Origin: Planctomycetia bacterium
GTDB taxonomy: Bacteria > Planctomycetota > Phycisphaerae > UBA1845 > UTPLA1
Length of the DNA: 64,000 nucleotides
Assembly (NCBI GenBank): GCA_015200345.1
Contig: CP054187.1
Location: 310,001 to 374,000 of the forward strand
Direction of reading: 5' to 3'
Position 1 is the first letter of the stretch, and each line of letters opens with the position of its first letter. The translations under genes and the position numbers were made by a program. Below the pieces are notes generated by a model. It saw nothing but the letters and a program-made list of their open reading frames with translations. It ran no database searches and was not told the DNA's origin. This document shows positions 1 through 64,000 of this stretch, one piece after another.

Positions 1-40
1 TGGACGGTTTTGAGTGATAACTGACAGTTACGAGTCCTCG

Positions 41-682
41 TCAAATCCCCGAGTCGATCGCGTTCGCCCGGGGATGGCCCCACATCGGTAGTCCGCTTTC
101 CAGCTCAACGCCGAGCGCATCGGCGACGCGATTGATGTAATTGAAGTATGCGATGACCTGTACGGCGTCGTGAATCGCAGCGTCGGACCAGCCGGCGGTC
201 CGGAGGCGGTGCACATCGTTTTGGCAGCAGCTTGCAGGAACGCGTGTAATTTTTTCCGCGTATTCAAGGATCACGCGTACTTTGTCGGAGACCGGACATC
301 CCCGCCAATCGCTGACCGCCTGATGAACGAAAGCATCACAGCCGGCGGGTGGAATCGGCCCGGCAGTGCCTGCTTCAACCAACCCGGCCGAATCTTTTTC
401 GACCTCAACACGGAGGTCGTTGGCGTGCGCCTGCACTCAGTAATGGCACCCGTTCGTTTTGCTCACGACGACCGCCAGCAGTTCGCGCAGGGCGCGAGGC
501 AATTCCGACGGGCCGAACATCACCGCCTGATATAGGCCTATGCCGGACTTCAGGACCGGCGCATTAAGGCTCTGTGCGCGCACGATGTTGAAGACCCGGC
601 CTGCGCGGCGATGCGCCGCATCGTAAAGCTGCTTTAAAGGTCCGTTTGCATCTTCATCGCCAATCGTTCTGATCCATGCCAT
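41..682 (-). CDS. AhpD-like peroxidase-related protein, probable selenoprotein (UGA read as Sec82)
   Basis: This is an alkylhydroperoxidase/carboxymuconolactone-decarboxylase-fold protein of the peroxidase-related type found with arsenosugar genes. As seen, codons 1-81 run to a TGA at 437-439 and the same frame continues without a gap for 131 codons (GTG next) to a TGA at 41. The full product would be 213 residues, normal for the family. The AhpD motif is intact only if the UGA is a residue: Glu67, Cys79, residue 82, His86 match E-x11-C-x2-C-x3-H, and residue 82 falls on the peroxidatic Cys of AhpD. The local peptide is NGCHY-U-VQAHA. The start ATG (680-682) has AGGAG eight bases upstream. 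A hairpin lies 17 nt after the UGA (separate entry). It is the last gene of the arsenic operon, 38 bases after the glycosyltransferase. The alternative is a nonsense mutation in an otherwise intact gene. Confidence 0.85.
400..419 (-). promoter_or_regulatory. Candidate bacterial SECIS hairpin in the selenoprotein mRNA
   Basis: On the minus strand a perfect 7-bp stem (CGACCTC paired with GAGGTCG) closes a 6-nt loop CGTGTT. The stem begins 17 nt after the UGA, so the loop starts 24 nt after it. Known bacterial SECIS elements have an apical loop of about 3-14 nt with a G in its first two positions, roughly 16-37 nt after the UGA. This hairpin fits all three, and its loop contains the GU pair of bases that SelB contacts in the E. 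coli fdhF element. It is the only strong hairpin seen in that stretch. Confidence 0.75.
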
Positions 683-720
683 GTCACTTACTCCTCACGC
701 TACGGCATTCCCTATCCGAA

Positions 721-2859
721 TCAGACCAATAACTCGGTCTCGGGCTTTGCTGCAGAATATCCTCGAAACTCTCGACTAATCGGCTCGGAAGAGTCGGCGC
801 CGGCTTGTGCCAATTCTGGCGTACTTGAGTCGAATCCAGAGGACCGCTTGTTTCGCAGCCGCCACAAGAGCTTTGGAGGGAAACCACACAAGTAGCCCAG
901 TATGCATAGCTGGTTCACTATGACAGTCCTAAGGACTCCGTCGCGCACCCAGCGCCGTGCAGAAGTACGTACTGTGCGACCCGAAAGTCTGACTTTGCCA
1001 TGCCGGCGGATTCGACGAACGAATTCGAAATCCTCCATGACGGGCAGCTCGCGAAAACCTCCGACGCGTCGAAAGGTGCCGGTACGAACAGCAATTGCCT
1101 GATCGCCATACGGCATGCCCAACCATTTCGAGCGGAAGTTGGCGAGAAACTCGATGCAGCGCAAGCGGGGCGAGCGATGATCTATCCCAAGCCGAAAGGC
1201 GGCTAGCGTAACACCAGGCACGGAAAGGAGACGAGCCGCTTCCAGGTCGGCCTGCGGAGGAAGGCGGGTGTCGGCGTGAAGAAACAGGAGTAGTTCTCCT
1301 CGCGCAATTGCGGCGCCAGCGTTCAACTGGGCCGCCCGTCCGCTCGGCACTGAGACCACGGTGGCACCGAGCATTCGAGCCAGGGCGACGGTTCCATCGG
1401 TGCTCCCGCCGTCGGCAACGATAATTTCGATTTCAGGGCTCGTTGGAATGCTTGTGATGCAATCGGCAAGGAGCTGTGCTTCATTCAGCGTGGGAATGAT
1501 GACGCTTAGCCGCGGGGCCGATCCGTCTCGAATCAGCGCTTCGCACGCATGAGGGAATTCCGCCAGGTCGCGGGGTTCGTCGATGTCGGACAGAACATCC
1601 AAATTGTGTACGGACAGACCTTGATCCGCGGCGCGTTTCATCGTCTGGGCATGTACACGGGACGATCCCCAATCGATTTCGTGGAACAGGCCAGCGCAGG
1701 AGCGGCGCAGGCCGATCAAGTAATATCCGCCATCGCGCGCCGGTCCAAGTACGACGTCGTGGTCACGAAGCGCGGCGAAAGCGGACTCAAGATGATCGGC
1801 ACCAAGCAACGGGCAGTCGCTGCCGATGACCAATGTTGAATGTGCGCCGCGCTCAAACGAATCGACGAAGGCTTCATGAATCCGTTTGCCGAGATCGCCG
1901 CGATGTTGACGCAGATAGAGGCGCCCGGCTCCAAACGTATCACGCATGCGAGCATGATCACCCCCGTCAAATCGAATTTCGATGGAGCAAGTTCGATGCG
2001 CCGCCATGGCGTCTGCGATCGTGAGGGTTCGCTTGGTTAATCCACGCTGAAGCCTTGCAGCGCCTTCAGCACCGAGTGCCGGAATGAGTCGCGTCTTCGT
2101 ACGCCCCGGCTGCGGATAGCGCGTAAAAACGATGAGGTGGTCCGGTTGGGGTCGGACCGTGGTGATGGCAGGCCGGCTCGCTCGTTCGTGAGCTATTGTC
2201 CCGAGAATTTTCGTGCCTGCGCGGATCACGCCAGAGAGGGTGCCGGAGATCTTCGAGACGCCGATCCTTCGACGATAGTCGACAGGAACTTCAGTCACGC
2301 GTAATCCGGCGCGCAGGGCACGAATCTGCATTTGGATCGTCCATCCGAACGTCTCGTCATCCATGCCCAGGGCCGCGAGTGCATCCACTCGAATCGCGCG
2401 GAAGGGACCCAAGTCGGTGTAGCGGTGTTTCCAAAGCAGTCGCATCAGTCCGCAGGCCAGCGCGTTGCCGAATCGCTGCTGAATCGAAAGCGAGCCGCGC
2501 TCTCGCTTTCCAAGCATCCGTGAGCCAATCACCAAATCGGCCTCGCCGCGCACAAGTGGGTCCACAAGGCGACCCATCTGGGCGGGATCATCGCTGAAGT
2601 CTGCATCCAGAAACACGAGTATGTCGGCGTCCGGGACGGCCGCTATTCCGGTGAGGCACGCGATGCCATAGCCGCGTGTTGGCTGATGAAGTACCGAAGC
2701 GCCGTGGTGTTTCGCGACGACATCGGTTTGGTCGGTGGAACCATTGTCGACAACGATCACTTGGTCAATCCAGCGCGGTATTGCGTCAAGGACATGCGGA
2801 AGCGCCTGCTCCTCATTGAGTGCGGGTATGATGACGGCAATGGCGTGGTCGTGATACAA
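721..2859 (-). CDS. Triple glycosyltransferase fusion: GT2 (DPM-like) - GT-A DUF2064 - GT2 (selenodomain-associated type)
   Basis: This 712-residue protein has three nucleotide-sugar transferase domains in a row. Residues about 1-225 are a dolichyl-phosphate-mannose-synthase-like GT2 (VIIPALNEE, VDNGSTD, FLDADFSDDP). Residues about 235-440 are a DUF2064/TIGR04282-like GT-A fold (FTRYPQPGRTKTRL, GSDCPLL, DGGYYLIGL, DIDEPRDL). Residues about 450-690 are a second GT2 of TIGR04283 type (SVIIPTLNEA, VADGGSTDGT, FLHADTRLP, GMPYGDQA, EDFEF). The last two families are known as partners of the radical SAM/selenodomain (ArsS) system, usually as separate or paired genes. The start is a TTG with AGGAGG eight bases upstream, directly after the TAG of the GT87-like gene. 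The likely role is sugar transfer to a methylated arsenical or to a lipid carrier; the substrate is inferred. Confidence 0.85.
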   Translation of the reverse strand: MYHDHAIAVIIPALNEEQALPHVLDAIPRWIDQVIVVDNGSTDQTDVVAKHHGASVLHQPTRGYGIACLTGIAAVPDADILVFLDADFSDDPAQMGRLVDPLVRGEADLVIGSRMLGKRERGSLSIQQRFGNALACGLMRLLWKHRYTDLGPFRAIRVDALAALGMDDETFGWTIQMQIRALRAGLRVTEVPVDYRRRIGVSKISGTLSGVIRAGTKILGTIAHERASRPAITTVRPQPDHLIVFTRYPQPGRTKTRLIPALGAEGAARLQRGLTKRTLTIADAMAAHRTCSIEIRFDGGDHARMRDTFGAGRLYLRQHRGDLGKRIHEAFVDSFERGAHSTLVIGSDCPLLGADHLESAFAALRDHDVVLGPARDGGYYLIGLRRSCAGLFHEIDWGSSRVHAQTMKRAADQGLSVHNLDVLSDIDEPRDLAEFPHACEALIRDGSAPRLSVIIPTLNEAQLLADCITSIPTSPEIEIIVADGGSTDGTVALARMLGATVVSVPSGRAAQLNAGAAIARGELLLFLHADTRLPPQADLEAARLLSVPGVTLAAFRLGIDHRSPRLRCIEFLANFRSKWLGMPYGDQAIAVRTGTFRRVGGFRELPVMEDFEFVRRIRRHGKVRLSGRTVRTSARRWVRDGVLRTVIVNQLCILGYLCGFPPKLLWRLRNKRSSGFDSSTPELAQAGADSSEPISREFRGYSAAKPETELLV

Positions 2860-4371
2860 CTAAATTCCTCCTGCGAGAACCGGCGATGCCTCACTTTGTC
2901 GTTTGAGCTTCCTTGTCTCTATAAGAAACCAGGCCAGTATTGGAAGATGTTCGACCCACACGATCCACGGGAAGTCGTAATGAAAATAATACAGTGGAAG
3001 CAAGGCCGTATAGGTCAGCAGAGACAGCCGCGGCGCGGCGGCAAGCAGAGGGAGCATCCACAAGTAATACCACGGGAATTGAGTCGGGCTGAGCATGAAT
3101 ACCGCTGCGATGATCAGGAGCGATCGACGAACAAGTTCCGTCACATTAGGGACGAGCCGACGGGTCTGCTGGATAATACAGCCAGCTAGAAGACCCGACA
3201 CAATCAGCCGCGCCATGGGAGGAGCGAATCCGGGGTTCAATTTGAAAGCCACCAGTCCCCGTTGCGTAAGCCACTCGATTGCCCGGAACACCGCGTCATT
3301 GTTGTACCATGTGGAAGCGTAGGCGAGAAAGCCGCTTGATCCGGCCAGCATTCCCATGACAACTGGTAGCCACAGTACTGTCGACGCCACCACGAATATA
3401 GCCAGAAACCGAACGACCTCACTCAAACGGCGTGCTGCCATTCGAATCAACAGCGGAATAAGCACAATCGGCCAGACTTTGGCGCCTACCGCCAGTGCGA
3501 GGATAAGGCTGGCCAACATGGTCGATCGTCGAACCGCAAGCAGCAACGCGATTAGTACAAACGGGAGCACGATCACATCCATGTGCGCGCTGTGGCTCAC
3601 TTCACGCAGCAGAAGCGGATTCCACCAATACCATGCGATACCGTGAAGCGGACGATTCATTGAGCGGAGAAGCACGATCAGCAACAACACCGTCGCCGAG
3701 TCGAACAGCAGCAAGACCGCGCGCAAAGCGGCCAGACTCCACGGCTTGATCCAGTAGGCAATCGCAAATACCGCCTGTGCCGTGGCGGGATAAATCGTGG
3801 ACAGATCCGGATGGTTGATGCTCTGCATGTTTTGCCCGGAAGTGCGTGCAAGTTCGACCAGATGTGGCGGCACATCACGCGAGTTTGCCGGGTCCGCGAG
3901 CGCCGACAGCATGGATTGCGGCGTATGAATCCAGGGATTCGTACCGGTAGCCGTCACCGCGCCATCCCAGAGGTATCGATAAAAGTCAGAGACGAAGATC
4001 GGCGCCGCAGGAATAAGAATGATCCGGGCAGCCAATCCGACCGTGATTATGATTGCCAAATCAGTGGACCGAGCCGGTCGAACACGAGCCCAACACAATC
4101 CAGTCAGAAAGAGGACACCAGCGATAACTGAAGCGGCCACGAGAAGCCATCGAGTTGTCTCGATGACGATTGCCCCATCGTTTCGGTACTTGCTGACGAG
4201 CGCCAGCGTCGCTGAATACGCGAGTATCGTGAATCCAGCGGCGTAGAGCCCGAGGCTGCCGCGAGGCCACTTGTCGATAGCGGAGCCGTATGCGTCAGAA
4301 ACACATGCCTGTAGAAGAGCACCCTGACGCGTCTGAGCGCTACTCCTGCTTCGTTGCATCTCTTCTTGCAT
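2860..4371 (-). CDS. Multi-pass membrane glycosyltransferase (GT87/DUF2029-like)
   Basis: This 503-residue integral membrane protein has about ten hydrophobic segments. A conserved acidic loop after the first segments contains SDFYRYLWDGAV, in the style of lipid-phosphate-sugar-dependent GT-C mannosyltransferases. Later motifs such as WNPLLLREVSHSAHMD and a membrane-embedded SPTQFPWYYLW stretch near the C-terminus also fit the DUF2029/GT87 type. It would take sugar from a polyprenyl-phosphate donor, which the N-terminal DPM-like domain of the next gene could supply. The start ATG lies 25 bases after the flavoprotein gene, and its stop abuts the TTG of the triple transferase. The acceptor is unknown. 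Confidence 0.75.
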   Translation of the reverse strand: MQEEMQRSRSSAQTRQGALLQACVSDAYGSAIDKWPRGSLGLYAAGFTILAYSATLALVSKYRNDGAIVIETTRWLLVAASVIAGVLFLTGLCWARVRPARSTDLAIIITVGLAARIILIPAAPIFVSDFYRYLWDGAVTATGTNPWIHTPQSMLSALADPANSRDVPPHLVELARTSGQNMQSINHPDLSTIYPATAQAVFAIAYWIKPWSLAALRAVLLLFDSATVLLLIVLLRSMNRPLHGIAWYWWNPLLLREVSHSAHMDVIVLPFVLIALLLAVRRSTMLASLILALAVGAKVWPIVLIPLLIRMAARRLSEVVRFLAIFVVASTVLWLPVVMGMLAGSSGFLAYASTWYNNDAVFRAIEWLTQRGLVAFKLNPGFAPPMARLIVSGLLAGCIIQQTRRLVPNVTELVRRSLLIIAAVFMLSPTQFPWYYLWMLPLLAAAPRLSLLTYTALLPLYYFHYDFPWIVWVEHLPILAWFLIETRKLKRQSEASPVLAGGI

Positions 4372-4396
4372 GGTCTCACCAGGGTCTATCGAGATG

Positions 4397-5986
4397 TCAA
4401 CGTCGCCATCGGAGAAGCATATTGAACAACTTTCGGACGAACGGCGTCAGGCGCGTACGGTTGTACGCATCCCCGGCCCTGCGGATGACCTCCGCTTGCG
4501 TGGGATACGGATGAATGGTGCGCGCAATCGTCCCCAGCCCCTTGCCGGCCACCATCGCTAGCGTGATTTCGCTGATCATCTCGCCGGCGTGCCGGGCCAC
4601 CAGTGTCGCGCCGAGAATCTTGTCGGTTCCGCGCTTAAGGTGCACCTTTAGAAACCCGTCCGTTTCGCCGTCTAAGATGGCCCGATCCACGTCAGCCATT
4701 TCGATGGTGATTGTGTGGACGGGGATTCCTTTTTCCTTTGCTTCGTGCTCGTACATTCCGACGTGGGCGATCTCCGGATCGGTGTAGGTGCACCAGGGGA
4801 TTGTCAAGGCGCTGGATTTAGCGCGGCCGAAGAAGAGGGAATTCTGAATGACGATCCGGGCCATGAAGTCGGCCGCATGGGTGAATTTGAAGCGGGAACA
4901 GACGTCGCCGGCGGCGAAGATGCGCGGATTCGTCGTCCGCAGGCGGTCATCGACCTTCACACCGTCCCGTTTTTCGTAATCGACACCTGCCGCTTCCAGG
5001 CCCATTCCCTCCACGTTCGGTGCGCGCCCGACGCCGAGAAGAATGGCATCGGACCGGACTTCGTCGGCCTCTTGCAATTCGATCACCTTTTCGCCGTCAT
5101 GACGAACGGACTGGATATTGGCGGAACAGCGAATATCAACGCCGTCACGCATTAGGGCCGCTTCGATCCTCCTTGCCGCATCGGGATCCTCGCGGCCGAG
5201 GATGTGCGGACCCGCCTCCAGCAGAGTGACCTTGGAACCGAAACGGGCGAAAGTCTGCGCCATTTCGCAGCCGATCGGCCCCGCTCCGATGATGGCAAGT
5301 CGCGGCGGCAACTGGGTCAACGAAAAGAGCGACTCATTGGTGAGATATCCGGCTTCCGCAAGTCCGGGGATCGGCAGCGCGGCGGCTCGCGCTCCCGTCG
5401 CGATACAGGCTCGGGCGAATCGAAGCGACTTTCCCGCGACTTCAACCGTTTGCGCGCCCGTAAATCGCGCTGCACCCATGAAGACGTCGATGCCCAAGTC
5501 TTGAAATCGTCGCGCCGAATCATGCGGGCTGATTCCGGCACGCAGTCGTCGCATCCGTTCCATCACTGCTGAAAAATCAATCAGCGCGTCATTCGCAACC
5601 TGAACCCCGAATAGACGGGCGTCGCGCACATCCGCGATCGCCCGTGCGCAGCGAATCAAGGCCTTGGAAGGGACGCAGCCGACATTCAGACAGTCGCCGC
5701 CCATGAGGTCGCGTTCAATCAGTGCGACCTTTGCGCCGAGACCCGCCGCGCCGGCCGCGGTCACGAGTCCGGCCGTTCCGGCGCCGATGACAACGAGGTT
5801 GTAGCGTCCGCTCGGAGTTGGATTGACCCAGTCCGTGGGATGGACATTCTCCACCAGTCGGCGGTTGTGATCGTCCGAAGGGGAAGTCTGTGGAAGTCGT
5901 TCGATAACGGCGCTTCCCTTCTCTTCACTCGCCATGGCGCTTTCACGTGTAGACCCGGTTGTAGCGGGTTTTCGTGTTGTGATCAT
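4397..5986 (-). CDS. MerA-like pyridine nucleotide-disulfide oxidoreductase
   Basis: This 529-residue flavoprotein belongs to the dihydrolipoamide dehydrogenase/mercuric reductase class. The FAD site is VVIGAGTAGLVTAAGAAGLG. The redox-active disulfide is in GGDCLNVGCVPSKAL. The NAD(P)H site is IIGAGPIGCEMAQTFARFG, and the C-terminal dimerisation domain has the His-Glu pair HPYPTQAE. It lacks the N-terminal HMA domain and the C-terminal vicinal Cys pair of true MerA, so it is probably not a mercuric reductase. Some 40 residues precede the FAD domain and show no signal peptide. It sits 15 bases after the TVP38-DUF547 gene; MerA-like and TVP38 proteins are often paired or fused in cyanobacteria. 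It may feed electrons to thiol or arsenical redox steps of this operon (inference). Confidence 0.85.
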   Translation of the reverse strand: MITTRKPATTGSTRESAMASEEKGSAVIERLPQTSPSDDHNRRLVENVHPTDWVNPTPSGRYNLVVIGAGTAGLVTAAGAAGLGAKVALIERDLMGGDCLNVGCVPSKALIRCARAIADVRDARLFGVQVANDALIDFSAVMERMRRLRAGISPHDSARRFQDLGIDVFMGAARFTGAQTVEVAGKSLRFARACIATGARAAALPIPGLAEAGYLTNESLFSLTQLPPRLAIIGAGPIGCEMAQTFARFGSKVTLLEAGPHILGREDPDAARRIEAALMRDGVDIRCSANIQSVRHDGEKVIELQEADEVRSDAILLGVGRAPNVEGMGLEAAGVDYEKRDGVKVDDRLRTTNPRIFAAGDVCSRFKFTHAADFMARIVIQNSLFFGRAKSSALTIPWCTYTDPEIAHVGMYEHEAKEKGIPVHTITIEMADVDRAILDGETDGFLKVHLKRGTDKILGATLVARHAGEMISEITLAMVAGKGLGTIARTIHPYPTQAEVIRRAGDAYNRTRLTPFVRKLFNMLLRWRR

Positions 5987-6001
5987 GGAGCCATATCCGT
6001 C

Positions 6002-7699
6002 CTATCGTTCCTGCCGATTCTGAACGCTGTTCAGTCGCCAGTCGTAGTCCAGCCACTCGCTACGAACCGTCTTGCCGTTGTTGACCGCGGCCTGAAGTGT
6101 CTCCGCGTAGGACGCGGCAAACTTGAGCACACTGCCCGACACCTGTTCAAAATCTCCTCCATACCACTTGTACAGCGGAGTCAGATAGGCAATCCTTGCA
6201 TCCGAGTCGAATCGAAACCACGTTCCGTACGAGTGAATGTAGCGCGTCTGATCCTCAAGCTGCTGCCCGATGCGATTGCCGACGTATGCTTCGTTTCGGA
6301 GCGGAGGACAGCCCACCGCCGCGCACACCAACGCAAAATGAATCCGCGGTTCCTTGAATTTCGGTCGGATCTGCTCCTGCTCAATCTGGTTCAAGCTCCA
6401 GTTGTTTCCGGCCAGATTCCAGCGTCGATCGTTCCAGCGTTTTGAGGCAGGGATGTCCTTGATCGACTTGAGTTTCCCGCCGTCGAAGTGATCGAGAATC
6501 AGGCGGAGCGTGCAGGCGTTGTAGGCATTGATCAACAGCGCGAGTTTCTCATCGCGGCCCAATCTGTCGAATGGTGCGCTCTTCAACGAAGCCAGATAGG
6601 AATCCAGTGCCTTCGCGTCATGGCCCAGGCCCTCGTAGTCCACCCATCCTCCATCGGACACATGTTTATTGAGCAGAGCGTCGAATTGTGAATGGTCAAA
6701 GGCGATGCCTTCGGATTTCTGTTCGTACGCTTCCTGAAGCGTGACACTGGACGGTCCGAACAGACCCCGTATCGCATCTTGCTGCGTGCATGCCGCGATC
6801 GTTATCGCCAACATTGCGATTGCCGCGAGCGGCAAGATGAACGGCCGCATTCCACGCGACATCGTCATCGGCTGCGCAGTCATCTGCGTGTTTGAATCCG
6901 CACCACGCACCGGTTCGAGGGCGCCCTGTTCGGCAAGCGCGCGCCGCGCCAGCCGAGTCACATACACGGTCACAACGATGGTCGCAGCCAGTCCGGCGAT
7001 CAACAGCACGGTCTTGCCGACTCCGACGGCGTCTTTGCCCCCGCCCGCCGCTTGCAATCCTTGCGCGCCGATATGGCCGACGTATACATACATAAACGTG
7101 CCTGGCAGCATGCAGATCCAGCTCGCCAGCACATAGGGCCAGAAGCGGATCGAAGTCAGGCCATAGAGATAGTTCCCCAGGCTGTAGGGAACCGCCGGCG
7201 AGAGTCGGAGCAAGGCCACAATCCTCCAGCCACCTTTCCCGATGGCATGATCGATGGCGGCGAAGCGGCGATTTCGCTGCGCCGCTCGCTCAATGGTTGT
7301 GCGAGCGAAGTAACGCGCGATGAGGAATGCCAGCGCCGCGTTGATCGTCGATGCGATTGAGACGATTGCCGTCCCCCAAAGCAGGCCGAACAACGCGCCG
7401 GAAGCGATAGTCAGGGCGGACCCGGGCACGAACAGCAGCCCCGCAAGCACGTAGGCACCCGCGAAGATCAGCGGACTGAACGCGCCCAGGCGATCGACGC
7501 CGCCTTGAAGCGCCTGCACCGCACGATCAACGGGAAGGACGCGAACCAGAATCAGCAAACACGCGACCAGCGAGACAACCGACAGTACGTTCAACCAACG
7601 CACCCAGCTTCGGCCCGAGTGCGGTGTGTTTTCATTCACTGCAACAGCCGGGACTCCCTTTGCGCCACCGGTCACACTTGATGCCTTCGACAATTGCAT
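6002..7699 (-). CDS. TVP38/TMEM64 (VTT) membrane domain fused to DUF547
   Basis: Residues about 35-245 form a polytopic DedA/TVP38-type VTT domain (GSALTIASGALFGLLWG, LRLSPAVPYSLGNYLYGLTS). Residues about 285-305 form a further hydrophobic segment, and residues about 325-560 form a DUF547 domain (WVDYEGL, LLINAYNACTLRLIL, AANNW-like SLNQIE, HFALVCAAVGCPPLRNEAY). Both families occur separately in selenodomain/arsenosugar neighbourhoods; one polypeptide joins them here. The ATG at 7697-7699 has GGAG eight bases upstream. DUF547 may be a thiol-type hydrolase or transferase, because Cys and His of FALVCAAVGCP are conserved in the family, but its reaction is unknown. The topology suggests the DUF547 part lies outside the cytoplasmic membrane. 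Confidence 0.85.
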   Translation of the reverse strand: MQLSKASSVTGGAKGVPAVAVNENTPHSGRSWVRWLNVLSVVSLVACLLILVRVLPVDRAVQALQGGVDRLGAFSPLIFAGAYVLAGLLFVPGSALTIASGALFGLLWGTAIVSIASTINAALAFLIARYFARTTIERAAQRNRRFAAIDHAIGKGGWRIVALLRLSPAVPYSLGNYLYGLTSIRFWPYVLASWICMLPGTFMYVYVGHIGAQGLQAAGGGKDAVGVGKTVLLIAGLAATIVVTVYVTRLARRALAEQGALEPVRGADSNTQMTAQPMTMSRGMRPFILPLAAIAMLAITIAACTQQDAIRGLFGPSSVTLQEAYEQKSEGIAFDHSQFDALLNKHVSDGGWVDYEGLGHDAKALDSYLASLKSAPFDRLGRDEKLALLINAYNACTLRLILDHFDGGKLKSIKDIPASKRWNDRRWNLAGNNWSLNQIEQEQIRPKFKEPRIHFALVCAAVGCPPLRNEAYVGNRIGQQLEDQTRYIHSYGTWFRFDSDARIAYLTPLYKWYGGDFEQVSGSVLKFAASYAETLQAAVNNGKTVRSEWLDYDWRLNSVQNRQER

Positions 7700-7754
7700 G
7701 CACGACTCCGTTGCACACGCGCGGGGATGTCCCGTCGCGCAAATGGCATCACTT

Positions 7755-9335
7755 TCAGCGCTTCAGCGAACGCACCGCCGCAATCACTTCGTCGGGGTCG
7801 GCGCGCTTCGTGTAATCCCAGTCGGCGAACGCGTAGCGAATGACGCCGTCCTTGTCGATGACGAACGTTGCCGGGGCGGGGAGTTCCCACGTCCCGCTTA
7901 CGTTGGACTCGGCGACCTTCATGCCGAACTTCTCGTACTTCGCCTTCGTGGCCTCATCAACAACGAAGTAGACCTTGAACGCCTTGGCAGCCGCGAAGGT
8001 GCCGTCGCTGAAGACCGCGTAATCGCCGCCGGCCATCTCGCGCGTCCTGACGGCGAGGTTGGGCTTCTCCGGCGTGAGCGCGACAAATGTACCGTCAGCG
8101 GCCTTGAGTGCGTCCAACTTGCCTGCCCACGCCGATAGGGCGCGGTTGCAAATCGGACACCATCCGCCGCGGTAGAACGTAAGAACGATCGGGCCGTCCT
8201 TGTAGAACGATGCCAGTTGAACGGTCTTACCGTCCACCGCGGTAACCGCGACATCCGGGGCTCGCGCACCGACGGCAAGTCCCGGTGACGTGGAGTCGCC
8301 GTCCGCGCCCAGTTTGACGACGGTTGTGTCTGGGTAGAACGCGGACCAGGAGTAGTAGAACGTCTGCGCCGACCGCACTCCCTTCGGAGCCTCGATCACG
8401 GCGATGCCGGCTTCGCTCCGCGCGAGACGCACCTTGCCCGCCGGCGTGTCGATCGTCCGGCCGTCACCGATGGCGCTCGTCGGCACGAACCAGGCCTGCG
8501 ACGCATCTCCGTCGCCCACCGCAATACCCACGCCGAGAGTCTTGCGCGGCAGCGCATCGCCGACGCGCGCAACAGGGACCATCAGCGTTTCGTTCTTGAA
8601 GTACCGCTCATACGGTGAGCGCGAATAGTCGCGCTGGTGACCGGTCTTGCTGCTGACGATCTTGGCGCCCGGATGGGCCTTCTTGAACGCGGCGAACGAA
8701 ACCACCTCGACCGGCAGCATGTCCAGCGCCGTCCCGGCCAGCGGACCGCTGACGGCGCGCATGCCGAGCTGGCTCCAGAGGCCCTTGTCCTTGCGGTCGT
8801 ACATCAGGACGTTTGAATTGTAGAGCGCCCCCGACACGCCAAATTCGAGCACGGTCGCCGCGCCGCCGGCGCCGACCTTTCGCGAGAAGACCGTCGCGGA
8901 ATCGCACAGCGGACAGTAGGTCACGGCAACCGGCTTTCCCCCTACGGTCGTGTTCACGACTTCATGCCAGTCGAGCACGCGCAGTGGAACGCCGAGTACG
9001 TCTTCGCCAACGACCACCTCGATCACGCGGGCGTCGTCCGGAAGCCAATCGGCCTTGTCGGCGGGCTCCATCCCGGGGTCAGTCAGCGCCGGGATCGCGT
9101 CGCGCGGCAGGAGCGTGTGAATCTGATCCTTCGGAATCGTCAACCCCGTTAGGTCGTATTCCTTCTCGATGTCCACTGATCCATTCCGCCGCACCTGCTC
9201 GAACTTGCTCCCGTCCGCCGGACGCAAACCCGCTGCGGGCCGCGAGGTTGACGCGGCGCGCGAGCTCTGTGCGGACGCGCTATCGCAGATTGCCATGACC
9301 ACTATCATCAACGGAACAATCAATTTTCGTTTCAT
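7755..9335 (-). CDS. Secreted DUF3179 domain - AhpC/TSA redoxin fusion
   Basis: The start chosen is the ATG at 9333-9335. It has GAAGGAG upstream and begins a signal peptide (MKRKLIVPLMIVV...SASA), giving 526 residues. Residues about 80-320 match DUF3179 (LPRDAIPALTDPGM, YCPLCDSATVFSRK, FGVSGALYNSNVLMYDR, SSKTGHQRDYSRSPY). Residues about 355-520 are a peroxiredoxin/redoxin domain with GGWCPICN, a CxxC placed where AhpC2-type redoxins have their peroxidatic Cys. The combination points to an exported thiol-redox protein. Its neighbours are arsS upstream (32 bases) and the TVP38-DUF547 gene downstream. It may handle oxidised sulfur, selenium or arsenic species in the periplasm (inference). Confidence 0.85.
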   Translation of the reverse strand: MKRKLIVPLMIVVMAICDSASAQSSRAASTSRPAAGLRPADGSKFEQVRRNGSVDIEKEYDLTGLTIPKDQIHTLLPRDAIPALTDPGMEPADKADWLPDDARVIEVVVGEDVLGVPLRVLDWHEVVNTTVGGKPVAVTYCPLCDSATVFSRKVGAGGAATVLEFGVSGALYNSNVLMYDRKDKGLWSQLGMRAVSGPLAGTALDMLPVEVVSFAAFKKAHPGAKIVSSKTGHQRDYSRSPYERYFKNETLMVPVARVGDALPRKTLGVGIAVGDGDASQAWFVPTSAIGDGRTIDTPAGKVRLARSEAGIAVIEAPKGVRSAQTFYYSWSAFYPDTTVVKLGADGDSTSPGLAVGARAPDVAVTAVDGKTVQLASFYKDGPIVLTFYRGGWCPICNRALSAWAGKLDALKAADGTFVALTPEKPNLAVRTREMAGGDYAVFSDGTFAAAKAFKVYFVVDEATKAKYEKFGMKVAESNVSGTWELPAPATFVIDKDGVIRYAFADWDYTKRADPDEVIAAVRSLKR

Positions 9336-9367
9336 GCTTCGATCTCCTTCAAGAAATAATGAGGCGC

Positions 9368-10366
9368 TCAAACGCCCGCGAGCGCTCCGCCGCACGACGA
9401 CCCGCATCCAGCCGTGCAGCCGAAGCAATGTCCGCCCGTAACGATGGTCCGATTTTGAAGCCTCGTGGGATCGAAGTCGCGAACATGCCGCGGAAGTCCG
9501 TCCGCCGTCGCCAAGCCGAGTGCGTAGTTGAAATCGCAATCATGCAGGGTGCCGTCCCAACTCACGTGTACCTGGTGACGGCACATGAGTGGTTCGAGTG
9601 TCTGCGGATTGAAGCGTTCTTGCAGCAGTCGCTCGTATTCATCGGCGCGACCGTCGCGCTGGAGGTCGTGCAGGAATCGCCCGATCGGCATGTTGGTGAT
9701 TGTGTAAAGCTTCGTAAACTTGATTCCGAACCGCTGTTCGAGCTCGTGCCGGTACTCCGACTCCAACTTGGCTTGTTCCGGCGGAAGCGACGGGCCCAAC
9801 GGGTTGTAGACGAGATCAAGCCGCAAGCGGGCGTCGATGCCATAACCGACCGCGTTCAGGGCCTGAATCGATTCGACGCTCTTTTCGTAAACCCGCGCTC
9901 CGCGCTGCCGATTCACGCTGTCTGGAAGATAACACGGAAGCGATGCGATCAGGTGTACGCCGGTTGCCCGGAAAAACTCCGGAAGGTCGCGATATCCTTC
10001 GTCGAGCATGATCGTCAGATCGGTTCGCACGATCACGTCGAACCCCTCCGACCGCGCCAATTCCACGAAGCTCCGAAAATGAGGGTTCATTGCCGGTTCA
10101 CCACCGGTGATATCAATGGTTTGCGCCCCGCTGAGTCGAGCGGCATTTATGACCAGGCGCATCGTGGCCCAGTCCATCTGTTCCGTTCGCTTTGGAGATG
10201 CTTCAACATGGCAATGCCGACACGCGAGATTGCAGACCAGGCCCACGTTGACCTGAATGGTGCTGATCGCTGCCGCGCGCAAGGGAGCGCCAGTTGCCTT
10301 GACTACGCGGTGGTCAAAGCTTCTTTCGCTGACGATGGTCAGCGGGATAGTCTGCTGCGTGATCAT
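9368..10366 (-). CDS. arsS: ArsS-type radical SAM protein with selenodomain-like C-terminus (Cys form)
   Basis: This 332-residue radical SAM enzyme has the cluster motif CNLACRHC near residue 46 and GGEPAMNPHF for SAM binding. It ends in a DUF3641-type C-terminal half finishing CFGCTAGCGSSCGG. That tail is the hallmark of the ArsS/rSAM-selenodomain family (TIGR04167), in which one of these Cys positions is selenocysteine in some members; here all are Cys codons. In cyanobacteria ArsS acts after ArsM to attach a SAM-derived nucleoside to dimethylarsenite on the way to arsenosugars. The ATG directly follows the TAA of the aquaporin gene, so translation is probably coupled. The residue count is normal for the family. 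Confidence 0.88.
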   Translation of the reverse strand: MITQQTIPLTIVSERSFDHRVVKATGAPLRAAAISTIQVNVGLVCNLACRHCHVEASPKRTEQMDWATMRLVINAARLSGAQTIDITGGEPAMNPHFRSFVELARSEGFDVIVRTDLTIMLDEGYRDLPEFFRATGVHLIASLPCYLPDSVNRQRGARVYEKSVESIQALNAVGYGIDARLRLDLVYNPLGPSLPPEQAKLESEYRHELEQRFGIKFTKLYTITNMPIGRFLHDLQRDGRADEYERLLQERFNPQTLEPLMCRHQVHVSWDGTLHDCDFNYALGLATADGLPRHVRDFDPTRLQNRTIVTGGHCFGCTAGCGSSCGGALAGV

Positions 10367-11341
10367 TTACATGCCTCCGAAGCGGGCCTTGACCAGGTTA
10401 CATGCGACCGTCACGTTTCCTTCAGATGGTTGGTTGTGTTGCGCCGCAACAGCAATCTGCGGGAGATCCGCGGAGTTGGACATGTCGATTTCGCCGTTAC
10501 TGCACGCGCCGGTCACCGCGGTCGTTCGACTGTCCATCAGGGGTTGCAGGCCGTAGCGGAAGCCGATGGCAGACAACGCGCCGCCGACAAGCGGAGCAGC
10601 GACATACACAAGGAAGAATCCACCTCGCGGACCAGGGATGGCAACGCCATCCCACCCTGCAAGAAAGGCGACCAACCGTGGGCCGAAGTCGCGGGCCGGG
10701 TTGAGTCCCGCCTGTGTTAGCGGCGCGAGAATCGAGATAATGGCCGCTACGGTCGCGCCGATGAACACGGGGGCGAGCCCATCGGCCGGTCGGCCTACAT
10801 TGCAGCCCTCCGTCAAGGAGAAGACCATCGTGACGAGCAGAAATGTCCCCAGAGCCTCAGCCAGGATCGCGATGCTAATCGTCGCGCCCAGGCCTGACGC
10901 CGCGAGTCCCGGATGAGGGAAGTACTCGCCGAAAATCATGGCCGTTTGTACCGACCCAGGCGCGCCCCGCACGATCCCGCGGGCATGTTCAAAATCACCA
11001 ATCGCGCTGCCAAACAGCAGCAGCACCGTCGCTCCGGCAGCGATGCCGCCAGCGAGTTGCGCGAGCCAATACCACGGCAGGAGGCGCAGGTTCATCCGGC
11101 CGGCTAGCACCATCCCCAATGAGACCGCGGGATTCAAGTGCGCGCACGACAGGTGTCGCGTCGCGTAAATGGCGAGCGTCACCCCAATGCCCCAAACTAC
11201 GGCCACTTGCAGCAGGCCGACATGTGCGTTGAAGAGCACTGCGACCGCAACCGTCGCCGTCCCGAAAAGAACCAATAGAAATGTGCCAATGAACTCGCCC
11301 AGGCATATGGCGCCGAGAACGGTTTTGCTGGTGGACTTCAC
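10367..11341 (-). CDS. Aquaporin/aquaglyceroporin (AqpS-like) with C-terminal extension
   Basis: This 324-residue MIP-family channel has six membrane spans and both half-helix motifs, HLNPAVSLGMVL and GLNPARDFGPRL. The core ends near residue 265. About 55 polar residues follow (DSRTTAVTGACSNGEIDMSN and onward), which is unusual for the family. The start is GTG at 11339-11341 with GGGAGG seven bases upstream. Standing between arsM and arsS, it most likely carries As(OH)3 or methylated arsenicals across the membrane, as AqpS does in rhizobia; that role is inferred from context. Confidence 0.9.
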   Translation of the reverse strand: MKSTSKTVLGAICLGEFIGTFLLVLFGTATVAVAVLFNAHVGLLQVAVVWGIGVTLAIYATRHLSCAHLNPAVSLGMVLAGRMNLRLLPWYWLAQLAGGIAAGATVLLLFGSAIGDFEHARGIVRGAPGSVQTAMIFGEYFPHPGLAASGLGATISIAILAEALGTFLLVTMVFSLTEGCNVGRPADGLAPVFIGATVAAIISILAPLTQAGLNPARDFGPRLVAFLAGWDGVAIPGPRGGFFLVYVAAPLVGGALSAIGFRYGLQPLMDSRTTAVTGACSNGEIDMSNSADLPQIAVAAQHNQPSEGNVTVACNLVKARFGGM

Positions 11342-11384
11342 GGCGTGCCTCCCTCAATCATCCGTCGCGCGTCGAGTGTCGCCA

Positions 11385-12443
11385 TCAGCAGCAGCCTCCT
11401 GCGATGGACGCAGATCCTGCCGCGCCCGATTCGGCCGGGCCGCATGGAAATAGTCCGAAATGGTGAGATCGATCCCCCTGCACGCGAAAGTGTGCGGAAA
11501 AACGGGTCTCGGCGAGCATCGCCGCGGTGTTCCCGCAAACCAGCATGGGCTTGCCGGTGATAAACTCGTGATGATCATCCAGCACAAACGAGTGCGGACA
11601 ATGCGCGATCGTTCCAAGATAGGTCGCGACCTGACCGAAGTCTTCACACTTGTCCTCCAGCGACGCAATCTTGAACGCTCGAATGGTCATGGACTCAAAC
11701 CGCGCCATTCCGATCTTTGCTTGAACGTCTTCATTGTCGATAGCGACCGGCCGTCGGGCGACCACGCGATAATCGGGAACGCCCATCGAAAGGAGCAGGC
11801 GGCGAAAATCTTCGACGTACATCGCGCCCGCCAGGCACTCGCCCAGCAGGACCTGATCTTCACGCCAATCCTTCGAGAGCCTTCGGTCCGCAAAGATATC
11901 CGAGAAAAACAACTCGCCGCCCGGCTTGAGCACTCGAAAAATCTCGGAGAAAACGCGTTCCTTGTCGGGAGATAAATTCAAGACACAATTTGAAATCACA
12001 ACGTCTACGGATTCATCCTCGATGCCGACATCTTGAAGCGATTCCATGTATCCCTGAACAAACCGTGTGTTCGGTGTGGCAAAGCCGAAGGCGGCGGCCT
12101 GTGACTCCTCGTTCGCTTGAGCCACGCTCAACTGTTCAGCAGTCATGTCAAGGCCGATGACCCTTCCGCGCGGGCCAACGAGTTTGGCGCAGATGAACGC
12201 ATCGCGACCGGTGCCGCAGCCGAGATCAAGTACCGTGTGGCCCTCAATCGCCGGTGGAATGGGCGAGCCGCAGCCGTAGAATCGCTCGACGATCTCGGGA
12301 GCAAGTTGCCCGACAATCGCCTTGATGTGCGCCGGCAGGCCGTCTGCGGAACAGCAAGCATCCGTCTTCAAGCATGTGGTATTGCGAAGAATGCGCCCAT
12401 AGTATTCGCGAACCGATGAATGCAACGGAGTTGACGCGATCAT
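11385..12443 (-). CDS. arsM: Arsenite methyltransferase
   Basis: This 352-residue SAM-dependent methyltransferase carries the ArsM signatures. There is an N-terminal Cys pair (DACCSADG), the SAM loop VLDLGCGTGRDAF, the As-binding Cys in VISNCVLNL, and a further Cys in LLGECLAGAMY. These are the cysteines that hold As(III) in characterised ArsM proteins. The product would be mono-, di- and possibly trimethyl arsenic. The start ATG overlaps the stop of the upstream sigma-remnant frame (ATGA at 12440-12443). It is the first intact gene of the arsenic operon. The C-terminal 70 residues after the methyltransferase core are the usual ArsM domain. Confidence 0.93.
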   Translation of the reverse strand: MIASTPLHSSVREYYGRILRNTTCLKTDACCSADGLPAHIKAIVGQLAPEIVERFYGCGSPIPPAIEGHTVLDLGCGTGRDAFICAKLVGPRGRVIGLDMTAEQLSVAQANEESQAAAFGFATPNTRFVQGYMESLQDVGIEDESVDVVISNCVLNLSPDKERVFSEIFRVLKPGGELFFSDIFADRRLSKDWREDQVLLGECLAGAMYVEDFRRLLLSMGVPDYRVVARRPVAIDNEDVQAKIGMARFESMTIRAFKIASLEDKCEDFGQVATYLGTIAHCPHSFVLDDHHEFITGKPMLVCGNTAAMLAETRFSAHFRVQGDRSHHFGLFPCGPAESGAAGSASIAGGCC

Positions 12444-12802
12444 GCGAGGTCTCCTGTAATTGTGCTCAATCTAAGCAATCGAGATTTCTTCGAGGAAATT
12501 GCCGATAGCAGGGTTGTCAGTGCCATGCGGGCATGGTGCAAAAGGCGCTTAAACTCTGATATACCGATGTCCTGTGATGGCGAGATGTCTTGGACACCAA
12601 CAGACGCCAAGTCATGAAGCAGGAGCACGTCCCGGTACCTTCTCGGCAGGTCATGCATCGTCGCGCGAACCTCTTCACCCGCTAGAAACCCTGGCTCGAT
12701 TTTTGGAATCGGGGTTGACCACCGCCCATGACAATCGAACTTTGGTGGCAGCTTCTCGATGCTCGCGACGTCATGCTCGTATGTGTTCAGTCGTGACACC
12801 AT
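12440..12802 (-). pseudogene. Remnant of an ECF sigma factor (linker and region 4 only)
   Basis: The frame is open to 12895, but recognisable sequence starts near the ATG at 12800-12802. Residues such as LPPKFDCHGRWSTPIPKIEP match the linker of ECF sigma factors. The stretch MHDLPRRYRDVLLLHDL, followed by ISEFKRLLHHARMALTTLL, matches region 4. Region 2 (core binding and -10 recognition) is absent, and the upstream DNA is occupied by the YHS gene, so the 5' half has been lost. The typical VKSRLHR helix is degraded to FKRLLHH. It still overlaps arsM by ATGA. It is either a decayed gene or a leader reading frame kept for translational coupling. Confidence 0.6.
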
Positions 12803-12907
12803 CGGGCACGTCCTGCTGCTGTTAGCGGGTACAAAAAACAATGGCGGCCTGCGACACCTAGAGGAGGAAGGAATGCCGCAGGCTCGCCAACACACTACCC
12901 GCTCGTG

Positions 12908-13801
12908 CTATTCGCGGGCATAGCGATCGGGGCGTGCGAGGAATCGATCCCGTGTCTTACCATCCGGAAACAGGTATCTCTTCCCGTGATAATCCGCTGC
13001 GAACTTTTCGCTGCCAGGCACATCCTTTTTCATCTCGACCTTGCACACGACGCACTTGCCGCCCAGTGCGACGTCTGCCCATTTGTACTTGTGCGGATCG
13101 GCGTTGAACATGTCGAGTTGTTTCTGGGAGGGAAAGAGAAAGAGCCTGTCGTCATGCACGGCGAAAAACTCCGCCTTGCCCGGCACGGCCTTCTTCATCT
13201 CGACCTTGCACACGACGCAGTTGCCGCCGAGCGCCGGCGTGAAGGCGGCCGGGCTCTTTTCGAACATCGCCTTTTGCTCGGCACTCGGAAACAGGTAGCG
13301 CAGCCCGTCATGCACGACCGCGTACTTCGGATCGCCCTTGACGACCTTGTTCATCTTCACCAGGCAAACCGGACAGTTGCCGCCCAGCGCCAGGTCGGCG
13401 TCGGCGTATTTGGCCGGGTTCTTCTTGAACATGTCGAGCTGCTCCTGTGCCGGGAAGAGGAACAGCCGCCCGTCGTGCACCAGCGCGTGCTCGGGCTTGC
13501 CGGCGACGCGCTTGCCCATCTCAACCAGGCACACCACGCAGTCGCCGCCGAGCGCCGGCACAAACTTAGCCGGGTCGGCATCGAACATCTTCTTTTGCTC
13601 GTCAGACGGGAATCGGTAAGTCTTACCGTCGTAGTCAGATGTAAACGCCGCCTTCCCGTCGACGAGCTTGTTCATCTTGGCCAGGCACACCGTGCACTTG
13701 CCATCCAGCGCCAGCGGCAACTCCGCGGCGCTAGCCGTCGCCCATGCTCCCAAGCCCAGCGCCCACGCAGCCATCATGATCCGAACAGACCGCAGTTTCA
13801 T
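12908..13801 (-). CDS. Secreted protein of five tandem YHS-like metal-binding modules
   Basis: A signal peptide (residues 1-25, ending ATASA) precedes five repeats of about 53 residues. Each reads C-x2-C-[LK]-x-[KE]-M-x-K-x-V-x-G, then a D-G-[KR] turn, [FY]-x-FP and x2-MF-x3-P-x-[KA]-[FY]. The CxxC pairs sit at residues 36, 88, 143, 195 and 250, so the spacing alternates 52, 55, 52, 55. That implies the protein grew by copying a two-module unit. YHS domains bind metals and are common in mercury and copper loci. The ATG has TAGGAG upstream. It lies between the arsenic operon and the mer genes, on the same strand, and probably sequesters soft metals in the periplasm (inference). Confidence 0.85.
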   Translation of the reverse strand: MKLRSVRIMMAAWALGLGAWATASAAELPLALDGKCTVCLAKMNKLVDGKAAFTSDYDGKTYRFPSDEQKKMFDADPAKFVPALGGDCVVCLVEMGKRVAGKPEHALVHDGRLFLFPAQEQLDMFKKNPAKYADADLALGGNCPVCLVKMNKVVKGDPKYAVVHDGLRYLFPSAEQKAMFEKSPAAFTPALGGNCVVCKVEMKKAVPGKAEFFAVHDDRLFLFPSQKQLDMFNADPHKYKWADVALGGKCVVCKVEMKKDVPGSEKFAADYHGKRYLFPDGKTRDRFLARPDRYARE

Positions 13802-13984
13802 CGTTTGCTCCTAAAGTCGCTTGTGGCTCGCCGCCGGCAACCCGCCAGCGCGCTTCAGGAGTACATTCCGGGCAGCACGGGATAATTGCGGAAAAAGCGT
13901 CACGGGGCGATTTATGCGGCTTTGGACGGCTAGCTGCCAGCGGCTAGAGGGCTCACCGCTCAGTCTGCCCTACGAACTTGACGG

Positions 13985-15169
13985 TCAAGGCTTCATGTGT
14001 TCGGGGTCCAAGAAGTGTCCGGTGTAGTCTCCCGCCTTGCGGATCGCTTTCAGGATCACTTGAGGGGGAATGCGATTCGTACTGGGCACCCCGATTACCG
14101 CCTGACCTTTTTCGTAGCTCACCTCCGCCGCGGCCACGCCGGGGATCATGCGAAGCGATGCCGCGATGCCCGCAGCGCACGCCTCGCACGTCATGCCATC
14201 GATTTGCACCACAATCTTTTCGAGATCGTTGCGTGCTGCGAAGCTGTCATTACCTCTTAGGAGGTAGCCCACGTAATTGGGGAATAACGCGAAAGCCAGG
14301 ACAAAGATCGTTACGACCCAGAGCACGGGCTTGTTGAGTTTGTGAAACGCGAAACCTTTGATATTGTGAGGCGGGCAGCAGGCTTCCGGGCAGGATTCCG
14401 TTTCCGGCGTCGCGCAACAGTTCGTTTCGCATCCAGCGGAAGCAACACGGGGCGCGTGGTAGGCGAAGTAGAAGGCGAGTCCGAGCAGCGCGAGCGTCAC
14501 CGGCAGGAGCACGGGTCGCCACGCCTCGAACGTGCTCGCGAGCGCCCCGCCGGAAACTCCCAGGGCGATCAGGAGCAGCGGCAACCAGCAACAAGCGGAC
14601 GCGGCGATGGCCGACGCGAGCGCGCCGAACTGCACCACGGTTCCGGTGTCCATCCGGGACTTGCGGCCCTGGGGAGTTGTTGCGCCGTACTTGGCCTGGG
14701 CATTCTTCAACGCCTGGCGCACATTGCTCAGACAACAGGCGCCTTGCGGATTCGTCTCCTCGCATCGGTCAAGGCCCTGCCGGCATTTTTCAGTGATCTC
14801 GTCAGGAATGCGGGAAGTCCCCGTATGGGCGACCTCGCTTTCGACCTCCTCGATGGTATGCCCAAAGCAATAGCAGACCGGGCGCGGCGACCCTGTCTCC
14901 TTCTGCCCGATGCGAACCCTCACATCAGAGCGTAAGAATCGCTCGCCGGTGTCCGGTTGGAAATAGGCTACATCGCATGACGGCGTAGAGCAGAACCGGA
15001 ACCCGTCGGTGCGGCGCGCACGGGTCCGTGCCGCTTCGGATACGAGCGACTCAATCGTGACCGGCTTCACCGCCCGGCCTTTTCTGCCGCAGGACGGACA
15101 CAACAGGCTTGTTTCCATGCCCGTGTTGACATGCGTGGCCACGTCGCCGGTCACGCTATTTCCCGCCAC
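13985..15169 (-). CDS. merT: CopZ-like Fe-S domain - MerT - HMA fusion, mercuric transport
   Basis: This 394-residue protein has three parts. Residues about 18-160 are a CopZ/BFD-type N-terminus with zinc (LLCPSCGRKG) and [2Fe-2S] cysteines (VCYCFGHT, EKCRQGLDRCEETNPQGACC). Residues about 175-305 are a MerT-type membrane part with the vicinal pair in ASACCWLP and a Cys-rich loop (CETNCC, CPEACC). Residues about 320-390 are an HMA metallochaperone domain with GMTCEACAAG. Mercuric or other soft-metal ions would pass from the membrane Cys pair to the HMA domain. The reading frame overlaps the upstream Cys-rich gene by 14 bases, so both are one transcript from the MerR-type promoter. Confidence 0.85.
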   Translation of the reverse strand: MAGNSVTGDVATHVNTGMETSLLCPSCGRKGRAVKPVTIESLVSEAARTRARRTDGFRFCSTPSCDVAYFQPDTGERFLRSDVRVRIGQKETGSPRPVCYCFGHTIEEVESEVAHTGTSRIPDEITEKCRQGLDRCEETNPQGACCLSNVRQALKNAQAKYGATTPQGRKSRMDTGTVVQFGALASAIAASACCWLPLLLIALGVSGGALASTFEAWRPVLLPVTLALLGLAFYFAYHAPRVASAGCETNCCATPETESCPEACCPPHNIKGFAFHKLNKPVLWVVTIFVLAFALFPNYVGYLLRGNDSFAARNDLEKIVVQIDGMTCEACAAGIAASLRMIPGVAAAEVSYEKGQAVIGVPSTNRIPPQVILKAIRKAGDYTGHFLDPEHMKP

Positions 15170-15377
15170 GGCAGCACGACGGTGCGGCTTTCACCGCGGT
15201 CCGCTCGCTCTTGTTCAGCGGACAGCGATCCCGGCAGACCTCCTCGCCGGTCAGCGGGCAGACAATCTTGCCCGGGCAATCGGGGCGATCAGCAGAGACC
15301 CGCGAGTTCACGGCGTACGCGGCGACGGCCAGGCCCACGGTCACAACCATCGTGATGGGAATCAACAATCTTTGCAT
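15156..15377 (-). CDS. Small secreted or membrane-anchored Cys-rich protein
   Basis: This 73-residue protein starts at the ATG 15375-15377 behind a strong GGAGGA. An N-terminal hydrophobic segment (residues about 3-23) is followed by a short polar domain with eight cysteines (DCPGKIVCPLTGEEVCRDRC, later SCC). The CPLTGEEVC stretch recalls short YHS-like or metal-binding motifs. It is the first gene behind the MerR-controlled promoter and overlaps merT. A periplasmic Hg(II)-binding role comparable to MerP is plausible but not shown; I do not recognise the family. Confidence 0.75.
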   Translation of the reverse strand: MQRLLIPITMVVTVGLAVAAYAVNSRVSADRPDCPGKIVCPLTGEEVCRDRCPLNKSERTAVKAAPSCCRGGK

Positions 15378-15432
15378 GGTAGTCCTCCAATCACGAAGGG
15401 CCAATTGAGGCGCTTCGCACGCCTTCAGCTAA

Positions 15433-15464
15433 AGCATACACCTTGAACCGTGGTGTCGAGTCAA
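15433..15464 (-). promoter_or_regulatory. MerR-type promoter/operator with 20-bp spacer
   Basis: On the minus strand TTGACT (15459-15464) and TATGCT (15433-15438) are separated by 20 bp, the overlong spacer typical of MerR-family promoters. The region carries two nested inverted repeats: CCTTGA...TCAAGG, and ACACC...GGTGT inside the spacer. It starts 10 bases after the merR stop codon and points at the Cys-rich gene and merT. A metal-loaded MerR protein would untwist this DNA to activate transcription. Confidence 0.85.
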
Positions 15465-15473
15465 GGGGATATT

Positions 15474-15905
15474 TCAGATTTTATTGCAGCGCCCGGAATT
15501 CACGGCCGCCAGCCCCTCTAACACAGCGCATTTGCCGGTTCGTTCCGTCCGGCGGCACGCCGCGAGCCATCGACGCAGCATCCCTGCGACCCCCTGAAGC
15601 TGCTCGACCTGCTCGGCCACACGCGCCGCCCTGATCTTGATCAGGTCTTGCACTTCCCGGCAGGGATCAACATCGCCGTCGCGGAATCGCAGCAGCACCG
15701 TGATGTCCGACAGCGTGAAGCCGGCGGCCTGGGCGGAGCGGACGAACCGCAGGCGTGCCAGGGCTTCATCGCCATACAGCCGGTAGTTGCCGTGGCTGCG
15801 AGTCTCTGGCCGGAGCAACCCGCGCCGCTCGTAGTAGCGGACGGTCGAGGTCGGAACGCCCGCCGCCTTTGCCAGCCCGCCGATGGTGTACTGTGCCGCG
15901 CTCAT
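15474..15905 (-). CDS. merR: MerR-family regulator, Hg(II)-type cysteines
   Basis: The protein has 143 residues from the ATG at 15903-15905. An N-terminal MerR helix-turn-helix (YTIGGLAKAAGVPTSTVRYY, ERRGLL) is followed by the dimer helix and three cysteines. The first is in DPCREV; the other two are nine residues apart in AACRRTERTGKCAVL. MerR proteins that sense Hg(II) use Cys82, Cys117 and Cys126, with the same nine-residue gap. The frame is open seven codons further, but that earlier ATG would lie inside the spacer of the candidate merR promoter, so the internal start is preferred. It controls the promoter just downstream. Confidence 0.88.
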   Translation of the reverse strand: MSAAQYTIGGLAKAAGVPTSTVRYYERRGLLRPETRSHGNYRLYGDEALARLRFVRSAQAAGFTLSDITVLLRFRDGDVDPCREVQDLIKIRAARVAEQVEQLQGVAGMLRRWLAACRRTERTGKCAVLEGLAAVNSGRCNKI

Positions 15906-15912
15906 ACTGTCA

Positions 15913-15940
15913 TATATAGCGGCCATGCACTTGGGTTCAA
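15913..15940 (-). promoter_or_regulatory. Candidate merR promoter, possibly leaderless
   Basis: On the minus strand TTGAAC (15935-15940), a 16-bp spacer and TATATA (15913-15918) form a sigma-70-like promoter. The chosen merR ATG lies only seven bases after the -10, so the transcript would start at or next to the start codon. No Shine-Dalgarno sequence is visible before the ATG. Confidence 0.5.
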
Positions 15941-15970
15941 TGTTCAGGCGGCATCATTGATTCGGTTCTT

Positions 15971-16795
15971 TCAGATCCCCATCATCTTGATCATCATTCG
16001 CAGGCGATGCCCGAGGCTTACGGGCTTGGGATCGGCGGCGTTGTGGTGCAGCACGAGCAGGGTGAGGTCATCATCGCGAGTCGTGGCCGCGCCGCCCGAG
16101 GCGCGATCGACCGCAGCGATCAGTTCGTGCCCAAACCTCGCGGGTTCGCCGGCGCCGATAGACGCAGCCACCGAAAGCAGGCCCTCTTCTCCCGGCGGTT
16201 CCCGGCCAGGAGCGTGAGCCTCGATGAGCGAATCGGTGTATGCGACGACGAGATCGCCCCGGTTCAGAGTGACCGCGAATTGCCGGTATTCCGTCGGGTG
16301 GATAATGCCCAGGGGCAGGCCCTGGAACTCGTGTGTGTCGGCCAGCGAAGGCCCGAGCAATCTCCATGTCCGCGTCGCCGCTTGATACCATAACGGCCGG
16401 GGATGGCCGGCGAGGCAGCACACGAGTTGGTCGGTGGGGGCGAAGTAGGTCATGATCACGGCGGTGGCGAAGACGCCGCTTGTGCTCAACTGACCGAATG
16501 CACGGTTCAGCCCCCGCGCGATCCGAGTCTGATCGGGCCGGCTGATCGACTTGCGCATGAGCCTGCGCAACTCGATCGCCAAATCACTCACTCCGGTGCC
16601 GTGGCCGGATACGTCGGCCAACATGAACCTGCCGATACGTCCCATGCCACACATCGACACGTAGTGAACATCACCGCCGGAGACTTGTGCGTGGAACGGT
16701 TGACTGTAGACCCATGCGTCGACGCCCGTCATGGAGATGCCGCTTTCGATTGCGGTGTTGCCTCCCCAGACCTCCATGCATTGCAGCGCATGCAC
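15971..16795 (-). CDS. SpoIIE/RsbU-type PP2C phosphatase
   Basis: This 274-residue protein begins with the MEVWGGN stretch often seen at the start of stand-alone SpoIIE-type phosphatases. It has FMLADVSGHGTGVS, the metal-binding D-x-x-G-H-G motif, then GVFATAVIMTYFAPT, CLAGHPRPLWYQ and RDDDLTLLVLHH near the end. Such enzymes dephosphorylate anti-sigma antagonists. No kinase or STAS partner is beside it in this window. The start is GTG at 16793-16795. It lies downstream of the TlpA/anti-sigma/ECF set on the same strand with an 88-base gap, so its place in that operon is uncertain. Confidence 0.85.
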   Translation of the reverse strand: MHALQCMEVWGGNTAIESGISMTGVDAWVYSQPFHAQVSGGDVHYVSMCGMGRIGRFMLADVSGHGTGVSDLAIELRRLMRKSISRPDQTRIARGLNRAFGQLSTSGVFATAVIMTYFAPTDQLVCCLAGHPRPLWYQAATRTWRLLGPSLADTHEFQGLPLGIIHPTEYRQFAVTLNRGDLVVAYTDSLIEAHAPGREPPGEEGLLSVAASIGAGEPARFGHELIAAVDRASGGAATTRDDDLTLLVLHHNAADPKPVSLGHRLRMMIKMMGI

Positions 16796-16883
16796 GCCCC
16801 TGGCTTCCGTCGATATCTGAACATCAGTTAAATGCGAGTTGGGCAGAGTCAGTCCTCCCGAGCGCCACGGACGCGATCTGTGC

Positions 16884-17435
16884 TCACTGCAACATCGGCG
16901 CGACGATTCGGCGAAGTTCGTCCGCGTCCATCAGGCCCGCCAGGACGCGCTGCACGCGCCCCTGCGCGTCGATGATCGCCAACGTCGGTAGCACTTCGAC
17001 GTCGAATAGATGGAGCAGTTCGTGCGACGCACGCAACTCGTCCGATACCGCGGCGTGACCCTTCAGATATCGAGTAATCGCGGATGCATCCTCGTCCACC
17101 GAGAGCGCCACGATTCGCAGCCGGTCGCTGTACTCGCCGGCGAGCTTGTGCAGCATGTCGCGCTGTGCCCGGCACGGCGGGCACCACGTCGCCCAGAAAT
17201 CGAGGATTACGGGTTTGCCGACCAGCTCGGACAGGGTGAAAGAGCTGCCATCCAGCCGTGCCGCGGCCATGCGGCTCCAGGCGGTCGCATCCGTGGCGGC
17301 GTGAGCGTGCGTGTTCGCTGCTTTCGGGACGTCCCCGTCGGCGGAGGTTCCGCCGGAGTGTAGGTAGAGGAACGCTCCGAGGAGGGGCACGGCGAGTAGC
17401 AGGAGCGCGCCGGCCGGACTACGAGACTTCTTCAT
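16884..17435 (-). CDS. TlpA/ResA-like membrane-anchored thioredoxin
   Basis: The protein has 183 residues. An N-terminal membrane anchor (residues about 9-27, GALLLLAVPLLGAFLYLH) precedes a thioredoxin fold with active site FWATWCPPCRAQ and the cis-Pro region VEVLPTLAIID. It faces the outside of the cytoplasmic membrane and probably reduces disulfides, for example in cytochrome c or copper-site maturation. The ATG is 64 bases downstream of the anti-sigma gene, which suggests it belongs to the ECF regulon. Confidence 0.87.
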   Translation of the reverse strand: MKKSRSPAGALLLLAVPLLGAFLYLHSGGTSADGDVPKAANTHAHAATDATAWSRMAAARLDGSSFTLSELVGKPVILDFWATWCPPCRAQRDMLHKLAGEYSDRLRIVALSVDEDASAITRYLKGHAAVSDELRASHELLHLFDVEVLPTLAIIDAQGRVQRVLAGLMDADELRRIVAPMLQ

Positions 17436-17499
17436 GCCCGATCAGTCTGTTTCACAGCCGCAACTCATCGAATCACTTCTTGTCGTCGTCCGGCCTCGA

Positions 17500-18258
17500 T
17501 CACTGCACCTGCATGGCCGCGAGCAGTTCGTGCGTTGGATGTCGCGACACCGCCACGACGACGTAATCGCCGACTTCGCGCTTCGCGACCGCAACTCTGC
17601 TCTCACCACGCAGCGAGGCGAGCCGCGTTGCATCCAGCCCGACAAACTCGTGCAGGCGGCCCGGCTGGTCGCGCTTCGCGGCCCGCACGATCACCGGCTC
17701 GCCGCAGCAGTTCAGCCGGAGCTCCACGATTTCGGCGCCATCGGCGTCGCGGACCGTGTCGAGCCGCACGAACTGCACAACGTGCCGAAGCGCCGCCTCC
17801 CCGGTGAACGTCGCAACCAGATCGGAGAACGGCTTGAGCGGCATCATCATCCCGGTGGCGACGGTTTGCGCGTCCGCGGACACGAACGGCCGGCCGTTGC
17901 TCGTTTCCGCCAGGAACTCTCGCACAACCCAGTGCGTCTGCGGCGCTGCGGCTTTCCACAGCCAGCCGCTCCAAACGATCAGCGCGATGGCGGCCGCCGC
18001 AGCCAGCGGTGCGTACAGCCGCCAGCGGACCCATCGCGGCGTCCGCAAAGGTCGAACGACCTCGCGCCAGACTTCGTCGGGGACGCTTTCAACGCTCAGC
18101 TTGGCAACGACGGCCAGGTCCACACCGCGCTCCACCTCGAATCTGCGCCGGCAATCGTCGCAGACCCGCAGATGCTCGCTGATCGCGAACGTCGTAGTCG
18201 GGTCCAGCTCGGAGTCCAGATACGGGCTGAGGCGGCGGCGCGCTTCGCGGCAGTTCAC
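17500..18258 (-). CDS. Membrane anti-sigma factor with zinc-finger domain
   Basis: The start is GTG at 18256-18258, overlapping the sigma factor stop as GTGA; the open frame upstream is not protein-like. The 252-residue product begins NCREARRRLSPYLDSELD and continues to EHLRVCDDCRRRF, the His-x3-Cys-x2-Cys zinc motif of anti-sigma (ZAS) domains. One membrane span follows (AAAAAIALIVWSGWLW). The outer part of about 140 residues contains a CC pair (RLNCCGEP) that could sense metal or oxidant. It should hold the co-transcribed ECF factor inactive. Confidence 0.85.
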   Translation of the reverse strand: MNCREARRRLSPYLDSELDPTTTFAISEHLRVCDDCRRRFEVERGVDLAVVAKLSVESVPDEVWREVVRPLRTPRWVRWRLYAPLAAAAAIALIVWSGWLWKAAAPQTHWVVREFLAETSNGRPFVSADAQTVATGMMMPLKPFSDLVATFTGEAALRHVVQFVRLDTVRDADGAEIVELRLNCCGEPVIVRAAKRDQPGRLHEFVGLDATRLASLRGESRVAVAKREVGDYVVVAVSRHPTHELLAAMQVQ

Positions 18259-18926
18259 GAGGAGCCCTCCGAAACATACCGTCGCTCGACCGCGAGAGTC
18301 GCCAAGCGCTCCCGGAGTTTCATGCGCGCGCGATGGATGTGCGACATCACCGTTCCGAGCGGAAGCCCGAGCATCGCGCTGACTTCCTTGTACGAAAATC
18401 CCTGAATAAGGCAGAGCAGAAAGCACTGCCGTTCGTTTTCGCCCAGTGCGTCGAGCGCATGCACAAGCCGCTCGTCGAGCAACTCTCGCAATCGATCTGG
18501 GGCGTCCAGGAGCGCCGCCCACTCCGTCTCATGCTCCAGCACGGCTTCCACGTCGAGCAGCTCAACATCGTCAGCAACCGTATGCTCGCGAGCGCCACGC
18601 TTGTTAAAGGCGAATACCGTGTTGACCATGATCCGAAACACCCAAGCCCGGAAATTCGTGCCAGGCACAAAACGCGGATACTCCCGCCAAGCGGTCAGCA
18701 CCACCTCCTGAAGCACGTCGGTCACTGCGTCCGCTCGGTTCAGCGCGCGACGGCCGTAGCCGTAGAGCTGGTGCCGCAGCGGCTCCAGTTCAGCCAGGAA
18801 AGCCGCGCTGTCTCGCTTTTGCTTCAACTCAGCTCCAAACTCGCGAATTCGCCGCCGTCCGTGCTGCCCGGCGCATGTCCGCCGATAGTAAATTCCCAGC
18901 GGACGCGGAATATTGCACGCGACCAT
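18255..18926 (-). CDS. ECF-type RNA polymerase sigma factor
   Basis: This is a 223-residue sigma-70 family protein. Region 2 is visible as DAVTDVLQEVVLTAWREYPRF and NFRAWVFRIMVNTVFAFNKR. Region 4 appears as LDALGENERQCFLLCLIQGF, SYKEVSAMLGLPLGTVMSHI and HRARMKLRE. The first 40 or so residues do not resemble the family, so the true start may be further in, close to LKQKRDSAAFL. The insertion sequence ends only 64 bases upstream, so the native promoter may have been displaced. Confidence 0.85.
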   Translation of the reverse strand: MVACNIPRPLGIYYRRTCAGQHGRRRIREFGAELKQKRDSAAFLAELEPLRHQLYGYGRRALNRADAVTDVLQEVVLTAWREYPRFVPGTNFRAWVFRIMVNTVFAFNKRGAREHTVADDVELLDVEAVLEHETEWAALLDAPDRLRELLDERLVHALDALGENERQCFLLCLIQGFSYKEVSAMLGLPLGTVMSHIHRARMKLRERLATLAVERRYVSEGSS

Positions 18927-19085
18927 CCCATTTTAGGCGGATTACGCCGCTGTCGTGCACCATCCGTTCGGGAGCGGAGAAATCAGCCTTGACCTTCCCC
19001 CCCCCAGAAACTGATCCAGGTCTTGAGTTAGGATCGGGGTCTGTTGAACCTGCCCCATTTTCTGTACCAGCCTTAATGAGAAATC

Positions 19086-19904
19086 CTACGTCGATCCGGT
19101 CATGGCCAACTGGCTTTGTCGACAGAATTCCGTGGGAGCCAGATTTCCCAGGGAGCTGTGCGGACGACGCTCGTTGTAGTCCATCCGCCATGATTCGATT
19201 CTCTGCCGCGCGTCGTCCAGCGACAAGAACCAGCTTTCGTTCAGGCATTCGGCTCGAAGCCGACCGTTGAAGGATTCGATCAGGGCATTGTCTGTTGGCT
19301 TTCCCGGCCGACTGAAGTCCAAGGTTACCTTGTTCCAATAGGCCCACTGGTCCAGGGCCTTGGAGATAAATTCGGGGCCGTTGTCCACGCGAATCGTCTT
19401 GGGCAAGCCTCGCTCCGTTCCCAGTCGGGTCAGAACGCCGGCCACATCATGGCCTGTCTGTCTTTGATTGACCTCGATGGCCAGACTCTCACGGGTAAAG
19501 TCATCGACGATCGTTAAGCGCCGCAGCCGGCGGCCATTGAACAGCTCGTCGGACATGAAGTCCATGGACCAACTCTCATTCACCTGACTGGCTGCCGGCC
19601 GTTCACGTCGAACTCGACAGCTCTTGTGCCTTCGGGGCGTCTTCGTCCTCATGGCCAGATTCTCCTGGCAATACAGGCGATAAACGCGTTTGTGGTTGAT
19701 CGCCCAACCCTCCCGGCGCAACAACACGTGAAGCCGGCGATATCCATACCTGACCCGGGAACTCGCCAGGTCGCGGAGCCTGATCTTCAGGGCAACTTGC
19801 TCCAAAGCGATCGACTCATAGCGGCAACTGGATCGGGGGAACTGCAGGACGCCGCAGGCGCGACGTTCACTGACCTGATAGGCCGCCCGGAGATCCGCTG
19901 CCAT
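19086..19904 (-). CDS. IS3 transposase OrfB (DDE integrase core)
   Basis: The frame covers 272 residues from the internal ATG. The integrase core shows the three acidic residues in WSMDFMSDELF, TIRVDNGPEFISKALDQW and DNALIESFNGRLRAECLN, with the IS3-typical C-terminus NERRPHSSLGNLAPTEF. In the natural product it is made as an OrfAB fusion by a -1 shift on AAAAAAAG (19930-19937); the shifted frame reads KKSLKPARKRS and runs straight into this ORF. OrfB itself looks intact. Confidence 0.9.
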   Translation of the reverse strand: MAADLRAAYQVSERRACGVLQFPRSSCRYESIALEQVALKIRLRDLASSRVRYGYRRLHVLLRREGWAINHKRVYRLYCQENLAMRTKTPRRHKSCRVRRERPAASQVNESWSMDFMSDELFNGRRLRRLTIVDDFTRESLAIEVNQRQTGHDVAGVLTRLGTERGLPKTIRVDNGPEFISKALDQWAYWNKVTLDFSRPGKPTDNALIESFNGRLRAECLNESWFLSLDDARQRIESWRMDYNERRPHSSLGNLAPTEFCRQSQLAMTGST

Positions 19905-19924
19905 TGACCGCTTCCGGGCAGGCT

Positions 19925-20193
19925 TCAGACTTTTTTTGAGAGCACATCCTGAAGCATCCGCTTGTCCAGACTCAGGTCTGCTACCAACTGTTTGAGCTTG
20001 CGGTTCTCCTCCTCAAGCTGCCGGAGCCGACGCAGTTCGGGCACGCCCAGGCCGGCGAACTTCCTCTTCCACCGGTAGAACGTCTGCTGGCTGACCCCGA
20101 GCTTGCGGGTGATCTCCTCGACCGGCGTACCGGTCTCGGATTGCCGCAACGCAAAAAAGCAATCTGCTCTTCCGTGAACCTCGACTTCTTCAT
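19925..20193 (-). pseudogene. IS3 OrfA with a frame break in a T6 run
   Basis: The start MKKSRFTEEQIAF is in one frame, and the rest (ALRQSETGTPVEEITRKLG to LSLDKRMLQDVLSKKV, helix-turn-helix plus coiled coil) is in another. The switch falls on six Ts (plus-strand A6 at 20153-20158), where relatives need four. Two extra bases break the frame. A -1 slip on the TTTTTTG heptamer would restore it with one extra Phe. The break is therefore either an inactivating indel, a sequencing error in a homopolymer, or a second recoding site; the first two are likelier. Confidence 0.75.
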
Positions 20194-20285
20194 CAGAAAA
20201 CTCCTCCCGCCAGAGGCGGGTCTGATGACCGAAATCTAACAGGATTCTCTCGTTTTGAATGGACCAAAATCTGGGGGGAAGGTCA

Positions 20286-20683
20286 GTTGCGGCTTCGCAA
20301 GCTGCCAACTATGATCCTGCGCGTTTTCGTGCATAGCAGGCCCGTGCAAAGCAGGCCATTGAAAAGTGCCCCAACGCCCGCTTGCATGAATCGAGTGTAA
20401 GAATCGAGCATACGCACGACCCAGGTCGTTTGATCGATTCGCTTGCACCCATCGAACTCTTATGGAAAGCTTATCAAACCGCCCTGCAGTCGCTGTCGGC
20501 CAATGCTGTCATTTTTCGTTATCCGGGGCGTCCAGCAACTAGCGAAATGACACAGTCAGCCGTTGATCACACGATTGAGATTGGGACCCGTAGTCCGCAA
20601 GGCCTTGGGAATTCGGAGATCGGCCGGAATCGCCCTACGCGATCGCGCCCCAAGAGGATCAAACCCAAAAGGAAGAAGAAGCC
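20286..20683. other. 398-base region between the IS element and thiC
   Basis: I see no gene here. Short frames on both strands lack family features. The last 60 bases are purine-rich and hold the thiC ribosome binding site (AAAAGGAAGAAGAAG, 3-17 bases before the ATG). A TPP riboswitch would be expected upstream of thiC in many bacteria. A weak TTGAGAT...ACCC match occurs near 20575-20595, but the conserved GAACCTGAT part does not follow, so I do not call one. Confidence 0.5.
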
Positions 20684-22324
20684 ATGACCCAGCTCGAATC
20701 CGCCCGCAAGGGTGTCATCACTCCCGAAATGATCCGTGTTGCGCAGCGCGAATGCACGACGCCGGAGTTCATTCGTGAGGAGGTCGCGCGGGGACGGCTG
20801 GTCATTCCCGCGAATGTGCGGCACCTCGCCGGCAGCGGCGGACTCACGCCTCAAACCCCAACGTTCAAACCACAAGCTACAAGCTCCAAGACCCAAGCCG
20901 CCGTCGGCCATCCCGGCCATCGCGCCGATGCGGCATTCTGGGTGAACCAGACCGTCGCCCAGCGCTGGGCCGTCATCAGCGATCCGGATTACTGCCGCGG
21001 CGAGCGTGCCCCACGGCGGCTCGACCCCACGGGCATCGGCCGCATGATCACCACGAAGATCAATGCCAACATCGGCGCGTCACCGGTCGCCAGCGGCACG
21101 CACGAGGAGGTTGAGAAACTCATGTGGGCGCAGAAATACGGCGCCGACACGCTGATGGACCTGTCGACCGGTGGCAATCTCGTGGAGTGCCGGCAAGCGA
21201 TCATCGATCACAGCACCATCCCCATCGGCACCGTGCCGATCTACAGCATGATCGTCGGCCGCAGCATCGAAGAATTGACATATGACGATATTCTAAAAGA
21301 GGTGGAGCGGCAGGCGCAGCAGGGGGTGGACTATTTCACCATTCACGCCGGCGTGCTGCTCGAGAATCTCCACCTGATTCGCAAGCGCCTCACCGGACTC
21401 GTATCGCGCGGCGGATCCTTGCTGGCCAAGTGGATGATCCACCACAACAAGCAGAACCCGATGTACACGCTGTTTGACGACATCTCGGCGATCATGCGGC
21501 AGTACGACGTGACGTACTCGCTCGGCGACGGCGTGCGGCCGGGCTGCCTGGCCGATGCCGGCGATGCGGCACAGATCGCGGAACTGGAGGTGCTGGGCGA
21601 GTTGACGCATCGGGCGCGCGAGGCCGGCGTGCAGGTGATGGTCGAGGGGCCGGGCCATGTGCCGCTGCACGAGATCGCGTGGAACATGCAGATCGAGCAG
21701 CGCCTCTGCGATGACGCGCCGTTTTACGTGCTGGGGCCGCTGGTGACCGACGTGTTCCCCGGCTACGACCACATCACGAGCTGCATCGGCGCGACCGAGG
21801 CGGCGCGGGCCGGGGCGGCGATGCTCTGCTACGTGACGCCGAAGGAGCACGTGGGCCTGCCCAAGGCCGACGACGTGAAGCAGGGCTGCATCGCGTACAA
21901 AATCGCGGCCCACGCAGGCGATATCGCCCGCGGCATCCAGGGCGCGCGACAGTGGGACGACGACATGAGCAAGGCGCGGGCGGCGCTGAACTGGCCGAAG
22001 CAGTTCGAGATCGCCTTTGACGGCGAGACGGCCCGGGCGCTGCACGACGAAGACCTGGACGTGGATACCGATTTTTGTGCCATGTGCGGGCACGACTGGT
22101 GCAGCATGCGCATCAGCAAGGAGATCAGCGACTGGGCCAGCGGCAAGGCCGACGGGTTCGTGCCGCTGAAGGTCGCGGCGAAGAGTCCGGGTCTGACGCC
22201 GGAGCAGATTCACTTTCTCGCGCACCGCGGTAAAAAGCACGATTGCCACAGCGACAACGTGAAAGATAGCGAGGAAGCCAAGCGCATCCAGCAGAAGTAT
22301 GTCAGCCTTAACGAACTGAAATAA
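20684..22324 (+). CDS. thiC: Phosphomethylpyrimidine synthase
   Basis: ThiC converts aminoimidazole ribotide to HMP phosphate in thiamine synthesis, using SAM radical chemistry. The 546-residue product has the [21 protein letters not shown] region, the [17 protein letters not shown] segment, [24 protein letters not shown] and the C-terminal non-canonical cluster motif CAMCGHDWC (C-x2-C-x4-C). A low-complexity linker ([17 protein letters not shown]) interrupts the N-terminal part, as in some long ThiC proteins. It is a single gene with no other thi genes nearby, and the convergent neighbour ends 200 bases downstream. Confidence 0.95.
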
Positions 22325-22382
22325 GTTTGACTTGGACTTTACTCGCCGCTCAATGCCAAGGGCGTCATCAAGCTACAAGCTG

Positions 22383-22518
22383 TTTCAAAACCCCCTCTCC
22401 CTTTCAGGGAGAGGGTCGGGGTAAGGGTGATTCATTTCGTTTGAACCACTTTTCCCCCTCACCCGATCGGAGAGTCGCTGCGGCGACCCGCTCCCCAAGG
22501 GGGAGAGGAGTTTTGAAA
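22383..22518. repeat. Palindromic intergenic repeat element (possible bidirectional terminator)
   Basis: The convergent gap between thiC and the PLP enzyme holds an inverted pair. TTTCAAAAC at 22383-22391 mirrors GTTTTGAAA at 22510-22518, each flanked inward by CCCTCTCCC/GGGAGAGG-type tracts. Inside the left arm is a perfect 10-bp hairpin (22393-22402 with 22406-22415, loop TTC). The middle reads gggtcggggtaagggtga. Such CCCTCTCCC-GGGAGAGGG elements recur between genes in many GC-rich genomes. The position suggests it may end transcription from both sides. Confidence 0.7.
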
Positions 22519-22524
22519 CCGGTT

Positions 22525-23898
22525 CTAGCAGTTCTCTAACGCCTCATTCAATTCGGCGATCAAATCGTGCCAGTCTTCCAGGCCGATGCTCAACCGCACG
22601 CCGCCCGGGACCAATCCCTCCGCTGCTTTCTGCTCCGGCGGCACGGCTGCGTGCGTCATCGTGTAGGGGCATTCGATCAGCGTTTTGACCTGCCCGAGCG
22701 AGACAGCGAGCGTGATGCAGTAGGAGTTCTGCGCGACCCAGTCGATCAGCCGCTCACCGGGATTGTCATCCGGCGATGTATGTTTTAATACAAAATAGAT
22801 CATCGAACCGGGAGCGAAGCGACCATTCTCGTCGACCATCTGCTTTCGCGCCAGGTCGTACTGCGGGAACGACGGCAGACCGGGATATCGCACATACTCG
22901 ACGCGCGGGTGATTTTCGAGAAACTTCGCCACGCGCATCGCCGTCTTCTGATAATTCGCCATCCGCGCCGCCAGAGAGGGCAGACCATAAACCAGTGCGC
23001 CCCATGCTGCCTTGGGCGACAGCGTGCCGCCGAAGTCCTTGCGATACATCAGCAGCTTATCATGCAGCTCGGCCGGGCCGACGACCGCGCCGCCCAGATC
23101 GGTGCCGAAGCCGCCGATGCCCTTGGTCAGGCTCTCGACCACCACGTCCGCGCCCAATTGGAGCGGCCGCTGGCAGAACGGGGAGGCGAACGTGTTGTCG
23201 CAGGCAATCCAGACCCGGTGCGACAGCGGCCGGTCGAGATTGATTTGATCCACGATCCGCCGGATGCGGGCGATGTCGATCAGTTGGAGATCGGGGTTGA
23301 CGGGCGTTTCAAAGTACACGAGGCGCGTTTCGTGATGGATCGATTTTCGCAGCGCGGCTTCGTCAGAGAGGTCGATGAAGGTGATGCCGATTTCCTGGCG
23401 CGGTAACCAGTTCGTGAAGAGCGAATAAGTGCAGCCGTAGAGCGTGCGATGCGAAACAATGTGCTGCCCGGTGCGAACCAGGACCCCAGCGAGGGCACTG
23501 ATGGCCGCCATGCCGGAGGCGAAGCACACGGCCATATCGCCGTGTTCGGCGACGGCAAGGTTCTCTTCCAACATGGCGCGGGTCGGCTCATCGAGGCGGT
23601 CATAAATGTAAATGGGAGCGTGCTCGGGAGCACCGGGCGTATGATGAGCAAACTCGCAGAAACCCTTCGCGCCGCGGCGGGCCGAGTCCAGCCGGAACGC
23701 CGCACTGCACGTCATCGGCGGCACGACGTGGTGGTCGTACTCCCACTTTCCGGTACGTCCCCTACCATGAATCAGCCGCGTACGGGTACGCCGGCGCGAT
23801 TCGTCGAGTCGCTTTGAAGGAAGATGTTGGCTTGTCGCGGGCCGCGCTGTGGGAGAATTCCCATTGTTTCGTGTCGATTTCTTCGTTCGCGATGCCAT
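22525..23898 (-). CDS. Cys/Met-metabolism PLP-dependent enzyme (cystathionine gamma-synthase/lyase type)
   Basis: This is a 457-residue fold-type I PLP enzyme. Features in order are a charged N-terminal tail of about 40 residues, the YDRLDEPTRAMLEENLA stretch that contacts the cofactor phosphate, CFASGMAAISAL, the aspartate region WIACDNTFASPF, the PLP lysine in VVESLTKGIGGFG, and a C-terminal VRLSIGLEDWHDLIAEL. Substrate class (synthase, gamma-lyase or sulfhydrylase) cannot be decided by eye. The tail before the core is longer than in the E. coli enzymes. It follows the DUF4405 gene by 30 bases. Confidence 0.87.
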   Translation of the reverse strand: MASRTKKSTRNNGNSPTARPATSQHLPSKRLDESRRRTRTRLIHGRGRTGKWEYDHHVVPPMTCSAAFRLDSARRGAKGFCEFAHHTPGAPEHAPIYIYDRLDEPTRAMLEENLAVAEHGDMAVCFASGMAAISALAGVLVRTGQHIVSHRTLYGCTYSLFTNWLPRQEIGITFIDLSDEAALRKSIHHETRLVYFETPVNPDLQLIDIARIRRIVDQINLDRPLSHRVWIACDNTFASPFCQRPLQLGADVVVESLTKGIGGFGTDLGGAVVGPAELHDKLLMYRKDFGGTLSPKAAWGALVYGLPSLAARMANYQKTAMRVAKFLENHPRVEYVRYPGLPSFPQYDLARKQMVDENGRFAPGSMIYFVLKHTSPDDNPGERLIDWVAQNSYCITLAVSLGQVKTLIECPYTMTHAAVPPEQKAAEGLVPGGVRLSIGLEDWHDLIAELNEALENC

Positions 23899-23928
23899 GA
23901 GCCACCTCGCTTTGCGGGGTTGATCGTT

Positions 23929-24378
23929 CTACAGGTCTGCCTCCTGTGGGTACTCGACCTGCACCTGTTCCTCTTCGTGCTCGTGCGGGCTGGATACGTA
24001 CATCTTTGCAAAGACGACGAACAGGAAAAGCGATGCGAACACAGCGGCCAGCAGGCACATGCCGATTGCATTCCGCCGCCAGGCATCGGCCGACCGGAGA
24101 GGCCGGCCGCGCATCAGCAGACGCGCGGTCGTGGTGAAAACCCAGTTCCAGTGCAAGGCCAAGTGCAGGACGATGAGAGCGGCCAACGCGATGGCGGCGT
24201 AAAAGTGCAGGGCCCCCCAGTCGTGCCGCGCCAGCGACCAAAGCGTGTCGGGCGCGTGGCGGATACCGCCGCTTCCCGGCGGCAGCACGAATTCCAGGAT
24301 CAGGCCGGTTGCGACCATGCCAAGCAGCACGAGCAACGTCGCGGCGTCGATCAGATAATTCAACGTCGAACGAGTCAT
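23929..24378 (-). CDS. Small cytochrome b-like membrane protein (DUF4405)
   Basis: The protein has 149 residues and three or four membrane spans (LLVLLGMVATGLILEFVLP, ALHFYAAIALAALIVLHLAL, IGMCLLAAVFASLFLFVV). Histidines in LARHDWGALHF and LHLALHW are spaced as heme b ligands in DUF4405/cytochrome b561-like proteins. The acidic C-terminal tail is outside the fold. It lies 62 bases after the pyruvate oxidoreductase gene on the same strand, so it may be an electron-transfer partner of that system (inference). Confidence 0.7.
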   Translation of the reverse strand: MTRSTLNYLIDAATLLVLLGMVATGLILEFVLPPGSGGIRHAPDTLWSLARHDWGALHFYAAIALAALIVLHLALHWNWVFTTTARLLMRGRPLRSADAWRRNAIGMCLLAAVFASLFLFVVFAKMYVSSPHEHEEEQVQVEYPQEADL

Positions 24379-24440
24379 GGTGCGTGTCCCCAGGGCGATT
24401 GGCGCCTCTCATTGCTGCTCGGCCGCAGTGAGGGCGCTTC

Positions 24441-26744
24441 CTACAAAAGGCTGCTGGCAGCCATCGCTTTGAGCCGCTCCCAGCGGCGGTCGACTTCCTC
24501 CTGGACTTCATGGGCGATATCGGCGAACTCCGGCGTGGCGAGATGCCGAAACGCGCCGCCCATCTTGCTGAAGGCTTCGGTCACGGGAATCTTCTTCCCT
24601 TTCGCTGCCGGGTCGTAGGTAATCGCCGTCTTGCCGTGGTCGATTTCAAACAGCGGATGCATGCACGCATCAACGCACGCCTCCACCGCGGACGGCCCGA
24701 CATGCTCATCCATGCCCCAGTTCAGCGGACAGACCGAAAGCGTCTTCACAAACGCGAACCCGCCGGCCCGCACGACCGCCTGCGCTTTGCGTGCCTTGCG
24801 GATCATGTCGAGGGCGTTGGACTCGGCGGCCGACGCCAGGTACGGCGCGAAGGTGCCGCGCAAAATTTCGATGATGTCCTTGTGGTGCGTGCGTTTGCCG
24901 GATTGCTTCACCCCGACTGGTGCGTTGGTGTTCTTCTGCCCGCGGAAACCGCTGTAGCACATCTGCGCGCCGGTGTTCATGTAGCCTTTGTTGTCATACT
25001 CCAGCACGATGAACGGATCGTTGCGCAGGGCCGCGGCGATGAGCTGGTCGAGGCCGATGTCGTCGCCGCCGTCGCCGGTCACCATGACGACGGTGATCTC
25101 TTCGGGCAGATCGCCCTTGGCGCGGTAGCGCTTGATCATCTCCACGAGACCGGTCGCGGTGCTGCTCCCGTTATGGAACAGGTTGTGGATGTACGGCACC
25201 TTGAAGCTCGTCAGCGGGTAGCCCGTCGTGACGACCATGCCGCAACCGGTGTTGAAAACAAGCAGGACGTGCCCGTCTATGCCCCGAAGGAATAGGTTAA
25301 GAGTGGTAAAAATGCCGCAGCCGGGACAGGCGCTGTGCTTGTCGAAGCGGGCGGGCATTTTCGAAAGTTCCTTGAGATTGACCTTCCCGTTCTGTCCGGC
25401 ATTCAATGTGCACTCGTTGACCGTGAGCGGCACAAGCGACTCGGGCGGGTTGTATTCCGGGTCGCCGGGCCACGCGCCGTAATATGCCTTGCGTCGTGCG
25501 AAGGTGTAGATCGGCTGGTCGCCGGCGTGTTCGCTGTGCGACGGCCAATCGCGCGCAGCCTCAAACATCGCAAGGGCGTCTTCCTTGTTGAAGTTCAATC
25601 CACCGATACCATAAGACCGCTGGATCATGCGCGCGGAGTTGCCGACGCGTTGCAGCGCTGCGCCGATTTCGTTGGCGAGGTAATTGCTCGCGCCGTATTG
25701 GCTGGCTCGCTCGGCAACGACGATGCGCTTCGCCGCGCCAATCGCATCGATTAACTCCTGCTCCGGCCAGGGGCGCAGCACCGTGGGAATGACCAAATTG
25801 GCCGCTTCGCCGGCGTGCGTCAATTCATCGACCGCGTCCTTCGCCGCCTCGCCCGCCGAGTTCAATGCCACAAGGCAAATGGGCGCGTCCACGTCGCCGT
25901 ATTGCTCGACAAACGAGTACTTGCGCCCCGAGAGCGAAGCAAACTCCTCGAACGTGCGCGCGATGACGCCGTAAGCCTTCTCGAACTTGTTCTCCATCTG
26001 CACCTTGCTGTTGATGCAGTCGTCGTTCATGTACGGCCCGAAGGTGTACGGCCTCTGCATGTTCAGGATATTCAGGCGGCCATTGGTCTCTTCGAGCGTC
26101 GCTCGGAACGGCGGCGGACCGACGAAACGCCGTACGTCGACGGCGCTTTCAAACACCTTGATTCGTCGCGTCGCGTGCGACGTATGGAAGCCGTCGTACG
26201 CGACGATGGCCGGCAGGTTGACCGCTTCGGCCACTTTGATCGCGATAATGTTCATATCGTACGCGGCCTGCACGGTCGGCGCGAGGAAAATAAGCCAGCC
26301 GTATCCCAATGCCGCATAAAGGTCACTATGGCCGTTCTTGATGTTGAGCGGGCCGGAGACTTCGCGCGTCGAGAGGTTCAGCACCATCGGCAGGCCCAAG
26401 CCGCTGATCGCCGGCATCTGTTCGGCCTTGAGCAGCAGACCCTGCGCACTGGTCACATCGACGACGCGTCCGCCGGCCGCCGCCATGCCTGCGCAGATCG
26501 ACAGCGCCGCCAGCTCGCTGGTGCCGACGACGAACGCGAGATCGCTCTTCCCGTCGGCCACGGCTTTCGAAACGAGTTCTCCGACCTCGGATGACGGCGT
26601 GATCGGATAGTACCCCTCGCCGTCGTAGCCGATGTCGAGGATGGCCCGCGCGACGGCTTCGTTGCCGTTGCCGATCCACACGGCCTGCGGGGCCTGATTC
26701 ATCGGAGGAACCTGTCCGGGACTGTCGAGCATGGCGGATTTCAT
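24441..26744 (-). CDS. porAB: 2-Oxoacid (pyruvate):ferredoxin oxidoreductase, fused alpha-beta subunits
   Basis: The start chosen is the ATG 26742-26744; upstream codons are not protein-like. The 767-residue chain starts with the alpha (PYR) domain (GNEAVARAILDIGYDGEGYY, GYYPITPSSEVGE) and domain II/III. From about residue 480 the beta subunit follows, with CPGCGIFTTLNLF and the TPP site GDGGDDIGLDQLIAAALRND...DNKGYMNTGAQ. The enzyme converts pyruvate, CoA and oxidised ferredoxin to acetyl-CoA, CO2 and reduced ferredoxin. Pyruvate is the likeliest substrate given the nearby malic enzyme, but 2-oxoglutarate or another 2-oxoacid is not excluded. The gamma-delta gene lies just upstream. Confidence 0.88.
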   Translation of the reverse strand: MKSAMLDSPGQVPPMNQAPQAVWIGNGNEAVARAILDIGYDGEGYYPITPSSEVGELVSKAVADGKSDLAFVVGTSELAALSICAGMAAAGGRVVDVTSAQGLLLKAEQMPAISGLGLPMVLNLSTREVSGPLNIKNGHSDLYAALGYGWLIFLAPTVQAAYDMNIIAIKVAEAVNLPAIVAYDGFHTSHATRRIKVFESAVDVRRFVGPPPFRATLEETNGRLNILNMQRPYTFGPYMNDDCINSKVQMENKFEKAYGVIARTFEEFASLSGRKYSFVEQYGDVDAPICLVALNSAGEAAKDAVDELTHAGEAANLVIPTVLRPWPEQELIDAIGAAKRIVVAERASQYGASNYLANEIGAALQRVGNSARMIQRSYGIGGLNFNKEDALAMFEAARDWPSHSEHAGDQPIYTFARRKAYYGAWPGDPEYNPPESLVPLTVNECTLNAGQNGKVNLKELSKMPARFDKHSACPGCGIFTTLNLFLRGIDGHVLLVFNTGCGMVVTTGYPLTSFKVPYIHNLFHNGSSTATGLVEMIKRYRAKGDLPEEITVVMVTGDGGDDIGLDQLIAAALRNDPFIVLEYDNKGYMNTGAQMCYSGFRGQKNTNAPVGVKQSGKRTHHKDIIEILRGTFAPYLASAAESNALDMIRKARKAQAVVRAGGFAFVKTLSVCPLNWGMDEHVGPSAVEACVDACMHPLFEIDHGKTAITYDPAAKGKKIPVTEAFSKMGGAFRHLATPEFADIAHEVQEEVDRRWERLKAMAASSLL

Positions 26745-26887
26745 CGGTGCGGTTTCTCGCTTTCCTGATGTTGATTCGATCACGCGGCGTCTTGTTCGAT
26801 CCCACGGCGAGCAAGCTCGCCGGCTACATGACACATCCTGCTTTGAGTCAGTTTATTCAAGGATCCCCGGAAACCACCCACGGACCA

Positions 26888-27856
26888 CTACTCCACCGTC
26901 AGCGCCTTGCCCCGCTTCGTGTCCGGGCAGACTTCCACGCATCGCATGCACCCCTTGCAGAACGACTCATCAATGCCCTGCATCCGACCTTCCCGCCACA
27001 GCAAGCCACCCGGATCAGAACAAACGGTGAGGCAAATCCCGCAGGAGGTGCATGCTTCCGCATCAAACTTCGGAACGCGGCCGCGCCCCGCGATCCGATT
27101 GTCTCGGTTGAACGTCGTGTGCCGCCGCGCGTCGATCGCGCCGCCGTTCAGCATGTTTTTCCAGCCGATCGGTCCGTGATACGTCAACGGCTCGGTCAGG
27201 GCATACTTCCCGTCGGCCTCGAAGGCCATCTCGCGGATTCCTTTAACAGCGGTTTCGAATGCGGCAAGGTTGGCGACCGCAGCGCGCGGCCACTGCTCGG
27301 CGATGAGCTTCTTGACCAACTCGTCGGGGAATTCCAGCTCGTGCGCCACAACCGCCAGCAGCGGCATGTTCAGCCGGCTGCGCGTCTCGACGGCGATGCG
27401 AGTGGCGTCGACGCAGAGAATCCGCCCGCTGTGCAATCGGAGAAGTTGGCGGATTTCGCTCGGCGGCCGAATCGAATTGACAATGCACACGGCTCCGGCG
27501 TGCAGCCCGCGACCCAGCTCAAGCGGTACGATCAGGTCCTCGTGAAACGCCACGAGAAAATGCGGGCGTCGCGTCGGCCCGGCTGGACGCACCGGCGTGC
27601 CCAGTTCGCAAAACCGAACGGAGACGTCCGTCGCAGTTCCCTTTTTCTCCGAGCCGTAGCGGGCGTCGTACCCCCCGTCCAACCCGAAATGACTGCAACC
27701 GATCTTGAAAAGCAGCTTGCCGGCCATGTTGGCCCCGTCTCCACCCAGGGCCGACAAAAAGACGTTGCAGAACCCCAGTTCGTCTTTCGCCGGCAAGCTG
27801 TATTCGCTGCTCGTTCGCGGCTGTCGAACGCCCGCCGCTTCCAATGCTGTCGCCAT
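26888..27856 (-). CDS. porGD: 2-Oxoacid:ferredoxin oxidoreductase, fused gamma-delta subunits
   Basis: This 322-residue protein joins a gamma-type domain (SALGGDGANMAGKLLF, DVSVRFCELGTPVRP) to a delta-type ferredoxin. The ferredoxin carries two [4Fe-4S] motifs, CTSCGICLTVCSDP and CKGCMRCVEVCP, near residues 270-315. With the fused alpha-beta chain this completes the oxidoreductase in two genes instead of four. AAAGG lies before the ATG. The gap of 174 bases to hypB upstream may hold its own promoter; none is obvious. Confidence 0.9.
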   Translation of the reverse strand: MATALEAAGVRQPRTSSEYSLPAKDELGFCNVFLSALGGDGANMAGKLLFKIGCSHFGLDGGYDARYGSEKKGTATDVSVRFCELGTPVRPAGPTRRPHFLVAFHEDLIVPLELGRGLHAGAVCIVNSIRPPSEIRQLLRLHSGRILCVDATRIAVETRSRLNMPLLAVVAHELEFPDELVKKLIAEQWPRAAVANLAAFETAVKGIREMAFEADGKYALTEPLTYHGPIGWKNMLNGGAIDARRHTTFNRDNRIAGRGRVPKFDAEACTSCGICLTVCSDPGGLLWREGRMQGIDESFCKGCMRCVEVCPDTKRGKALTVE

Positions 27857-28030
27857 CGTCCGTGCCTTTCAGCAATTCACAGCGCGTGCTAAGAAACAAA
27901 ACTTGCAAGCTCCGTACCAGCCTCCGAGAAGCTGCTGGTGTGGCCCGTGTGTGGTGTTTGGCAAGGGTCAGCGCGCGTCTCAATCCGCGGAATCCGTCAG
28001 ATTGCGGAAATCCACGCACGCGAAGGTGGG

Positions 28031-28720
28031 TTATGCCGACGCGACAATGGACTTTTCGATGGCCCGCGAACCAGAATCAACCTGCGACGCCAGCCACGTG
28101 GAAACTTCCTCAAACCCCCTCTCCATCCCTCGACCGGTTTGAAGGATCGTCGCAGTGGTATTGAGGCGTCGCAGGTGTCGAGTCGCTTGATCCAAATCAA
28201 AGTTGACGTACGAAAGCATGTCGCACTTGGTCAGCACGATGAGCTGCGCATCCCGAAACAACAGCGGATACTTCTCCGGCTTGTCATCGCCCTCGGCGAC
28301 GCTAAGGACCGCCACGCGCAGATGCTCACCCAAGTCGAAATTCGCCGGGCAGACCGGATTTCCGACATTTTCTATAATGACCAGGTCCAACCGGGGCAAA
28401 TCCAATCGGCGCAGCGCATGCTGCACATGCACTGCCGAGAGATGGCAAGATCCCTCGGTAAGCAACTGAACCACCGGCAGATCCATCGCCGCGATGCGTC
28501 GGGCGTCGTTGGTCGTCGCCAAATCGCCCTCCAGGACTGCACACGCGACCTTCGAACGGATGCGCGGAAGCACGCCTTCCAGCAGCGCCGTCTTGCCGCA
28601 GCCCGCCCCGCCGAGAAGATTAATGCAGCGGATGCCATGCTGATCGAACAGCGCGCGATTCTCCTGGGCCGCACGATCGTTCTTCTCCAGCACCTTTCGC
28701 AGGACGGGTATCTCTTCCAT
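28031..28720 (-). CDS. hypB: Hydrogenase nickel incorporation GTPase HypB
   Basis: The start at 28718-28720 (MEEIPVLRKV) has GAGGTG upstream, giving 229 residues. The P-loop is NLLGGAGCGKTALLE, with EGDLATTNDARR and the metal-binding CH pair in GSCHLSAVHV, a further Cys in GNPVCPANFDLGE, and LTKCDML for guanine. HypB delivers Ni with HypA to the hydrogenase large subunit. It lacks the N-terminal His-rich or CxxCGC nickel site of some homologues. It follows the malic enzyme stop by 8 bases, so it is part of that transcript rather than adjacent to hypA. Confidence 0.93.
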   Translation of the reverse strand: MEEIPVLRKVLEKNDRAAQENRALFDQHGIRCINLLGGAGCGKTALLEGVLPRIRSKVACAVLEGDLATTNDARRIAAMDLPVVQLLTEGSCHLSAVHVQHALRRLDLPRLDLVIIENVGNPVCPANFDLGEHLRVAVLSVAEGDDKPEKYPLLFRDAQLIVLTKCDMLSYVNFDLDQATRHLRRLNTTATILQTGRGMERGFEEVSTWLASQVDSGSRAIEKSIVASA

Positions 28721-28728
28721 GCCACACC

Positions 28729-30441
28729 TCATTCGTAGTCCGCGCGGTCGTAACCGGGCTGCCACATCGCGGTCTCGACGGCCGCCGCCGCCTGGTCCGC
28801 TGGAATGCAGCGACCAATTCGCATATCCCTCGCAACATTGACAATCGCGCACGCCACGCGGCGGCTGACCTCACGGAGCATCGACTGGTCTGGATAAAGC
28901 GCGCCATCGGCCAATCGCTCCGGTGTGACGCATTCCGCCAGCGCTTTTGCCGCCGCAAGGAACAACTCATCGACGACTTCGCTCACTTCGCCAACCATGC
29001 AGCCCAGTCCGATTCCCGGAAAGACAAACACGTTGTTGGCCTGACCGATGACGCGTCGCTTGCCTTCGAAATCAACCGGCGCGAAGGGGCTGCCCGTGGC
29101 CACCAGCGCGCGGCCGCGCGACCAGCGGATCGCCTCGGCCGGCGTGGCCTCGGCTTTTGACGTGGGATTGCTCAACGGGAAGATCATGGGGCGGTCGACA
29201 GACTGCGCCATCGCCCGGATGATCTCCTCGGTAAAAGTTCCCGCCATCGCCGTCGTGCCGATCAGAATCGTCGGCTTGAAACGCGTCACAACCTGTAGCA
29301 GGTCAAACGGCCCATTGCCGGCAAAACCCAGCGCAGCAAGGCGCGCCTCGGCAACGGCGAATTCGCGTTTGTTCGCGTCTTCCAGTGGTCGTCGGGCATG
29401 CAGAAGGCCATGAGTGTCACATAAGAGTTGCGCGTTCATGACGACCGATTCGGGAATCCGCTCGGCACGCATCGCGGCGCGCACGAGGCGGGCAATGCCG
29501 ATCCCCGCGTTGCCCGCGCCGGCGTAGACAATCCGCTGATCGGCGAGCTTCCCGCCCGTCAGCCGCAGCCCCGCCAGAATTCCGCCGAGCGTCACCGCCG
29601 CGGTGCCCTGAATGTCATCATTAAAACTGGGTGTTCGCCGCCGGTAGCGTTCGAGAATGTCAAAAGCGGTCTGGCGGTTGAAATCCTCCCACTGAATGAT
29701 CGCGCGTGGAAAGACTTCCTTAACACCTTCGACAAACGCCTCTATCAATTCGTCGTATTCCGCGCCACGAATTCGTCGCCGGCGATAGCCCAGATAGAAC
29801 GGGTCATTCAACAACTCGGCATTATTGGTTCCGACATCGAGGCTGACCGGCAGGCATTGTGAAGGATGAATCCCGGCGGCAGCGGTGTAGAGTGTCAGTT
29901 TCCCGATCGGGATGCCCATCCCCCCGGCGCCCTGATCGCCCAACCCAAGAATGCGTTCATTGTCCGTTACGACAATCAGGCGAATGTCCGCCTCGCCCAC
30001 ATTGCGAAGCAGTTCAGGGATCCGGGCTACGTCGTCGGGTGTGATCCAGATGCCGCGCGGCCGCCGAAGGATGTGACTGTACCGCTGGCATGCGCGGCCG
30101 ACCGTTGGCGTGTAAACAATCGGCAGCAATTCGGGCAGGTTTTCCGTCAGCACCCGATAAAACAATACTTCGTTCCGGTCCTGGAGCGCGGCCAGCCCGA
30201 TATATTTTTCCAAATCGTCTGACTTTTCTCGCAGGTGTTCCAGCTCCAGCGCCACGAGTTGCTCGATCGTCAGGCTGGTCGGCGGCAGCAAACCACGCAA
30301 CCCGAATCGTTCGCGCTCGTCGTCGGTGAAGGCCGGTCCCTTGTTTCGCATGGGATCACGCAACAGGCGCGCACCGGTCAACTGATCGCCTGATCGACCT
30401 GCCGCTCGCGCCTTTGTCGTAGCCATCATGGTGTCACTCAT
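28729..30441 (-). CDS. NAD(P)-dependent malic enzyme (SfcA type)
   Basis: The start at 30439-30441 (MSDTMMATT) has AAAGGAA upstream. The 570-residue product matches the large eukaryote/E. coli SfcA-type malic enzymes (about 565 residues). Key parts are [55 protein letters not shown] and a [12 protein letters not shown] nucleotide site. It decarboxylates malate to pyruvate and makes NAD(P)H. Its position between hypA (13 bases upstream) and hypB (8 bases downstream) is unusual and ties malate oxidation to the hydrogenase operon; the cofactor preference is not visible. Confidence 0.93.
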
Positions 30442-30454
30442 GGAACCATTCCTT

Positions 30455-30910
30455 TCATTCGTCTCGCGCAACTCGACCTTGCTGATTGCGTACCAGGCTC
30501 CGTATCGGTCGCCCGGCGGAATGCCCGGCTTGATGGCGATGTTCGCCTTGATTGGCGCGCGAAACACTAAAGTCCGGCATGATCGAAACAATCTCCAGCT
30601 CATCCCCGCCGCGCAGGTCCAGACCCTCCGCGCCACAGCGCGGACAGGACCAGTCCCAACCGGTGATATCAAACCCCGTGCCGCAGGTCGGGCAACGGGC
30701 CGTCATGGGAGCTGCCACGACCTCGAGCGTCGCGCCGTCGCATGCCGATTCGCTGCATGCCATCTCGAACGCATCGCGCAATAAGTCCGAATCGATCTGG
30801 CGAAGCACGCCCACGCGACAGCGAATCCGCTGAATCGCAGCCAATCCGAGCCGATGGGCCTCGGCACAGGCGCCCTCCACGATGGCTTTGGCAATGGCGA
30901 TCTCATGCAT
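30455..30910 (-). CDS. hypA: Hydrogenase nickel chaperone HypA with extra C-terminal tail
   Basis: The protein starts [12 protein letters not shown], where His2 is the nickel ligand of HypA. It has the zinc ribbon CPTCG...CPRCG at about residues 73-93 and the final strand [10 protein letters not shown]. Usual HypA proteins end there near residue 113. This frame goes on for about 36 polar residues, suggesting a lost stop codon or a lineage-specific tail. Its start overlaps the end of the protease gene by 8 bases. Confidence 0.9.
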
Positions 30911-31409
30911 GGCTCAACTCCGCGTGCTTCCGGTGCCAAACGATCACGTCGCGTCGAACGGCCTCCGTTACTTCCTGCACGGCGCGTGCCACGGCTTTGG
31001 ACATTTTCGCGCCGGCCTCGGTGGAGACCGCGCCGATGGCATAAATCCACACGTCCGGCGGCAGGCATCCGAGGCGATCGGCCAGCGTCAGGGCCGTCGT
31101 GACGCTAAGCGTGTGCGCGCTGGGAGATCGTGCCTCGTTCAATCGGTCCTTGATCTCCCGATAATTCACTCTTCGCCAAAATCCCGCCGGCAGGTCCTCG
31201 CTGGCACGGGCCGCATCGATCACGATCAGAATCCGCGCGTCTGTCGCATACAAGGCGATGTCCGCCGCAGGCGATTCGCTGGCGTAAATCCGCACATCCG
31301 GCAATCGCATGCCCAAGAGTGCCTCGGCCGCTGCGAGACCAGCCAGATCATCTCCGTACAGCCAGCGGCCACAGCCGACAATCACAATCTCCATTCGCCC
31401 CGCGATCAT
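30903..31409 (-). CDS. Hydrogenase maturation endopeptidase (HycI/HyaD family)
   Basis: The start ATG at 31407-31409 overlaps the large-subunit stop (ATGA), giving 168 residues. The opening IVIVGCGRWLYGDDLAGLAAAE corresponds to the G-x-G-N-x-L-x-x-D-[DE]-G signature, with Arg in place of the usual Asn. Candidate metal ligands are the acidic pair GDD, Asp in ILIVIDAARA and His in SAHTLSVTTAL. The enzyme would clip the C-terminus of the large subunit after Ni insertion. The Asn-to-Arg change is unusual but the rest of the site is kept. Confidence 0.85.
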   Translation of the reverse strand: MIAGRMEIVIVGCGRWLYGDDLAGLAAAEALLGMRLPDVRIYASESPAADIALYATDARILIVIDAARASEDLPAGFWRRVNYREIKDRLNEARSPSAHTLSVTTALTLADRLGCLPPDVWIYAIGAVSTEAGAKMSKAVARAVQEVTEAVRRDVIVWHRKHAELSHA

Positions 31410-32722
31410 GAGCGTTCCCCCTGCCATTCGATATCCAGCAAATGCGTCGCACAGGAGATGCACGGGTCATACGCCCGCACCAACATCTCAAGTTGCAGCT
31501 TCATCTCACCCTTGGACAGGTCGCTCTGCAACAACTTGGGCACCATGGCACGCATGTCCGCCTCGATGTTCGCAAGATTCTGGCCTGTGGGAATAATCAA
31601 ATTGGCGCTTTCCACACGACCTTGACGGTCGATTCCAAACTCGTGGAAAAGCACACCCCGTGGAACTTCGGCCGCACCGGCGCCCAGTTCGCCGTAGCGC
31701 TGCGGTTTCACGAGCGGTTCGGGACGCAGTCCCCGTCGCAGCAATTCGTCGATCAATTCAATCGATGCTTCGACGCAGTGAACCGACTCCACGAGCTGCG
31801 CGGTGTTGTTGTGGAACGGGTTGTCGCACGGAGCCTGCAAACCCAGCGCTCGGGCCGCTTCCTTGGCCCGGGGATGCAGTTGCTCGTGATTGTTGTTGAA
31901 CCGCGCCAGCGCCCCCACCGCGTACGTCTCGCTCTGGGGCGAGCGACAGTGCTTGGCCGCCGAATGACGCACGACCGATTCAATGACCCGCTCACGGTAT
32001 CGAGCAACAGGCGTCGGCGCCGGATCGCGCGTCGAGACAATATCGCCGTCGTAGAAGGCATACTCGCCGCCAGGATCCTTCAAGGCCACGTATTCCGTAT
32101 CACGATGCAGATCCGGCGGCTTGAGCGTGGCAAAGAGGCCCACCGTCTCTGCCAGATCGGTGCGGCACTCTTCCAGCCGGCGCTTCAGTCCTGCCAGTTC
32201 CTCATCGCGCGGCAGGTGCGTGATGCCTCCGACGTGAATGGCAATCGGGTGAATGTGACGCCCGCCGACCGCGCCGCAGATATCGTTGGCGAGTTTTTTC
32301 ATTCGCAGGGCGCGTTTGACCACATCAGGATTCGTTCGCGCCAAAGGAATGACGGAGCCGACGCCGAGAAAGTCCGGCACAGCGAGAAAGTACAGGTGCA
32401 GGAAATGACTCTGCAACTCCTCGCCGTACAGGATCAGCTTGCGCAGCAGCACCGTCTGCTCGCTCGGTGTGATGCCCAGCGCGGCTTCGACAGCCTTGAC
32501 GCTCGCGGTCGTGTGTCCGACGGAGCAGATGCCGCAGATGCGACAGGTGATGTGCGGCACCTCGTAATACATCCGCCCGCGCAGGAAGGACTCGAAGAAC
32601 CGTGGGCTTTCCACAATCGCCAGCTCCAGCCGCGTGATCTCGCCATCCTGCACGTTGATGGCGATGTTGCCGTGCCCCTCCACGCGCGTGACATGCCGAA
32701 CGTCGATCGTGACATCGTTCAT
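31406..32722 (-). CDS. [NiFe] hydrogenase group 3b-type, large (alpha) subunit
   Basis: The 438-residue catalytic subunit has both nickel-iron motifs, ITCRICGICSVGHTTA near residues 60-75 and DPCISCATH near 422-430. After the final His, 11 residues remain for removal by the adjacent protease. All four metal-binding Cys are Cys codons, so it is not a NiFeSe enzyme. GGAAGGAGA precedes the ATG, which overlaps the small-subunit stop by ATGA. The beta-gamma-delta-alpha order is that of NADP-linked bidirectional sulfhydrogenases of group 3b. Confidence 0.93.
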   Translation of the reverse strand: MNDVTIDVRHVTRVEGHGNIAINVQDGEITRLELAIVESPRFFESFLRGRMYYEVPHITCRICGICSVGHTTASVKAVEAALGITPSEQTVLLRKLILYGEELQSHFLHLYFLAVPDFLGVGSVIPLARTNPDVVKRALRMKKLANDICGAVGGRHIHPIAIHVGGITHLPRDEELAGLKRRLEECRTDLAETVGLFATLKPPDLHRDTEYVALKDPGGEYAFYDGDIVSTRDPAPTPVARYRERVIESVVRHSAAKHCRSPQSETYAVGALARFNNNHEQLHPRAKEAARALGLQAPCDNPFHNNTAQLVESVHCVEASIELIDELLRRGLRPEPLVKPQRYGELGAGAAEVPRGVLFHEFGIDRQGRVESANLIIPTGQNLANIEADMRAMVPKLLQSDLSKGEMKLQLEMLVRAYDPCISCATHLLDIEWQGERS

Positions 32723-33462
32723 GGCAGGTCTCCTTCCTGGTACGCGCCAAAGAGTCTGAAATCGGCAAGAACCTGCTCCAATGGGATGTCGTACTGCTCG
32801 CGCAGGTTGACGCCGGCGGCGAGCAGCGCCTCGCGATCCACAATCCCGCGGCAGCCTTCACACTTTGAACCGAAGCTCGGACAGATCGCGTTGCATCCGG
32901 CGCGCGTCACCGGCCCAAGGCAGCAGATGCCCTGTTCATACAGGCAGACGTTGCCGCGCTTCTTGCACTCCACGCACACGGCCGTGTCCGGCAGCTTAAA
33001 CGGCTTGCCCGCGAGCACATCCTTCACAAATTGCAGGAACTCCTCCTTGATCATCGGGCAGCCCGGCAGTTCGTAGTCCACTTTCACGACGGCCGACAGC
33101 GGCCGGGCCGGCAGGGTCGGAAACCAATCGGCGCGCTCGCCGTACACGTAGCGGCGATAGTCGTCCATGGCCTGATGATTTTTGAGTGTATTGATGCCGC
33201 CGAGGCAGGCGCACGAACCGATGGCTACGAGGGTCTTGCAGGCTTCGCGAAAGCGCTTGGCCTCCCGTTCGTCCTCCGGTGTGGATACGGCACCATCTAC
33301 GAAGCCGATGTCGATGTCCCAGGCCTTTTCGGTCATGCCTTCGCGGAAATTCACAATGTCCACGGCACCCAGCAGGTCCAGCAACTGGTCCTCCAGTTCG
33401 AGGATCGCCAGCGAACATCCCTCACAACCCGTCAGACTGAAGATGGCGATTCGCGGTTTCAT
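32719..33462 (-). CDS. [NiFe] hydrogenase group 3b-type, small (delta) subunit
   Basis: The 247-residue iron-sulfur subunit carries GCEGC near the N-terminus (SLTGCEGCSLAILEL), GSCACLGGINTLK, LPGCPM, and a C-terminal Cys cluster (CVECKKRGNVCLYEQGICC, GCNAICPSFGSKCEGC). It has no Tat signal, as expected for a cytoplasmic group 3 enzyme. It passes electrons between the NiFe site and the flavoprotein and ferredoxin-type subunits. It lies 7 bases after the gamma gene. Confidence 0.93.
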   Translation of the reverse strand: MKPRIAIFSLTGCEGCSLAILELEDQLLDLLGAVDIVNFREGMTEKAWDIDIGFVDGAVSTPEDEREAKRFREACKTLVAIGSCACLGGINTLKNHQAMDDYRRYVYGERADWFPTLPARPLSAVVKVDYELPGCPMIKEEFLQFVKDVLAGKPFKLPDTAVCVECKKRGNVCLYEQGICCLGPVTRAGCNAICPSFGSKCEGCRGIVDREALLAAGVNLREQYDIPLEQVLADFRLFGAYQEGDLP

Positions 33463-33469
33463 GCTTCAC

Positions 33470-34327
33470 TCACTCCATCGCCTCACGCATGGCCTTCAGT
33501 TCGCCGTACTTGAACACCGGTCCGTCCATGCAGACGTACACGTGATTCGCCTGGCAGTGGCCGCACTTGCCGATCCCGCATTTCATGTGCCGTTCGAGCG
33601 AGCAGTAGATGCTGCTCTGCGGAATGCGCCGCGCGAGCACTTCCAGCACGACGAACTTGAACATCACCGGCGGCCCGACGATCACGACGTTCGTATTCAA
33701 TGGGTCGAGCTTCGGCAGGTCCTTGAACAACGTCGTCACCACACCGTTGCGTCCCCGCCATTGTTCATCCGGCCGTTCCACGGTGATGAGCAGGTTCACG
33801 CCGGGGTTCTGTCGCCAGCGGACGAGGTCTTCCTGAAAGAGCAATTCCGCGGGGCAGCGCGCGCCGTAGAGCAGATGAAACTGCCCGAACCGCTCGCGCT
33901 CGTCGAGGACGTACTGAATCAAGGACCGAAGCGGCGCCAGCCCCAACCCCCCCGCCACCACCAGCACGTCGCGCCCATGAAACTCGTGCAGGTCAAAGCC
34001 GTGCCCCAGCGGTCCCCGAATTCCAACGACCGAGCCCGCCTCCAGCTGATGCAACCGATTGGTCACGCGCCCGACGCGGCGAATGCACAGCTCGAATCGG
34101 TCTCGCTGCGTCGGCGACGAACAGATCGAGATCGGACACTCGCCGTACCCCAGTACGGACACCTGCACGAACTGTCCGGGGTCGTGCCCAAGCGGCCGTT
34201 CGTCCAGAAACGCCAGCTCGAAGAGCCTTTCCATTTCCGTTAGCCGAGTGACACGAAGAATCCGAGCGGGCGACGGCACGTAAACACTGCCGGCAGGGTT
34301 CTGATGCAGCACGGGGGCCGGGATCAT
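33470..34327 (-). CDS. Hydrogenase gamma subunit, FAD/NAD(P)-binding with [2Fe-2S]
   Basis: The start at 34325-34327 has GGAGGAGGTG upstream; the longer frame is not protein-like. The 285-residue product is a ferredoxin-reductase-like module: FAD part GQFVQVSVLGYGECPISICSS (opening GQFVQVSVLGYGE), NAD(P) part VLVVAGGLGLAPLRSLI, and a PyrK-type C-terminal [2Fe-2S] motif CGIGKCGHCQ...C. It is the site of NAD(P)H exchange in the tetramer. Its start follows the beta-subunit stop by one base. Confidence 0.92.
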   Translation of the reverse strand: MIPAPVLHQNPAGSVYVPSPARILRVTRLTEMERLFELAFLDERPLGHDPGQFVQVSVLGYGECPISICSSPTQRDRFELCIRRVGRVTNRLHQLEAGSVVGIRGPLGHGFDLHEFHGRDVLVVAGGLGLAPLRSLIQYVLDERERFGQFHLLYGARCPAELLFQEDLVRWRQNPGVNLLITVERPDEQWRGRNGVVTTLFKDLPKLDPLNTNVVIVGPPVMFKFVVLEVLARRIPQSSIYCSLERHMKCGIGKCGHCQANHVYVCMDGPVFKYGELKAMREAME

Positions 34328-34328
34328 C

Positions 34329-35378
34329 TCACACCTCCTCCGCGAGCTGGTTGTAGATTTCCACGGAGTTGATCTTCGCCGTGCAGGCTCGATCGCACCG
34401 GGCACACCCGACGCACCCCGGCAGGCCCGTCTTCTCACGAATCCACTTCGCCTTGCGATAAATCCGATGGCGCAGACGTGAGGCCGCCTTCGGTCGGAAG
34501 TTGTGCGGCCCGGCGACGGTCGCGAAGTTCTTGATCTGGCAGCCGTCCCACTCCCGGCGCCGCGAACCATGTGTGCCGTCCAGACTCAAGTCATCGAGGA
34601 TATTGAAGCAATAGCAGGTCGGGCAGGAGAGGTTGCAACTGCCGCAGGAATAACACCGCCTCGCCGTGGCTTCCCACAACAGGGAGTCGTACGAGCGATT
34701 CAACAGCACTGGCAGTTCTTCCGCGGGGGTCTTGATGCGCCGGGTGAAGGTCGCGGCTTTCTCACGCAGCGCGCGATCGAAAGCACGCTCATCGTCCAGC
34801 GTCGGGACTTCGCTGCGCCGCCCATACAGGACCCATTGACGCCCTTCGGCCGTGCCGAACCGCACGCCGTATCGCGCTCCCCCGTTTGACTCGGTGCGCA
34901 ACGGGTAAAGCATGAGATCAAAGCCGCTCTCGGCATGGTGACAATCCATGTCGGCACAGAACACACCTTCGGTGCAGGGGCGCGCGCAGTCGATCCCGAT
35001 GATGAACGTGTGCCGCCGGCGCGTCAGATAATGTTCATCCGGGTGTTCCTGGGCAAAGACCTTATCCAGCAGGGCGATGGCGTGCAGATCACACGGATGC
35101 ACCCCGATCAGCGCCAACGGGCGATCATCCAGCAAGGCTCGCGCTCGAAACGATCCATTTTCACGCTCGAAAGTGAAGAGCGTCTCAACCGGCGGAAACA
35201 GATAACTCCGCGGCCCATACACGCAATAAGTAAATGAAAGGTCGAGCTGCCGCGGTTCTGTCACTTCTTCGTAAAGATATCGTTCGCCGCGACGAACCGG
35301 CCCGACCAGCCGCCGCTTCCGCGCCATTTCGTCCAGCATCTCGATCAAACCCTCATGATTCAGCATTCGGTCCAGCAT
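34329..35378 (-). CDS. Hydrogenase beta subunit, two [4Fe-4S] ferredoxin-like
   Basis: The 349-residue subunit has Cys motifs CYSCGSCNLSCPTCYC and CVGCARCDRACTAK in the C-terminal half, and a long N-terminal domain typical of HydB/HyhB and anaerobic sulfite reductase subunit A. It relays electrons from the flavoprotein subunit. GGAGGTG precedes the ATG. The 233 bases up to the hypE stop hold no gene and may contain the promoter of the structural operon, although no strong consensus is seen there. Confidence 0.92.
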   Translation of the reverse strand: MLDRMLNHEGLIEMLDEMARKRRLVGPVRRGERYLYEEVTEPRQLDLSFTYCVYGPRSYLFPPVETLFTFERENGSFRARALLDDRPLALIGVHPCDLHAIALLDKVFAQEHPDEHYLTRRRHTFIIGIDCARPCTEGVFCADMDCHHAESGFDLMLYPLRTESNGGARYGVRFGTAEGRQWVLYGRRSEVPTLDDERAFDRALREKAATFTRRIKTPAEELPVLLNRSYDSLLWEATARRCYSCGSCNLSCPTCYCFNILDDLSLDGTHGSRRREWDGCQIKNFATVAGPHNFRPKAASRLRHRIYRKAKWIREKTGLPGCVGCARCDRACTAKINSVEIYNQLAEEV

Positions 35379-35611
35379 GGCAGCACCTCCACGGCCGCCG
35401 GTCGGCCCGCCGGGTTATGCTGCAAGTCGGATGCCGCGCGGTTCCAAAGCAACAACTGGAAGTTCTGATGCGCGATCTGAAGCCAGGGCGAATTAGTGCG
35501 CAATCCGTGGCTGTTAATCCGCAGGGACCGAAGCGACCAGGTGTTCGAGCGGACGATTTGCCTCGAAGCATCCGCCTGCCGACGCGCGCGGCTCGGATTC
35601 GTGGCGATTCG

Positions 35612-36733
35612 CTAACAAATACGCGGAAGTTCTTCACCGTAGGGCCTCTGGACGATTCGCTCGCCGCCTGAAACAGTATGCAGTTCCACCAAGGGTGGCT
35701 GCTCGGCGGTAACACGCCCAATGATCGCGGCCTGTCGACCGCAGGGGTGGCCGCGCAGTTCGTTCAGCACGCTTTCGGCGGCACGTGCCGCAACCACGAT
35801 TACGACTTTGCCCTCATTGGCGACGGTCAGCGGATCCAGCCCGAACATTTCCGAGGCATGCCGTGCGGTCGGGGTAATCGGCAAGTCCGCCTCCTCGATC
35901 ACGATGCTCACCTCGCGCTGCTCGCTGATATCCGCCAGGACTCCGGCCACGCCGCCGCGCGTCGCGTCGCGCATGAATCGAATGTCGGCCCCGGCATTCA
36001 GCGCCGACTGGATCATGTGGTTCAGCGGCGCGGCGTCACTTGCAAGATTGCTGTCAAACTCGATTCCCTCGCGCGCGGCGAGAACCGTCAGTCCGTGTTC
36101 GGCGAGCGCGCCGCTCACGAGGATCACGTCGCCGGGGTGTACGCGCGAAACATCCAGTTTCGCGCCGGGCAGTGGCGCGCCGATCCCAGCCGTGTTAATG
36201 TACATGCCCGGGAAGAATGCAGGTTCGCCCGCGGCTCCGCTCAATCCTCGCCGTGCTTCGATGACTTTCGTATCACCCGTCACGATCAATACCCCGGCTT
36301 CCCGGCAGGCCGCCTCGATCGATGCCACGATCCGATCCAGCACCGCCATCGGCAGCCCCTCTTCGAGGATCATGCCCAGGGAAAGAGCGATCGGCCTCGC
36401 TCCCATCACGGCGAGGTCATTCACCGTGCCGCACACAGCCAGCCGACCAATGTCGCCACCGGGAAACTCCAGCGGCGTCACGACGTAGGAATCCGTCGTA
36501 AAGACCAGTTTGTCGCGCGACCAATCCAGGATCGCGCCGTCAGTCAGCGGTGATAATTGCCCGTTCGCGAGTTTCGGCAGGAAGTGCTCGCGAACCAGCG
36601 CCGCCGTCAATTCTCCTCCTCCTCCGTGCGCGACAACGACGCGCTCGAGCGCGTTGCCCGGCATGGACGCCGCCGGAGCAGGGCTGCCTGACGCGATCGG
36701 ACCCGCAACCGATGTTGATTGAAACGTACTCAT
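35612..36733 (-). CDS. hypE: Hydrogenase maturation protein HypE
   Basis: The start (MSTFQSTSV) at 36731-36733 overlaps the hypD stop as ATGA; the longer frame lies inside hypD and is rejected. The 373-residue protein has the ATP-binding AHGGGGELTAALVREHF region, GAILDWSRDKLVFTTDSYVV, DLAVMGARPIALSLGMI and the essential C-terminal Cys (ELPRIC), which carries the carbamoyl group dehydrated to cyanide. It is a relative of SelD but is the HypE type by the PRIC end. Confidence 0.95.
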   Translation of the reverse strand: MSTFQSTSVAGPIASGSPAPAASMPGNALERVVVAHGGGGELTAALVREHFLPKLANGQLSPLTDGAILDWSRDKLVFTTDSYVVTPLEFPGGDIGRLAVCGTVNDLAVMGARPIALSLGMILEEGLPMAVLDRIVASIEAACREAGVLIVTGDTKVIEARRGLSGAAGEPAFFPGMYINTAGIGAPLPGAKLDVSRVHPGDVILVSGALAEHGLTVLAAREGIEFDSNLASDAAPLNHMIQSALNAGADIRFMRDATRGGVAGVLADISEQREVSIVIEEADLPITPTARHASEMFGLDPLTVANEGKVVIVVAARAAESVLNELRGHPCGRQAAIIGRVTAEQPPLVELHTVSGGERIVQRPYGEELPRIC

Positions 36734-37914
36734 GGCAGATCCCCTCGGGGTGTTGGCTTGCCAATCGCAGCGACCTCGCTGGATTCCCTGCCGTGGGAAT
36801 CCACGTGGGCCCATCTCTTCGCCCATTGGCCGCCGCGTGATCGCAACGCAGACGCATAGCGATACCATGCGCCGCAGGTGCCTTCGCCGCTGACCATGCA
36901 GGGTCCGATGGGCGTGCGCGGCGTGCAACCGTTCCCGAATAACGGACACTCCTCGGGCATGGCCACACCCTGAATGACCTCGCCGCATCGACACGCGGGC
37001 GGATCATGATCCTCTCCAAGTGTGATGCCGAAACGCTCCAGCGCATCAAACTCTCGGTAAGCATGCGCCAATTCAAGACCGCTTCTCGGAATCACGCCCA
37101 TCGCGCGCCACGGTGCATCGGCCACAACAAACACGCGCCGCATCAGCCCGCGCGCCGTGCGATTGCCTGTTTCGTGAACGACACCAGTGTAAACATTTTC
37201 CAATCGTGCCGCGCCGTCTTCGATTTGTCGCACGAGATGGAGCAATCCCATCGCCAATTGCGACGGCTCGAATCCCGCCACGACGCACGGCTTGCCGAAT
37301 CGCTGTACCAACGGACGATAGGCCTTCGCCCCGATGATGACGCTGACGTGCCCGGGGCAAAGGAATCCGTCGAGCAGCACCCGTTGCCCGTGCAACAACG
37401 CCGTCATGGCCGGCACGACCAGCTTGTGGCACATGAGCACGCTGAAATTGGCGATGCCGTCGCGCCGAGCGGCCAGCACCGCCGCCGCGGTCGCCGGCGC
37501 CGTCGTCTCGAAGCCCACTCCCAGAAAGACGACCTGTCGAGTGGGATGGGCCGCTGCCCATTCGACGGCCTTCATTGCCGACTGCACGACGCGAACGTCC
37601 GCGCCGACAGCCCGCAGCGACTCGAGACTGCCGCGCCGACCCGGAACGCGCAGCATGTCTCCGTATGTCGTGATCGTGACGTCAGGCCGAGCACCGAGTT
37701 CCATCGCGGCGTCGACGTGCCGCTGTGCCGTCACACAGACCGGACAGCCCGGTCCGCTGATAAGCCGAAGCTCCGGCGGCAGCAGCGAGCGAATCCCGCT
37801 TCGGAAAAACGAAACGGTGTGCGTACCGCAGACTTCCATGATCTGCACGCGACGACCGATCCGGCGAACCGATGCCGCCACGTCGGCGAGCAGGGATGGG
37901 ATGTCTGCTTTCAC
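36730..37914 (-). CDS. hypD: Hydrogenase maturation protein HypD
   Basis: The start is GTG at 37912-37914, overlapping the hypC stop (GTGA). The 394-residue product has MEVCGTHTVSFFRSG, SGPGCPVCVT, GFETTAPATA and the cluster Cys set near CRCGEVIQGV, ECPLFGNGCTPRTPIGPCM and SGEGTCGAWY. HypD assembles the Fe(CN)2CO group together with HypC. The last 30 residues after the conserved core are variable. Confidence 0.94.
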   Translation of the reverse strand: MKADIPSLLADVAASVRRIGRRVQIMEVCGTHTVSFFRSGIRSLLPPELRLISGPGCPVCVTAQRHVDAAMELGARPDVTITTYGDMLRVPGRRGSLESLRAVGADVRVVQSAMKAVEWAAAHPTRQVVFLGVGFETTAPATAAAVLAARRDGIANFSVLMCHKLVVPAMTALLHGQRVLLDGFLCPGHVSVIIGAKAYRPLVQRFGKPCVVAGFEPSQLAMGLLHLVRQIEDGAARLENVYTGVVHETGNRTARGLMRRVFVVADAPWRAMGVIPRSGLELAHAYREFDALERFGITLGEDHDPPACRCGEVIQGVAMPEECPLFGNGCTPRTPIGPCMVSGEGTCGAWYRYASALRSRGGQWAKRWAHVDSHGRESSEVAAIGKPTPRGDLP

Positions 37915-38171
37915 GATTCGCACTCCTTGGCTTCGCTTAGTGCGTCTTTCAACGCTTCGCCGCCATACGCTCCGTTCAAATAGTCCCACGTCGCATGCGC
38001 GGTCTTCTCATCCATCATCGAAATCGAGAAACCGGCATGCACCAGCACCCAGTCACCCGGCCGCGCCTCGGGGGTCAGCACGCGAACGATTCGCACCCGA
38101 TTGCCTTGCATATCGACGACGGCGTCGGCGCCTTCGCACTCGATCAACTTACCCGGCACAGCGAGACACAT
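37911..38171 (-). CDS. hypC: Hydrogenase maturation chaperone HypC
   Basis: The protein is 86 residues, beginning MCLAVPGKLIECEG, where Cys2 binds the iron centre. GAGGAAG lies directly upstream of the ATG at 38169-38171, and the earlier in-frame Met codons are rejected because the mature chaperone must begin M-C. It ends with acidic residues (KECES) typical of the family's variable tail. It overlaps hypD by GTGA and follows the hypF frame by 16 bases. Confidence 0.94.
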   Translation of the reverse strand: MCLAVPGKLIECEGADAVVDMQGNRVRIVRVLTPEARPGDWVLVHAGFSISMMDEKTAHATWDYLNGAYGGEALKDALSEAKECES

Positions 38172-38187
38172 CTTCCTCACCGCCCTT

Positions 38188-39402
38188 TCACAACGGGATG
38201 CGAGCCGGAGTCGGACCATCGACCCGGCGCTGCGACGCAAGCCACGCCGCCCCGATCACCGCTTGCCCCAGCGCAAGGCTGTCATCGCCAAACGATGTGC
38301 GACGCGGCGTCAATACATCCAGCCCCAATCCGGCCAACTGCGCAATTACGCGCTCACGCAACAATTCGTTGACAAAACAGCCGCCACTCAACACGATCAA
38401 ACGAATCCCGGTGCGATCGACCATGATTTGCGCCGCGGAAGTCAGCATCCGCGCGACGGTCTCATGGAACCGCCCCGCGATTTCCGCCACGGATCGCCTC
38501 TGCTGCGCGTCCGCAACCAGTGCTCGAACACAGGGTATCAAGCTCATCCGCACCCCCCGAACATCTACTAGCGTCTCATAGGCGTACGGCGCGCCGGTCC
38601 AGACTTCGGCCGCCCTCTGCAATGCAACGGCCGCCTGCCCTTCATACTCATTGCGATCGCACAAACCCAGCAAGCAGGAAACGCCGTCGAAGAGCCGGCC
38701 AAGGCTCGATGTCTGCAAGTGGGCCTCGGCCGCAGTCCGCCGACCAGCCAGCCATTCTGCTTCATTCGTCTTGATGGACGCGACGCCGCCTGTGACGTGG
38801 TTCTTCCAATCATTCCCAAAGGCGGCACGCAGCAGCGCCAGCGCCGGTCGCCATGTCTGAACGGCTGCCAAGTCACCGCCCAGCAAGGGAAACGTAGCGT
38901 GGTGACCCACTCGTTGAAACGTCTCCTCCCGGCAGACCAACAGCTCGCATCCCCAGATCGTCCCGTCGCTGCCGAATCCCGCCCCATCGCAAACCAACGC
39001 CAGCACCGGCCCGCATACGTCGTGCTCCGCCATGATCGTCATGGCGTGCGCGTGATGATGCTGCACAGCCAGACAAGGCCAACCGAAGCTTCGAGCCAAT
39101 CGCGTCGATACGTATGACGGATGCGCGTCATGTGCGATCAGCGCCGGTTCAGCACCAGCGCGGTGCAGGGCTGCTTCAACTTGCTGCCGATACCGGCGGT
39201 AGTGAGTTGGCTGGGTGAGATTGCCCAAGCCACCGATCAGCTCCGCCCGTGATTCGCGATAGAAACAAATGCTGCCTTTACTCTCGGCACCCAGCGCGAG
39301 GACTGGCTCGAACACACGGCGAGCCATGGCGAAGTCGTAAGGTGTTGCTGACCGGTCGTTGGTGGCATGCTTCGCATTGTGGTTGTGAGGCTGGACCAAC
39401 AT
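38188..39402 (-). CDS. hypF: HypF-like carbamoyltransferase, Kae1-like domain only (N-terminally short)
   Basis: The protein has 404 residues and matches only the C-terminal half of HypF: PVLALGAESKGSICF, AVQHHHAHAMTIMAEHD, DGAGFGSDGTIWGCELLV, VSCLLGLCDRNEYEGQAA and LSGGCFVNELLRERV. Full HypF proteins have about 750 residues with an acylphosphatase domain, two C4 zinc motifs and a YrdC domain ahead of this part. Upstream in frame there is a TGA about 35 bases before the ATG, then no HypF-like sequence. The missing domains must be encoded elsewhere, or the protein is a decayed or divergent form. Confidence 0.85.
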   Translation of the reverse strand: MLVQPHNHNAKHATNDRSATPYDFAMARRVFEPVLALGAESKGSICFYRESRAELIGGLGNLTQPTHYRRYRQQVEAALHRAGAEPALIAHDAHPSYVSTRLARSFGWPCLAVQHHHAHAMTIMAEHDVCGPVLALVCDGAGFGSDGTIWGCELLVCREETFQRVGHHATFPLLGGDLAAVQTWRPALALLRAAFGNDWKNHVTGGVASIKTNEAEWLAGRRTAAEAHLQTSSLGRLFDGVSCLLGLCDRNEYEGQAAVALQRAAEVWTGAPYAYETLVDVRGVRMSLIPCVRALVADAQQRRSVAEIAGRFHETVARMLTSAAQIMVDRTGIRLIVLSGGCFVNELLRERVIAQLAGLGLDVLTPRRTSFGDDSLALGQAVIGAAWLASQRRVDGPTPARIPL

Positions 39403-39486
39403 GGCGATCGCCTCCGTTGCGCGCTCCCGAAGCGACTCCGGCCTAAACCTGGATCAGGACTTGCGCCAAGATCAACAAGATCGGAT

Positions 39487-39502
39487 TGCAATTCCAATGC
39501 CA
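39487..39502 (-). promoter_or_regulatory. Sigma-54-like -24/-12 element before the hyp genes
   Basis: The minus strand reads TGGCATTGGAATTGCA. The GG and GC elements are exactly 10 bp apart, and the -12 part TTGCA is perfect. The -24 part TGGCA is followed by TT instead of the consensus C-purine. It lies about 85 bases upstream of the hypF-like start. Hydrogenase maturation genes are sigma-54 dependent in some bacteria (for example hypBCDE in E. coli). No sigma-54 activator gene is seen in the window, so this stays tentative. Confidence 0.4.
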
Positions 39503-39652
39503 TGCCGGAACGAAACGACCAACGATACGCACCATGCGCCGCGACGCGATGTGGTGCGCAAGATGACGCAGCGGCGATGGAAAATACACATTCACACGCT
39601 CAACGGGATCGGATCGAGCCATCCGGCAGATGGAACACGCGAATCAATGCCG

Positions 39653-40573
39653 TCACTTTGATAATCGATTGCTCGTTCGCAGGAGTTCGCGCCGTGCCGA
39701 ACCGGACACTGCGAGAACCGCAGGGTGTCGAATTCGCCTTTCCACGGAAATGGCATAAATCCGTTCGCGTAAAACGGGAATCGTCCCGACGCACTGCACG
39801 CCGTACTGCTGTTCGATCTCCGTCGCGATAGCCTTCGGACCAAAAAACAGGCCGGAGCCTGCATGCCCGAATGCCTTCATGAGGGCGCTGTCCTCGAACT
39901 GCCCGACAATGCGAGGCGTGATGCCGGTGGTCAACATCCATTGATTAAGCATCCGGCGGATCGTACAGGTCTCGGCAGGCATCAGAATCGGCGCGCCGGT
40001 AAGGCTCGCAGGAAATCGCGCGCGATACTTTCGTGCCAGCGCCGGTGCTCCAAACACGGCAAGCGGACTCTCGCCCAGAAGATGGCTGAACGCCCGCACG
40101 CTCACATTCGGCCCGATCGGTGAATCGCTGATGACCAGATCCAGCTCGTGAATCGCCAGATCGGCGAGCAACTTGTCCGGCTTGCCCTCCCGACAGACAA
40201 GTTCGACACCCTCCGGCAGGTGAAGGGCCGGTTCGAGCAGGTGATAGGCGATCAACTTCGGCACGGCGTCGGCCACTCCGACAACAAATCGCTGGGGGCG
40301 GTCAACCGGTCGTCCACGAAGCGTTTCGCTCAATTCACGGCCGAGCGTGAAGATCGCGTCCGCATAGCGAAGCGCGATATGCCCGGTCTCGGTGAGTTCC
40401 AGCCGGCGGCCGTGGCGGTGAAATAACGGCTGCCCCAGGGAACGCTCAAGCATTCGGATCTGCGCCGAAATGGTCGGCTGGGAAACGTGCAGCTTGCGGC
40501 TGGCCGCGAGGATGCTCCCTTCGCGCGCGACCATCCAGAAGTAATAGAGGTGGTGGTAATTGGGGTAGATCAT
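39653..40573 (-). CDS. LysR-family regulator, NhaR-like
   Basis: The start chosen is ATG 40571-40573 (MIYPNYHHLYYFWMVAREGS), a very typical NhaR opening, giving 306 residues. The helix-turn-helix includes GSILAASRKLHVSQPTISAQ, and the effector domain follows from about residue 95. A TATAAT sits only 6 bases upstream of the ATG, with GTGACA 15 bases before it, so the mRNA may be leaderless. It is read in the same direction as the hyp genes 250 bases downstream and divergently from the secretion operon, and could control either. Confidence 0.88.
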   Translation of the reverse strand: MIYPNYHHLYYFWMVAREGSILAASRKLHVSQPTISAQIRMLERSLGQPLFHRHGRRLELTETGHIALRYADAIFTLGRELSETLRGRPVDRPQRFVVGVADAVPKLIAYHLLEPALHLPEGVELVCREGKPDKLLADLAIHELDLVISDSPIGPNVSVRAFSHLLGESPLAVFGAPALARKYRARFPASLTGAPILMPAETCTIRRMLNQWMLTTGITPRIVGQFEDSALMKAFGHAGSGLFFGPKAIATEIEQQYGVQCVGTIPVLRERIYAISVERRIRHPAVLAVSGSARRELLRTSNRLSK

Positions 40574-40698
40574 GCCGGGATTATATAGAAAAAAAGTATA
40601 TGTCACTGCATCGATTCCTATTTTTCTTTCTTACGGGCGGTTGCTATGTTTACCAGACGGGCGGGGCAGGGTCGCTGCGCCGATCATGGAGAAGAACG

Positions 40699-41010
40699 AT
40701 GCGGGTGTCCCTCAAAATCGCCGAGCCGATCAAAACCGCCAACTTGAGTGATTCGCTCGCGCGGCGAATTCGACTGGCCCTGGGTCGATTCGAGGCCCTG
40801 ATCGAACGAACACATGTTTTCCTGGACCACGAAGCGAATTCGGGCAACCGACGGAATTGCCGTTGCCGCTTGAAAATATCTCTTCGTTCCGCCCAGGGCT
40901 TTTTTATCGAGATTCGGGATCCCGATGCGGAGTCCGCCGTCCGGCGGGCCATCGATCGCGCTGCCTGGCTGGTTCGCGAACACGTGGAGGAGAGAACGCG
41001 TGATTTCTGA
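40699..41010 (+). CDS. Ribosome hibernation factor-like protein (HPF/RaiA family)
   Basis: This small protein has 103 residues (MRVSLKIAEPIKT...). GGAGAAG lies four bases before the ATG. The fold pattern of HPF/RaiA is seen as LARRIRLALGRFEALIERTHVFL, then a beta strand CRLKISL, then FFIEIRDPDAESAVRRAIDRAAWLV. It would bind the small ribosomal subunit and block it. Its 3' end overlaps the ABC transporter gene by 11 bases (GTG at 41000), so the two are translationally coupled. A dedicated hibernation factor inside a secretion operon is unusual. Confidence 0.75.
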   Translation: MRVSLKIAEPIKTANLSDSLARRIRLALGRFEALIERTHVFLDHEANSGNRRNCRCRLKISLRSAQGFFIEIRDPDAESAVRRAIDRAAWLVREHVEERTRDF

Positions 41011-42793
41011 CCGGAATCGTTCATGGACCGCTTCCCCGGGGCACGACAACGGCTCAGCGGTCGTCGCCGCTGCCGGTCGTACCCCCCACTTGCACGAACC
41101 GCCGCTCACCGGCGTCCCGCCCTTTCGTCGCCTGATTCGCCTCTTCGCGAACGACCGGCGCGACATCGGCCTGGTTCTCCTCTTCTCCGTGATCGTCGGT
41201 ATCCTGACGCTTGCCACGCCCATCACCGTACAGGCGCTGGTCAACTTCGTTTCGTTCGGCGGGCTGATCCAGCCGCTCGTCGTGTTGGGAATACTCTTGT
41301 TCGGATTTCTGGCACTGGCCGGCACGATTCGGGTGGTGCAGGCGTTCGTCATCGAAATTCTGCAACGTCGGCTGTTCGTGCGCGTCCTTGCGGATTTGTC
41401 CCTGCGGCTGCCGCGCGTAACCGCGGAATGCTTTGACCGGGGCAACGGACCCGAGCTGGTCAACCGCTTTTTCGACATCGTTACCGTCCAAAAGGTCGCC
41501 GCGATGCTTCTGCTCGACGGCGCCTCGGTGCTGCTTCAGATTTTCGTGGGGCTGGTGATCCTCGCGTTTTACCATCCTTTCCTGCTCGCCTTCGATGTCC
41601 TCCTGATTCTGTCCATCATCTTTGTCATGCTCGCACTGGGGCGCGGCGCCGTCCGGACAGCCATTGCCGAATCCCGTGCGAAATACGCCGTCGTGGCGGC
41701 ACTGGAGGAAATGGCCCGCTATCCGATTGTGTTCAAGCTGGCGGGCGCCTCCGATTTCGCGCGCGAACGCGCCGACGCGCTGGCCGTTGATTACGTCGAA
41801 TGCCGCCGAACGCATTTTTCCATCGTGCTCCGACAGACCATCGGCTTCCTGGCGACGCAGGTTTTCGCCGCCACCACGCTCCTCACCCTCGGCGGGTTTC
41901 TCGTGATCGATGGGCAACTCACCTTGGGGCAGCTGGTGGCGGCCGAGTTGATCGTCTCCGGCGTTCTGGCGTCACTCGCGAAGTTCGGCAAGACACTCGA
42001 AAGCGTGTACGACCTGCTCGCGGCCGTTGACAAACTCGGTCAGCTCTTCGACCTGCCGCTAGAGCGCGATGACGGCGTTGCCATGCAGCCCGTGCGTGAC
42101 GGCGCCAGGCTCGAGCTTCGCGGCGTGATGTATGCCTTTCCCGAGCAGCCGCCCGTTATCCACGATTTCTCGCTGTCCGTCGCGCCGCGCGAACATGTCT
42201 GCATTGTGGGGCGCCACGGCTCCGGAAAAAGCCTCCTGGCGGACATGCTGATTGGTCTGCGCCGTCCGACAGCCGGGACCATCGCACTGGACGGAGCGGA
42301 CCTGCGGGAAATCAGCCTCGCCAGCCTGCGCGAACACGTCGCACTGGTCCGCGGCACCGAGATCGTCGAAGGGACCGTGGAAGAAAACGTCCGCATGAGC
42401 CGTCGCGACATTCCGGCAGAAGTCGTCCGAGATGCGCTCCAGCGCGTGGGAATTCTTGAGCGCATTCGAGAACTGCCCGACGGTCTTCGCACCCATCTGG
42501 CGCCGACCGGCGCGCCGCTTTCTCCTGGTCAGGCTGGTCGGCTCATGGTGGCCCGTGCGATGATTGGTCGCCCGCAAGTGCTTGTCCTTGACGATTTGCT
42601 GGATGATTTGGACGAAGAGGCCCGTGAGCACGTGCTCAATGCCGTGATGGCGCCCGATGCATCGTGGTCGGTTTTGATTCTCGGCAGCCATGAGATCGGC
42701 CGGTCGCGCGGCGCACGCATCGTGCGACTGGATCGGGACCCGGAGCCGGCGAACGGTGGCGCCGTACGTCCACGGGCGACGGTCACGACCTAG
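41000..42793 (+). CDS. Type I secretion-like ABC exporter (fused membrane and ATPase domains), divergent NBD
   Basis: The start is GTG 41000-41002 behind GGAGGAGAG, giving 597 residues; longer frames lie inside the HPF gene. Six membrane spans fall between residues about 55 and 310, with no C39 peptidase domain. In the ATPase part, Walker A is GRHGSGKS (about residue 403), the signature is LSPGQ (about 509) and the switch His is in LGSHEIG. The Walker B reads LVLDDLLDDLD, with Asp where the catalytic Glu is normal. The Q-loop Gln is missing (ALVRGTEIVEGTV). The HlyD and TolC genes follow at once. The substrate is unknown. Confidence 0.87.
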   Translation: MISDRNRSWTASPGHDNGSAVVAAAGRTPHLHEPPLTGVPPFRRLIRLFANDRRDIGLVLLFSVIVGILTLATPITVQALVNFVSFGGLIQPLVVLGILLFGFLALAGTIRVVQAFVIEILQRRLFVRVLADLSLRLPRVTAECFDRGNGPELVNRFFDIVTVQKVAAMLLLDGASVLLQIFVGLVILAFYHPFLLAFDVLLILSIIFVMLALGRGAVRTAIAESRAKYAVVAALEEMARYPIVFKLAGASDFARERADALAVDYVECRRTHFSIVLRQTIGFLATQVFAATTLLTLGGFLVIDGQLTLGQLVAAELIVSGVLASLAKFGKTLESVYDLLAAVDKLGQLFDLPLERDDGVAMQPVRDGARLELRGVMYAFPEQPPVIHDFSLSVAPREHVCIVGRHGSGKSLLADMLIGLRRPTAGTIALDGADLREISLASLREHVALVRGTEIVEGTVEENVRMSRRDIPAEVVRDALQRVGILERIRELPDGLRTHLAPTGAPLSPGQAGRLMVARAMIGRPQVLVLDDLLDDLDEEAREHVLNAVMAPDASWSVLILGSHEIGRSRGARIVRLDRDPEPANGGAVRPRATVTT

Positions 42794-42808
42794 AGGGAAC
42801 AAATCGGA

Positions 42809-44155
42809 ATGAAGGCAACACATTCACACGCTTCTTCGGGAACGATCCAGCCGCACTTTGCGGTCATGTCGATGGTTGCGCGTCCGCGTTGGCTCGGTCG
42901 GGTTGCATGGTGCATCGCGCTGTCGTGCGGGGGTGTCCCCGTTGCAATGCTGTTCGTTCCTTGGCAGCAAAATATCAAAGCAGCGGGGCGCGTGCTGGCT
43001 TTTGCGCCGCTGGAGCGCGAGCAGGCGATCAAGGCCCCCCTCGGCGGACGAGTCGTGCGTTGGCGCGTGCAGGAAGGATCACGCGTCTTAGCCGGTGATC
43101 CTCTGGTTGAAATCTCCGACATCGACCCCGAGTTGATTTCTCGCCTGCAACAAGAACGCAACGCCACGCAAGGCAAGTATGAAGCGGCGGTTGAAAAAGT
43201 ACGCTCCTACGAGCAACAAGTCGCCAACCTCGTCGCCACGCGGGATTTGGCCGTTACGGCGGCCATGCACCGGCTGGAAATGACGCGCGAAAAGGTACGT
43301 GCTTCCTCCGCCGCGCTCGAGGCGGCGCAGGCCGCGCTCAAGGCGGCCGAGGCGCAGTTCAATCGGTACCGCGCGCTCCTCGACGACGGCTTGGTGTCCC
43401 GCCGTGATTATGAAGTGGCCGAACGCGACTTTGAATTAGCGCGAACGAGTGTTCAAAGCGCCGAAGCCTCGCTCAAAGCCACACAAAACGAACAACAGGC
43501 CATGGAAGCCGAGTTGGAGCGTATTCGCACCGAGGCAGACTCTCGAATTGACTCTGCCCGCGCCACCATGAACGAAGCACAGGGGCAGGTCCAGGAGACC
43601 CTCGCGAGCCTCGCCAAGCTCGACGTGGCCATTTCCCGACAGCAATCCCAACTTGTCACCGCGCCGCGCGATGGATACGTCTTTCGACTCCATGCCAGTC
43701 AGGACGGTGAAATCGTCAAGGCCGGCGACTCGCTGATGGTCCTCGTCCCGCAAACCGACAACCCCTCGGTCGAGCTTTGGATCGACGGCAACGATGCACC
43801 ACTTGTGCGCCAGGGAAGCCCCGTTCGCCTTCAATTTGAAGGCTGGCCCGCCGTTCAATTCGTCGGCTGGCCTTCGGTCGCGGTCGGCACATTCGGCGGA
43901 CGGGTCGCGCTGATCGACTCGACCGACAATGGCAAAGGTCAATTCCGCGTCCTGGTCGTTCCCGATCCGGCGGACGATCCATGGCCGGATAGCCGATACC
44001 TTCGACAGGGTGTTCGCGCAAAGGGCTGGGTGCTGCTGAACCGGGTCACGGTAGGATACGAAGTCTGGCGCCAGATCAACGGATTTCCCCCCGTCATTGC
44101 GCCATCGGAGCCTGCGCCGGGAGACGGAAAGGCCGAGGAATCGTCGAAGAAATGA
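42809..44155 (+). CDS. HlyD-family membrane fusion (adaptor) protein
   Basis: The protein has 448 residues. One membrane span occurs at about residues 32-52 (LGRVAWCIALSCGGVPVAML), followed by a lipoyl/barrel part (IKAPLGGRVVRWRVQEGSRV) and a long coiled coil from about 105 to 285 rich in Glu, Ala, Lys and Gln. The returning lipoyl half (TAPRDGYVFRLHASQDGEIV) and a C-terminal barrel complete it. It bridges the ABC exporter and the TolC-like protein. Its stop overlaps the next gene by ATGA at 44152-44155. Confidence 0.9.
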   Translation: MKATHSHASSGTIQPHFAVMSMVARPRWLGRVAWCIALSCGGVPVAMLFVPWQQNIKAAGRVLAFAPLEREQAIKAPLGGRVVRWRVQEGSRVLAGDPLVEISDIDPELISRLQQERNATQGKYEAAVEKVRSYEQQVANLVATRDLAVTAAMHRLEMTREKVRASSAALEAAQAALKAAEAQFNRYRALLDDGLVSRRDYEVAERDFELARTSVQSAEASLKATQNEQQAMEAELERIRTEADSRIDSARATMNEAQGQVQETLASLAKLDVAISRQQSQLVTAPRDGYVFRLHASQDGEIVKAGDSLMVLVPQTDNPSVELWIDGNDAPLVRQGSPVRLQFEGWPAVQFVGWPSVAVGTFGGRVALIDSTDNGKGQFRVLVVPDPADDPWPDSRYLRQGVRAKGWVLLNRVTVGYEVWRQINGFPPVIAPSEPAPGDGKAEESSKK

Positions 44156-46029
44156 CCGCCGCAGTTCCCTGCTTGCACGGCCGACGCACTCCCGCCCCTC
44201 GCACGCCGTGGGTTTCTGCTGCGCCGCCGACCTGCCGAATCCCCTCACTGCTGCTTTGGATCGCCGTTGCCGCGATCCCGGGCTGCTCGGCGTGGCAGGG
44301 TCGGTTGGATCCGCAGTTCGAAGACCAGGTGAATCGTCGCCTGCAAGGCATCGAACAAGCCCGGTTGGACAAGCAGTCAATCCGGCCGCCGCAGGATATT
44401 GAATCCGGCTTGGCGAGTTTGAAAGACGTGGCAAGAACCGAGACGCCTTCCACTGCGCCGGCTTCGCTAGACTTGCCGATCGACCTGGCTCGCAGATCCG
44501 TGCTGGAAAACAACCTTGATCTGTCTGTTGTGGCCATCGAGCCGGACAAGGCGCGGACTCGCATCAGCGAAGAAGAGGCAAAGTTCGACGCGACGATTCG
44601 CCTAGGGGCCTCCTACAAAAAGCAGAACCCGCCCGCGCTCGACGGCGACTTCGTGCAGTTCACCGAAAAGAAAACCGCACTGGACCAACTCATCAAGCGG
44701 TATGAAGCCGGTCGGTCGTTCGTTGATACGATGCAACAACTGGCCGAGGGCAAAACACCGAAGGCTGACAAGGTCGGCGGGTTCGACGGCGGGATCGCTA
44801 AATTGACGACCATCGAGCAGACCAAAGAATCCATCAACGCCGAACTGGGCCTGAATGTGCCGCTACCGACTGGAGGAAGGGTAGGCCTGACCCAATTCCT
44901 TGACCGCCAGAACAAACTCTCTCCGTTTTCTTCGGATCAATCGACTTCACCCCTGGTTTTTTCAATCAGCCAGCCGCTCCTTCGCAACGCGGGACTGGAC
45001 ACGAATCTCGCGTCGATCCGCATCGCCCGGCTGGATGCCAAGGCGACGAGTGCCAAAACGAAACTTGTCGCCATTCGCCTGTTGGCGGCCGCGGAGAAGG
45101 CCTATTGGAAATTGTACGGCGCAAGAAAACTGCTGGAGATTCGAGAGCAGCTGAACGAGCTTGCCAATCGAAATCTCGAACTGGTGCAGAAGCGCGCCGA
45201 CGAAGGGCTGGTCGCGCCGATCGAAGTCATCCGGGCACAAGCCGGCGTCGCCTTGCAGCTCGAAGCCCTGATCGTGGCGCGAACGAACGAGCGGATTCAA
45301 GAGCGCGACTTGAAGCGCATTCTCAACCTGGAAGGAGTTGACCTGAACTCGCCGACTCGCCTGGACATCACGACGCCACCGACCCTGCTGGCGTATGAAT
45401 TGAAGCCGGAACCGCTGATCAATCGCGCGCTGACCAATCGCATGGAAATGCTCGAGGTCGAGCTGGAGCTGGCCGCTGATGCGATTCGCGTCGATTTTGC
45501 CAGGAACCAGACGCTCCCCCTGATCTCCCTCGACTTTGAGTACGGCCTGATTGACACGGGTGGCACTCCGGGAACCGCGTGGCAAAATGCATGGGATTTT
45601 GATAATTCGAACTACGGCATCGGGATCAAGGGGGAGATCCCCGTAACAAACGAAGCCCGCAAGGCGCAGCTTCGTCGCGCCGTGCTGACGCGCACGCAAC
45701 GACTGTCGACCCGCGCCGCGCGTGAACTGGCCATCCGGCAGGAAGTGCTGGACGCCCTGGATCTGCTCGACCAGAACTGGAAACGGATTCTTGCCGCTCG
45801 ACAGGCCGCCATCGTCTCTGGATTGAATTATGAGGCGGAGCGCAAGCAGTTTGACCAGGGTACGCGAACCATGCGCGAGGTGTTCGAGGCCCTCGCGCAA
45901 CTGGGCGACGCCCAAGCCCGCGAAGCCAGCGCGATTGTCGCCTACCAGGTGTCGCTGGTCGACCTCGCGTTCGCGACCGGAACACTCCTTGGATATTCAA
46001 AAGTCGATATGCTGGAAGCCGATTTTTGA
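44152..46029 (+). CDS. TolC-family outer membrane channel
   Basis: The protein has 625 residues, longer than classic TolC (about 470). An N-terminal hydrophobic segment ends in AIPGCSAW (Cys45), a possible but imperfect lipobox. The outer membrane factor pattern of two repeats follows: SVLENNLDLSVVAIEPDKA and QPLLRNAGLDTNLASIRIAR, then LVQKRADEGLVAPIEVIRAQ, and at the end NYEAERKQFDQGTRTMREVF. It completes the export channel with the two upstream genes. The insert near residues 160-230 is polar and unassigned. Confidence 0.88.
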   Translation: MTAAVPCLHGRRTPAPRTPWVSAAPPTCRIPSLLLWIAVAAIPGCSAWQGRLDPQFEDQVNRRLQGIEQARLDKQSIRPPQDIESGLASLKDVARTETPSTAPASLDLPIDLARRSVLENNLDLSVVAIEPDKARTRISEEEAKFDATIRLGASYKKQNPPALDGDFVQFTEKKTALDQLIKRYEAGRSFVDTMQQLAEGKTPKADKVGGFDGGIAKLTTIEQTKESINAELGLNVPLPTGGRVGLTQFLDRQNKLSPFSSDQSTSPLVFSISQPLLRNAGLDTNLASIRIARLDAKATSAKTKLVAIRLLAAAEKAYWKLYGARKLLEIREQLNELANRNLELVQKRADEGLVAPIEVIRAQAGVALQLEALIVARTNERIQERDLKRILNLEGVDLNSPTRLDITTPPTLLAYELKPEPLINRALTNRMEMLEVELELAADAIRVDFARNQTLPLISLDFEYGLIDTGGTPGTAWQNAWDFDNSNYGIGIKGEIPVTNEARKAQLRRAVLTRTQRLSTRAARELAIRQEVLDALDLLDQNWKRILAARQAAIVSGLNYEAERKQFDQGTRTMREVFEALAQLGDAQAREASAIVAYQVSLVDLAFATGTLLGYSKVDMLEADF

Positions 46030-46049
46030 TGATCGGACGCGTATCGAAA

Positions 46050-46136
46050 CGGAGAGGGAGGGATTCGAACCCCCGCAGCAGTTGCCCGCTGACCGCATTT
46101 CGAATGCGGCTCCTTCAGCCACTCGGACACCTCTCC
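46050..46136 (-). tRNA. tRNA-Ser (anticodon CGA)
   Basis: On the minus strand GGAGAGG pairs perfectly with CCTCTCC to make the acceptor stem, with discriminator G. The anticodon arm CCGCA-TTCGAAA-TGCGG carries CGA, the serine anticodon for UCG. A long variable arm (AGCGGGCAACTGCT) and GGTTCGAATC of the T-arm identify a class II serine tRNA. CCA is not encoded. It lies 20 bases after the stop of the TolC gene, on the opposite strand. Confidence 0.95.
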
Positions 46137-46571
46137 AGGACTGCCGGCCCATCGGCCCGGCGCGATTGGGAATCGTAAGAAACTCATCGCCGAGAGGCAA
46201 GCCGATCTCACGCGGAGGGACCGAAGCGTTTCCGCTATCATTTCCCAGTGGAGGGTCGTCAGAAGCCACTTGCGGCCTCGTCGCGTCGCCTTCGGGCGCC
46301 GTGTGGCGGCCGTCGGTGGGGAAGACGTACCTGCGAAGGGCAGCGGCCGGGATTCTCTCCCATCCGATCATGCCCTTTGTTTTTGCGCCATGTGGATGCC
46401 GTGGGTGGCGTAGTTGTTTCCGGCGCCTTGAGCAGGAATCGAAGTCACGCGGCGTTCCCGACGGTGCGGCCCGGCCGAACAATCGCTGACTCATTCTGAT
46501 GCGTCGAGGACGCACTTTCTGTTCGCACCGCCGATCTTCGGCGTCTTGGCCCCCGGGGGCATCAGCGGTTT
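46137..46571. other. 435-base intergenic region
   Basis: No coding region is supported. The long minus-strand frame crossing it is a shadow that also covers the tRNA and the ABC gene. It should contain the promoter of tRNA-Ser near 46137-46190 and the 3' untranslated region of the amino-acid transporter mRNA. No attachment-site duplicate of the tRNA 3' end was noticed. Confidence 0.5.
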
Positions 46572-47321
46572 TCATTCCATGGCATGAGATAAGAACTCGC
46601 GGGTCTCGTCGCGCGCGGGAGATTCGAACATCTGGGCCGGTGGACCGCTTTCGATGACGCGGCCGGCGTGAAGCATGTGAACCGTCGTCGCGCTGCGGCG
46701 CACGAATCCCATGTGATGGCTGACCACGATCATCGTCTGGCCGCTCGACGCAAGATCGGCCATGACGGCGAGGACCTCGGCGGTCATGCGCGGGTCCAAG
46801 GCACTGGTCGGCTCGTCGAACAGAATCGCTTCGGGATGATTGGCGAGCGTGCGCGCAATGGCCACGCGTTGTTGCTGCCCACCGGACAGACTCACTGGTC
46901 GCGCATCGGCCTTGTCCGCCAAACCGACGCGGTCCAGCAGTTCCCGAGCAAGCACGGCGGCCTCGTCGCGCGGCGTGCCTTGAGCATGAAGTGGGCCGCA
47001 CATGACGTTTTCCATAGCGCTCATGTGCGGGAACAGGTTGAACTGCTGAAAAACCATGCCGATGCGACGGCGAAGTTTCAGATGGGTCGCTGCCTGATCG
47101 GCGCCGTTTGACGGCACCGGCAACGTGATGTCCCCGACTCGAATGCTCCCCGCGTCGAACGTCTCCAGCGCATTGATGCAACGCAGCAGCGTGCTCTTGC
47201 CGCTGCCGGAACCACCGATCAACGCGGCGACTTCGCCTTTGTCAACCTTCAGCGACGCGCCGCGCAAGACGTGCGTCGTGCCGAATCGCTTATGAAGGTC
47301 GATCGCCTGGATCATCGTCAC
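46572..47321 (-). CDS. Polar amino-acid ABC transporter ATPase (GlnQ-like)
   Basis: This 249-residue ATP-binding subunit has Walker A GGSGSGKSTLLRC, the PAAT-type VFQQFNLFPHMSAMENV, signature SLSGGQQQRVAIARTLA, Walker B AILFDEPTSALDP and switch VVSHHMGFVRR. It powers uptake of a polar amino acid. The start overlaps the fused binding-protein/permease gene by four bases (47318-47321), so the pair forms a complete importer in two genes. Confidence 0.93.
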   Translation of the reverse strand: MTMIQAIDLHKRFGTTHVLRGASLKVDKGEVAALIGGSGSGKSTLLRCINALETFDAGSIRVGDITLPVPSNGADQAATHLKLRRRIGMVFQQFNLFPHMSAMENVMCGPLHAQGTPRDEAAVLARELLDRVGLADKADARPVSLSGGQQQRVAIARTLANHPEAILFDEPTSALDPRMTAEVLAVMADLASSGQTMIVVSHHMGFVRRSATTVHMLHAGRVIESGPPAQMFESPARDETREFLSHAME

Positions 47322-48874
47322 GCCCCCATCGGCACGCCGTAGCCCGCACCGGCCAGTTTTTTCTCCAGCCGCGCCGCCACGACCGACAAGGGGTAGCTCA
47401 TCGCGAGATAGAGGCCGGCCGTCAGCGCCGCCAGCTTCAGCACCTCGCCCGTGCTGTTGGCGAGCATGTTGTATTGTTTCGTCAATTCCGTGACCGCGAT
47501 CACGGAACAGACGGAAGTATCCTTGAACATGGCGATGAAATCATTGGTCACCGGCGGCACGACGATGCGCACGGCTTGTGGCACGATCACGCGACGCAGC
47601 GCCGTGCCGCGCGTCATGCCCAGCGCCAGCGCGGCCTCCATCTGACCGCGCGGGATCGCCTGCAAGCCGGCGCGGTATATCTCGGCTTCGTAGGCGGAGT
47701 AATTCACGGCGAGGCCGATGATCGCTGCTGCAACGGGCGAGAAACTGAACGGAAGCACCTGTGGGAGAATGAAAAAAATGACGTAGAGTTGCAGCATGAC
47801 CGGGGTGCCGCGCAACACTTCGACATAGAGCGTGCATGCCCATCGCAATGCCGACGGGCCGTACATGCGAATGAGTGCCACAATCAGCCCCAGCAGCATG
47901 GCCAGCGGCATCGAAACAACGGTCAGCAAGACGGTCATCCCTGCGGCGCGAAGAAGAATGCCGCCGTAGGCACGCACGACGCCGGTGCGAGCATACTCCG
48001 CGCCCTCGGTTGTTTGCGACTCGGCTGCTTCGGCGTCCGGATCGGCTGACAGAAGATTCTCCTGCGCCGCAGTCCAGACACCGTGGCGATCATAAATCGT
48101 CTTCAGCCGTCCATCGCGAAAGAGCCTTTCAATCGCGTCATCAATCGCCGCGATCAGACGTCGCTGGTCCGGCCTCGCATAGATCACGTAATACCCCCGC
48201 CCCACCGGCTCACCAACAAAACGAAGTCCTTTCCCCTGGGGTTTGTCGCGATAGAACACCGCCATGGGCAGATCGAGCAGCGTGGCGTCATGTACGCCGT
48301 TGCGCACCTGCAACATGGCGTTGGTGTTGCCGTCGTATTCGATGATGTCGGCGTCGGTTTCCCAGTGGGCGTGCAGGTACTCCGACGCCGCGCAGCCGCC
48401 GAGGACCGCGATCTGCCGCCGCGGACGACCCGGCGTCGCACGCAGGTCCTCCCAGGCGCCGATGCCGCCGTCTCGGCCCAGCAGTTGCAGTTGATAGATG
48501 TAATAGGGCCGGCTGGCCGCCATGCGCTCGGCCCGTGCGTGCGACCATTCGTAGCCATTCAGGATGATGTCGATTTTCCCGCTGCGCAGGAACTCCGGCA
48601 GCGTCAGCCAGTCGCATTGGCGAAACTCGGCGCGGACGCCCAGCTCGGCCGCCAGCGCGTCGGCCAGCTCGACTTCGAATCCCACGAGCTTGTCAGGATC
48701 ATCCGGATCGGGATAGACGTAAGGCGCGTTGCCTTCCTGATCGCCCCCCCAAACCATCACACCCCGTGCCCGAATCTCATCCAGCAGTTCCGCGTGGGCA
48801 GGCGGCAGGCCGTCTGCGAGAATTGCAAGAACGACGACGGCAATTCGATGGGACCAGGTAGGCACGTCGACCAC
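47318..48874 (-). CDS. Amino-acid ABC transporter: binding protein fused to permease
   Basis: The protein has 518 residues. A signal-like N-terminus precedes a family 3 solute-binding domain at residues about 30-265 (GVMVWGGDQEGNAPYVYP, LVGFEVELADALAAELGV, GKIDIILNGYEWSHARAE). A HisM/GlnP-type permease follows at about 300-512 (YVEVLRGTPVMLQLYVIFF, and the EAA loop AALALGMTRGTALRRVIVPQ). The binding domain is tethered to the membrane part. The start is GTG, directly after the upstream TGA. The ligand is not predictable by eye, but basic or polar amino acids are usual. Confidence 0.92.
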   Translation of the reverse strand: MVDVPTWSHRIAVVVLAILADGLPPAHAELLDEIRARGVMVWGGDQEGNAPYVYPDPDDPDKLVGFEVELADALAAELGVRAEFRQCDWLTLPEFLRSGKIDIILNGYEWSHARAERMAASRPYYIYQLQLLGRDGGIGAWEDLRATPGRPRRQIAVLGGCAASEYLHAHWETDADIIEYDGNTNAMLQVRNGVHDATLLDLPMAVFYRDKPQGKGLRFVGEPVGRGYYVIYARPDQRRLIAAIDDAIERLFRDGRLKTIYDRHGVWTAAQENLLSADPDAEAAESQTTEGAEYARTGVVRAYGGILLRAAGMTVLLTVVSMPLAMLLGLIVALIRMYGPSALRWACTLYVEVLRGTPVMLQLYVIFFILPQVLPFSFSPVAAAIIGLAVNYSAYEAEIYRAGLQAIPRGQMEAALALGMTRGTALRRVIVPQAVRIVVPPVTNDFIAMFKDTSVCSVIAVTELTKQYNMLANSTGEVLKLAALTAGLYLAMSYPLSVVAARLEKKLAGAGYGVPMGA

Positions 48875-49267
48875 TCATGCGCCCCCCTGCATCGCCCGCG
48901 CTCGACGAGCCATGACAAACGAACGAACACAAAGCACGACATAGACACCGCACACCAATGCGGTCACAGACGCCGGCCAGCGATTGGTGCCGGAGGGCGT
49001 AGCGGCGCCCGCTGAATCCACCACGGCGTCGCCCTGCAATACGCCAACAATCCCCACAACCATGCCGATCAGACCGGCCAGCACGGCACCGTGCATGGCG
49101 TGCATCCGAACACGCTCATTCATCGCTGCCCAGCCGCAAGCAATCAGGACGCTCCCGGTGCCAGCGATCGCCAGCGGATTTCCCCTTGTCGGCGCAGCGC
49201 CGAAATAACTCGCGGCGCCAATCGCCACCAGAATGATCCCCACCAGCACGGTCAGCCTCTGCATCAT
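48875..49267 (-). CDS. Small four-span membrane protein of unknown function
   Basis: The start is the ATG ATG pair at 49262-49267 with GGAG upstream, giving about 130 residues. Four hydrophobic segments are visible: LTVLVGIILVAIGAASYFG, PLAIAGTGSVLIACGWAAM, GAVLAGLIGMVVGIVGVL and VTALVCGVYVVLCV. The layout resembles small bacterial proteins annotated only as hypothetical. Its stop abuts the start of the fused importer gene, so it is probably co-transcribed. I assign no function. Confidence 0.7.
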   Translation of the reverse strand: MMQRLTVLVGIILVAIGAASYFGAAPTRGNPLAIAGTGSVLIACGWAAMNERVRMHAMHGAVLAGLIGMVVGIVGVLQGDAVVDSAGAATPSGTNRWPASVTALVCGVYVVLCVRSFVMARRARAMQGGA

Positions 49268-49444
49268 GTACAGGCACTCCTCACTTGCGCTGCGAGACGT
49301 CGCTCCCGCATGTTTATTCCGCGCTCCCAATGCGGTACATCGTACGCGCTTTGCAAGCGGAGACTAGGGCCGACCGCCCAGAGGAGGCGGACGCTTCACG
49401 GCCGCGGCATTGAACGGTTACACTCGAGTTTTTGGGAGTCAGCC

Positions 49445-50950
49445 ATGGCCGGATCAACCTCCGCAGACGCCTCGCGACTGATGGAGCTGATGTCAGCCCG
49501 CCCGCCTTGCGTGTTTATTCCGACGCACGAAGAGGCCTGGGCCTTGTCCCTCGTCCGAGAGGCGGCCTGCGGAGACGCGGAAGAGTATCTTACTTGGTCG
49601 ATTATCGATGGCCTGCGCGACGGGCTGGTGCGCGATCAGCCGGCCATCCCCGAGACGGAGCACCCCGCCGGCGCGTTGTTCTACTTGTTCAAACGAATCG
49701 AGACGGTTCGCGCCGCGATCATGCTGGACTTGATTGCACATTTGGACGACGCACGAACGGCGCGGCTGGCTCGTCAACTGGTGCAGCGCTGCGCCGAGAT
49801 GAAGCGAACGCTCGTATTGATCGACCATCGCGACGAGTTGCCGCCGGTGCTGGCGAGCGAAGCCGTGCGGTTCGAGTTGTCGCTGCCGACCGATGATGAA
49901 ATTGAGACACTCGTCACGGGGGTGCTGCGCACTCAACACCAGAAAGCGCCGTTGCGCGTGGACATTCCACGCAGCGCGTTCGATGCCATCCTGCGCAATC
50001 TTCGTGGACTGACGCGCCGTGAAATTCTCCGCATCATCGAAGAAACGGTCTCAACCGATCGAATCTTTAGCGCCGACGACCTTGAGACCGTGCTGACGCG
50101 AAAACGGCAGGCTCTGCGATCCGGCGGCCTGCTGGAGTTCATCACGGCTCCGACTTCGATGAACGAGGTCGCGGGGTTGGCGCGGCTCAAGAACTGGCTG
50201 AATGTTCGACAAAAGGCCATGCACCGCGACGCAGAAGCGATGGGCCTCGCCGCACCGCGCGGCATCCTGCTTCTCGGCGTACAGGGTTCGGGAAAAAGCT
50301 ACTGCGCCAAGGCCGTCGCCACCGCCTGGCAGCGCCCCCTGCTGCGGCTGGACCCCGGAGCACTCTATGATCGCTACATCGGTGAATCGGAGCGGCGTTT
50401 GCGCGACGCCCTGGCGCAAGCCGAGCGCATGGCGCCGATCGTGCTCTGGATCGACGAAATCGAGAAGGGGTTTGCCTCGGCCGCCAGTCGCAATATCGAC
50501 GGAGGTCTATCACAACGCATGTTCGGATCGCTGTTGACGTGGATGCAGGAACACCGCGCGCCGGTGTTCATCGTGGCGACGGCGAACGACATCGAAGCCC
50601 TGCCCCCGGAGCTTCTCCGCAAGGGCCGCTTTGACGAAATCTTTTTCGTCGATCTGCCGACGCCCGCGGTGCGTGAGCAGGTCTTCGCGATTCACCTCCG
50701 CAAGCGCAAGCTGGATGCGTCCCGCTTCGATGTCGCGGCCCTTGCCGTGGCGACCGATGGATTCAGCGGTGCGGAAATCGAGCAGGCGATTGTTTCGGCC
50801 CTGCACGACGCATTCGCCTCGAAATCGGCTATCACGACCGAGCGGCTGATGACGGCCGTTCAATCAACGATCCCGCTTTCGATCACGATGGATCGCAAAG
50901 TCGCGGCGCTGCGCACCTGGGCTGCCACGCGGTGCGTCCCGGCCGACTAG
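49445..50950 (+). CDS. AAA ATPase, Ycf46-like
   Basis: The start at 49445 has GGGAG upstream, giving 501 residues. The N-terminal 240 residues resemble the Ycf46 degenerate module (LVLIDHRDELPPVL, LPTDDEIETLV). The AAA core follows: Walker A GVQGSGKSYCAKAVA (about residue 278), Walker B IVLWIDEIEKGFA, sensor VIVATAND-like IVATANDIEALPPELLRKG and RFDEIFFVDLPTPAVRE. Ycf46 relatives are common in cyanobacteria and planctomycetes and lack a settled function. The gene is alone on the plus strand and converges on the glycosyltransferase with a 4-base overlap. Confidence 0.88.
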   Translation: MAGSTSADASRLMELMSARPPCVFIPTHEEAWALSLVREAACGDAEEYLTWSIIDGLRDGLVRDQPAIPETEHPAGALFYLFKRIETVRAAIMLDLIAHLDDARTARLARQLVQRCAEMKRTLVLIDHRDELPPVLASEAVRFELSLPTDDEIETLVTGVLRTQHQKAPLRVDIPRSAFDAILRNLRGLTRREILRIIEETVSTDRIFSADDLETVLTRKRQALRSGGLLEFITAPTSMNEVAGLARLKNWLNVRQKAMHRDAEAMGLAAPRGILLLGVQGSGKSYCAKAVATAWQRPLLRLDPGALYDRYIGESERRLRDALAQAERMAPIVLWIDEIEKGFASAASRNIDGGLSQRMFGSLLTWMQEHRAPVFIVATANDIEALPPELLRKGRFDEIFFVDLPTPAVREQVFAIHLRKRKLDASRFDVAALAVATDGFSGAEIEQAIVSALHDAFASKSAITTERLMTAVQSTIPLSITMDRKVAALRTWAATRCVPAD

Positions 50951-52953
50951 TCGTGCGTTGGCGCGATCCGAAACAGCGTTCCGTACGGCGGCTGATCCTG
51001 GGCAATCGAAAACTGCTCCTCCACCTCAATCACGCCCGCTTCCAGCATCGCGCCGAACACGTGCGGCGACAGGCCTGGCCAGAAGCCGTAGCGCGAGTTC
51101 GCCAGGCGAGCCCATTCGCTCCAACCGACGTAAACGTGGGTATACTGATTGGCGACGAGCCAGCGTCCGATCTCCTGCGGCGATTTGTCCGCGGCGGCCT
51201 CCGCGAACGCGGATCGATTGAAGATCACCGTGTATTCCGCGCACGGCGAGAGATAGAAACTCCTCGCCTCCGCCACCATCAGCACCCGTCCGCCGGAATC
51301 GCACACCTTGTTGATCACCGGCACATGCGCCGTACCCGGCCACCGTCCCTCGCGAAACCAGGCGAGTCGATCCGCCGCCGGCAACGATGCGACGGCAAAC
51401 AGCCCGTCGCGTTGACAGAAATCGAACGTGAGCCACAGATTACCCGCCGCAATGGCGAGAACGACGCATGCTGCCAGGCGCGCCGGTTGCGTCAAACGGT
51501 CCAGGGCGAGTCCAATTGCCAGCGCGGCCACGGGAAGGAGCGCGACGGCGAATCGACCATAAAGGTGCGATGCGAACAGCCACCATCCGAGCGTGCCGAG
51601 CGCGATCAAGACCATTGGAACAAGGCTCGTAGTGGCTGGTGCGCCGATCGTCGGGCTGCGAAGAATCAGCACGATCGCCGCGGCAGCACCAAGGACGCTG
51701 ACCGAACCGTAAAGCTCGGAACCAGCGATTTCACTTCCCAATCGAGCGAGACGGCCGCCCAACGAACGCCATTCGGGAGCCGGCAGATGGCCTGCGTGCC
51801 AGCGCGCGGCGGCTTCGTCGGTCCAGATTCCCGTGCGCTCCGTGAAGACGCTCCGCGCCACGGGAAACACCGGATTGCCAGTATAGACGGCGTTCTTAAT
51901 CAGCCACGGCAAGAATGCCGCAATTGCGCCCGCTGCGAATGCGACGATGCGGTTTCTCCGACCTGATACGCCCGGCCACGCAGCCAGCCACAGGGGCAAC
52001 GCTACACAGGGGATCGCGGTATACTTGCATCCGCAGGCAAACCCGGCACATAGCCCGCTGACCACCCACCATCGGCCAGAACGGTGGCCGTCACGCGAGG
52101 CACGAAACACCGAGGCGAGCGCCAGCGTTGCGAACAGGATCAGACTGTTCTCAACATACGCAAGGCCGCTTAAGAAGCAGAGCATCGGGCACGACCCGGC
52201 GACCACGGCTGCGGCCCAGCCCGTGCGCGAAGAGAACTCCCGCCCCATCAGCCACACCGCTGCAATCGCCATCGCCCCGATAAACACATTCAAAATCTGC
52301 GCGACGGTAGCGGCGCCGACGGCATCGCCCCGCAGCACCATACACAGCAGATAAAGCATTTCCACGCCGAATGGAAAATTGGAGTAGATGTTGTGCGACA
52401 GATAGCCGATTCGCCCTGTCTGCCAGAACTCCTTCGGTACTGCGAGGTGATACTCCAGCACGTCGTAGCCGTTGCCTTCGGCGGGCCAGAGGATGCCCGG
52501 CGGCAGACTCGCTGCGGCGAGCGCCAAGCCCGCCGGAATCGTTAGCACGAGCCACGTCCAGGCGGGGATTGCTCCCGATTCGTCAGCGTCCCGCACGACG
52601 TCACGTTGACCGCGGTCGCGCCGAAGCTCCAAGCTGCTCGACACAACCGAGAGCCCGACCAGCGCCAACCAGAGCGGTCGCGCCAGCATCCCCATCCACC
52701 CCAGACCCAGCACGGCCAGACTCAACGCGCCGAGGCCCATCCCGAAACCCAGCAGCCATCGCCATCGCACTTCCAAATCGCCGAGGCCGATCGCTCGCAG
52801 CAGCGTCAGGCCTGGTCCGACGGCGCCGAAACAGATGATCAGCGCGAGCAGGCCGTCGCGCAGCACGACCGGCAGACAGGCCGGGCCGACCGCAGCCACG
52901 ACGCACGCGGTCGCTGCAAACCACGCGACGATGATCCAGCTCGTCGGGCGCAT
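50947..52953 (-). CDS. Multi-pass membrane glycosyltransferase-like protein (GT39/ArnT style)
   Basis: The start ATG 52951-52953 overlaps the rsgA stop (TGATG), giving 668 residues. About twelve membrane spans occur. A loop with NGYDVLEYHLAVPKEFWQTG precedes GRIGYLSHNIYSNFPFGVEM, the DxE-like acidic loop and downstream Tyr-rich region of PMT/ArnT-type GT-C proteins. A soluble C-terminal part of about 110 residues (ARSFYLSPCAEYTVIFNRSA, QYTHVYVGWSEW) follows. Donor and acceptor are unknown. Confidence 0.75.
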   Translation of the reverse strand: MRPTSWIIVAWFAATACVVAAVGPACLPVVLRDGLLALIICFGAVGPGLTLLRAIGLGDLEVRWRWLLGFGMGLGALSLAVLGLGWMGMLARPLWLALVGLSVVSSSLELRRDRGQRDVVRDADESGAIPAWTWLVLTIPAGLALAAASLPPGILWPAEGNGYDVLEYHLAVPKEFWQTGRIGYLSHNIYSNFPFGVEMLYLLCMVLRGDAVGAATVAQILNVFIGAMAIAAVWLMGREFSSRTGWAAAVVAGSCPMLCFLSGLAYVENSLILFATLALASVFRASRDGHRSGRWWVVSGLCAGFACGCKYTAIPCVALPLWLAAWPGVSGRRNRIVAFAAGAIAAFLPWLIKNAVYTGNPVFPVARSVFTERTGIWTDEAAARWHAGHLPAPEWRSLGGRLARLGSEIAGSELYGSVSVLGAAAAIVLILRSPTIGAPATTSLVPMVLIALGTLGWWLFASHLYGRFAVALLPVAALAIGLALDRLTQPARLAACVVLAIAAGNLWLTFDFCQRDGLFAVASLPAADRLAWFREGRWPGTAHVPVINKVCDSGGRVLMVAEARSFYLSPCAEYTVIFNRSAFAEAAADKSPQEIGRWLVANQYTHVYVGWSEWARLANSRYGFWPGLSPHVFGAMLEAGVIEVEEQFSIAQDQPPYGTLFRIAPTHD

Positions 52954-54092
52954 CAGTAGCGCTCCCGCTCGCGGCACTCGGTGAACATCTTCACGTAGGA
53001 TTCGTGCCTTATTTGTGACACTTCTCCCGCGTCGACCGCGGCGAGAATCGCGCAGCCCGCCTCGACGGTGTGCGTGCAATTCTGGAACCGGCACTGGGCA
53101 ACGCGATCACGAAACTCTATGAAGTACGCCTCCAGATCTACCGCCTTCACCTCCGCCAGGTCGAATTGCCGCATCCCTGGCGTGTCCACGAGGTAGCCGC
53201 CAAAATCCCATTTCAGCAATCGCGCCGTCGTCGTCGTATGCCGACCTCGATCCAGATCGCTCAACGTGCCCACCTCCACCCCAAGGCCGGGCTGGAGCGC
53301 GTTGATCAGCGAGCTTTTCCCGACGCCGCTGGGGCCGACGAACACCGATACCTGGTTCGTCAATAGCCCACGAAGTTCGTCGATGCCCTCGCCACGCGCC
53401 ACGCTGACGAACAGCGATTTGTAACCCAACGATTGGTACCGCGCCACCGCTTCGGCCGCGGAACCGTCTTCGTCCAACTCACGTTTATTCATGCACAGGA
53501 TCGGACGAATGCCCCCCGCGTGAATCGCCACGAGGTAGCGGTCGATCAGGTGCGGCCGGAACTTCGGCTGTTCGGCGGCCATCGTGATGACTGCGTTGTC
53601 GACGTTCGCTGCGACGACCTGTTGCCGGCGTTCGTACTGGCGAAGCAGCGTGGCGCGACGCGGGGCAACGTGTTCGATCACGCCCTCGGGCATCGGGCCG
53701 GCGGCGGCCCCCCCGGGCGAAAACCAGACTTCATCCCCCACGGCCAGCGGCACACGATGGGAGATCAGCAGCGTTCGCAGTTTCCGGCGAAGGGTGCATG
53801 CCCAGGTGCGCCCCTCCGCGTCCACCTCGGCCACCAGTCCGCGCATGGTCAGCACGATCCCCTTGTGCCAACCCGACTGGTTCGGGTCGTCTCGGATGAT
53901 GATGGTGCGCTTTCGCGAAAGTTGACCCTTCGCACGCACATTCTCAACGTTCTCGGCATCGTGAACCGTCTCATCCCCCGCCTTGACGCGGCGGGTCCAC
54001 GTGCGATCGCGTGCGGCCTTACCGCGATTCTTGCGAAAATCGACGCGCTGCTTTCGCCCGCGCGGCGGTCGATCTTCCGATTCGCCGGTCAT
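52953..54092 (-). CDS. rsgA: Small ribosomal subunit biogenesis GTPase RsgA
   Basis: This 379-residue circularly permuted GTPase has CMNKRELDEDG (G4), VFVGPSGVGKSSLINALQPG (G1), RHTTTTARL and DTPGMRQFDL (G3), and the zinc knuckle CRFQNCTHTVEAGC. It helps mature the 30S subunit. An N-terminal basic extension of about 40 residues (PPRGRKQRVDFRKNRGK) precedes the OB domain. Its start overlaps the anti-sigma stop by ATGA, linking it to the ECF operon. Confidence 0.95.
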   Translation of the reverse strand: MTGESEDRPPRGRKQRVDFRKNRGKAARDRTWTRRVKAGDETVHDAENVENVRAKGQLSRKRTIIIRDDPNQSGWHKGIVLTMRGLVAEVDAEGRTWACTLRRKLRTLLISHRVPLAVGDEVWFSPGGAAAGPMPEGVIEHVAPRRATLLRQYERRQQVVAANVDNAVITMAAEQPKFRPHLIDRYLVAIHAGGIRPILCMNKRELDEDGSAAEAVARYQSLGYKSLFVSVARGEGIDELRGLLTNQVSVFVGPSGVGKSSLINALQPGLGVEVGTLSDLDRGRHTTTTARLLKWDFGGYLVDTPGMRQFDLAEVKAVDLEAYFIEFRDRVAQCRFQNCTHTVEAGCAILAAVDAGEVSQIRHESYVKMFTECRERERY

Positions 54093-55372
54093 GGTCTCGC
54101 CTCGGCGGGCTGCATAGGGGTGTTCGCGCCAGCCGCCGGATCTCCCGATTCTGCGGTTGGCTGAAAGGCGATCACCACGCGAACGCGGCGCGAAGCTCCG
54201 AACAAGTTCCCCGACGCCGCCGGCTGCGATGCCGCATTGAACTCACGAACGGGCTTCTGCGATTCGTATGCCGCAGGAACTGATTCGGCAGGCGGCCCGC
54301 CTGATCCCGCAGGAGGTCTGTCGCTGGACTTCTGCGGCACTGGACCGCGCTGCGCCACCACCCGGCCTGCCGTGACCGGCGCATCCGCCAATTGGGACGC
54401 CCGAAGCTCGTACCGCGTTCCGGCGATGGGCTGCAAGACGGCGAGCAATTCAGGCACGTCGGCCTCGTCCAGCGCGATTTCAATCTGGTCGTTGCCTCCT
54501 GACGTGCCCCCGACCGGCAAGCCGAGGAAGAGCCAATCCAGTCCCGGGATCAGCAAGGCCATTTCCGAAACGTCCGCCTCCACGAACTCGGCCGACGGCG
54601 AGGCTTCAACGAACTGGTACAGCCGGTAGAGGATTTCATCCCGATCCTCGGCGCGTGCCATCGCGCGAATCGCGGGCGCCGATACCTCATCCTGCACCGG
54701 GCGCTGCATCGCAGCCTCATTTGATTCCAGCTGATCGAGATGCGCATCAGACGATGTCGGATCGTCCTCACCCGTTAAGCCGCCGGCGCTCATTGGAGCT
54801 TTCTGCTTTGGCTCCGGCGATGGGGTCATTGTTACGGCGTATGGTTTTGACGCTTGCGCCAGATCGACGGGCTGTGCAGCAGAATCAAACCTCACCCGAA
54901 GCCGCTCTACTTCTTTTGACGTATCACCACCCGACCGAGACACCGGCTCCGGTACGGCGGCCGTCACGGGTTGTTTGTCTTCCGCGTCGGCCACGGTCAA
55001 GACCCGATCCTCGCGAGCAGTCTCTGAAACTCTCGCCCGCGAGCGCAGGGCTATCGTGACGGCAAGAAGAACCACCGCCGCGGCACTTAGTCCCACCAGC
55101 CAACCTTGACCAGTCTGTGTTCGGGGCTTCTCCCGATGCGCCAGCAGGGCCTCGCGTTCAACCTGTGAAATCACACGATCGGCCATGTCCGAGCCGGCGG
55201 CAGCGCGCGGCAACGCGCCCACCGCGCGCGCTACGCGGCGCAGCGATTCCAGCTCCGCTCGCGCCGCCGGATCGGACGCGAGCCAAGCGTCAATCTCGGC
55301 GCGCTCGTGCGGCGTCACTTCGTCATCGAGGTACGCGCTCAACCGCTCGCGTTGATCGTTGCTAAGCGACAT
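54089..55372 (-). CDS. Membrane anti-sigma factor (RseA-like N-terminus)
   Basis: The protein has 427 residues. The N-terminal 75 (MSLSNDQRERLSAYLDDEVT, LASDPAARAELESL) match the anti-sigma domain of transmembrane anti-sigma proteins. One span follows at about residues 92-110 (WLVGLSAAAVVLLAVTIAL). The long outer part has Pro, Gln and Ser-rich linkers around a globular section with LIPGLDWLFLGLPVGG. It lies three bases after the ECF gene and should restrain it. The rseP-type protease encoded at 57.3-59.8 kb could release the factor (inference). Confidence 0.83.
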   Translation of the reverse strand: MSLSNDQRERLSAYLDDEVTPHERAEIDAWLASDPAARAELESLRRVARAVGALPRAAAGSDMADRVISQVEREALLAHREKPRTQTGQGWLVGLSAAAVVLLAVTIALRSRARVSETAREDRVLTVADAEDKQPVTAAVPEPVSRSGGDTSKEVERLRVRFDSAAQPVDLAQASKPYAVTMTPSPEPKQKAPMSAGGLTGEDDPTSSDAHLDQLESNEAAMQRPVQDEVSAPAIRAMARAEDRDEILYRLYQFVEASPSAEFVEADVSEMALLIPGLDWLFLGLPVGGTSGGNDQIEIALDEADVPELLAVLQPIAGTRYELRASQLADAPVTAGRVVAQRGPVPQKSSDRPPAGSGGPPAESVPAAYESQKPVREFNAASQPAASGNLFGASRRVRVVIAFQPTAESGDPAAGANTPMQPAEARP

Positions 55373-55375
55373 CGT

Positions 55376-56023
55376 TCAATCCTCGCCCAATTTGCCGACC
55401 AGCAGATCTCGCAGCGCCGCACGGCCCCGATGCAAACGCGATTTCACCGTGCCCCGCGGAACATCCAGTATCTCCGCGATCTCGTCGTAATCCAATCCAT
55501 CCAGATCGCGCAACACCACAACCGCCCGGTGATCCGGTTCCAATTGCTCCAGGGCCGCGGCCACGAGCTCGCGCGACTCGTTCGCCGCCGCCGCATCGAT
55601 TGGCGCGCGCTCGGACGACGCAACCGGCCGGCGATGGCCGTCGCCGTCGCGGTTCCCGTCCTGCCCTGCCGCAGCGGTGTCAAACGACGAATGTCGCAGG
55701 ATCGACGGTCGGCGCTGGGCCGAAAGCGCCAGATTCACCGCGATCCGATAGACCCACGTATAAAACTGCGACTTGCCTTCGAATCGGTGTATCTGTTGAA
55801 ATGCACGCACGAACGCCTCCTGCGTGAGGTCCTCGGCCTCCTCGTACCTGCCGCACAATCGCCAGCATACGTTCAGAATGCGATCCTGGTACGCCCTCAC
55901 CAGCCCGCCGAATGCCGTCGCATCCCCTGCGCGACATCGCGCCAGCACAGCCGCCTCGTCCGCAAGCGTCCATTCAGACGGGGCCGATTGTGAATGCCTG
56001 TCAGGTTGTGATGCCAGTCTCAT
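55376..56023 (-). CDS. ECF-type RNA polymerase sigma factor
   Basis: The start at 56021-56023 gives 215 residues; the frame is open a further 19 codons. Region 2 is DATAFGGLVRAYQDRILNVC, YEEAEDLTQEAFVRAFQQIH and FYTWVYRIAVNLA. Region 4 is LEQLEPDHRAVVVLRDLDGL, DYDEIAEILDVPRGTVKSRL and HRGRAALRDLL. An Asp/Gly-rich linker between the two is longer than usual. It heads the sigma, anti-sigma, rsgA, glycosyltransferase transcript. Confidence 0.9.
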   Translation of the reverse strand: MRLASQPDRHSQSAPSEWTLADEAAVLARCRAGDATAFGGLVRAYQDRILNVCWRLCGRYEEAEDLTQEAFVRAFQQIHRFEGKSQFYTWVYRIAVNLALSAQRRPSILRHSSFDTAAAGQDGNRDGDGHRRPVASSERAPIDAAAANESRELVAAALEQLEPDHRAVVVLRDLDGLDYDEIAEILDVPRGTVKSRLHRGRAALRDLLVGKLGED

Positions 56024-56200
56024 TCGATTGGACGCTCGCAGGGCCGCTCTGGTTCCGGCCGATCGCCCGGTTCGGCTCAATTCTCATCGGCCCCCATCAA
56101 ACGCTTATTCACGCAAGAGAGCAAGGGGTGGCAGAAATGCGATGAGATGCAAACGAATTGCCACGGTTTTCTCGCGGCGACCGGTTATAATCGGTCAGGC

Positions 56201-57247
56201 ATGGCAATCTCGCTACCGCTCGTTGAAGGCTTCTCGGATCCCCGGCCGTCAATCGCCGCGGCAATCACCGGACCGCGCGACATTCGCTCCGTCCGCACGC
56301 TTCGCATCAGCGTGACCGATCGCTGCAATTTCCGCTGCGTCTATTGCATGCCCGAGGAGAAGCTCGACTGGGTTCCGCGCGATGAGTTGCTGACCTTTGA
56401 GGAGATCGTCGCGGTCGCGCGTGCGGCCTTGCGACACGGCATCACCGAGTTCAAGTTGACCGGCGGCGAACCGCTCGTGCGTCACGATCTGCCGCGACTG
56501 GTAGGCTTGTTGCGAACGCTCTCGGCCGACGCCGAGCTGTCGATGACCACCAACGGCTCGTTGCTGAATCTCTATGCGGCGGAACTGAAGAAATCCGGAT
56601 TGAATCGCCTGACCGTGAGCCTCGATACGCTGGATGCATCGCGCTTTCGCGACATCACGCGCGGGGCGGATATCAAAGCGGTCTGGGCAGGCATCGCAAC
56701 GGCGCAATCCGCCGGTTTCTCGCCGCCCAAGATCAATTGCGTCGCCATGCGCGGGATCAACGACGACGAATTCGCCGACTTCGCCGCGCTCACCCTTGAC
56801 GTGCCGCGCACGGTGCGCTTCATCGAGTACATGCCGCTGGGCCGCACGCAGCTGGGTGGGGAGTATGAAGCGCGTTTCATTTCTGAATCAGATATTCGCC
56901 GTTGCATCGAGGCACGATTCGGCCCGCTGGAGCCGGCCTCGCAAGACAGCGGAGCGGGTCCGGCCAAAGTTTGGCGCGTACCCGGTGCCGCCGGGAGGAT
57001 CGGCTTCATCAGCGCGATGAGCAAGCCCTTCTGCGAAACGTGCAACCGCCTGCGGCTCACCGCCGAGGGCCAGTTGCGTAGCTGCCTGTTTGACGGAGGC
57101 GAAGTAGAACTCCGCCCGATCCTGCGTGAATCCCGATCCGATGCGGCGGCCGAACGGTTGCACCGGGCATTCATCGATTGCGTGGCGTTCAAGCCGCAGG
57201 TGCATTCGTACCACGGCAATCGCCAGATGTCGCAGATCGGCGGTTGA
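56201..57247 (+). CDS. moaA: GTP 3',8-cyclase MoaA
   Basis: The product has 348 residues from ATG 56201. The radical SAM motif is CNFRCVYCMPEEKL, with FKLTGGEPLVR. The second cluster is held by CETCNRLRLTAEGQLRSC, and the chain ends in the GG pair (QIGG) needed for catalysis. It makes the pterin precursor of molybdopterin. A perfect TATAAT (56186-56191) lies only 9 bases before the ATG and no Shine-Dalgarno is seen, which suggests a leaderless mRNA. No other moa genes are adjacent. Confidence 0.93.
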   Translation: MAISLPLVEGFSDPRPSIAAAITGPRDIRSVRTLRISVTDRCNFRCVYCMPEEKLDWVPRDELLTFEEIVAVARAALRHGITEFKLTGGEPLVRHDLPRLVGLLRTLSADAELSMTTNGSLLNLYAAELKKSGLNRLTVSLDTLDASRFRDITRGADIKAVWAGIATAQSAGFSPPKINCVAMRGINDDEFADFAALTLDVPRTVRFIEYMPLGRTQLGGEYEARFISESDIRRCIEARFGPLEPASQDSGAGPAKVWRVPGAAGRIGFISAMSKPFCETCNRLRLTAEGQLRSCLFDGGEVELRPILRESRSDAAAERLHRAFIDCVAFKPQVHSYHGNRQMSQIGG

Positions 57248-57286
57248 TCTGTTCGCACGATGGGCGTAGTCAACCCCGCGCCAGCG

Positions 57287-59761
57287 CTACGCCCCGAGAA
57301 TCCAGTTCTTGATGTCCTGATAGGTCACGAGAATAAACAGCGTGGCGATCAGGGCGATGCCGATGAGTTGCGTCGCGACCTGCGTCTTGATGCTGACCGG
57401 TTCGCCGCGAATCTTCTCCAGAATCAGAAACAGGAACAACCCGCCGTCCACAATCGGCATGGGGAGGAAATTGATCACCGCAAGGTTCGCGGAGATGACT
57501 GCGAGGAACCAGAGCAAACCGATGATCCCCGCGTCGGCCGCCTTGCTGCCGATGCGGATGATGCCGACCGGTCCGCTGACTTTCTCGACGCCGACCTGCT
57601 GCGTGAAGACCATGTGCTGGATCGAAAGGATCGTTTGCAGCGTCGCGATGTACGCCTGTCGAAACCCCTCGGCCATCGCCAGAATCGGATTCGATTCCGA
57701 GTACCGCTCGATCAGCGGGTAACACATGAACGGGTCCTGATATTGCACGCGCAACAGCCACGGATCGGTGTTGGACTCCGTGACGGCGAACGTACCGGCT
57801 CGGCGCTCCGCCTGAAGGGTGACGTACTCGACGGAGACCGTCTTGCCGATGGATTTCTTCAACAACTCGCGCACGGCTCGCCAATCGGGCAGACTCAATG
57901 TGCGCAAATTGCCCTCGGTGTCCGTGATGTTGACTTCCGTCTGGTTGTCGATCCGCGCGATGCGCGAGCCTTGCGGCATGTCCAGTGCTGCGCAGAGGTC
58001 ACCGGGCACATTCAGCTTCACGGTCTTGTACAAATCCGCCGCACGATAGGTCACATCAACGAGGCGCCCCGCCGCCGCACGAAAGGCCTCGCTCAACTCG
58101 TACCATTGCCGCACCGGTTTCCCGTCCACCGCGGTGATGACCGCTCCGACGGGAATGCCCGCAGCGTGCGCAGGCGTCTCCATAGTGCCATACTTCGCCA
58201 CCACATCCGCCACAACCAAGTGCGACTCGTCCATCGTGCGCAACATCGCGTCGATCGCAGGCGGCGGCGCCTTGCCGATCAGCGCGAAGTTCGCGCGCGG
58301 CACAAGCGGTTGAAGGACGTGCACATCGACGTTCTCCAGCCATTTTCGCCATGCCGTGCCATCCGGCAGCTTGGTCAACGCGGCGATCAACTGTTCGACG
58401 TCTGCTTCGGGCAGTTGCTTCGTCGCCAGATCGCGCGCCTGACTGACTGCCGCGGAGACCTCCTTCAGGGCAGCGGCAATCAGCGACTCGCGGTGTTCGA
58501 CAAGCAGCGAAATCGTGGCGGCAGAGAGTCCGTGATTGGCCATCCCCGGACGGGAGACCGCCAATTCAATCGGCTTCCCGGGGTTTTCTTCGATAATCTT
58601 CCGAACGAGCGCGTAACTCGGATACGGCTCACCGCCGATTCGCGCGATGACGTCGCCGAACCGAGCGCCGGCCGCATCGAACGACTTCTTCTCATCCGCC
58701 ATGCGGATGGAAAGTCGCGGCACAAGCCCCAGGAGCGAACCGGTGACCTGATCGCCTTCCTCATACGCCATGGGCGACCACACGGCCTGCACTTTGACGC
58801 GCGCCTCGATGGTGTCCAGCGCCGGCTCATGACCCAGAACCGCCTCTGGTGTCAGCGCTGCGGCATTTTTCGGGCGCTTCACGATAAACTCGACCGGCTT
58901 TCCTCGCGCCTCGATCAAGGCGCGGCTGAACACGCCGGGATCCTTGAACTCCTTCGGTTCCCCGTTCGGCAGCACCAACTGATAGAGTTCATCAAACTGC
59001 CGCAGCCGGTCCGGCGCATCCACCTCCGACGGGGCCGCCGCTGGAATGGCGACCCGGCGGTTCCGGCCATTGGAGATGCCGATCTGACGGATCTTCTGAT
59101 CCTTCTTGAATTCGGGCAGCACGACGGGCTTGGGATCAAGCATCTTCCCGCCGCGTTCGACGTCCAGCGTCAGTTGCTCATCCACGTCGGAGAGCATGAC
59201 CGCGAATTGAAACTCCTCAAAGGAGTGAATCTCCTTGCCGTTGATGGCCACCACACGATCGCCGGATTGCAGTCCGGCCCGCGCTGCCGGCGAGTTTGGC
59301 GCGACATCGCCAACGACCGGCGGCTGGCGGTCTCTTCCCGCCATGATCACAATGGCGAACGCCACCGCGGCAAAAAGCAGGTTCATGATCACGCCGGCCG
59401 AGACGATCACCATGCGCTGGCCGATGGACTTGTGGGTGAACGAATCGGGATCGGCCTTCACCTTCAACTCGCCGGATTTGTCAACGACAAAGTCTTCCTG
59501 CCCGAGCATTTTGACGTATCCGCCGAGCGGCAGGATGTTGAAGGAATACCGCGTTTCACCGTGCGTGAACCCGAACAGCTCCTTGCCGAAGCCGATGGCG
59601 AAGCGCTCGACTCGCACCTTGGCCCACTTCGCCGCGAGGAAGTGTCCCAGCTCGTGAACAAAGATCACCAGCGAGAAACCGGCGACGAGGAGTAGAATGG
59701 ACCACAGGTTCGCACCAAGTTGGCGGAAATCCAACGCCGCCAAGAAGTCACTGCCCAGCAT
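57287..59761 (-). CDS. rseP: Site-2 protease RseP/EcfE type, enlarged
   Basis: The ATG at 59759-59761 overlaps the dxr stop (TGATG), giving 824 residues; a second Met six codons earlier is possible. The zinc site is VIFVHELGHFLAAKWA and the second motif is NFLPMPIVDGGLF near the C-terminus. RseP is normally about 450 residues with two PDZ domains. Here the central part holds three PDZ-like stretches (SPAARAGLQSGDRVVAING, FGDVIARIGGEPY, AAGIPVGAVITAVDGKPV) and extra sequence of unknown fold. It cleaves anti-sigma factors within the membrane. Confidence 0.9.
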   Translation of the reverse strand: MLGSDFLAALDFRQLGANLWSILLLVAGFSLVIFVHELGHFLAAKWAKVRVERFAIGFGKELFGFTHGETRYSFNILPLGGYVKMLGQEDFVVDKSGELKVKADPDSFTHKSIGQRMVIVSAGVIMNLLFAAVAFAIVIMAGRDRQPPVVGDVAPNSPAARAGLQSGDRVVAINGKEIHSFEEFQFAVMLSDVDEQLTLDVERGGKMLDPKPVVLPEFKKDQKIRQIGISNGRNRRVAIPAAAPSEVDAPDRLRQFDELYQLVLPNGEPKEFKDPGVFSRALIEARGKPVEFIVKRPKNAAALTPEAVLGHEPALDTIEARVKVQAVWSPMAYEEGDQVTGSLLGLVPRLSIRMADEKKSFDAAGARFGDVIARIGGEPYPSYALVRKIIEENPGKPIELAVSRPGMANHGLSAATISLLVEHRESLIAAALKEVSAAVSQARDLATKQLPEADVEQLIAALTKLPDGTAWRKWLENVDVHVLQPLVPRANFALIGKAPPPAIDAMLRTMDESHLVVADVVAKYGTMETPAHAAGIPVGAVITAVDGKPVRQWYELSEAFRAAAGRLVDVTYRAADLYKTVKLNVPGDLCAALDMPQGSRIARIDNQTEVNITDTEGNLRTLSLPDWRAVRELLKKSIGKTVSVEYVTLQAERRAGTFAVTESNTDPWLLRVQYQDPFMCYPLIERYSESNPILAMAEGFRQAYIATLQTILSIQHMVFTQQVGVEKVSGPVGIIRIGSKAADAGIIGLLWFLAVISANLAVINFLPMPIVDGGLFLFLILEKIRGEPVSIKTQVATQLIGIALIATLFILVTYQDIKNWILGA

Positions 59762-60924
59762 CAGGAAACCGCACTGCATTGAAGAACCTCTTGCCGCGCC
59801 CAGGCATCAACGCGCATCAGCGTGTCGAGCGTGGGACGGGCTTCATAAGGATGACGCGACAATACTTCTTCCACTCTTGGAACGATGTCGAGGAATCCGA
59901 TTTTCCCCTCGCGAAAGGCCGCCACAGCCGCTTCATTCGCCGCGTTCAACGCCGCGCCGGCCGTACCACCCTGCCTTGCAACGGAGTGTCCCAATCGAAG
60001 CGCCGGAAACCGATGCGGATCGGGCGGCTCAAACGTCATACGCTCCAGGCGCGAGAAATCCACCCGTGCCGCCCCGCCCGAAAGCCGACGCGGATACGTC
60101 ATCGCGTACTGAATCGGTGTCCGCATATCGGGACTGCCCATCTGCGCGACGATCGACCCGTCCCGAAACGCAACCATTGAATGGATGATCGACTCTGGGT
60201 GGATCACGACTTCAATTCGATCCGGATCGACCTTGAACAGCCAATGAGCCTCGACCACTTCCAGCGCCTTGTTCATCATCGTGGCCGAATCGATGGTGAT
60301 TTTCGGACCCATGTCCCACGTGGGATGACGCAGCGCGTCACGAAGCGTCGCCTCGCGCATGCGATCCTGCGACCACGTTCGAAACGGGCCGCCCGACGCG
60401 GTCAGCAGGATACGCTCGATTTCATCGTGCTGACCGGAATGAAGCGATTGATAAATCGCGGAGTGTTCGCTATCGACCGGCAACAGTTTTGATCCGCTCC
60501 GCGCTGCCGCGGAGATCATCAGCTCCCCCGCCACGACGAGCGACTCCTTGTTCGCCAAGCCGATGGTCAACCCGCGCTGCACCGCTGCCAGCGTCGCCGA
60601 AAGTCCCGCCACCCCCACAATGGCCGACAGCACAAAATCGCAATCCGTCTCTTCGACAAGACGCACCAGTCCGGACGCGCCGGCCAACACCCGCGTCCGG
60701 CCGCCGCCGGCGCGCAGGCGATCCGCGAGTTTCTCGCATGCCGATACGTCACTCATCGCAACGGCCTGCGGACGGAATTGCTCGACCTGTTCGGCCAATG
60801 CCTCCCAGCGCGAGCCGGCTGCCAGCCCGACGATTTCGAATTCACCACCCAGGGATTGTGCGACGCTTAGCGCACTGCGACCGATGGAGCCGGTTGAACC
60901 GAGGATGACGATCTTCTTGGCCAT
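59761..60924 (-). CDS. dxr: 1-Deoxy-D-xylulose 5-phosphate reductoisomerase
   Basis: The product has 387 residues from the ATG 60922-60924 (MAKKIVILGSTGSIG); an upstream ATG in the same frame adds 22 unlikely residues. NADPH site GSTGSIGRSA, GLANKESLVVAGE, metal-binding VDSEHSAIYQSL, SGGPFRTW, GPKITIDSATMMNKALEVVE and HPESIIHSM are all present. It commits carbon to the MEP isoprenoid pathway. Pairing with rseP on overlapping codons is a common bacterial arrangement. Confidence 0.95.
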   Translation of the reverse strand: MAKKIVILGSTGSIGRSALSVAQSLGGEFEIVGLAAGSRWEALAEQVEQFRPQAVAMSDVSACEKLADRLRAGGGRTRVLAGASGLVRLVEETDCDFVLSAIVGVAGLSATLAAVQRGLTIGLANKESLVVAGELMISAAARSGSKLLPVDSEHSAIYQSLHSGQHDEIERILLTASGGPFRTWSQDRMREATLRDALRHPTWDMGPKITIDSATMMNKALEVVEAHWLFKVDPDRIEVVIHPESIIHSMVAFRDGSIVAQMGSPDMRTPIQYAMTYPRRLSGGAARVDFSRLERMTFEPPDPHRFPALRLGHSVARQGGTAGAALNAANEAAVAAFREGKIGFLDIVPRVEEVLSRHPYEARPTLDTLMRVDAWARQEVLQCSAVS

Positions 60925-61096
60925 GAAATGCGACCGCTCGCCCTCTTCCGTGCCCGTCCCACAGGCGAGCGATCCGGCATCATAGGGCACACCGGATCGC
61001 GCGGCAATTCAGTCAATTGGGAGGACCTGCGGGACACGCGGCACGCGAGCGGCCTCGCGCTTGCGAGCACGGCAGGCGCGACCGCACAATTCGCGT

Positions 61097-62857
61097 ATGA
61101 CGAGTCAGCCTCTTCAGGCGCTGATCGCGTTGCGAACCGAATTCTCGCACGCCGCAGCGCGAAAAAAAGCCGCCGCCCTGCGCGCGCTCATCGGGGCGCC
61201 GCCGACGGACGCGGCGCAAGTGCGTACGCTCCACGACACGCTTCTGTTCATCGCCGCCCACCCGGATGACGCCACGATTCGGCGTCTGGCGGATACGTGC
61301 CTACGCTCGGTTTGTCATTCGATCGAAGGATCGATGCCAATCAGCCGACGCCTTTCCAACTCCGGCATACTCGGCACGACTACCACGCACGTGTTCTCGC
61401 TCTCCATGTTGAATTGGCTCGTGTCAACCTTCCCGAAGGACCTCGACCTCGATTGGAGCGATGGAGCCGCCATGGACCGGCTCGAGGCCTTTCTCCCTCA
61501 TCTCGTCCGCACTTGCGAACGCGACGGACTTTATGCCGAGCACTTGTCCACCCGCGAATGGATGGACCTCGCGCGCGGTCGACAGACGGCTGCGGCGTAC
61601 CTTGTTGACTGCGCGGGACGCATTCCCGGTTCATCCACGCTCAAAGAACACCTCTTCGAGTCGATGGAGCTGGCTATTCGCTGGCGGCTGAATCGGCCCG
61701 CTGGCTCGCGTTCGTTCGCGCGGTTTCCTGCGCGGTCCGCTCATTTTCAACAGGAGCCGATCATCAAGATGATCGAACTGCGCAGCCTGTTGAATCGCCG
61801 CCTGCCGACGCCGAAAAAACTGAACCGCACGGCAACAGAAAAACTCCTCGACGCCTGCCGGATCACCCTCTGCGCTCGCAACCGCGAAATCGACACACTC
61901 ACCTACGTGAATCCACGCGAGGTGTATTTCCTTCAACTTGAGCGCGGGATCGATGTCGCCGTATTCGGCATGAGCCCCCCCTGGCGGTTGCCCATCGAGA
62001 GTTACTTCGGCTTCGTGGCAGCGCGAAATCGCGTGCCGATCGCCTACGGCGGCGGCTGGGTGCTGTTCGACCGCTGTGAGATCGGCGTTAACATCTTCGA
62101 CGAATTTCGAGGCGGCGAATCGGCCTACGCATTCGCGCAGGTGCTTCGCGTCTATCGGCAGTTATTCAAATCCACGCGGTTCTACGTCGATCCGTTTCAG
62201 TTCGGTGCCGACAACCCGGAAGCCATCCGCTCTGGCGCGTTCTGGTTCTACCATCGCCTCGGGTTTCGGCCGACCGATGCCGCGCTGCAACGCCTGGCCG
62301 CCGAGGAATCGCAGCGCATCGCCGTCCAGCGCGGCTACCGCTCGCCCCCTGCCGTGTTGCGGCGGTTTGCCAAGGGGAAACTGCTGCTCGATCTGAACCG
62401 GCCCGCGGAAGACGGCATGTCCTCCGGTGCGATTGCGAAACATGCGCCGCGCGGCGACGTGTCGCACAATCTCGATTTGACGGCATTGAGCCTGGCGACA
62501 ACAAAGTGGATTGGCGATCGGTACGAAGGCGTGAAGTCCAAGCCGCTTGAAAAGCATTGCGCGAGCGTCTGGCGCATCCTGGGCATTCGTTCGACGCGCG
62601 GCTGGTCAGGATTCGAGGGCGTATGGTTTGGCCGTCTCGTTCGCCTCCTATGGCCGATCGCCCCGGAATTGCGCTGCTGGCCGCTCACAGTGCGGCGCGC
62701 GATCGCCGACGCATTTCGCGCCAAGGGCGGCATAAAGGAGCGAGTCTATGCGCGTCGCCTCGCCGCGATCCCGCAACTCCGCGATGCATGGATGCGCCTG
62801 GCTGCAACCGCGCCGAAGCCGGACCGTCCATTGGGGCGGCGAAACGAATCGCCATGA
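61097..62857 (+). CDS. Large uncharacterised protein with a GNAT-like segment
   Basis: The product has 586 residues from ATG 61097. I do not recognise the family. The first 250 residues look helical (TLHDTLLFIAAHPDDATIRR). From about residue 290 a segment resembles an acyl-CoA N-acyltransferase: IAYGGGWVLFDRCEIGVNIF, then YRQLFKSTRFYVDPFQFGAD and FWFYHRLGFRPTD, the usual GNAT FYxxxGF ending. The C-terminal 150 residues are basic. TTGCGA, an 18-bp gap and CACAAT end only 6 bases before the ATG, hinting at a leaderless transcript. Confidence 0.7.
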   Translation: MTSQPLQALIALRTEFSHAAARKKAAALRALIGAPPTDAAQVRTLHDTLLFIAAHPDDATIRRLADTCLRSVCHSIEGSMPISRRLSNSGILGTTTTHVFSLSMLNWLVSTFPKDLDLDWSDGAAMDRLEAFLPHLVRTCERDGLYAEHLSTREWMDLARGRQTAAAYLVDCAGRIPGSSTLKEHLFESMELAIRWRLNRPAGSRSFARFPARSAHFQQEPIIKMIELRSLLNRRLPTPKKLNRTATEKLLDACRITLCARNREIDTLTYVNPREVYFLQLERGIDVAVFGMSPPWRLPIESYFGFVAARNRVPIAYGGGWVLFDRCEIGVNIFDEFRGGESAYAFAQVLRVYRQLFKSTRFYVDPFQFGADNPEAIRSGAFWFYHRLGFRPTDAALQRLAAEESQRIAVQRGYRSPPAVLRRFAKGKLLLDLNRPAEDGMSSGAIAKHAPRGDVSHNLDLTALSLATTKWIGDRYEGVKSKPLEKHCASVWRILGIRSTRGWSGFEGVWFGRLVRLLWPIAPELRCWPLTVRRAIADAFRAKGGIKERVYARRLAAIPQLRDAWMRLAATAPKPDRPLGRRNESP

Positions 62858-62955
62858 AGTGAATCAGATGATCGCACCAAGCCGATACGCACCGTGTCAT
62901 TCACTCGCCCCGGCGCGCCGAACGGGCTCGAATGCTCGCTGGTTCAATTGTCGGC

Positions 62956-63024
62956 CTAGATGAACGCGAAAATCAGATCCAGAATCGCGAAGATCAGCTC
63001 CAGGATCAGGTAGAAAATGTCCAC
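62956..63024 (-). CDS. 22-residue hydrophobic heptad micropeptide
   Basis: A GTG start (63022-63024) lies 8 bases after AGGAG (63033-63037), and the frame ends at TAG (62956-62958). The peptide is almost all Leu, Ile, Phe and Ala with three acidic residues and contains two copies of a heptad, ILELIFA then ILDLIFA. The two DNA copies differ mostly at silent third positions (ATC/ATT), which argues for selection on the protein. A TAGAAT at 63072-63077 could be its -10. It resembles membrane micropeptides or type I toxins in character; function unknown. Confidence 0.5.
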   Translation of the reverse strand: MDIFYLILELIFAILDLIFAFI

Positions 63025-63132
63025 GCGCGTTGCTCCTGTTCCGCGAGGTCCAAACGCAGGCAGTCCTCTCTATTCTAGGGAGGTTGCGCGCACGTACCCG
63101 GCGCTACATTAGACCCATGAGAATGGCCGGGG

Positions 63133-64000
63133 TTAGGGCAACGAAACGCCGCGACGTTTGCTGCAAAGCTCAATGGCAAGCCGAATAGCGGACTTCATCG
63201 AGCCGGGGTCCGCTTGGTTCTTGCCGGCGATATCAAAGGCCGTGCCGTGATCGACGCTGGTGCGAATGATAGGCAATCCGAGTGTTAAATTAACTGCCTC
63301 ATGAAAAGCAAGCAGTTTGACCGGAATCAGCGCCTGGTCGTGATACATGGCCACCACGCCGTCGAATTCGCCGTGCACCGCACGGTGAAAAAGCGTGTCA
63401 GCCGGCAAAGGCCCCTGGGCGTCGATGTCGTGTGCGCGGGCCATTTCAATGGCCGGTTCGATGACGCGCGATTCCTCGTCGCCGAAAAGCCCGTTCTCGC
63501 CGGCGTGCGGATTCAGACCCGCCACGGCGATGCGCGGCCGGGCAATGCCGAACCAATCCCGCAATGCAGCGTGCAACAAGTCAATAGGTTGAAAAACGAG
63601 GCCGATCGTGAAGTGATGTCGCAGTTCAAACAGCGGCTCATGAATGCTTGCCAGGGCCACGCGCAACGGACCGCCGACAAACATCATGGTGATTCGCCGT
63701 GTGTGGAACCGTGCGCCCAGCAACTCGGTGTGCCCCGGATACGGCACACCCGCCATCTTCCATGCCGTTTTGTGAATCGGCCCGGTCACAATGGCATCAA
63801 GCAAACCTTTCTGGCAATCCGTAACGGCCTCATCAATGAAACGGATCGACGCCCGCCCCGCTTCGACTGATGGTCTACGCAGCGGTCGCGCGTCGACGTT
63901 GCAATCGTCGAAATCGGCGATGAGAACGGAAATCTCTTCCGTGGCGCCGCCCAAGGGAGAAGTTAGCGTTCCATCATTCAGACCGTTCCAACCGCTTGCT
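63133..64000 (-). CDS. pdxA: 4-Hydroxythreonine-4-phosphate dehydrogenase, 5' end beyond the window
   Basis: The frame stays open to the window edge, so the N-terminal part (including the usual GDPxGIGPE motif) lies outside. Seen here are AIVTGPIHKTAWKMAG, PGHTELLGARF, GLNPHAGENGLFGDEE, VVAMYHDQALIPVKLLAF and GLPIIRTSVDHGTAFDIAGK, including the metal-binding histidines. The enzyme belongs to pyridoxal phosphate synthesis. The stop is TAG-free downstream: it ends RRGVSLP with TAA at 63133-63135. Confidence 0.93.
   Translation of the reverse strand, partial: ASGWNGLNDGTLTSPLGGATEEISVLIADFDDCNVDARPLRRPSVEAGRASIRFIDEAVTDCQKGLLDAIVTGPIHKTAWKMAGVPYPGHTELLGARFHTRRITMMFVGGPLRVALASIHEPLFELRHHFTIGLVFQPIDLLHAALRDWFGIARPRIAVAGLNPHAGENGLFGDEESRVIEPAIEMARAHDIDAQGPLPADTLFHRAVHGEFDGVVAMYHDQALIPVKLLAFHEAVNLTLGLPIIRTSVDHGTAFDIAGKNQADPGSMKSAIRLAIELCSKRRGVSLP

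Follow-up and report, generated by a model that had tools for sequence, protein, structure and literature searches.

A predicted AhpD-like selenoprotein of the TIGR01926 family in an arsenosugar operon of a planctomycete-type genome

The first AhpD-like selenoproteins, 27 sequences, were described in 2005 in data of the Sargasso Sea (PMC1088965), and the AhpD-like 1 and 2 selenoproteins were found to be abundant in GOS (PMC2398784). AhpD-like TIGR01926 proteins with a CxxU motif are listed in a 2026 review as a high-confidence predicted selenoprotein family (PMC13188914). The gene analyzed here, located in a window of 64,000 nucleotides (the whole stretch of DNA under study), is by its sequence a further predicted member of this known family, and the family itself is not new. 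The NCBIfam family, the CxxU motif and the kind of SECIS element are common to this gene and to the members already described (PMC1088965, PMC13188914). By contrast, the 2005 report dealt with a marine metagenome (PMC1088965), whereas the present gene belongs to a complete planctomycete-type genome and lies in an arsenosugar operon.

The TIGR01926 gene and the selenocysteine machinery

The gene occupies positions 41-682 of the minus strand and forms a frame of 213 codons, from the ATG at 682-680 to the terminal TGA at 43-41, whose sole internal break is a TGA at codon 82 (439-437). In the sequence-only reading, two adjacent same-frame ORFs had been taken for one gene, and indeed only this TGA separates the ORF at 437-682 (81 aa) from the one at 41-436. 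The UGA stands in place of the second cysteine of the AhpD CxxC, and the active-site motif becomes E67-x11-C79-x2-U82-x3-H86, in which Cys79 (446-448, minus strand) would be the partner cysteine of the CxxU site and His86 is encoded at 425-427 (minus strand). Glu67, Cys79 and His86 were located where that reading had placed them, with the spacing of AhpD, and E67, C79, Y81, U82 and H86 were invariant in 25 aligned members. The second cysteine of the CxxC corresponds to C133 in Mycobacterium tuberculosis AhpD, which we take to be the peroxidatic cysteine of that enzyme. The gene had also been called hidden, which is true as far as default ORF callers are concerned; the family, TIGR01926 with CxxU, is already a listed selenoprotein family.

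The read-through protein matched TIGR01926 (peroxidase-related enzyme) with 123.5 bits (cut-off 81.8) and Pfam CMD with 45.2 bits (cut-off 23). The matches cover both sides of the TGA, the best TIGR01926 stretch comprising residues 117-193 and the PDB relatives residues 8-192. The structure predicted by AlphaFold2 from 25 homologues, with Cys in place of Sec (mean pLDDT 90.2, pTM 0.87), is an all-helical AhpD fold, like that of the solved AhpD-like proteins. Its top PDB match was 6k40, the D. radiodurans (Deinococcus) AhpD (E 7e-11, TM 0.76/0.86), with further peroxidase-related proteins also among the best matches, and debrominase Bmp8 (6ohi), M. tuberculosis AhpD and sestrin 2 were found among the lower ones. 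The Cys-type TIGR01926 structures (6k40, 2pfx, 3c1l, 2oyo) share the fold (TM up to 0.76/0.87) and the active-site spacing with the window protein, but they carry CxxC instead of CxxU and are only 20-34% identical to it in structural alignments. Two other distant AhpD-related groups with CxxU, the (seleno)proteins NF041238 (AhpD_rel_CFYUT) and NF041047 (GSU3128), do not include the window protein, which scored 60 bits against a cut-off of 175 and 12.5 against 110, respectively.

In the sequence-only reading, the absence of selA/selB/selC from a complete genome was named as a finding that would speak against Sec. These genes, and selD as well, were all found above curated cut-offs in this genome, which consists of one contig of 3,877,392 bases. 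The tRNA-Sec (selC) was detected with 73.7 bits (gathering score 47) and the anticodon tca in ARAGORN, SelB with 303.6 bits (cut-off 242), SelA with 517.5 bits (cut-off 268), its gene being located directly after selB, and SelD with 374.2 bits (cut-off 125) and one in-frame TGA inside the match. Judging from this TGA, the SelD of this genome (L055, G000:C1:3620511-3621431) would itself appear to be a selenoprotein, a situation already described for other bacteria. Whether selA and the Sec gene occur together was also analyzed in 101 genomes, with no significant association (45/4 vs 44/8, Fisher p = 0.36); given that almost all genomes of the order carry selA, this comparison is uninformative. 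Four genomes with a Sec-AhpD gene lacked a selA match, and selB was above its cut-off in two of them; therefore, these gaps look like assembly gaps.

Two further Sec-type AhpD paralogues were found in the same genome (G000:C1:3015106-3015635 and 1201789-1202133), and no Cys-type CMD protein was detected there by a Pfam search at E <= 0.001, all of the CMD matches being of the Sec type. Another AhpD-like paralogue (L023, G000:C1:1185333-1185593; L143:9616-11777) is truncated by an IS21-like element, with IstB/IstA-like ORFs directly downstream. The bases that follow the stop codon of the Sec gene in the window (1-40, TGTCAGTTATCACTCAAAACCGTCCA) are similar to the terminus of the IS element found at this truncated copy, and the last residues of the Sec-AhpD protein may have been altered by an insertion. 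A DDE/integrase-type transposase ORF (L010:18510-19445) was also observed about 600 bases past the end of the Sec gene.

Conservation of the UGA codon and the downstream hairpin

The sequence-only reading had raised the question of whether homologues carry Cys or Sec at residue 82. The read-through protein was compared by tblastn with all of the loci gathered by two independent searches, one of 100 related genomes and one of a public collection with one genome per species. The aligned codon was TGA in 114 of 114 homologous loci and the Cys form was found in none; the loci comprise 103 distinct 57-nt UGA contexts, and some genes were met through both searches. The TGA-bearing loci span Planctomycetota, Acidobacteria, Chloroflexi/Anaerolineae, Gemmatimonadetes, Actinomarina and others. 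In the distant paralogues from relatives (20-31% identity), TGC or TGT was present at the aligned codon in all 20 cases.

Coding selection was evaluated on both sides of the TGA in close pairs of homologues. With the homologue at L059, dN/dS was 0.116/2.456 before the TGA and 0.292/0.83 after it, and with the one at L060 the values were 0.097/1.317 and 0.387/1.301, dS being near saturation in both pairs. Since dN is lower than dS on both sides in these close pairs, the sequence comparison indicates that coding selection persists past the TGA.

The 7-bp hairpin with a CGUGUU loop that had been described 17 nt downstream of the UGA was found as such at 400-419 of the minus strand (CGACCUC-CGUGUU-GAGGUCG); the apical loop begins 24 nt past the UGA and has G and U as its second and third bases. 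The published limits for bSECIS elements are a stem of 4-16 bp, a loop of 3-9 nt with G in its first two positions, and a distance of 16-37 nt between the UGA and the loop (PMC13188914), and the hairpin lies within all of them (a 7-bp stem and a 6-nt loop that has its G at position 2 and lies 24 nt from the UGA).

The pairing of this stem was conserved among the homologues. In 44 distinct sequences, 93.2% of the stem cells were paired, vs 27-49% (at most 49.4%) when the 3' side was slid by 1-3 columns, and 17 stem cells with double changes were counted vs a mean of 4.9 after shuffling, a number that was matched in 0 of 500 shuffles. The clearest covariation concerns a synonymous D codon and the codon facing it, GAC occurring with GTC in 44 sequences and GAT with ATC in 17. 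Moreover, an uninterrupted helix of at least 6 pairs was found in 68 of the 103 Sec sequences, vs 1 of the 20 Cys paralogues. Two inner pairs of the stem are invariant, and the stem overlaps the coding constraint on D-L-R-x-E-V. RNAalifold by itself kept 4 of the 7 stem pairs, and in the 61-nt single-sequence fold, which was not unusual (z = -0.15) and speaks neither for nor against the element, the hairpin was masked by a longer alternative stem. Among the other TGAs of the window, 14 of 983 on the minus strand and 4 of 852 on the plus strand also passed a loose filter that required a stem of 7 or more Watson-Crick bp, a G as one of the first two bases of the loop and a loop 16-37 nt away.

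The sequence-only reading had held that a TGA at this codon together with a matching hairpin was unlikely to arise by chance. This was upheld by the conservation data: a chance origin is ruled out because the TGA is conserved in 114/114 loci and the hairpin covaries. The hairpin by itself, however, is weak evidence, and hairpins of similar quality are not rare near TGAs in the window. Additionally, a codon-usage scan of the window for other TGA-interrupted genes gave no credible further selenoprotein, in a scan so insensitive that the Sec gene was itself unflagged at the threshold.

The arsenosugar operon

The Sec-AhpD gene ends an arsenosugar operon in this genome, and the upstream genes lie on the same (minus) strand. 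Directly before it, a glycosyltransferase fusion of TIGR04282 and TIGR04283, both of arsenosugar biosynthesis, is encoded at 721-2859 (207.3 bits, cut-off 134, and 285.3 bits, cut-off 182). It is preceded by a membrane protein with no family match, possibly a mannosyltransferase (2860-4371), and by a Lpd/MerA-like FAD pyridine-nucleotide disulphide oxidoreductase (4397-5986; NF004991, 831 bits), a possible electron donor. Further upstream, domain matches identified a protein with VTT and DUF547 domains (6002-7699) and one with DUF3179 and an AhpC/TSA-type domain (7755-9539 as the ORF is listed, the true start being probably downstream of 9539). The arsenosugar radical SAM protein ArsS, in the Cys form, follows at 9368-10366 (TIGR04167, 412.3 bits, cut-off 300), and an ArsM-like arsenite methyltransferase at 11385-12443 (PRK11873, 190 bits, below the curated cut-off of 263), with an aquaporin-like channel between the two.

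The order FAD protein, membrane protein, glycosyltransferase and Sec-AhpD recurs in two genomes from other families of the order, at L059 (genome G068) and L060 (genome G081), where Sec-AhpD is likewise the last gene of an arsenosugar operon, ArsS is located on the same contig and the AhpD proteins are 70% and 67% identical to the window protein, respectively. At a fourth locus, L110, ArsS, ArsM and related genes were found near Sec-AhpD in a rearranged order. A linkage with arsenic genes throughout the family was considered and rejected, as it was seen only at L026/L059, L028/L060 and the rearranged L110 when 112 loci were searched. No arsenic-gene neighbours were seen at the remaining Sec-AhpD loci, many of which have short flanks only. 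The operon had been described beforehand as of a type already linked to selenium; the genes themselves (ArsM, ArsS of TIGR04167, TIGR04282 and TIGR04283) do lie upstream, but the arsenosugar link was seen in three genomes only and is therefore not a property of the family.

Among the families of arsenosugar genes, TIGR04169 (arsenosugar biosynthesis-associated peroxidase-like) belongs to the same CMD/AhpD superfamily as the window protein and adjoins ArsS in related genomes. It is, however, about half as long, and the window protein, with 12.5 bits against a cut-off of 120, is not a member of it. TIGR04169 had no match at E <= 0.001 in the genome of the window and was above its cut-off in none of the three operon-linked genomes (this one, G068/L059 and G081/L060, each of a different family), whereas it lies beside ArsS in 13 of the 14 relatives that have it above the cut-off. 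The absence from the linked genomes and the usual pairing with ArsS make it possible that one AhpD-type protein replaced another. Against this, many other ArsS genomes have neither TIGR04169 nor a Sec-TIGR01926 AhpD. From these gene contents, a doubtful but conceivable scenario is that, in a few planctomycete-type genomes, the Sec TIGR01926 AhpD replaced TIGR04169 and selenium chemistry would serve arsenosugar synthesis or shield it from oxidants. No description of a Sec TIGR01926 AhpD in an arsenosugar operon was found in the open-access literature searched. This location is a modest surprise in an otherwise real but ordinary find.

Further genes were observed elsewhere in the window. A minus-strand gene at 12908-13801 encodes several YHS-type repeats and matched the YHS domain-containing (seleno)protein family in the Cys form (153.5 bits, cut-off 70). 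Another, at 13985-15169 (minus strand), encodes a protein in which a CopZ N-terminal Fe-S domain is fused with a MerT-like transporter and a heavy-metal-associated domain, and is adjoined by a gene for a MerR-type regulator (15474-15926).

Decoding of the UGA and proposed function

The best explanation for these data, to which a probability of about 0.96 is assigned, is an AhpD-like oxidoreductase in which the UGA of codon 82 is decoded as Sec. The main claim of the sequence-only reading, that the gene encodes a selenoprotein, was supported by all of the suggested checks that were run: the sel genes are present, homologues have Sec or Cys at residue 82, and the hairpin agrees with the model of bacterial SECIS elements. 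A pseudogene, in which translation would end at a TGA created by a nonsense mutation while the rest of the gene decays, might be suspected from the two ORFs obtained by standard ORF calling and from the sister copy at G000:C1:1185333, which is truly broken by the IS21-like element. Nevertheless, the TGA is kept in the 114 homologous loci from Planctomycetota, Acidobacteria, Chloroflexi and Actinomarina, which already refutes this reading, and the codons downstream of it are under purifying selection; with dN lower than dS on both sides, a nonsense mutation therefore fails as an explanation and its likelihood is negligible. A reading of the UGA as another amino acid, either Trp as in genetic code 4 or by general read-through, is compatible with a frame that stays open in every code in which TGA is a sense codon. 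It is extremely improbable, given that the full Sec machinery is present, that distant paralogues carry Cys at the aligned position, and that many genes of the window, Sec-AhpD included, terminate in TGA.

The decoding of the UGA as Sec is thus strongly supported by the sequence comparisons, and the protein would be a two-domain-length AhpD-like oxidoreductase whose UGA 82 is read by SelB and tRNA-Sec via the downstream SECIS. What the selenocysteine does can be proposed by analogy. Most likely, the selenolate of Sec82, activated by a proton relay of E67 and H86, would attack a peroxide or another oxidized substrate; from AhpD homology, Cys79 would then resolve Sec82 by forming a selenenylsulphide, to be reduced by a dithiol or flavoprotein donor. 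The gene neighbours suggest the Lpd/MerA-like flavoprotein (4397-5986) and the AhpC/TSA-domain protein (7755-9539) as natural donor and partner, a pair that recalls, in gene neighbourhood, the Lpd-AhpD-AhpC chain of mycobacteria.

In the sequence-only reading, the protein had been termed an AhpD-like peroxidase with a peroxidatic Sec; the AhpD-like site and family were corroborated, while the peroxidase part comes from homology. The nearest relatives of known structure carry the annotation alkyl hydroperoxide reductase or peroxidase-related, the E/C/C/H site of AhpD is complete and most of the family members are located away from arsenic genes, all of which favor a peroxidase over a Sec protein with other chemistry. 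Such a protein could be a reductase, a dehalogenase-like enzyme or a CxxU protein that handles metalloids, with an arsenic or thiol intermediate as its substrate. It shares its fold with debrominase Bmp8 (6ohi), AhpD-fold proteins perform other chemistry too, the gene is located in an arsenosugar operon, and selenoproteins that fuse ArsM with AhpD have been recorded (NF041537, PMC13188914); this alternative is credible, although its chances are judged to be clearly below even. We infer a putative peroxidase activity from the homology and, from the operon, a possible role in arsenic chemistry, in which Sec-AhpD would tentatively supply the peroxidase-like function among the arsenosugar genes.

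Ordinary annotation would split or shorten this gene, and likewise every close homologue found. The evidence for Sec, backed by covariation, is firm and extends to an entire clade within TIGR01926, which retains Sec without a Cys member in any of the 114 loci. The location in an arsenosugar operon suggests that selenium redox chemistry may be linked to arsenic metabolism, a connection open to testing in these bacteria, most of which are known through metagenomes.

Follow-up and report, generated by a model that had tools for sequence, protein, structure and literature searches.

CydX, KdpF, AcrZ and MgtS are single-helix regulatory microproteins of membrane complexes that usually occur in one copy per genome; they are tied to known partner complexes, in the case of CydX and KdpF by operon. 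SpoVM is an example of a helix that lies on the membrane and senses the surface of the lipid or gives it shape. Within membranes, polar side chains promote the pairing of helices. With regard to toxins, the accessible part of a study on TisB (PMC11449926) describes D5, K12, Q19 and K26 as spaced by seven, the charged residues and Q19 as forming one face, and K12 as needed, with neither K12D nor K12R substituting for it. IbsC, ShoB and DinQ lack the positively charged C-terminal part that is usual in the class, according to the accessible part of another source (PMC8309996).

Here we describe a free-standing gene in a window of 64,000 nucleotides (the whole stretch of DNA that was analysed), which, judged from its sequence and that of its homologues, would encode a membrane microprotein of 22 residues. 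Most likely, a view that we hold with moderate confidence, this product would belong to a membrane complex as a small subunit that regulates or stabilises it.

Location and sequence of the micro-ORF

A previous, sequence-only reading had proposed an unannotated micropeptide frame at 62956-63024 with a Shine-Dalgarno (SD) sequence, a GTG start and a TAG stop. The frame was found at exactly these coordinates with all three elements; its strand, which had been left unstated, is the minus strand. The features of the locus are the following:

62956..63024, minus strand: 22-codon gene, GTG start (63024-63022) and TAG stop (62958-62956); 18 other genomes have homologues that keep both start and stop codon
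63033..63037, minus strand: Shine-Dalgarno-like AGGAG, 8 nt before the GTG
62986..63006, minus strand: first heptad, ILELIFA, residues 7-13
62965..62985, minus strand: second heptad, ILDLIFA, residues 14-20
63072..63077, minus strand: -10-like TAGAAT at -53 from the start, possibly the gene's own promoter
63133..63999, minus strand: pdxA, codirectional upstream neighbour, running past the window end (Pfam PF04166, E=4.2e-104)
61061..62857, plus strand: 598-codon ORF, convergent downstream neighbour, no Pfam match at E<=0.01

The frame (63024..62956) encodes the peptide MDIFYLILELIFAILDLIFAFI, whose hydropathy (2.31) is the highest in a set of 929, namely all window ORFs with a length of 15-29 aa, the runner-up having 1.58 and the best other ORF with an SD-like site 0.77. 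The claim that the peptide contains two near-identical heptads, with DNA copies that differ mostly silently, holds: residues 7-13 and 14-20 agree at 6 of 7 positions, an identity equalled by 4 of 20,000 shuffles of the peptide, and the two 21-nt copies differ at three sites, all third codon positions, of which two are silent and one exchanges E and D. Tandem Repeats Finder reported the pair at 62965-63007. The window also contains short tandem repeats with periods of 21 and 24, at 43310-43353 and 43826-43872; these periods are multiples of three and the repeats are perhaps in-frame protein repeats.

The gap was said to be free of other genes, and no other gene is supported between the 598-codon ORF and pdxA; other short ORFs are listed there, among which only an overlapping one on the plus strand (62932-63078, 48 aa) was considered. 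It is not counted as a gene here; the changes between the window's genome (G000) and its sister (G001) fall mostly on third positions of the minus-strand frame. The 'GNAT-like' label given to the 598-codon gene was not confirmed by Pfam at the above threshold. This gene has a match in 12 of the 17 genomes of the window's family, own genome included (one internal stop was counted in G005, G006 and G012), and at nine of its loci in other genomes no hydrophobic ORF of 15-35 aa (mean hydropathy >1.8) adjoins it.

Homologues and their distribution

The DNA of candidate homologues was inspected, and a candidate was accepted if its peptide length, its start and stop codons and an SD-like site supported it. 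In the 17 family genomes, a search at the protein level gave a match in seven (own included), a consensus-like query over 114 genomes of the order gave 11 genomes with a match and a profile of seven copies gave 14. Later rounds, with a codon-level pattern and then with profiles of 18 and 20 copies, brought the total to 20 accepted copies in 19 of the 114 genomes, distributed over three families (f1 10/17, f4 6/27 and f8 3/51; 0/19 in the other five families). All copies have 22 residues, save one of 21 (G006), and 18 of the 19 carrier genomes have a single accepted copy. With a length of 21-22 aa and homologues in 18 further genomes that all represent different species, the family falls within the range that the accessible part of PMC10903887 gives for the Pro-SMP finder (20-60 aa and conservation beyond the species).

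The sequence-only reading had made its proposal depend on the conservation of start, heptads and stop in close relatives. Start and stop are both kept in place, the start as ATG or GTG. The near-identity of the heptads is not kept: in the 11 copies found by similarity the best match at an offset of seven amounts to 6, 6, 5, 5, 3, 3, 3, 4, 5, 3 and 3 of 7 residues. The duplication seen in the window is the form that a polar stripe along the helix, common to the whole family, takes in a single lineage; what persists is the helical spacing of polar residues rather than heptad identity.

The specificity of the searches was assessed in several ways. The exact pattern gave a hit in 14 of 397 genomes of the class, all among the 98 that belong to the order, with 0 of 299 outside the order and 0 for the backward control; with one mismatch it hit 16 of the 114 order genomes, at one place each, and the controls again gave 0. 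With up to three mismatches at least 85 of the 114 genomes were represented among the matches listed, a result that is noise-laden, as the controls were also positive. The G038 copy and the second copy of G025 stem from this three-mismatch pattern; the later profile recovered both at E<=4.3e-4, while containing both. The codon-level pattern is unspecific in low-GC genomes. In a wider scan of contigs it picked up at least 119 stretches, and three family members were present among the matches listed (L050, L089 and L103, labelled Phycisphaerae, Phycisphaerales and Planctomycetota, respectively).

With a profile of the 18 copies other than those of G000 and G001, the window peptide was recovered at E=1.4e-4 and the next of the 1677 frames of the window at E=20, a test that is not fully independent because the copies in the profile had been found starting from the window peptide. 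In a draw from the phylum a profile of 18 copies matched the own genome only and none of 391 others at E<=0.05, in a fast first look that may miss divergent copies and over a draw that was not sorted by order. At E<=10 the profiles of 18 and 20 copies matched 27 and 30 of the 114 order genomes; these totals exceed the accepted count because they include weak hits that were not accepted and mostly unread. Weak profile hits L272-L277 were read and then not accepted. In G044 there is a 24-aa ORF, MGWVNEIWNILLGIIEWVLLAAEG, after GGAGAG (L283; profile E=0.127), which is perhaps a divergent relative and is considered doubtful. A DNA search of 61 relatives returned the own genome, G013 (a true copy) and G056; in the last, which has no accepted copy, the match (L003, 1501-1556; E=3.3e-4, 76%) concerns the sequence 3' of the ORF. 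As 95 of the 114 order genomes gave no accepted copy, the family is either patchy or diverged beyond detection. The gene appears, as far as searched, to be confined to one order of the Planctomycetota.

That this is a phage or plasmid gene was considered and rejected on the following searches. Using one hybrid sequence as the query, tblastn found nothing among 50,697 records of phages and 72,556 of plasmids, PADLOC had no match for the 20 members and PHROGs nothing better than E>=0.077; the pattern hit 64 stretches in IMG/VR, the best of which had a similarity score of 35.9, whereas 14 family peptides all scored 45.2 or more. The family profile A4 matched no solved structure. Five peptide fragments had no match in the papers searched, and no title among the planctomycete and small-protein papers listed concerned the family. 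No Pfam/NCBIfam model scored above cut-off in the table for one member, and across 18 members only the TisB, DUF2770 and SecE models came up at E<=1.

Selection on the encoded peptide

Between G000 and G001, 10 of the 21 codons after the start differ, nine silently and one with an amino-acid change, where random scattering leads one to expect 5.1 amino-acid changes; one change or fewer was obtained in 0 of 5000 trials. A significant silent excess was also found for G013/G015 (5 amino-acid changes vs 9.3 expected, P 0.002) and G002/G013 (7 vs 10.8, P 0.012), and not for G034/G037 (6 vs 6.8, P 0.39) or G002/G008 (6 vs 8.0, P 0.10). The comparison of silent and replacement changes that had been suggested favours coding in three close pairs and falls short of significance in two. 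Differences are the least frequent at second codon positions (0.18 vs 0.50 and 0.61), a conservation that was partly favoured by the pattern with which some copies were found. In three close pairs the ORF is 84, 75 and 77% identical and the 60-nt 3' flank 57, 48 and 68% (shuffled means 49-52%); the 68%, for G034/G037, means that in that pair conservation runs past the stop codon. Altogether, the codon comparison indicates that purifying selection acts on the peptide in the closest pair.

Expression signals and genomic context

An SD-like 4-mer precedes the start at all 17 family loci tested, vs 9% of all ATG/GTG in the same loci, and a stricter SD set at 15 of the 17 vs 7% for the control; binomial values for this enrichment treat related loci as independent and were set aside. 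TANAAT occurs 35-54 nt before the start at nine of the 17 loci, vs 0.9% of 20,142 control windows of 63 nt, and the other eight have no -10-like box. A consensus scan of both strands of 62700-63300 found no sigma-70-type site with both boxes. We infer that the peptide is produced.

A structured RNA was considered and rejected: for the 131 nt that include the ORF, most shuffled versions fold better than the native sequence (z = +1.59), and Rfam returned only chrB-a, outside the ORF and with 19.1 bits vs a cut-off of 43.9. An intrinsic terminator was likewise rejected, with a T run of >=4 within 150 nt downstream at four of the 17 loci and none that is consistent. Within the ORF and 60 nt to either side of it, no TANAAT was found on the antisense strand of the 17 loci; with regard to an antisense RNA this result and that of the consensus scan are weak negatives.

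Adjacent genes were compared to a reach of about 7 kb with crude gene calls, in which a called ORF overlaps the peptide in G016, G110, G072 and G066. The neighbourhoods of G000 and G001 are common nearly throughout and the G002 copy also adjoins the 598-codon gene. Further shared neighbours were found for G013/G015 (one adjacent gene), G014/G016 (two), G015/G008 (a block of two genes, inverted and farther off), G034/G037 (eight genes), and G016/G035 and G035/G038 (single genes). Adjacency is thus kept among close relatives but not between more distant ones, as would be seen if the gene were inherited vertically while gene order decays. One neighbour family, which by eye we take to resemble an ECF sigma factor, is common to G034, G037, G110 and G025 at 3.6-5.3 kb, and may be shared by these four genomes only through its general abundance. 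No conserved neighbour gene at the 17 loci points to a partner. In G025 (L262) two copies with similar upstream stretches lie 2193 bases apart, flanking a 628-codon ORF; the micropeptide gene was thus duplicated locally, together with the sequence upstream of it.

Shape of the peptide and its probable role

Averaged by column over the 20 copies, hydropathy has its peak at 100 degrees per residue, a periodicity that 0 of 20,000 column shuffles reach (P 0.006 when any angle is allowed). The peak holds when only the 11 copies that similarity searches had found are used (P 6e-5 at 100 degrees). The residue is polar or glycine at position 2 in 19 of 19 copies, at position 5 in 16/20, at position 9 in 19/20 (D, E, N, Q, S, A or G across copies) and at position 16 in 20/20; position 13 is often small. 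These counts should be read with the pattern in mind, which required A as the middle base of codon 16 and, in most hydrophobic codons, T or a pyrimidine in the middle, and left codons 2, 5, 9, 13 and 20 free. All 20 peptides together contain two K/R/H residues, with arginine in two copies and lysine in none, their net side-chain charge is -1 to -4 and their GRAVY 1.06-2.62. The family is accordingly predicted to form an alpha helix that is hydrophobic but for one polar face (residues 2, 5, 9 and 16).

We propose that the peptide, once made, would become a single helix inserted in the cytoplasmic membrane. Its acid/amide stripe at residues 2, 9 and 16, one every seven residues, would pair through hydrogen bonds, the partner being either the matching stripe of a second copy or a polar site of a larger membrane protein. 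Most likely the peptide would regulate or stabilise a membrane complex, of which it would be a small subunit, and would not be a toxin. This preference follows from the single copy in most carriers, the ordinary SD sequence, the unremarkable fold and the lack of an antisense -10-like site at the loci analysed. The sequence-only reading had offered a membrane peptide or a toxin-like element; the former is the most likely, whereas the latter is only possible.

The strongest rival of the subunit reading is a membrane-depolarising peptide like TisB, a type I toxin-like or stress peptide whose stripe would assemble a bundle that leaks protons or ions; an antisense RNA that was not seen, or transcription confined to stress, would restrain its synthesis. 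We regard this as possible and rather unlikely. The window peptide matches the TisB models Pfam PF13939 (E=0.011, 16.5 bits vs a cut-off of 25; peptide residues 1-20 to profile positions 4-23) and TIGR04459 (E=0.0062, 16.3 bits vs 38; residues 1-18), and the former alignment sets D2, E9 and D16 of the peptide on TisB D5, K12 and Q19, with polar residues every seven positions in both. The size, the hydrophobicity, the patchy distribution and the duplication in G025 speak for it as well. Against it, the matches are below the curated cut-offs and were obtained at E<=1 for two of 18 members, 18 of 19 carriers have one accepted copy, and the usual SD spacing, the 131-nt fold and the 17 loci without antisense TANAAT each count as weak negatives. 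More specifically, neither a lysine at the K12 position nor the C-terminal lysines of TisB are present in any of the 20 copies, and TisB strictly needs K12 according to the accessible part of PMC11449926; the family is therefore not a TisB. It may nevertheless work like one, assembling through its polar face, as an analogue in shape and not in family.

An interfacial amphipathic helix that senses or shapes a lipid surface in the manner of SpoVM, instead of a spanning helix, is a clearly less probable alternative. The amphipathicity is confined to a single face, and acid residues, which a surface position would suit better, could in so short a helix favour lying at the surface; however, the polar face is narrow, the near absence of basic residues (two in 20 copies) leaves little for anionic lipid, and GRAVY exceeds 2 in 15 of the 20 copies. 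At a similarly speculative level, the stripe might form an all-acid/amide 'polar zipper', a bundle conducting protons or cations that would set the membrane potential under a regulated promoter. As part of that same long shot, such a zipper would be an anionic counterpart of TisB that evolved separately in planctomycetes.

A regulatory leader peptide or uORF, of which the translation matters and not the product, is very improbable. A short ORF with its own SD would suit it, as would the six of 17 loci at which the next called gene is codirectional and lies 43-169 nt from the start codon. At five of the 17, however, the window's included, the nearest downstream gene is convergent according to the crude gene caller, and there the micro-ORF is no leader of the downstream gene, which largely refutes the idea; the downstream genes moreover differ between most genera, the amino-acid sequence is under selection and the one weak Rfam match is outside the ORF. 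That a 69-nt frame with a GTG start merely arose by chance in an intergenic gap has next to no probability, in view of the pattern specificity, the silent-change excess, the profile recovery, the SD conservation and, decisively, the conservation in 18 other genomes.

The preferred reading, that of a membrane-complex subunit, concerns a family that at 22 residues is very short for one defined by sequence conservation alone. Its near-constant length, the almost complete lack of basic residues and the sharp stripe would suit the testing of polar-driven helix association in membranes. The family also illustrates that codon-level pattern and profile searches can recover a gene of 69 nt even when it starts with GTG and matches nothing in the databases above cut-off.

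Comparison with known systems

Like CydX, KdpF, AcrZ and MgtS, the members of the family are predicted to be tiny single-helix membrane proteins and usually have one copy per genome; unlike these, the family has no linked partner gene. Like TisB, the family is predicted to form a very short, hydrophobic and amphipathic helix, one face of which carries polar residues at heptad spacing; for the family this is seen in the hydropathy period of 100 degrees. It differs in length (22 vs 29 aa for TisB), in a stripe that is almost wholly acid, amide or small and holds no lysine, and in net charge (-1 to -4 vs +1 for TisB, the latter from the accessible part of PMC11449926). TisB is furthermore a type I toxin of the Enterobacteriaceae, which belong to a different phylum, its models score the family under cut-off, and no sign of an antisense RNA was found at the loci analysed here. 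IbsC, ShoB and DinQ are hydrophobic as well and of similar size (19 residues for IbsC and 26 for ShoB, as given in the accessible part of PMC8309996). They differ from the present family in that none of their own families was matched in the libraries searched and, as for TisB, in the lack of an antisense RNA sign at these loci.
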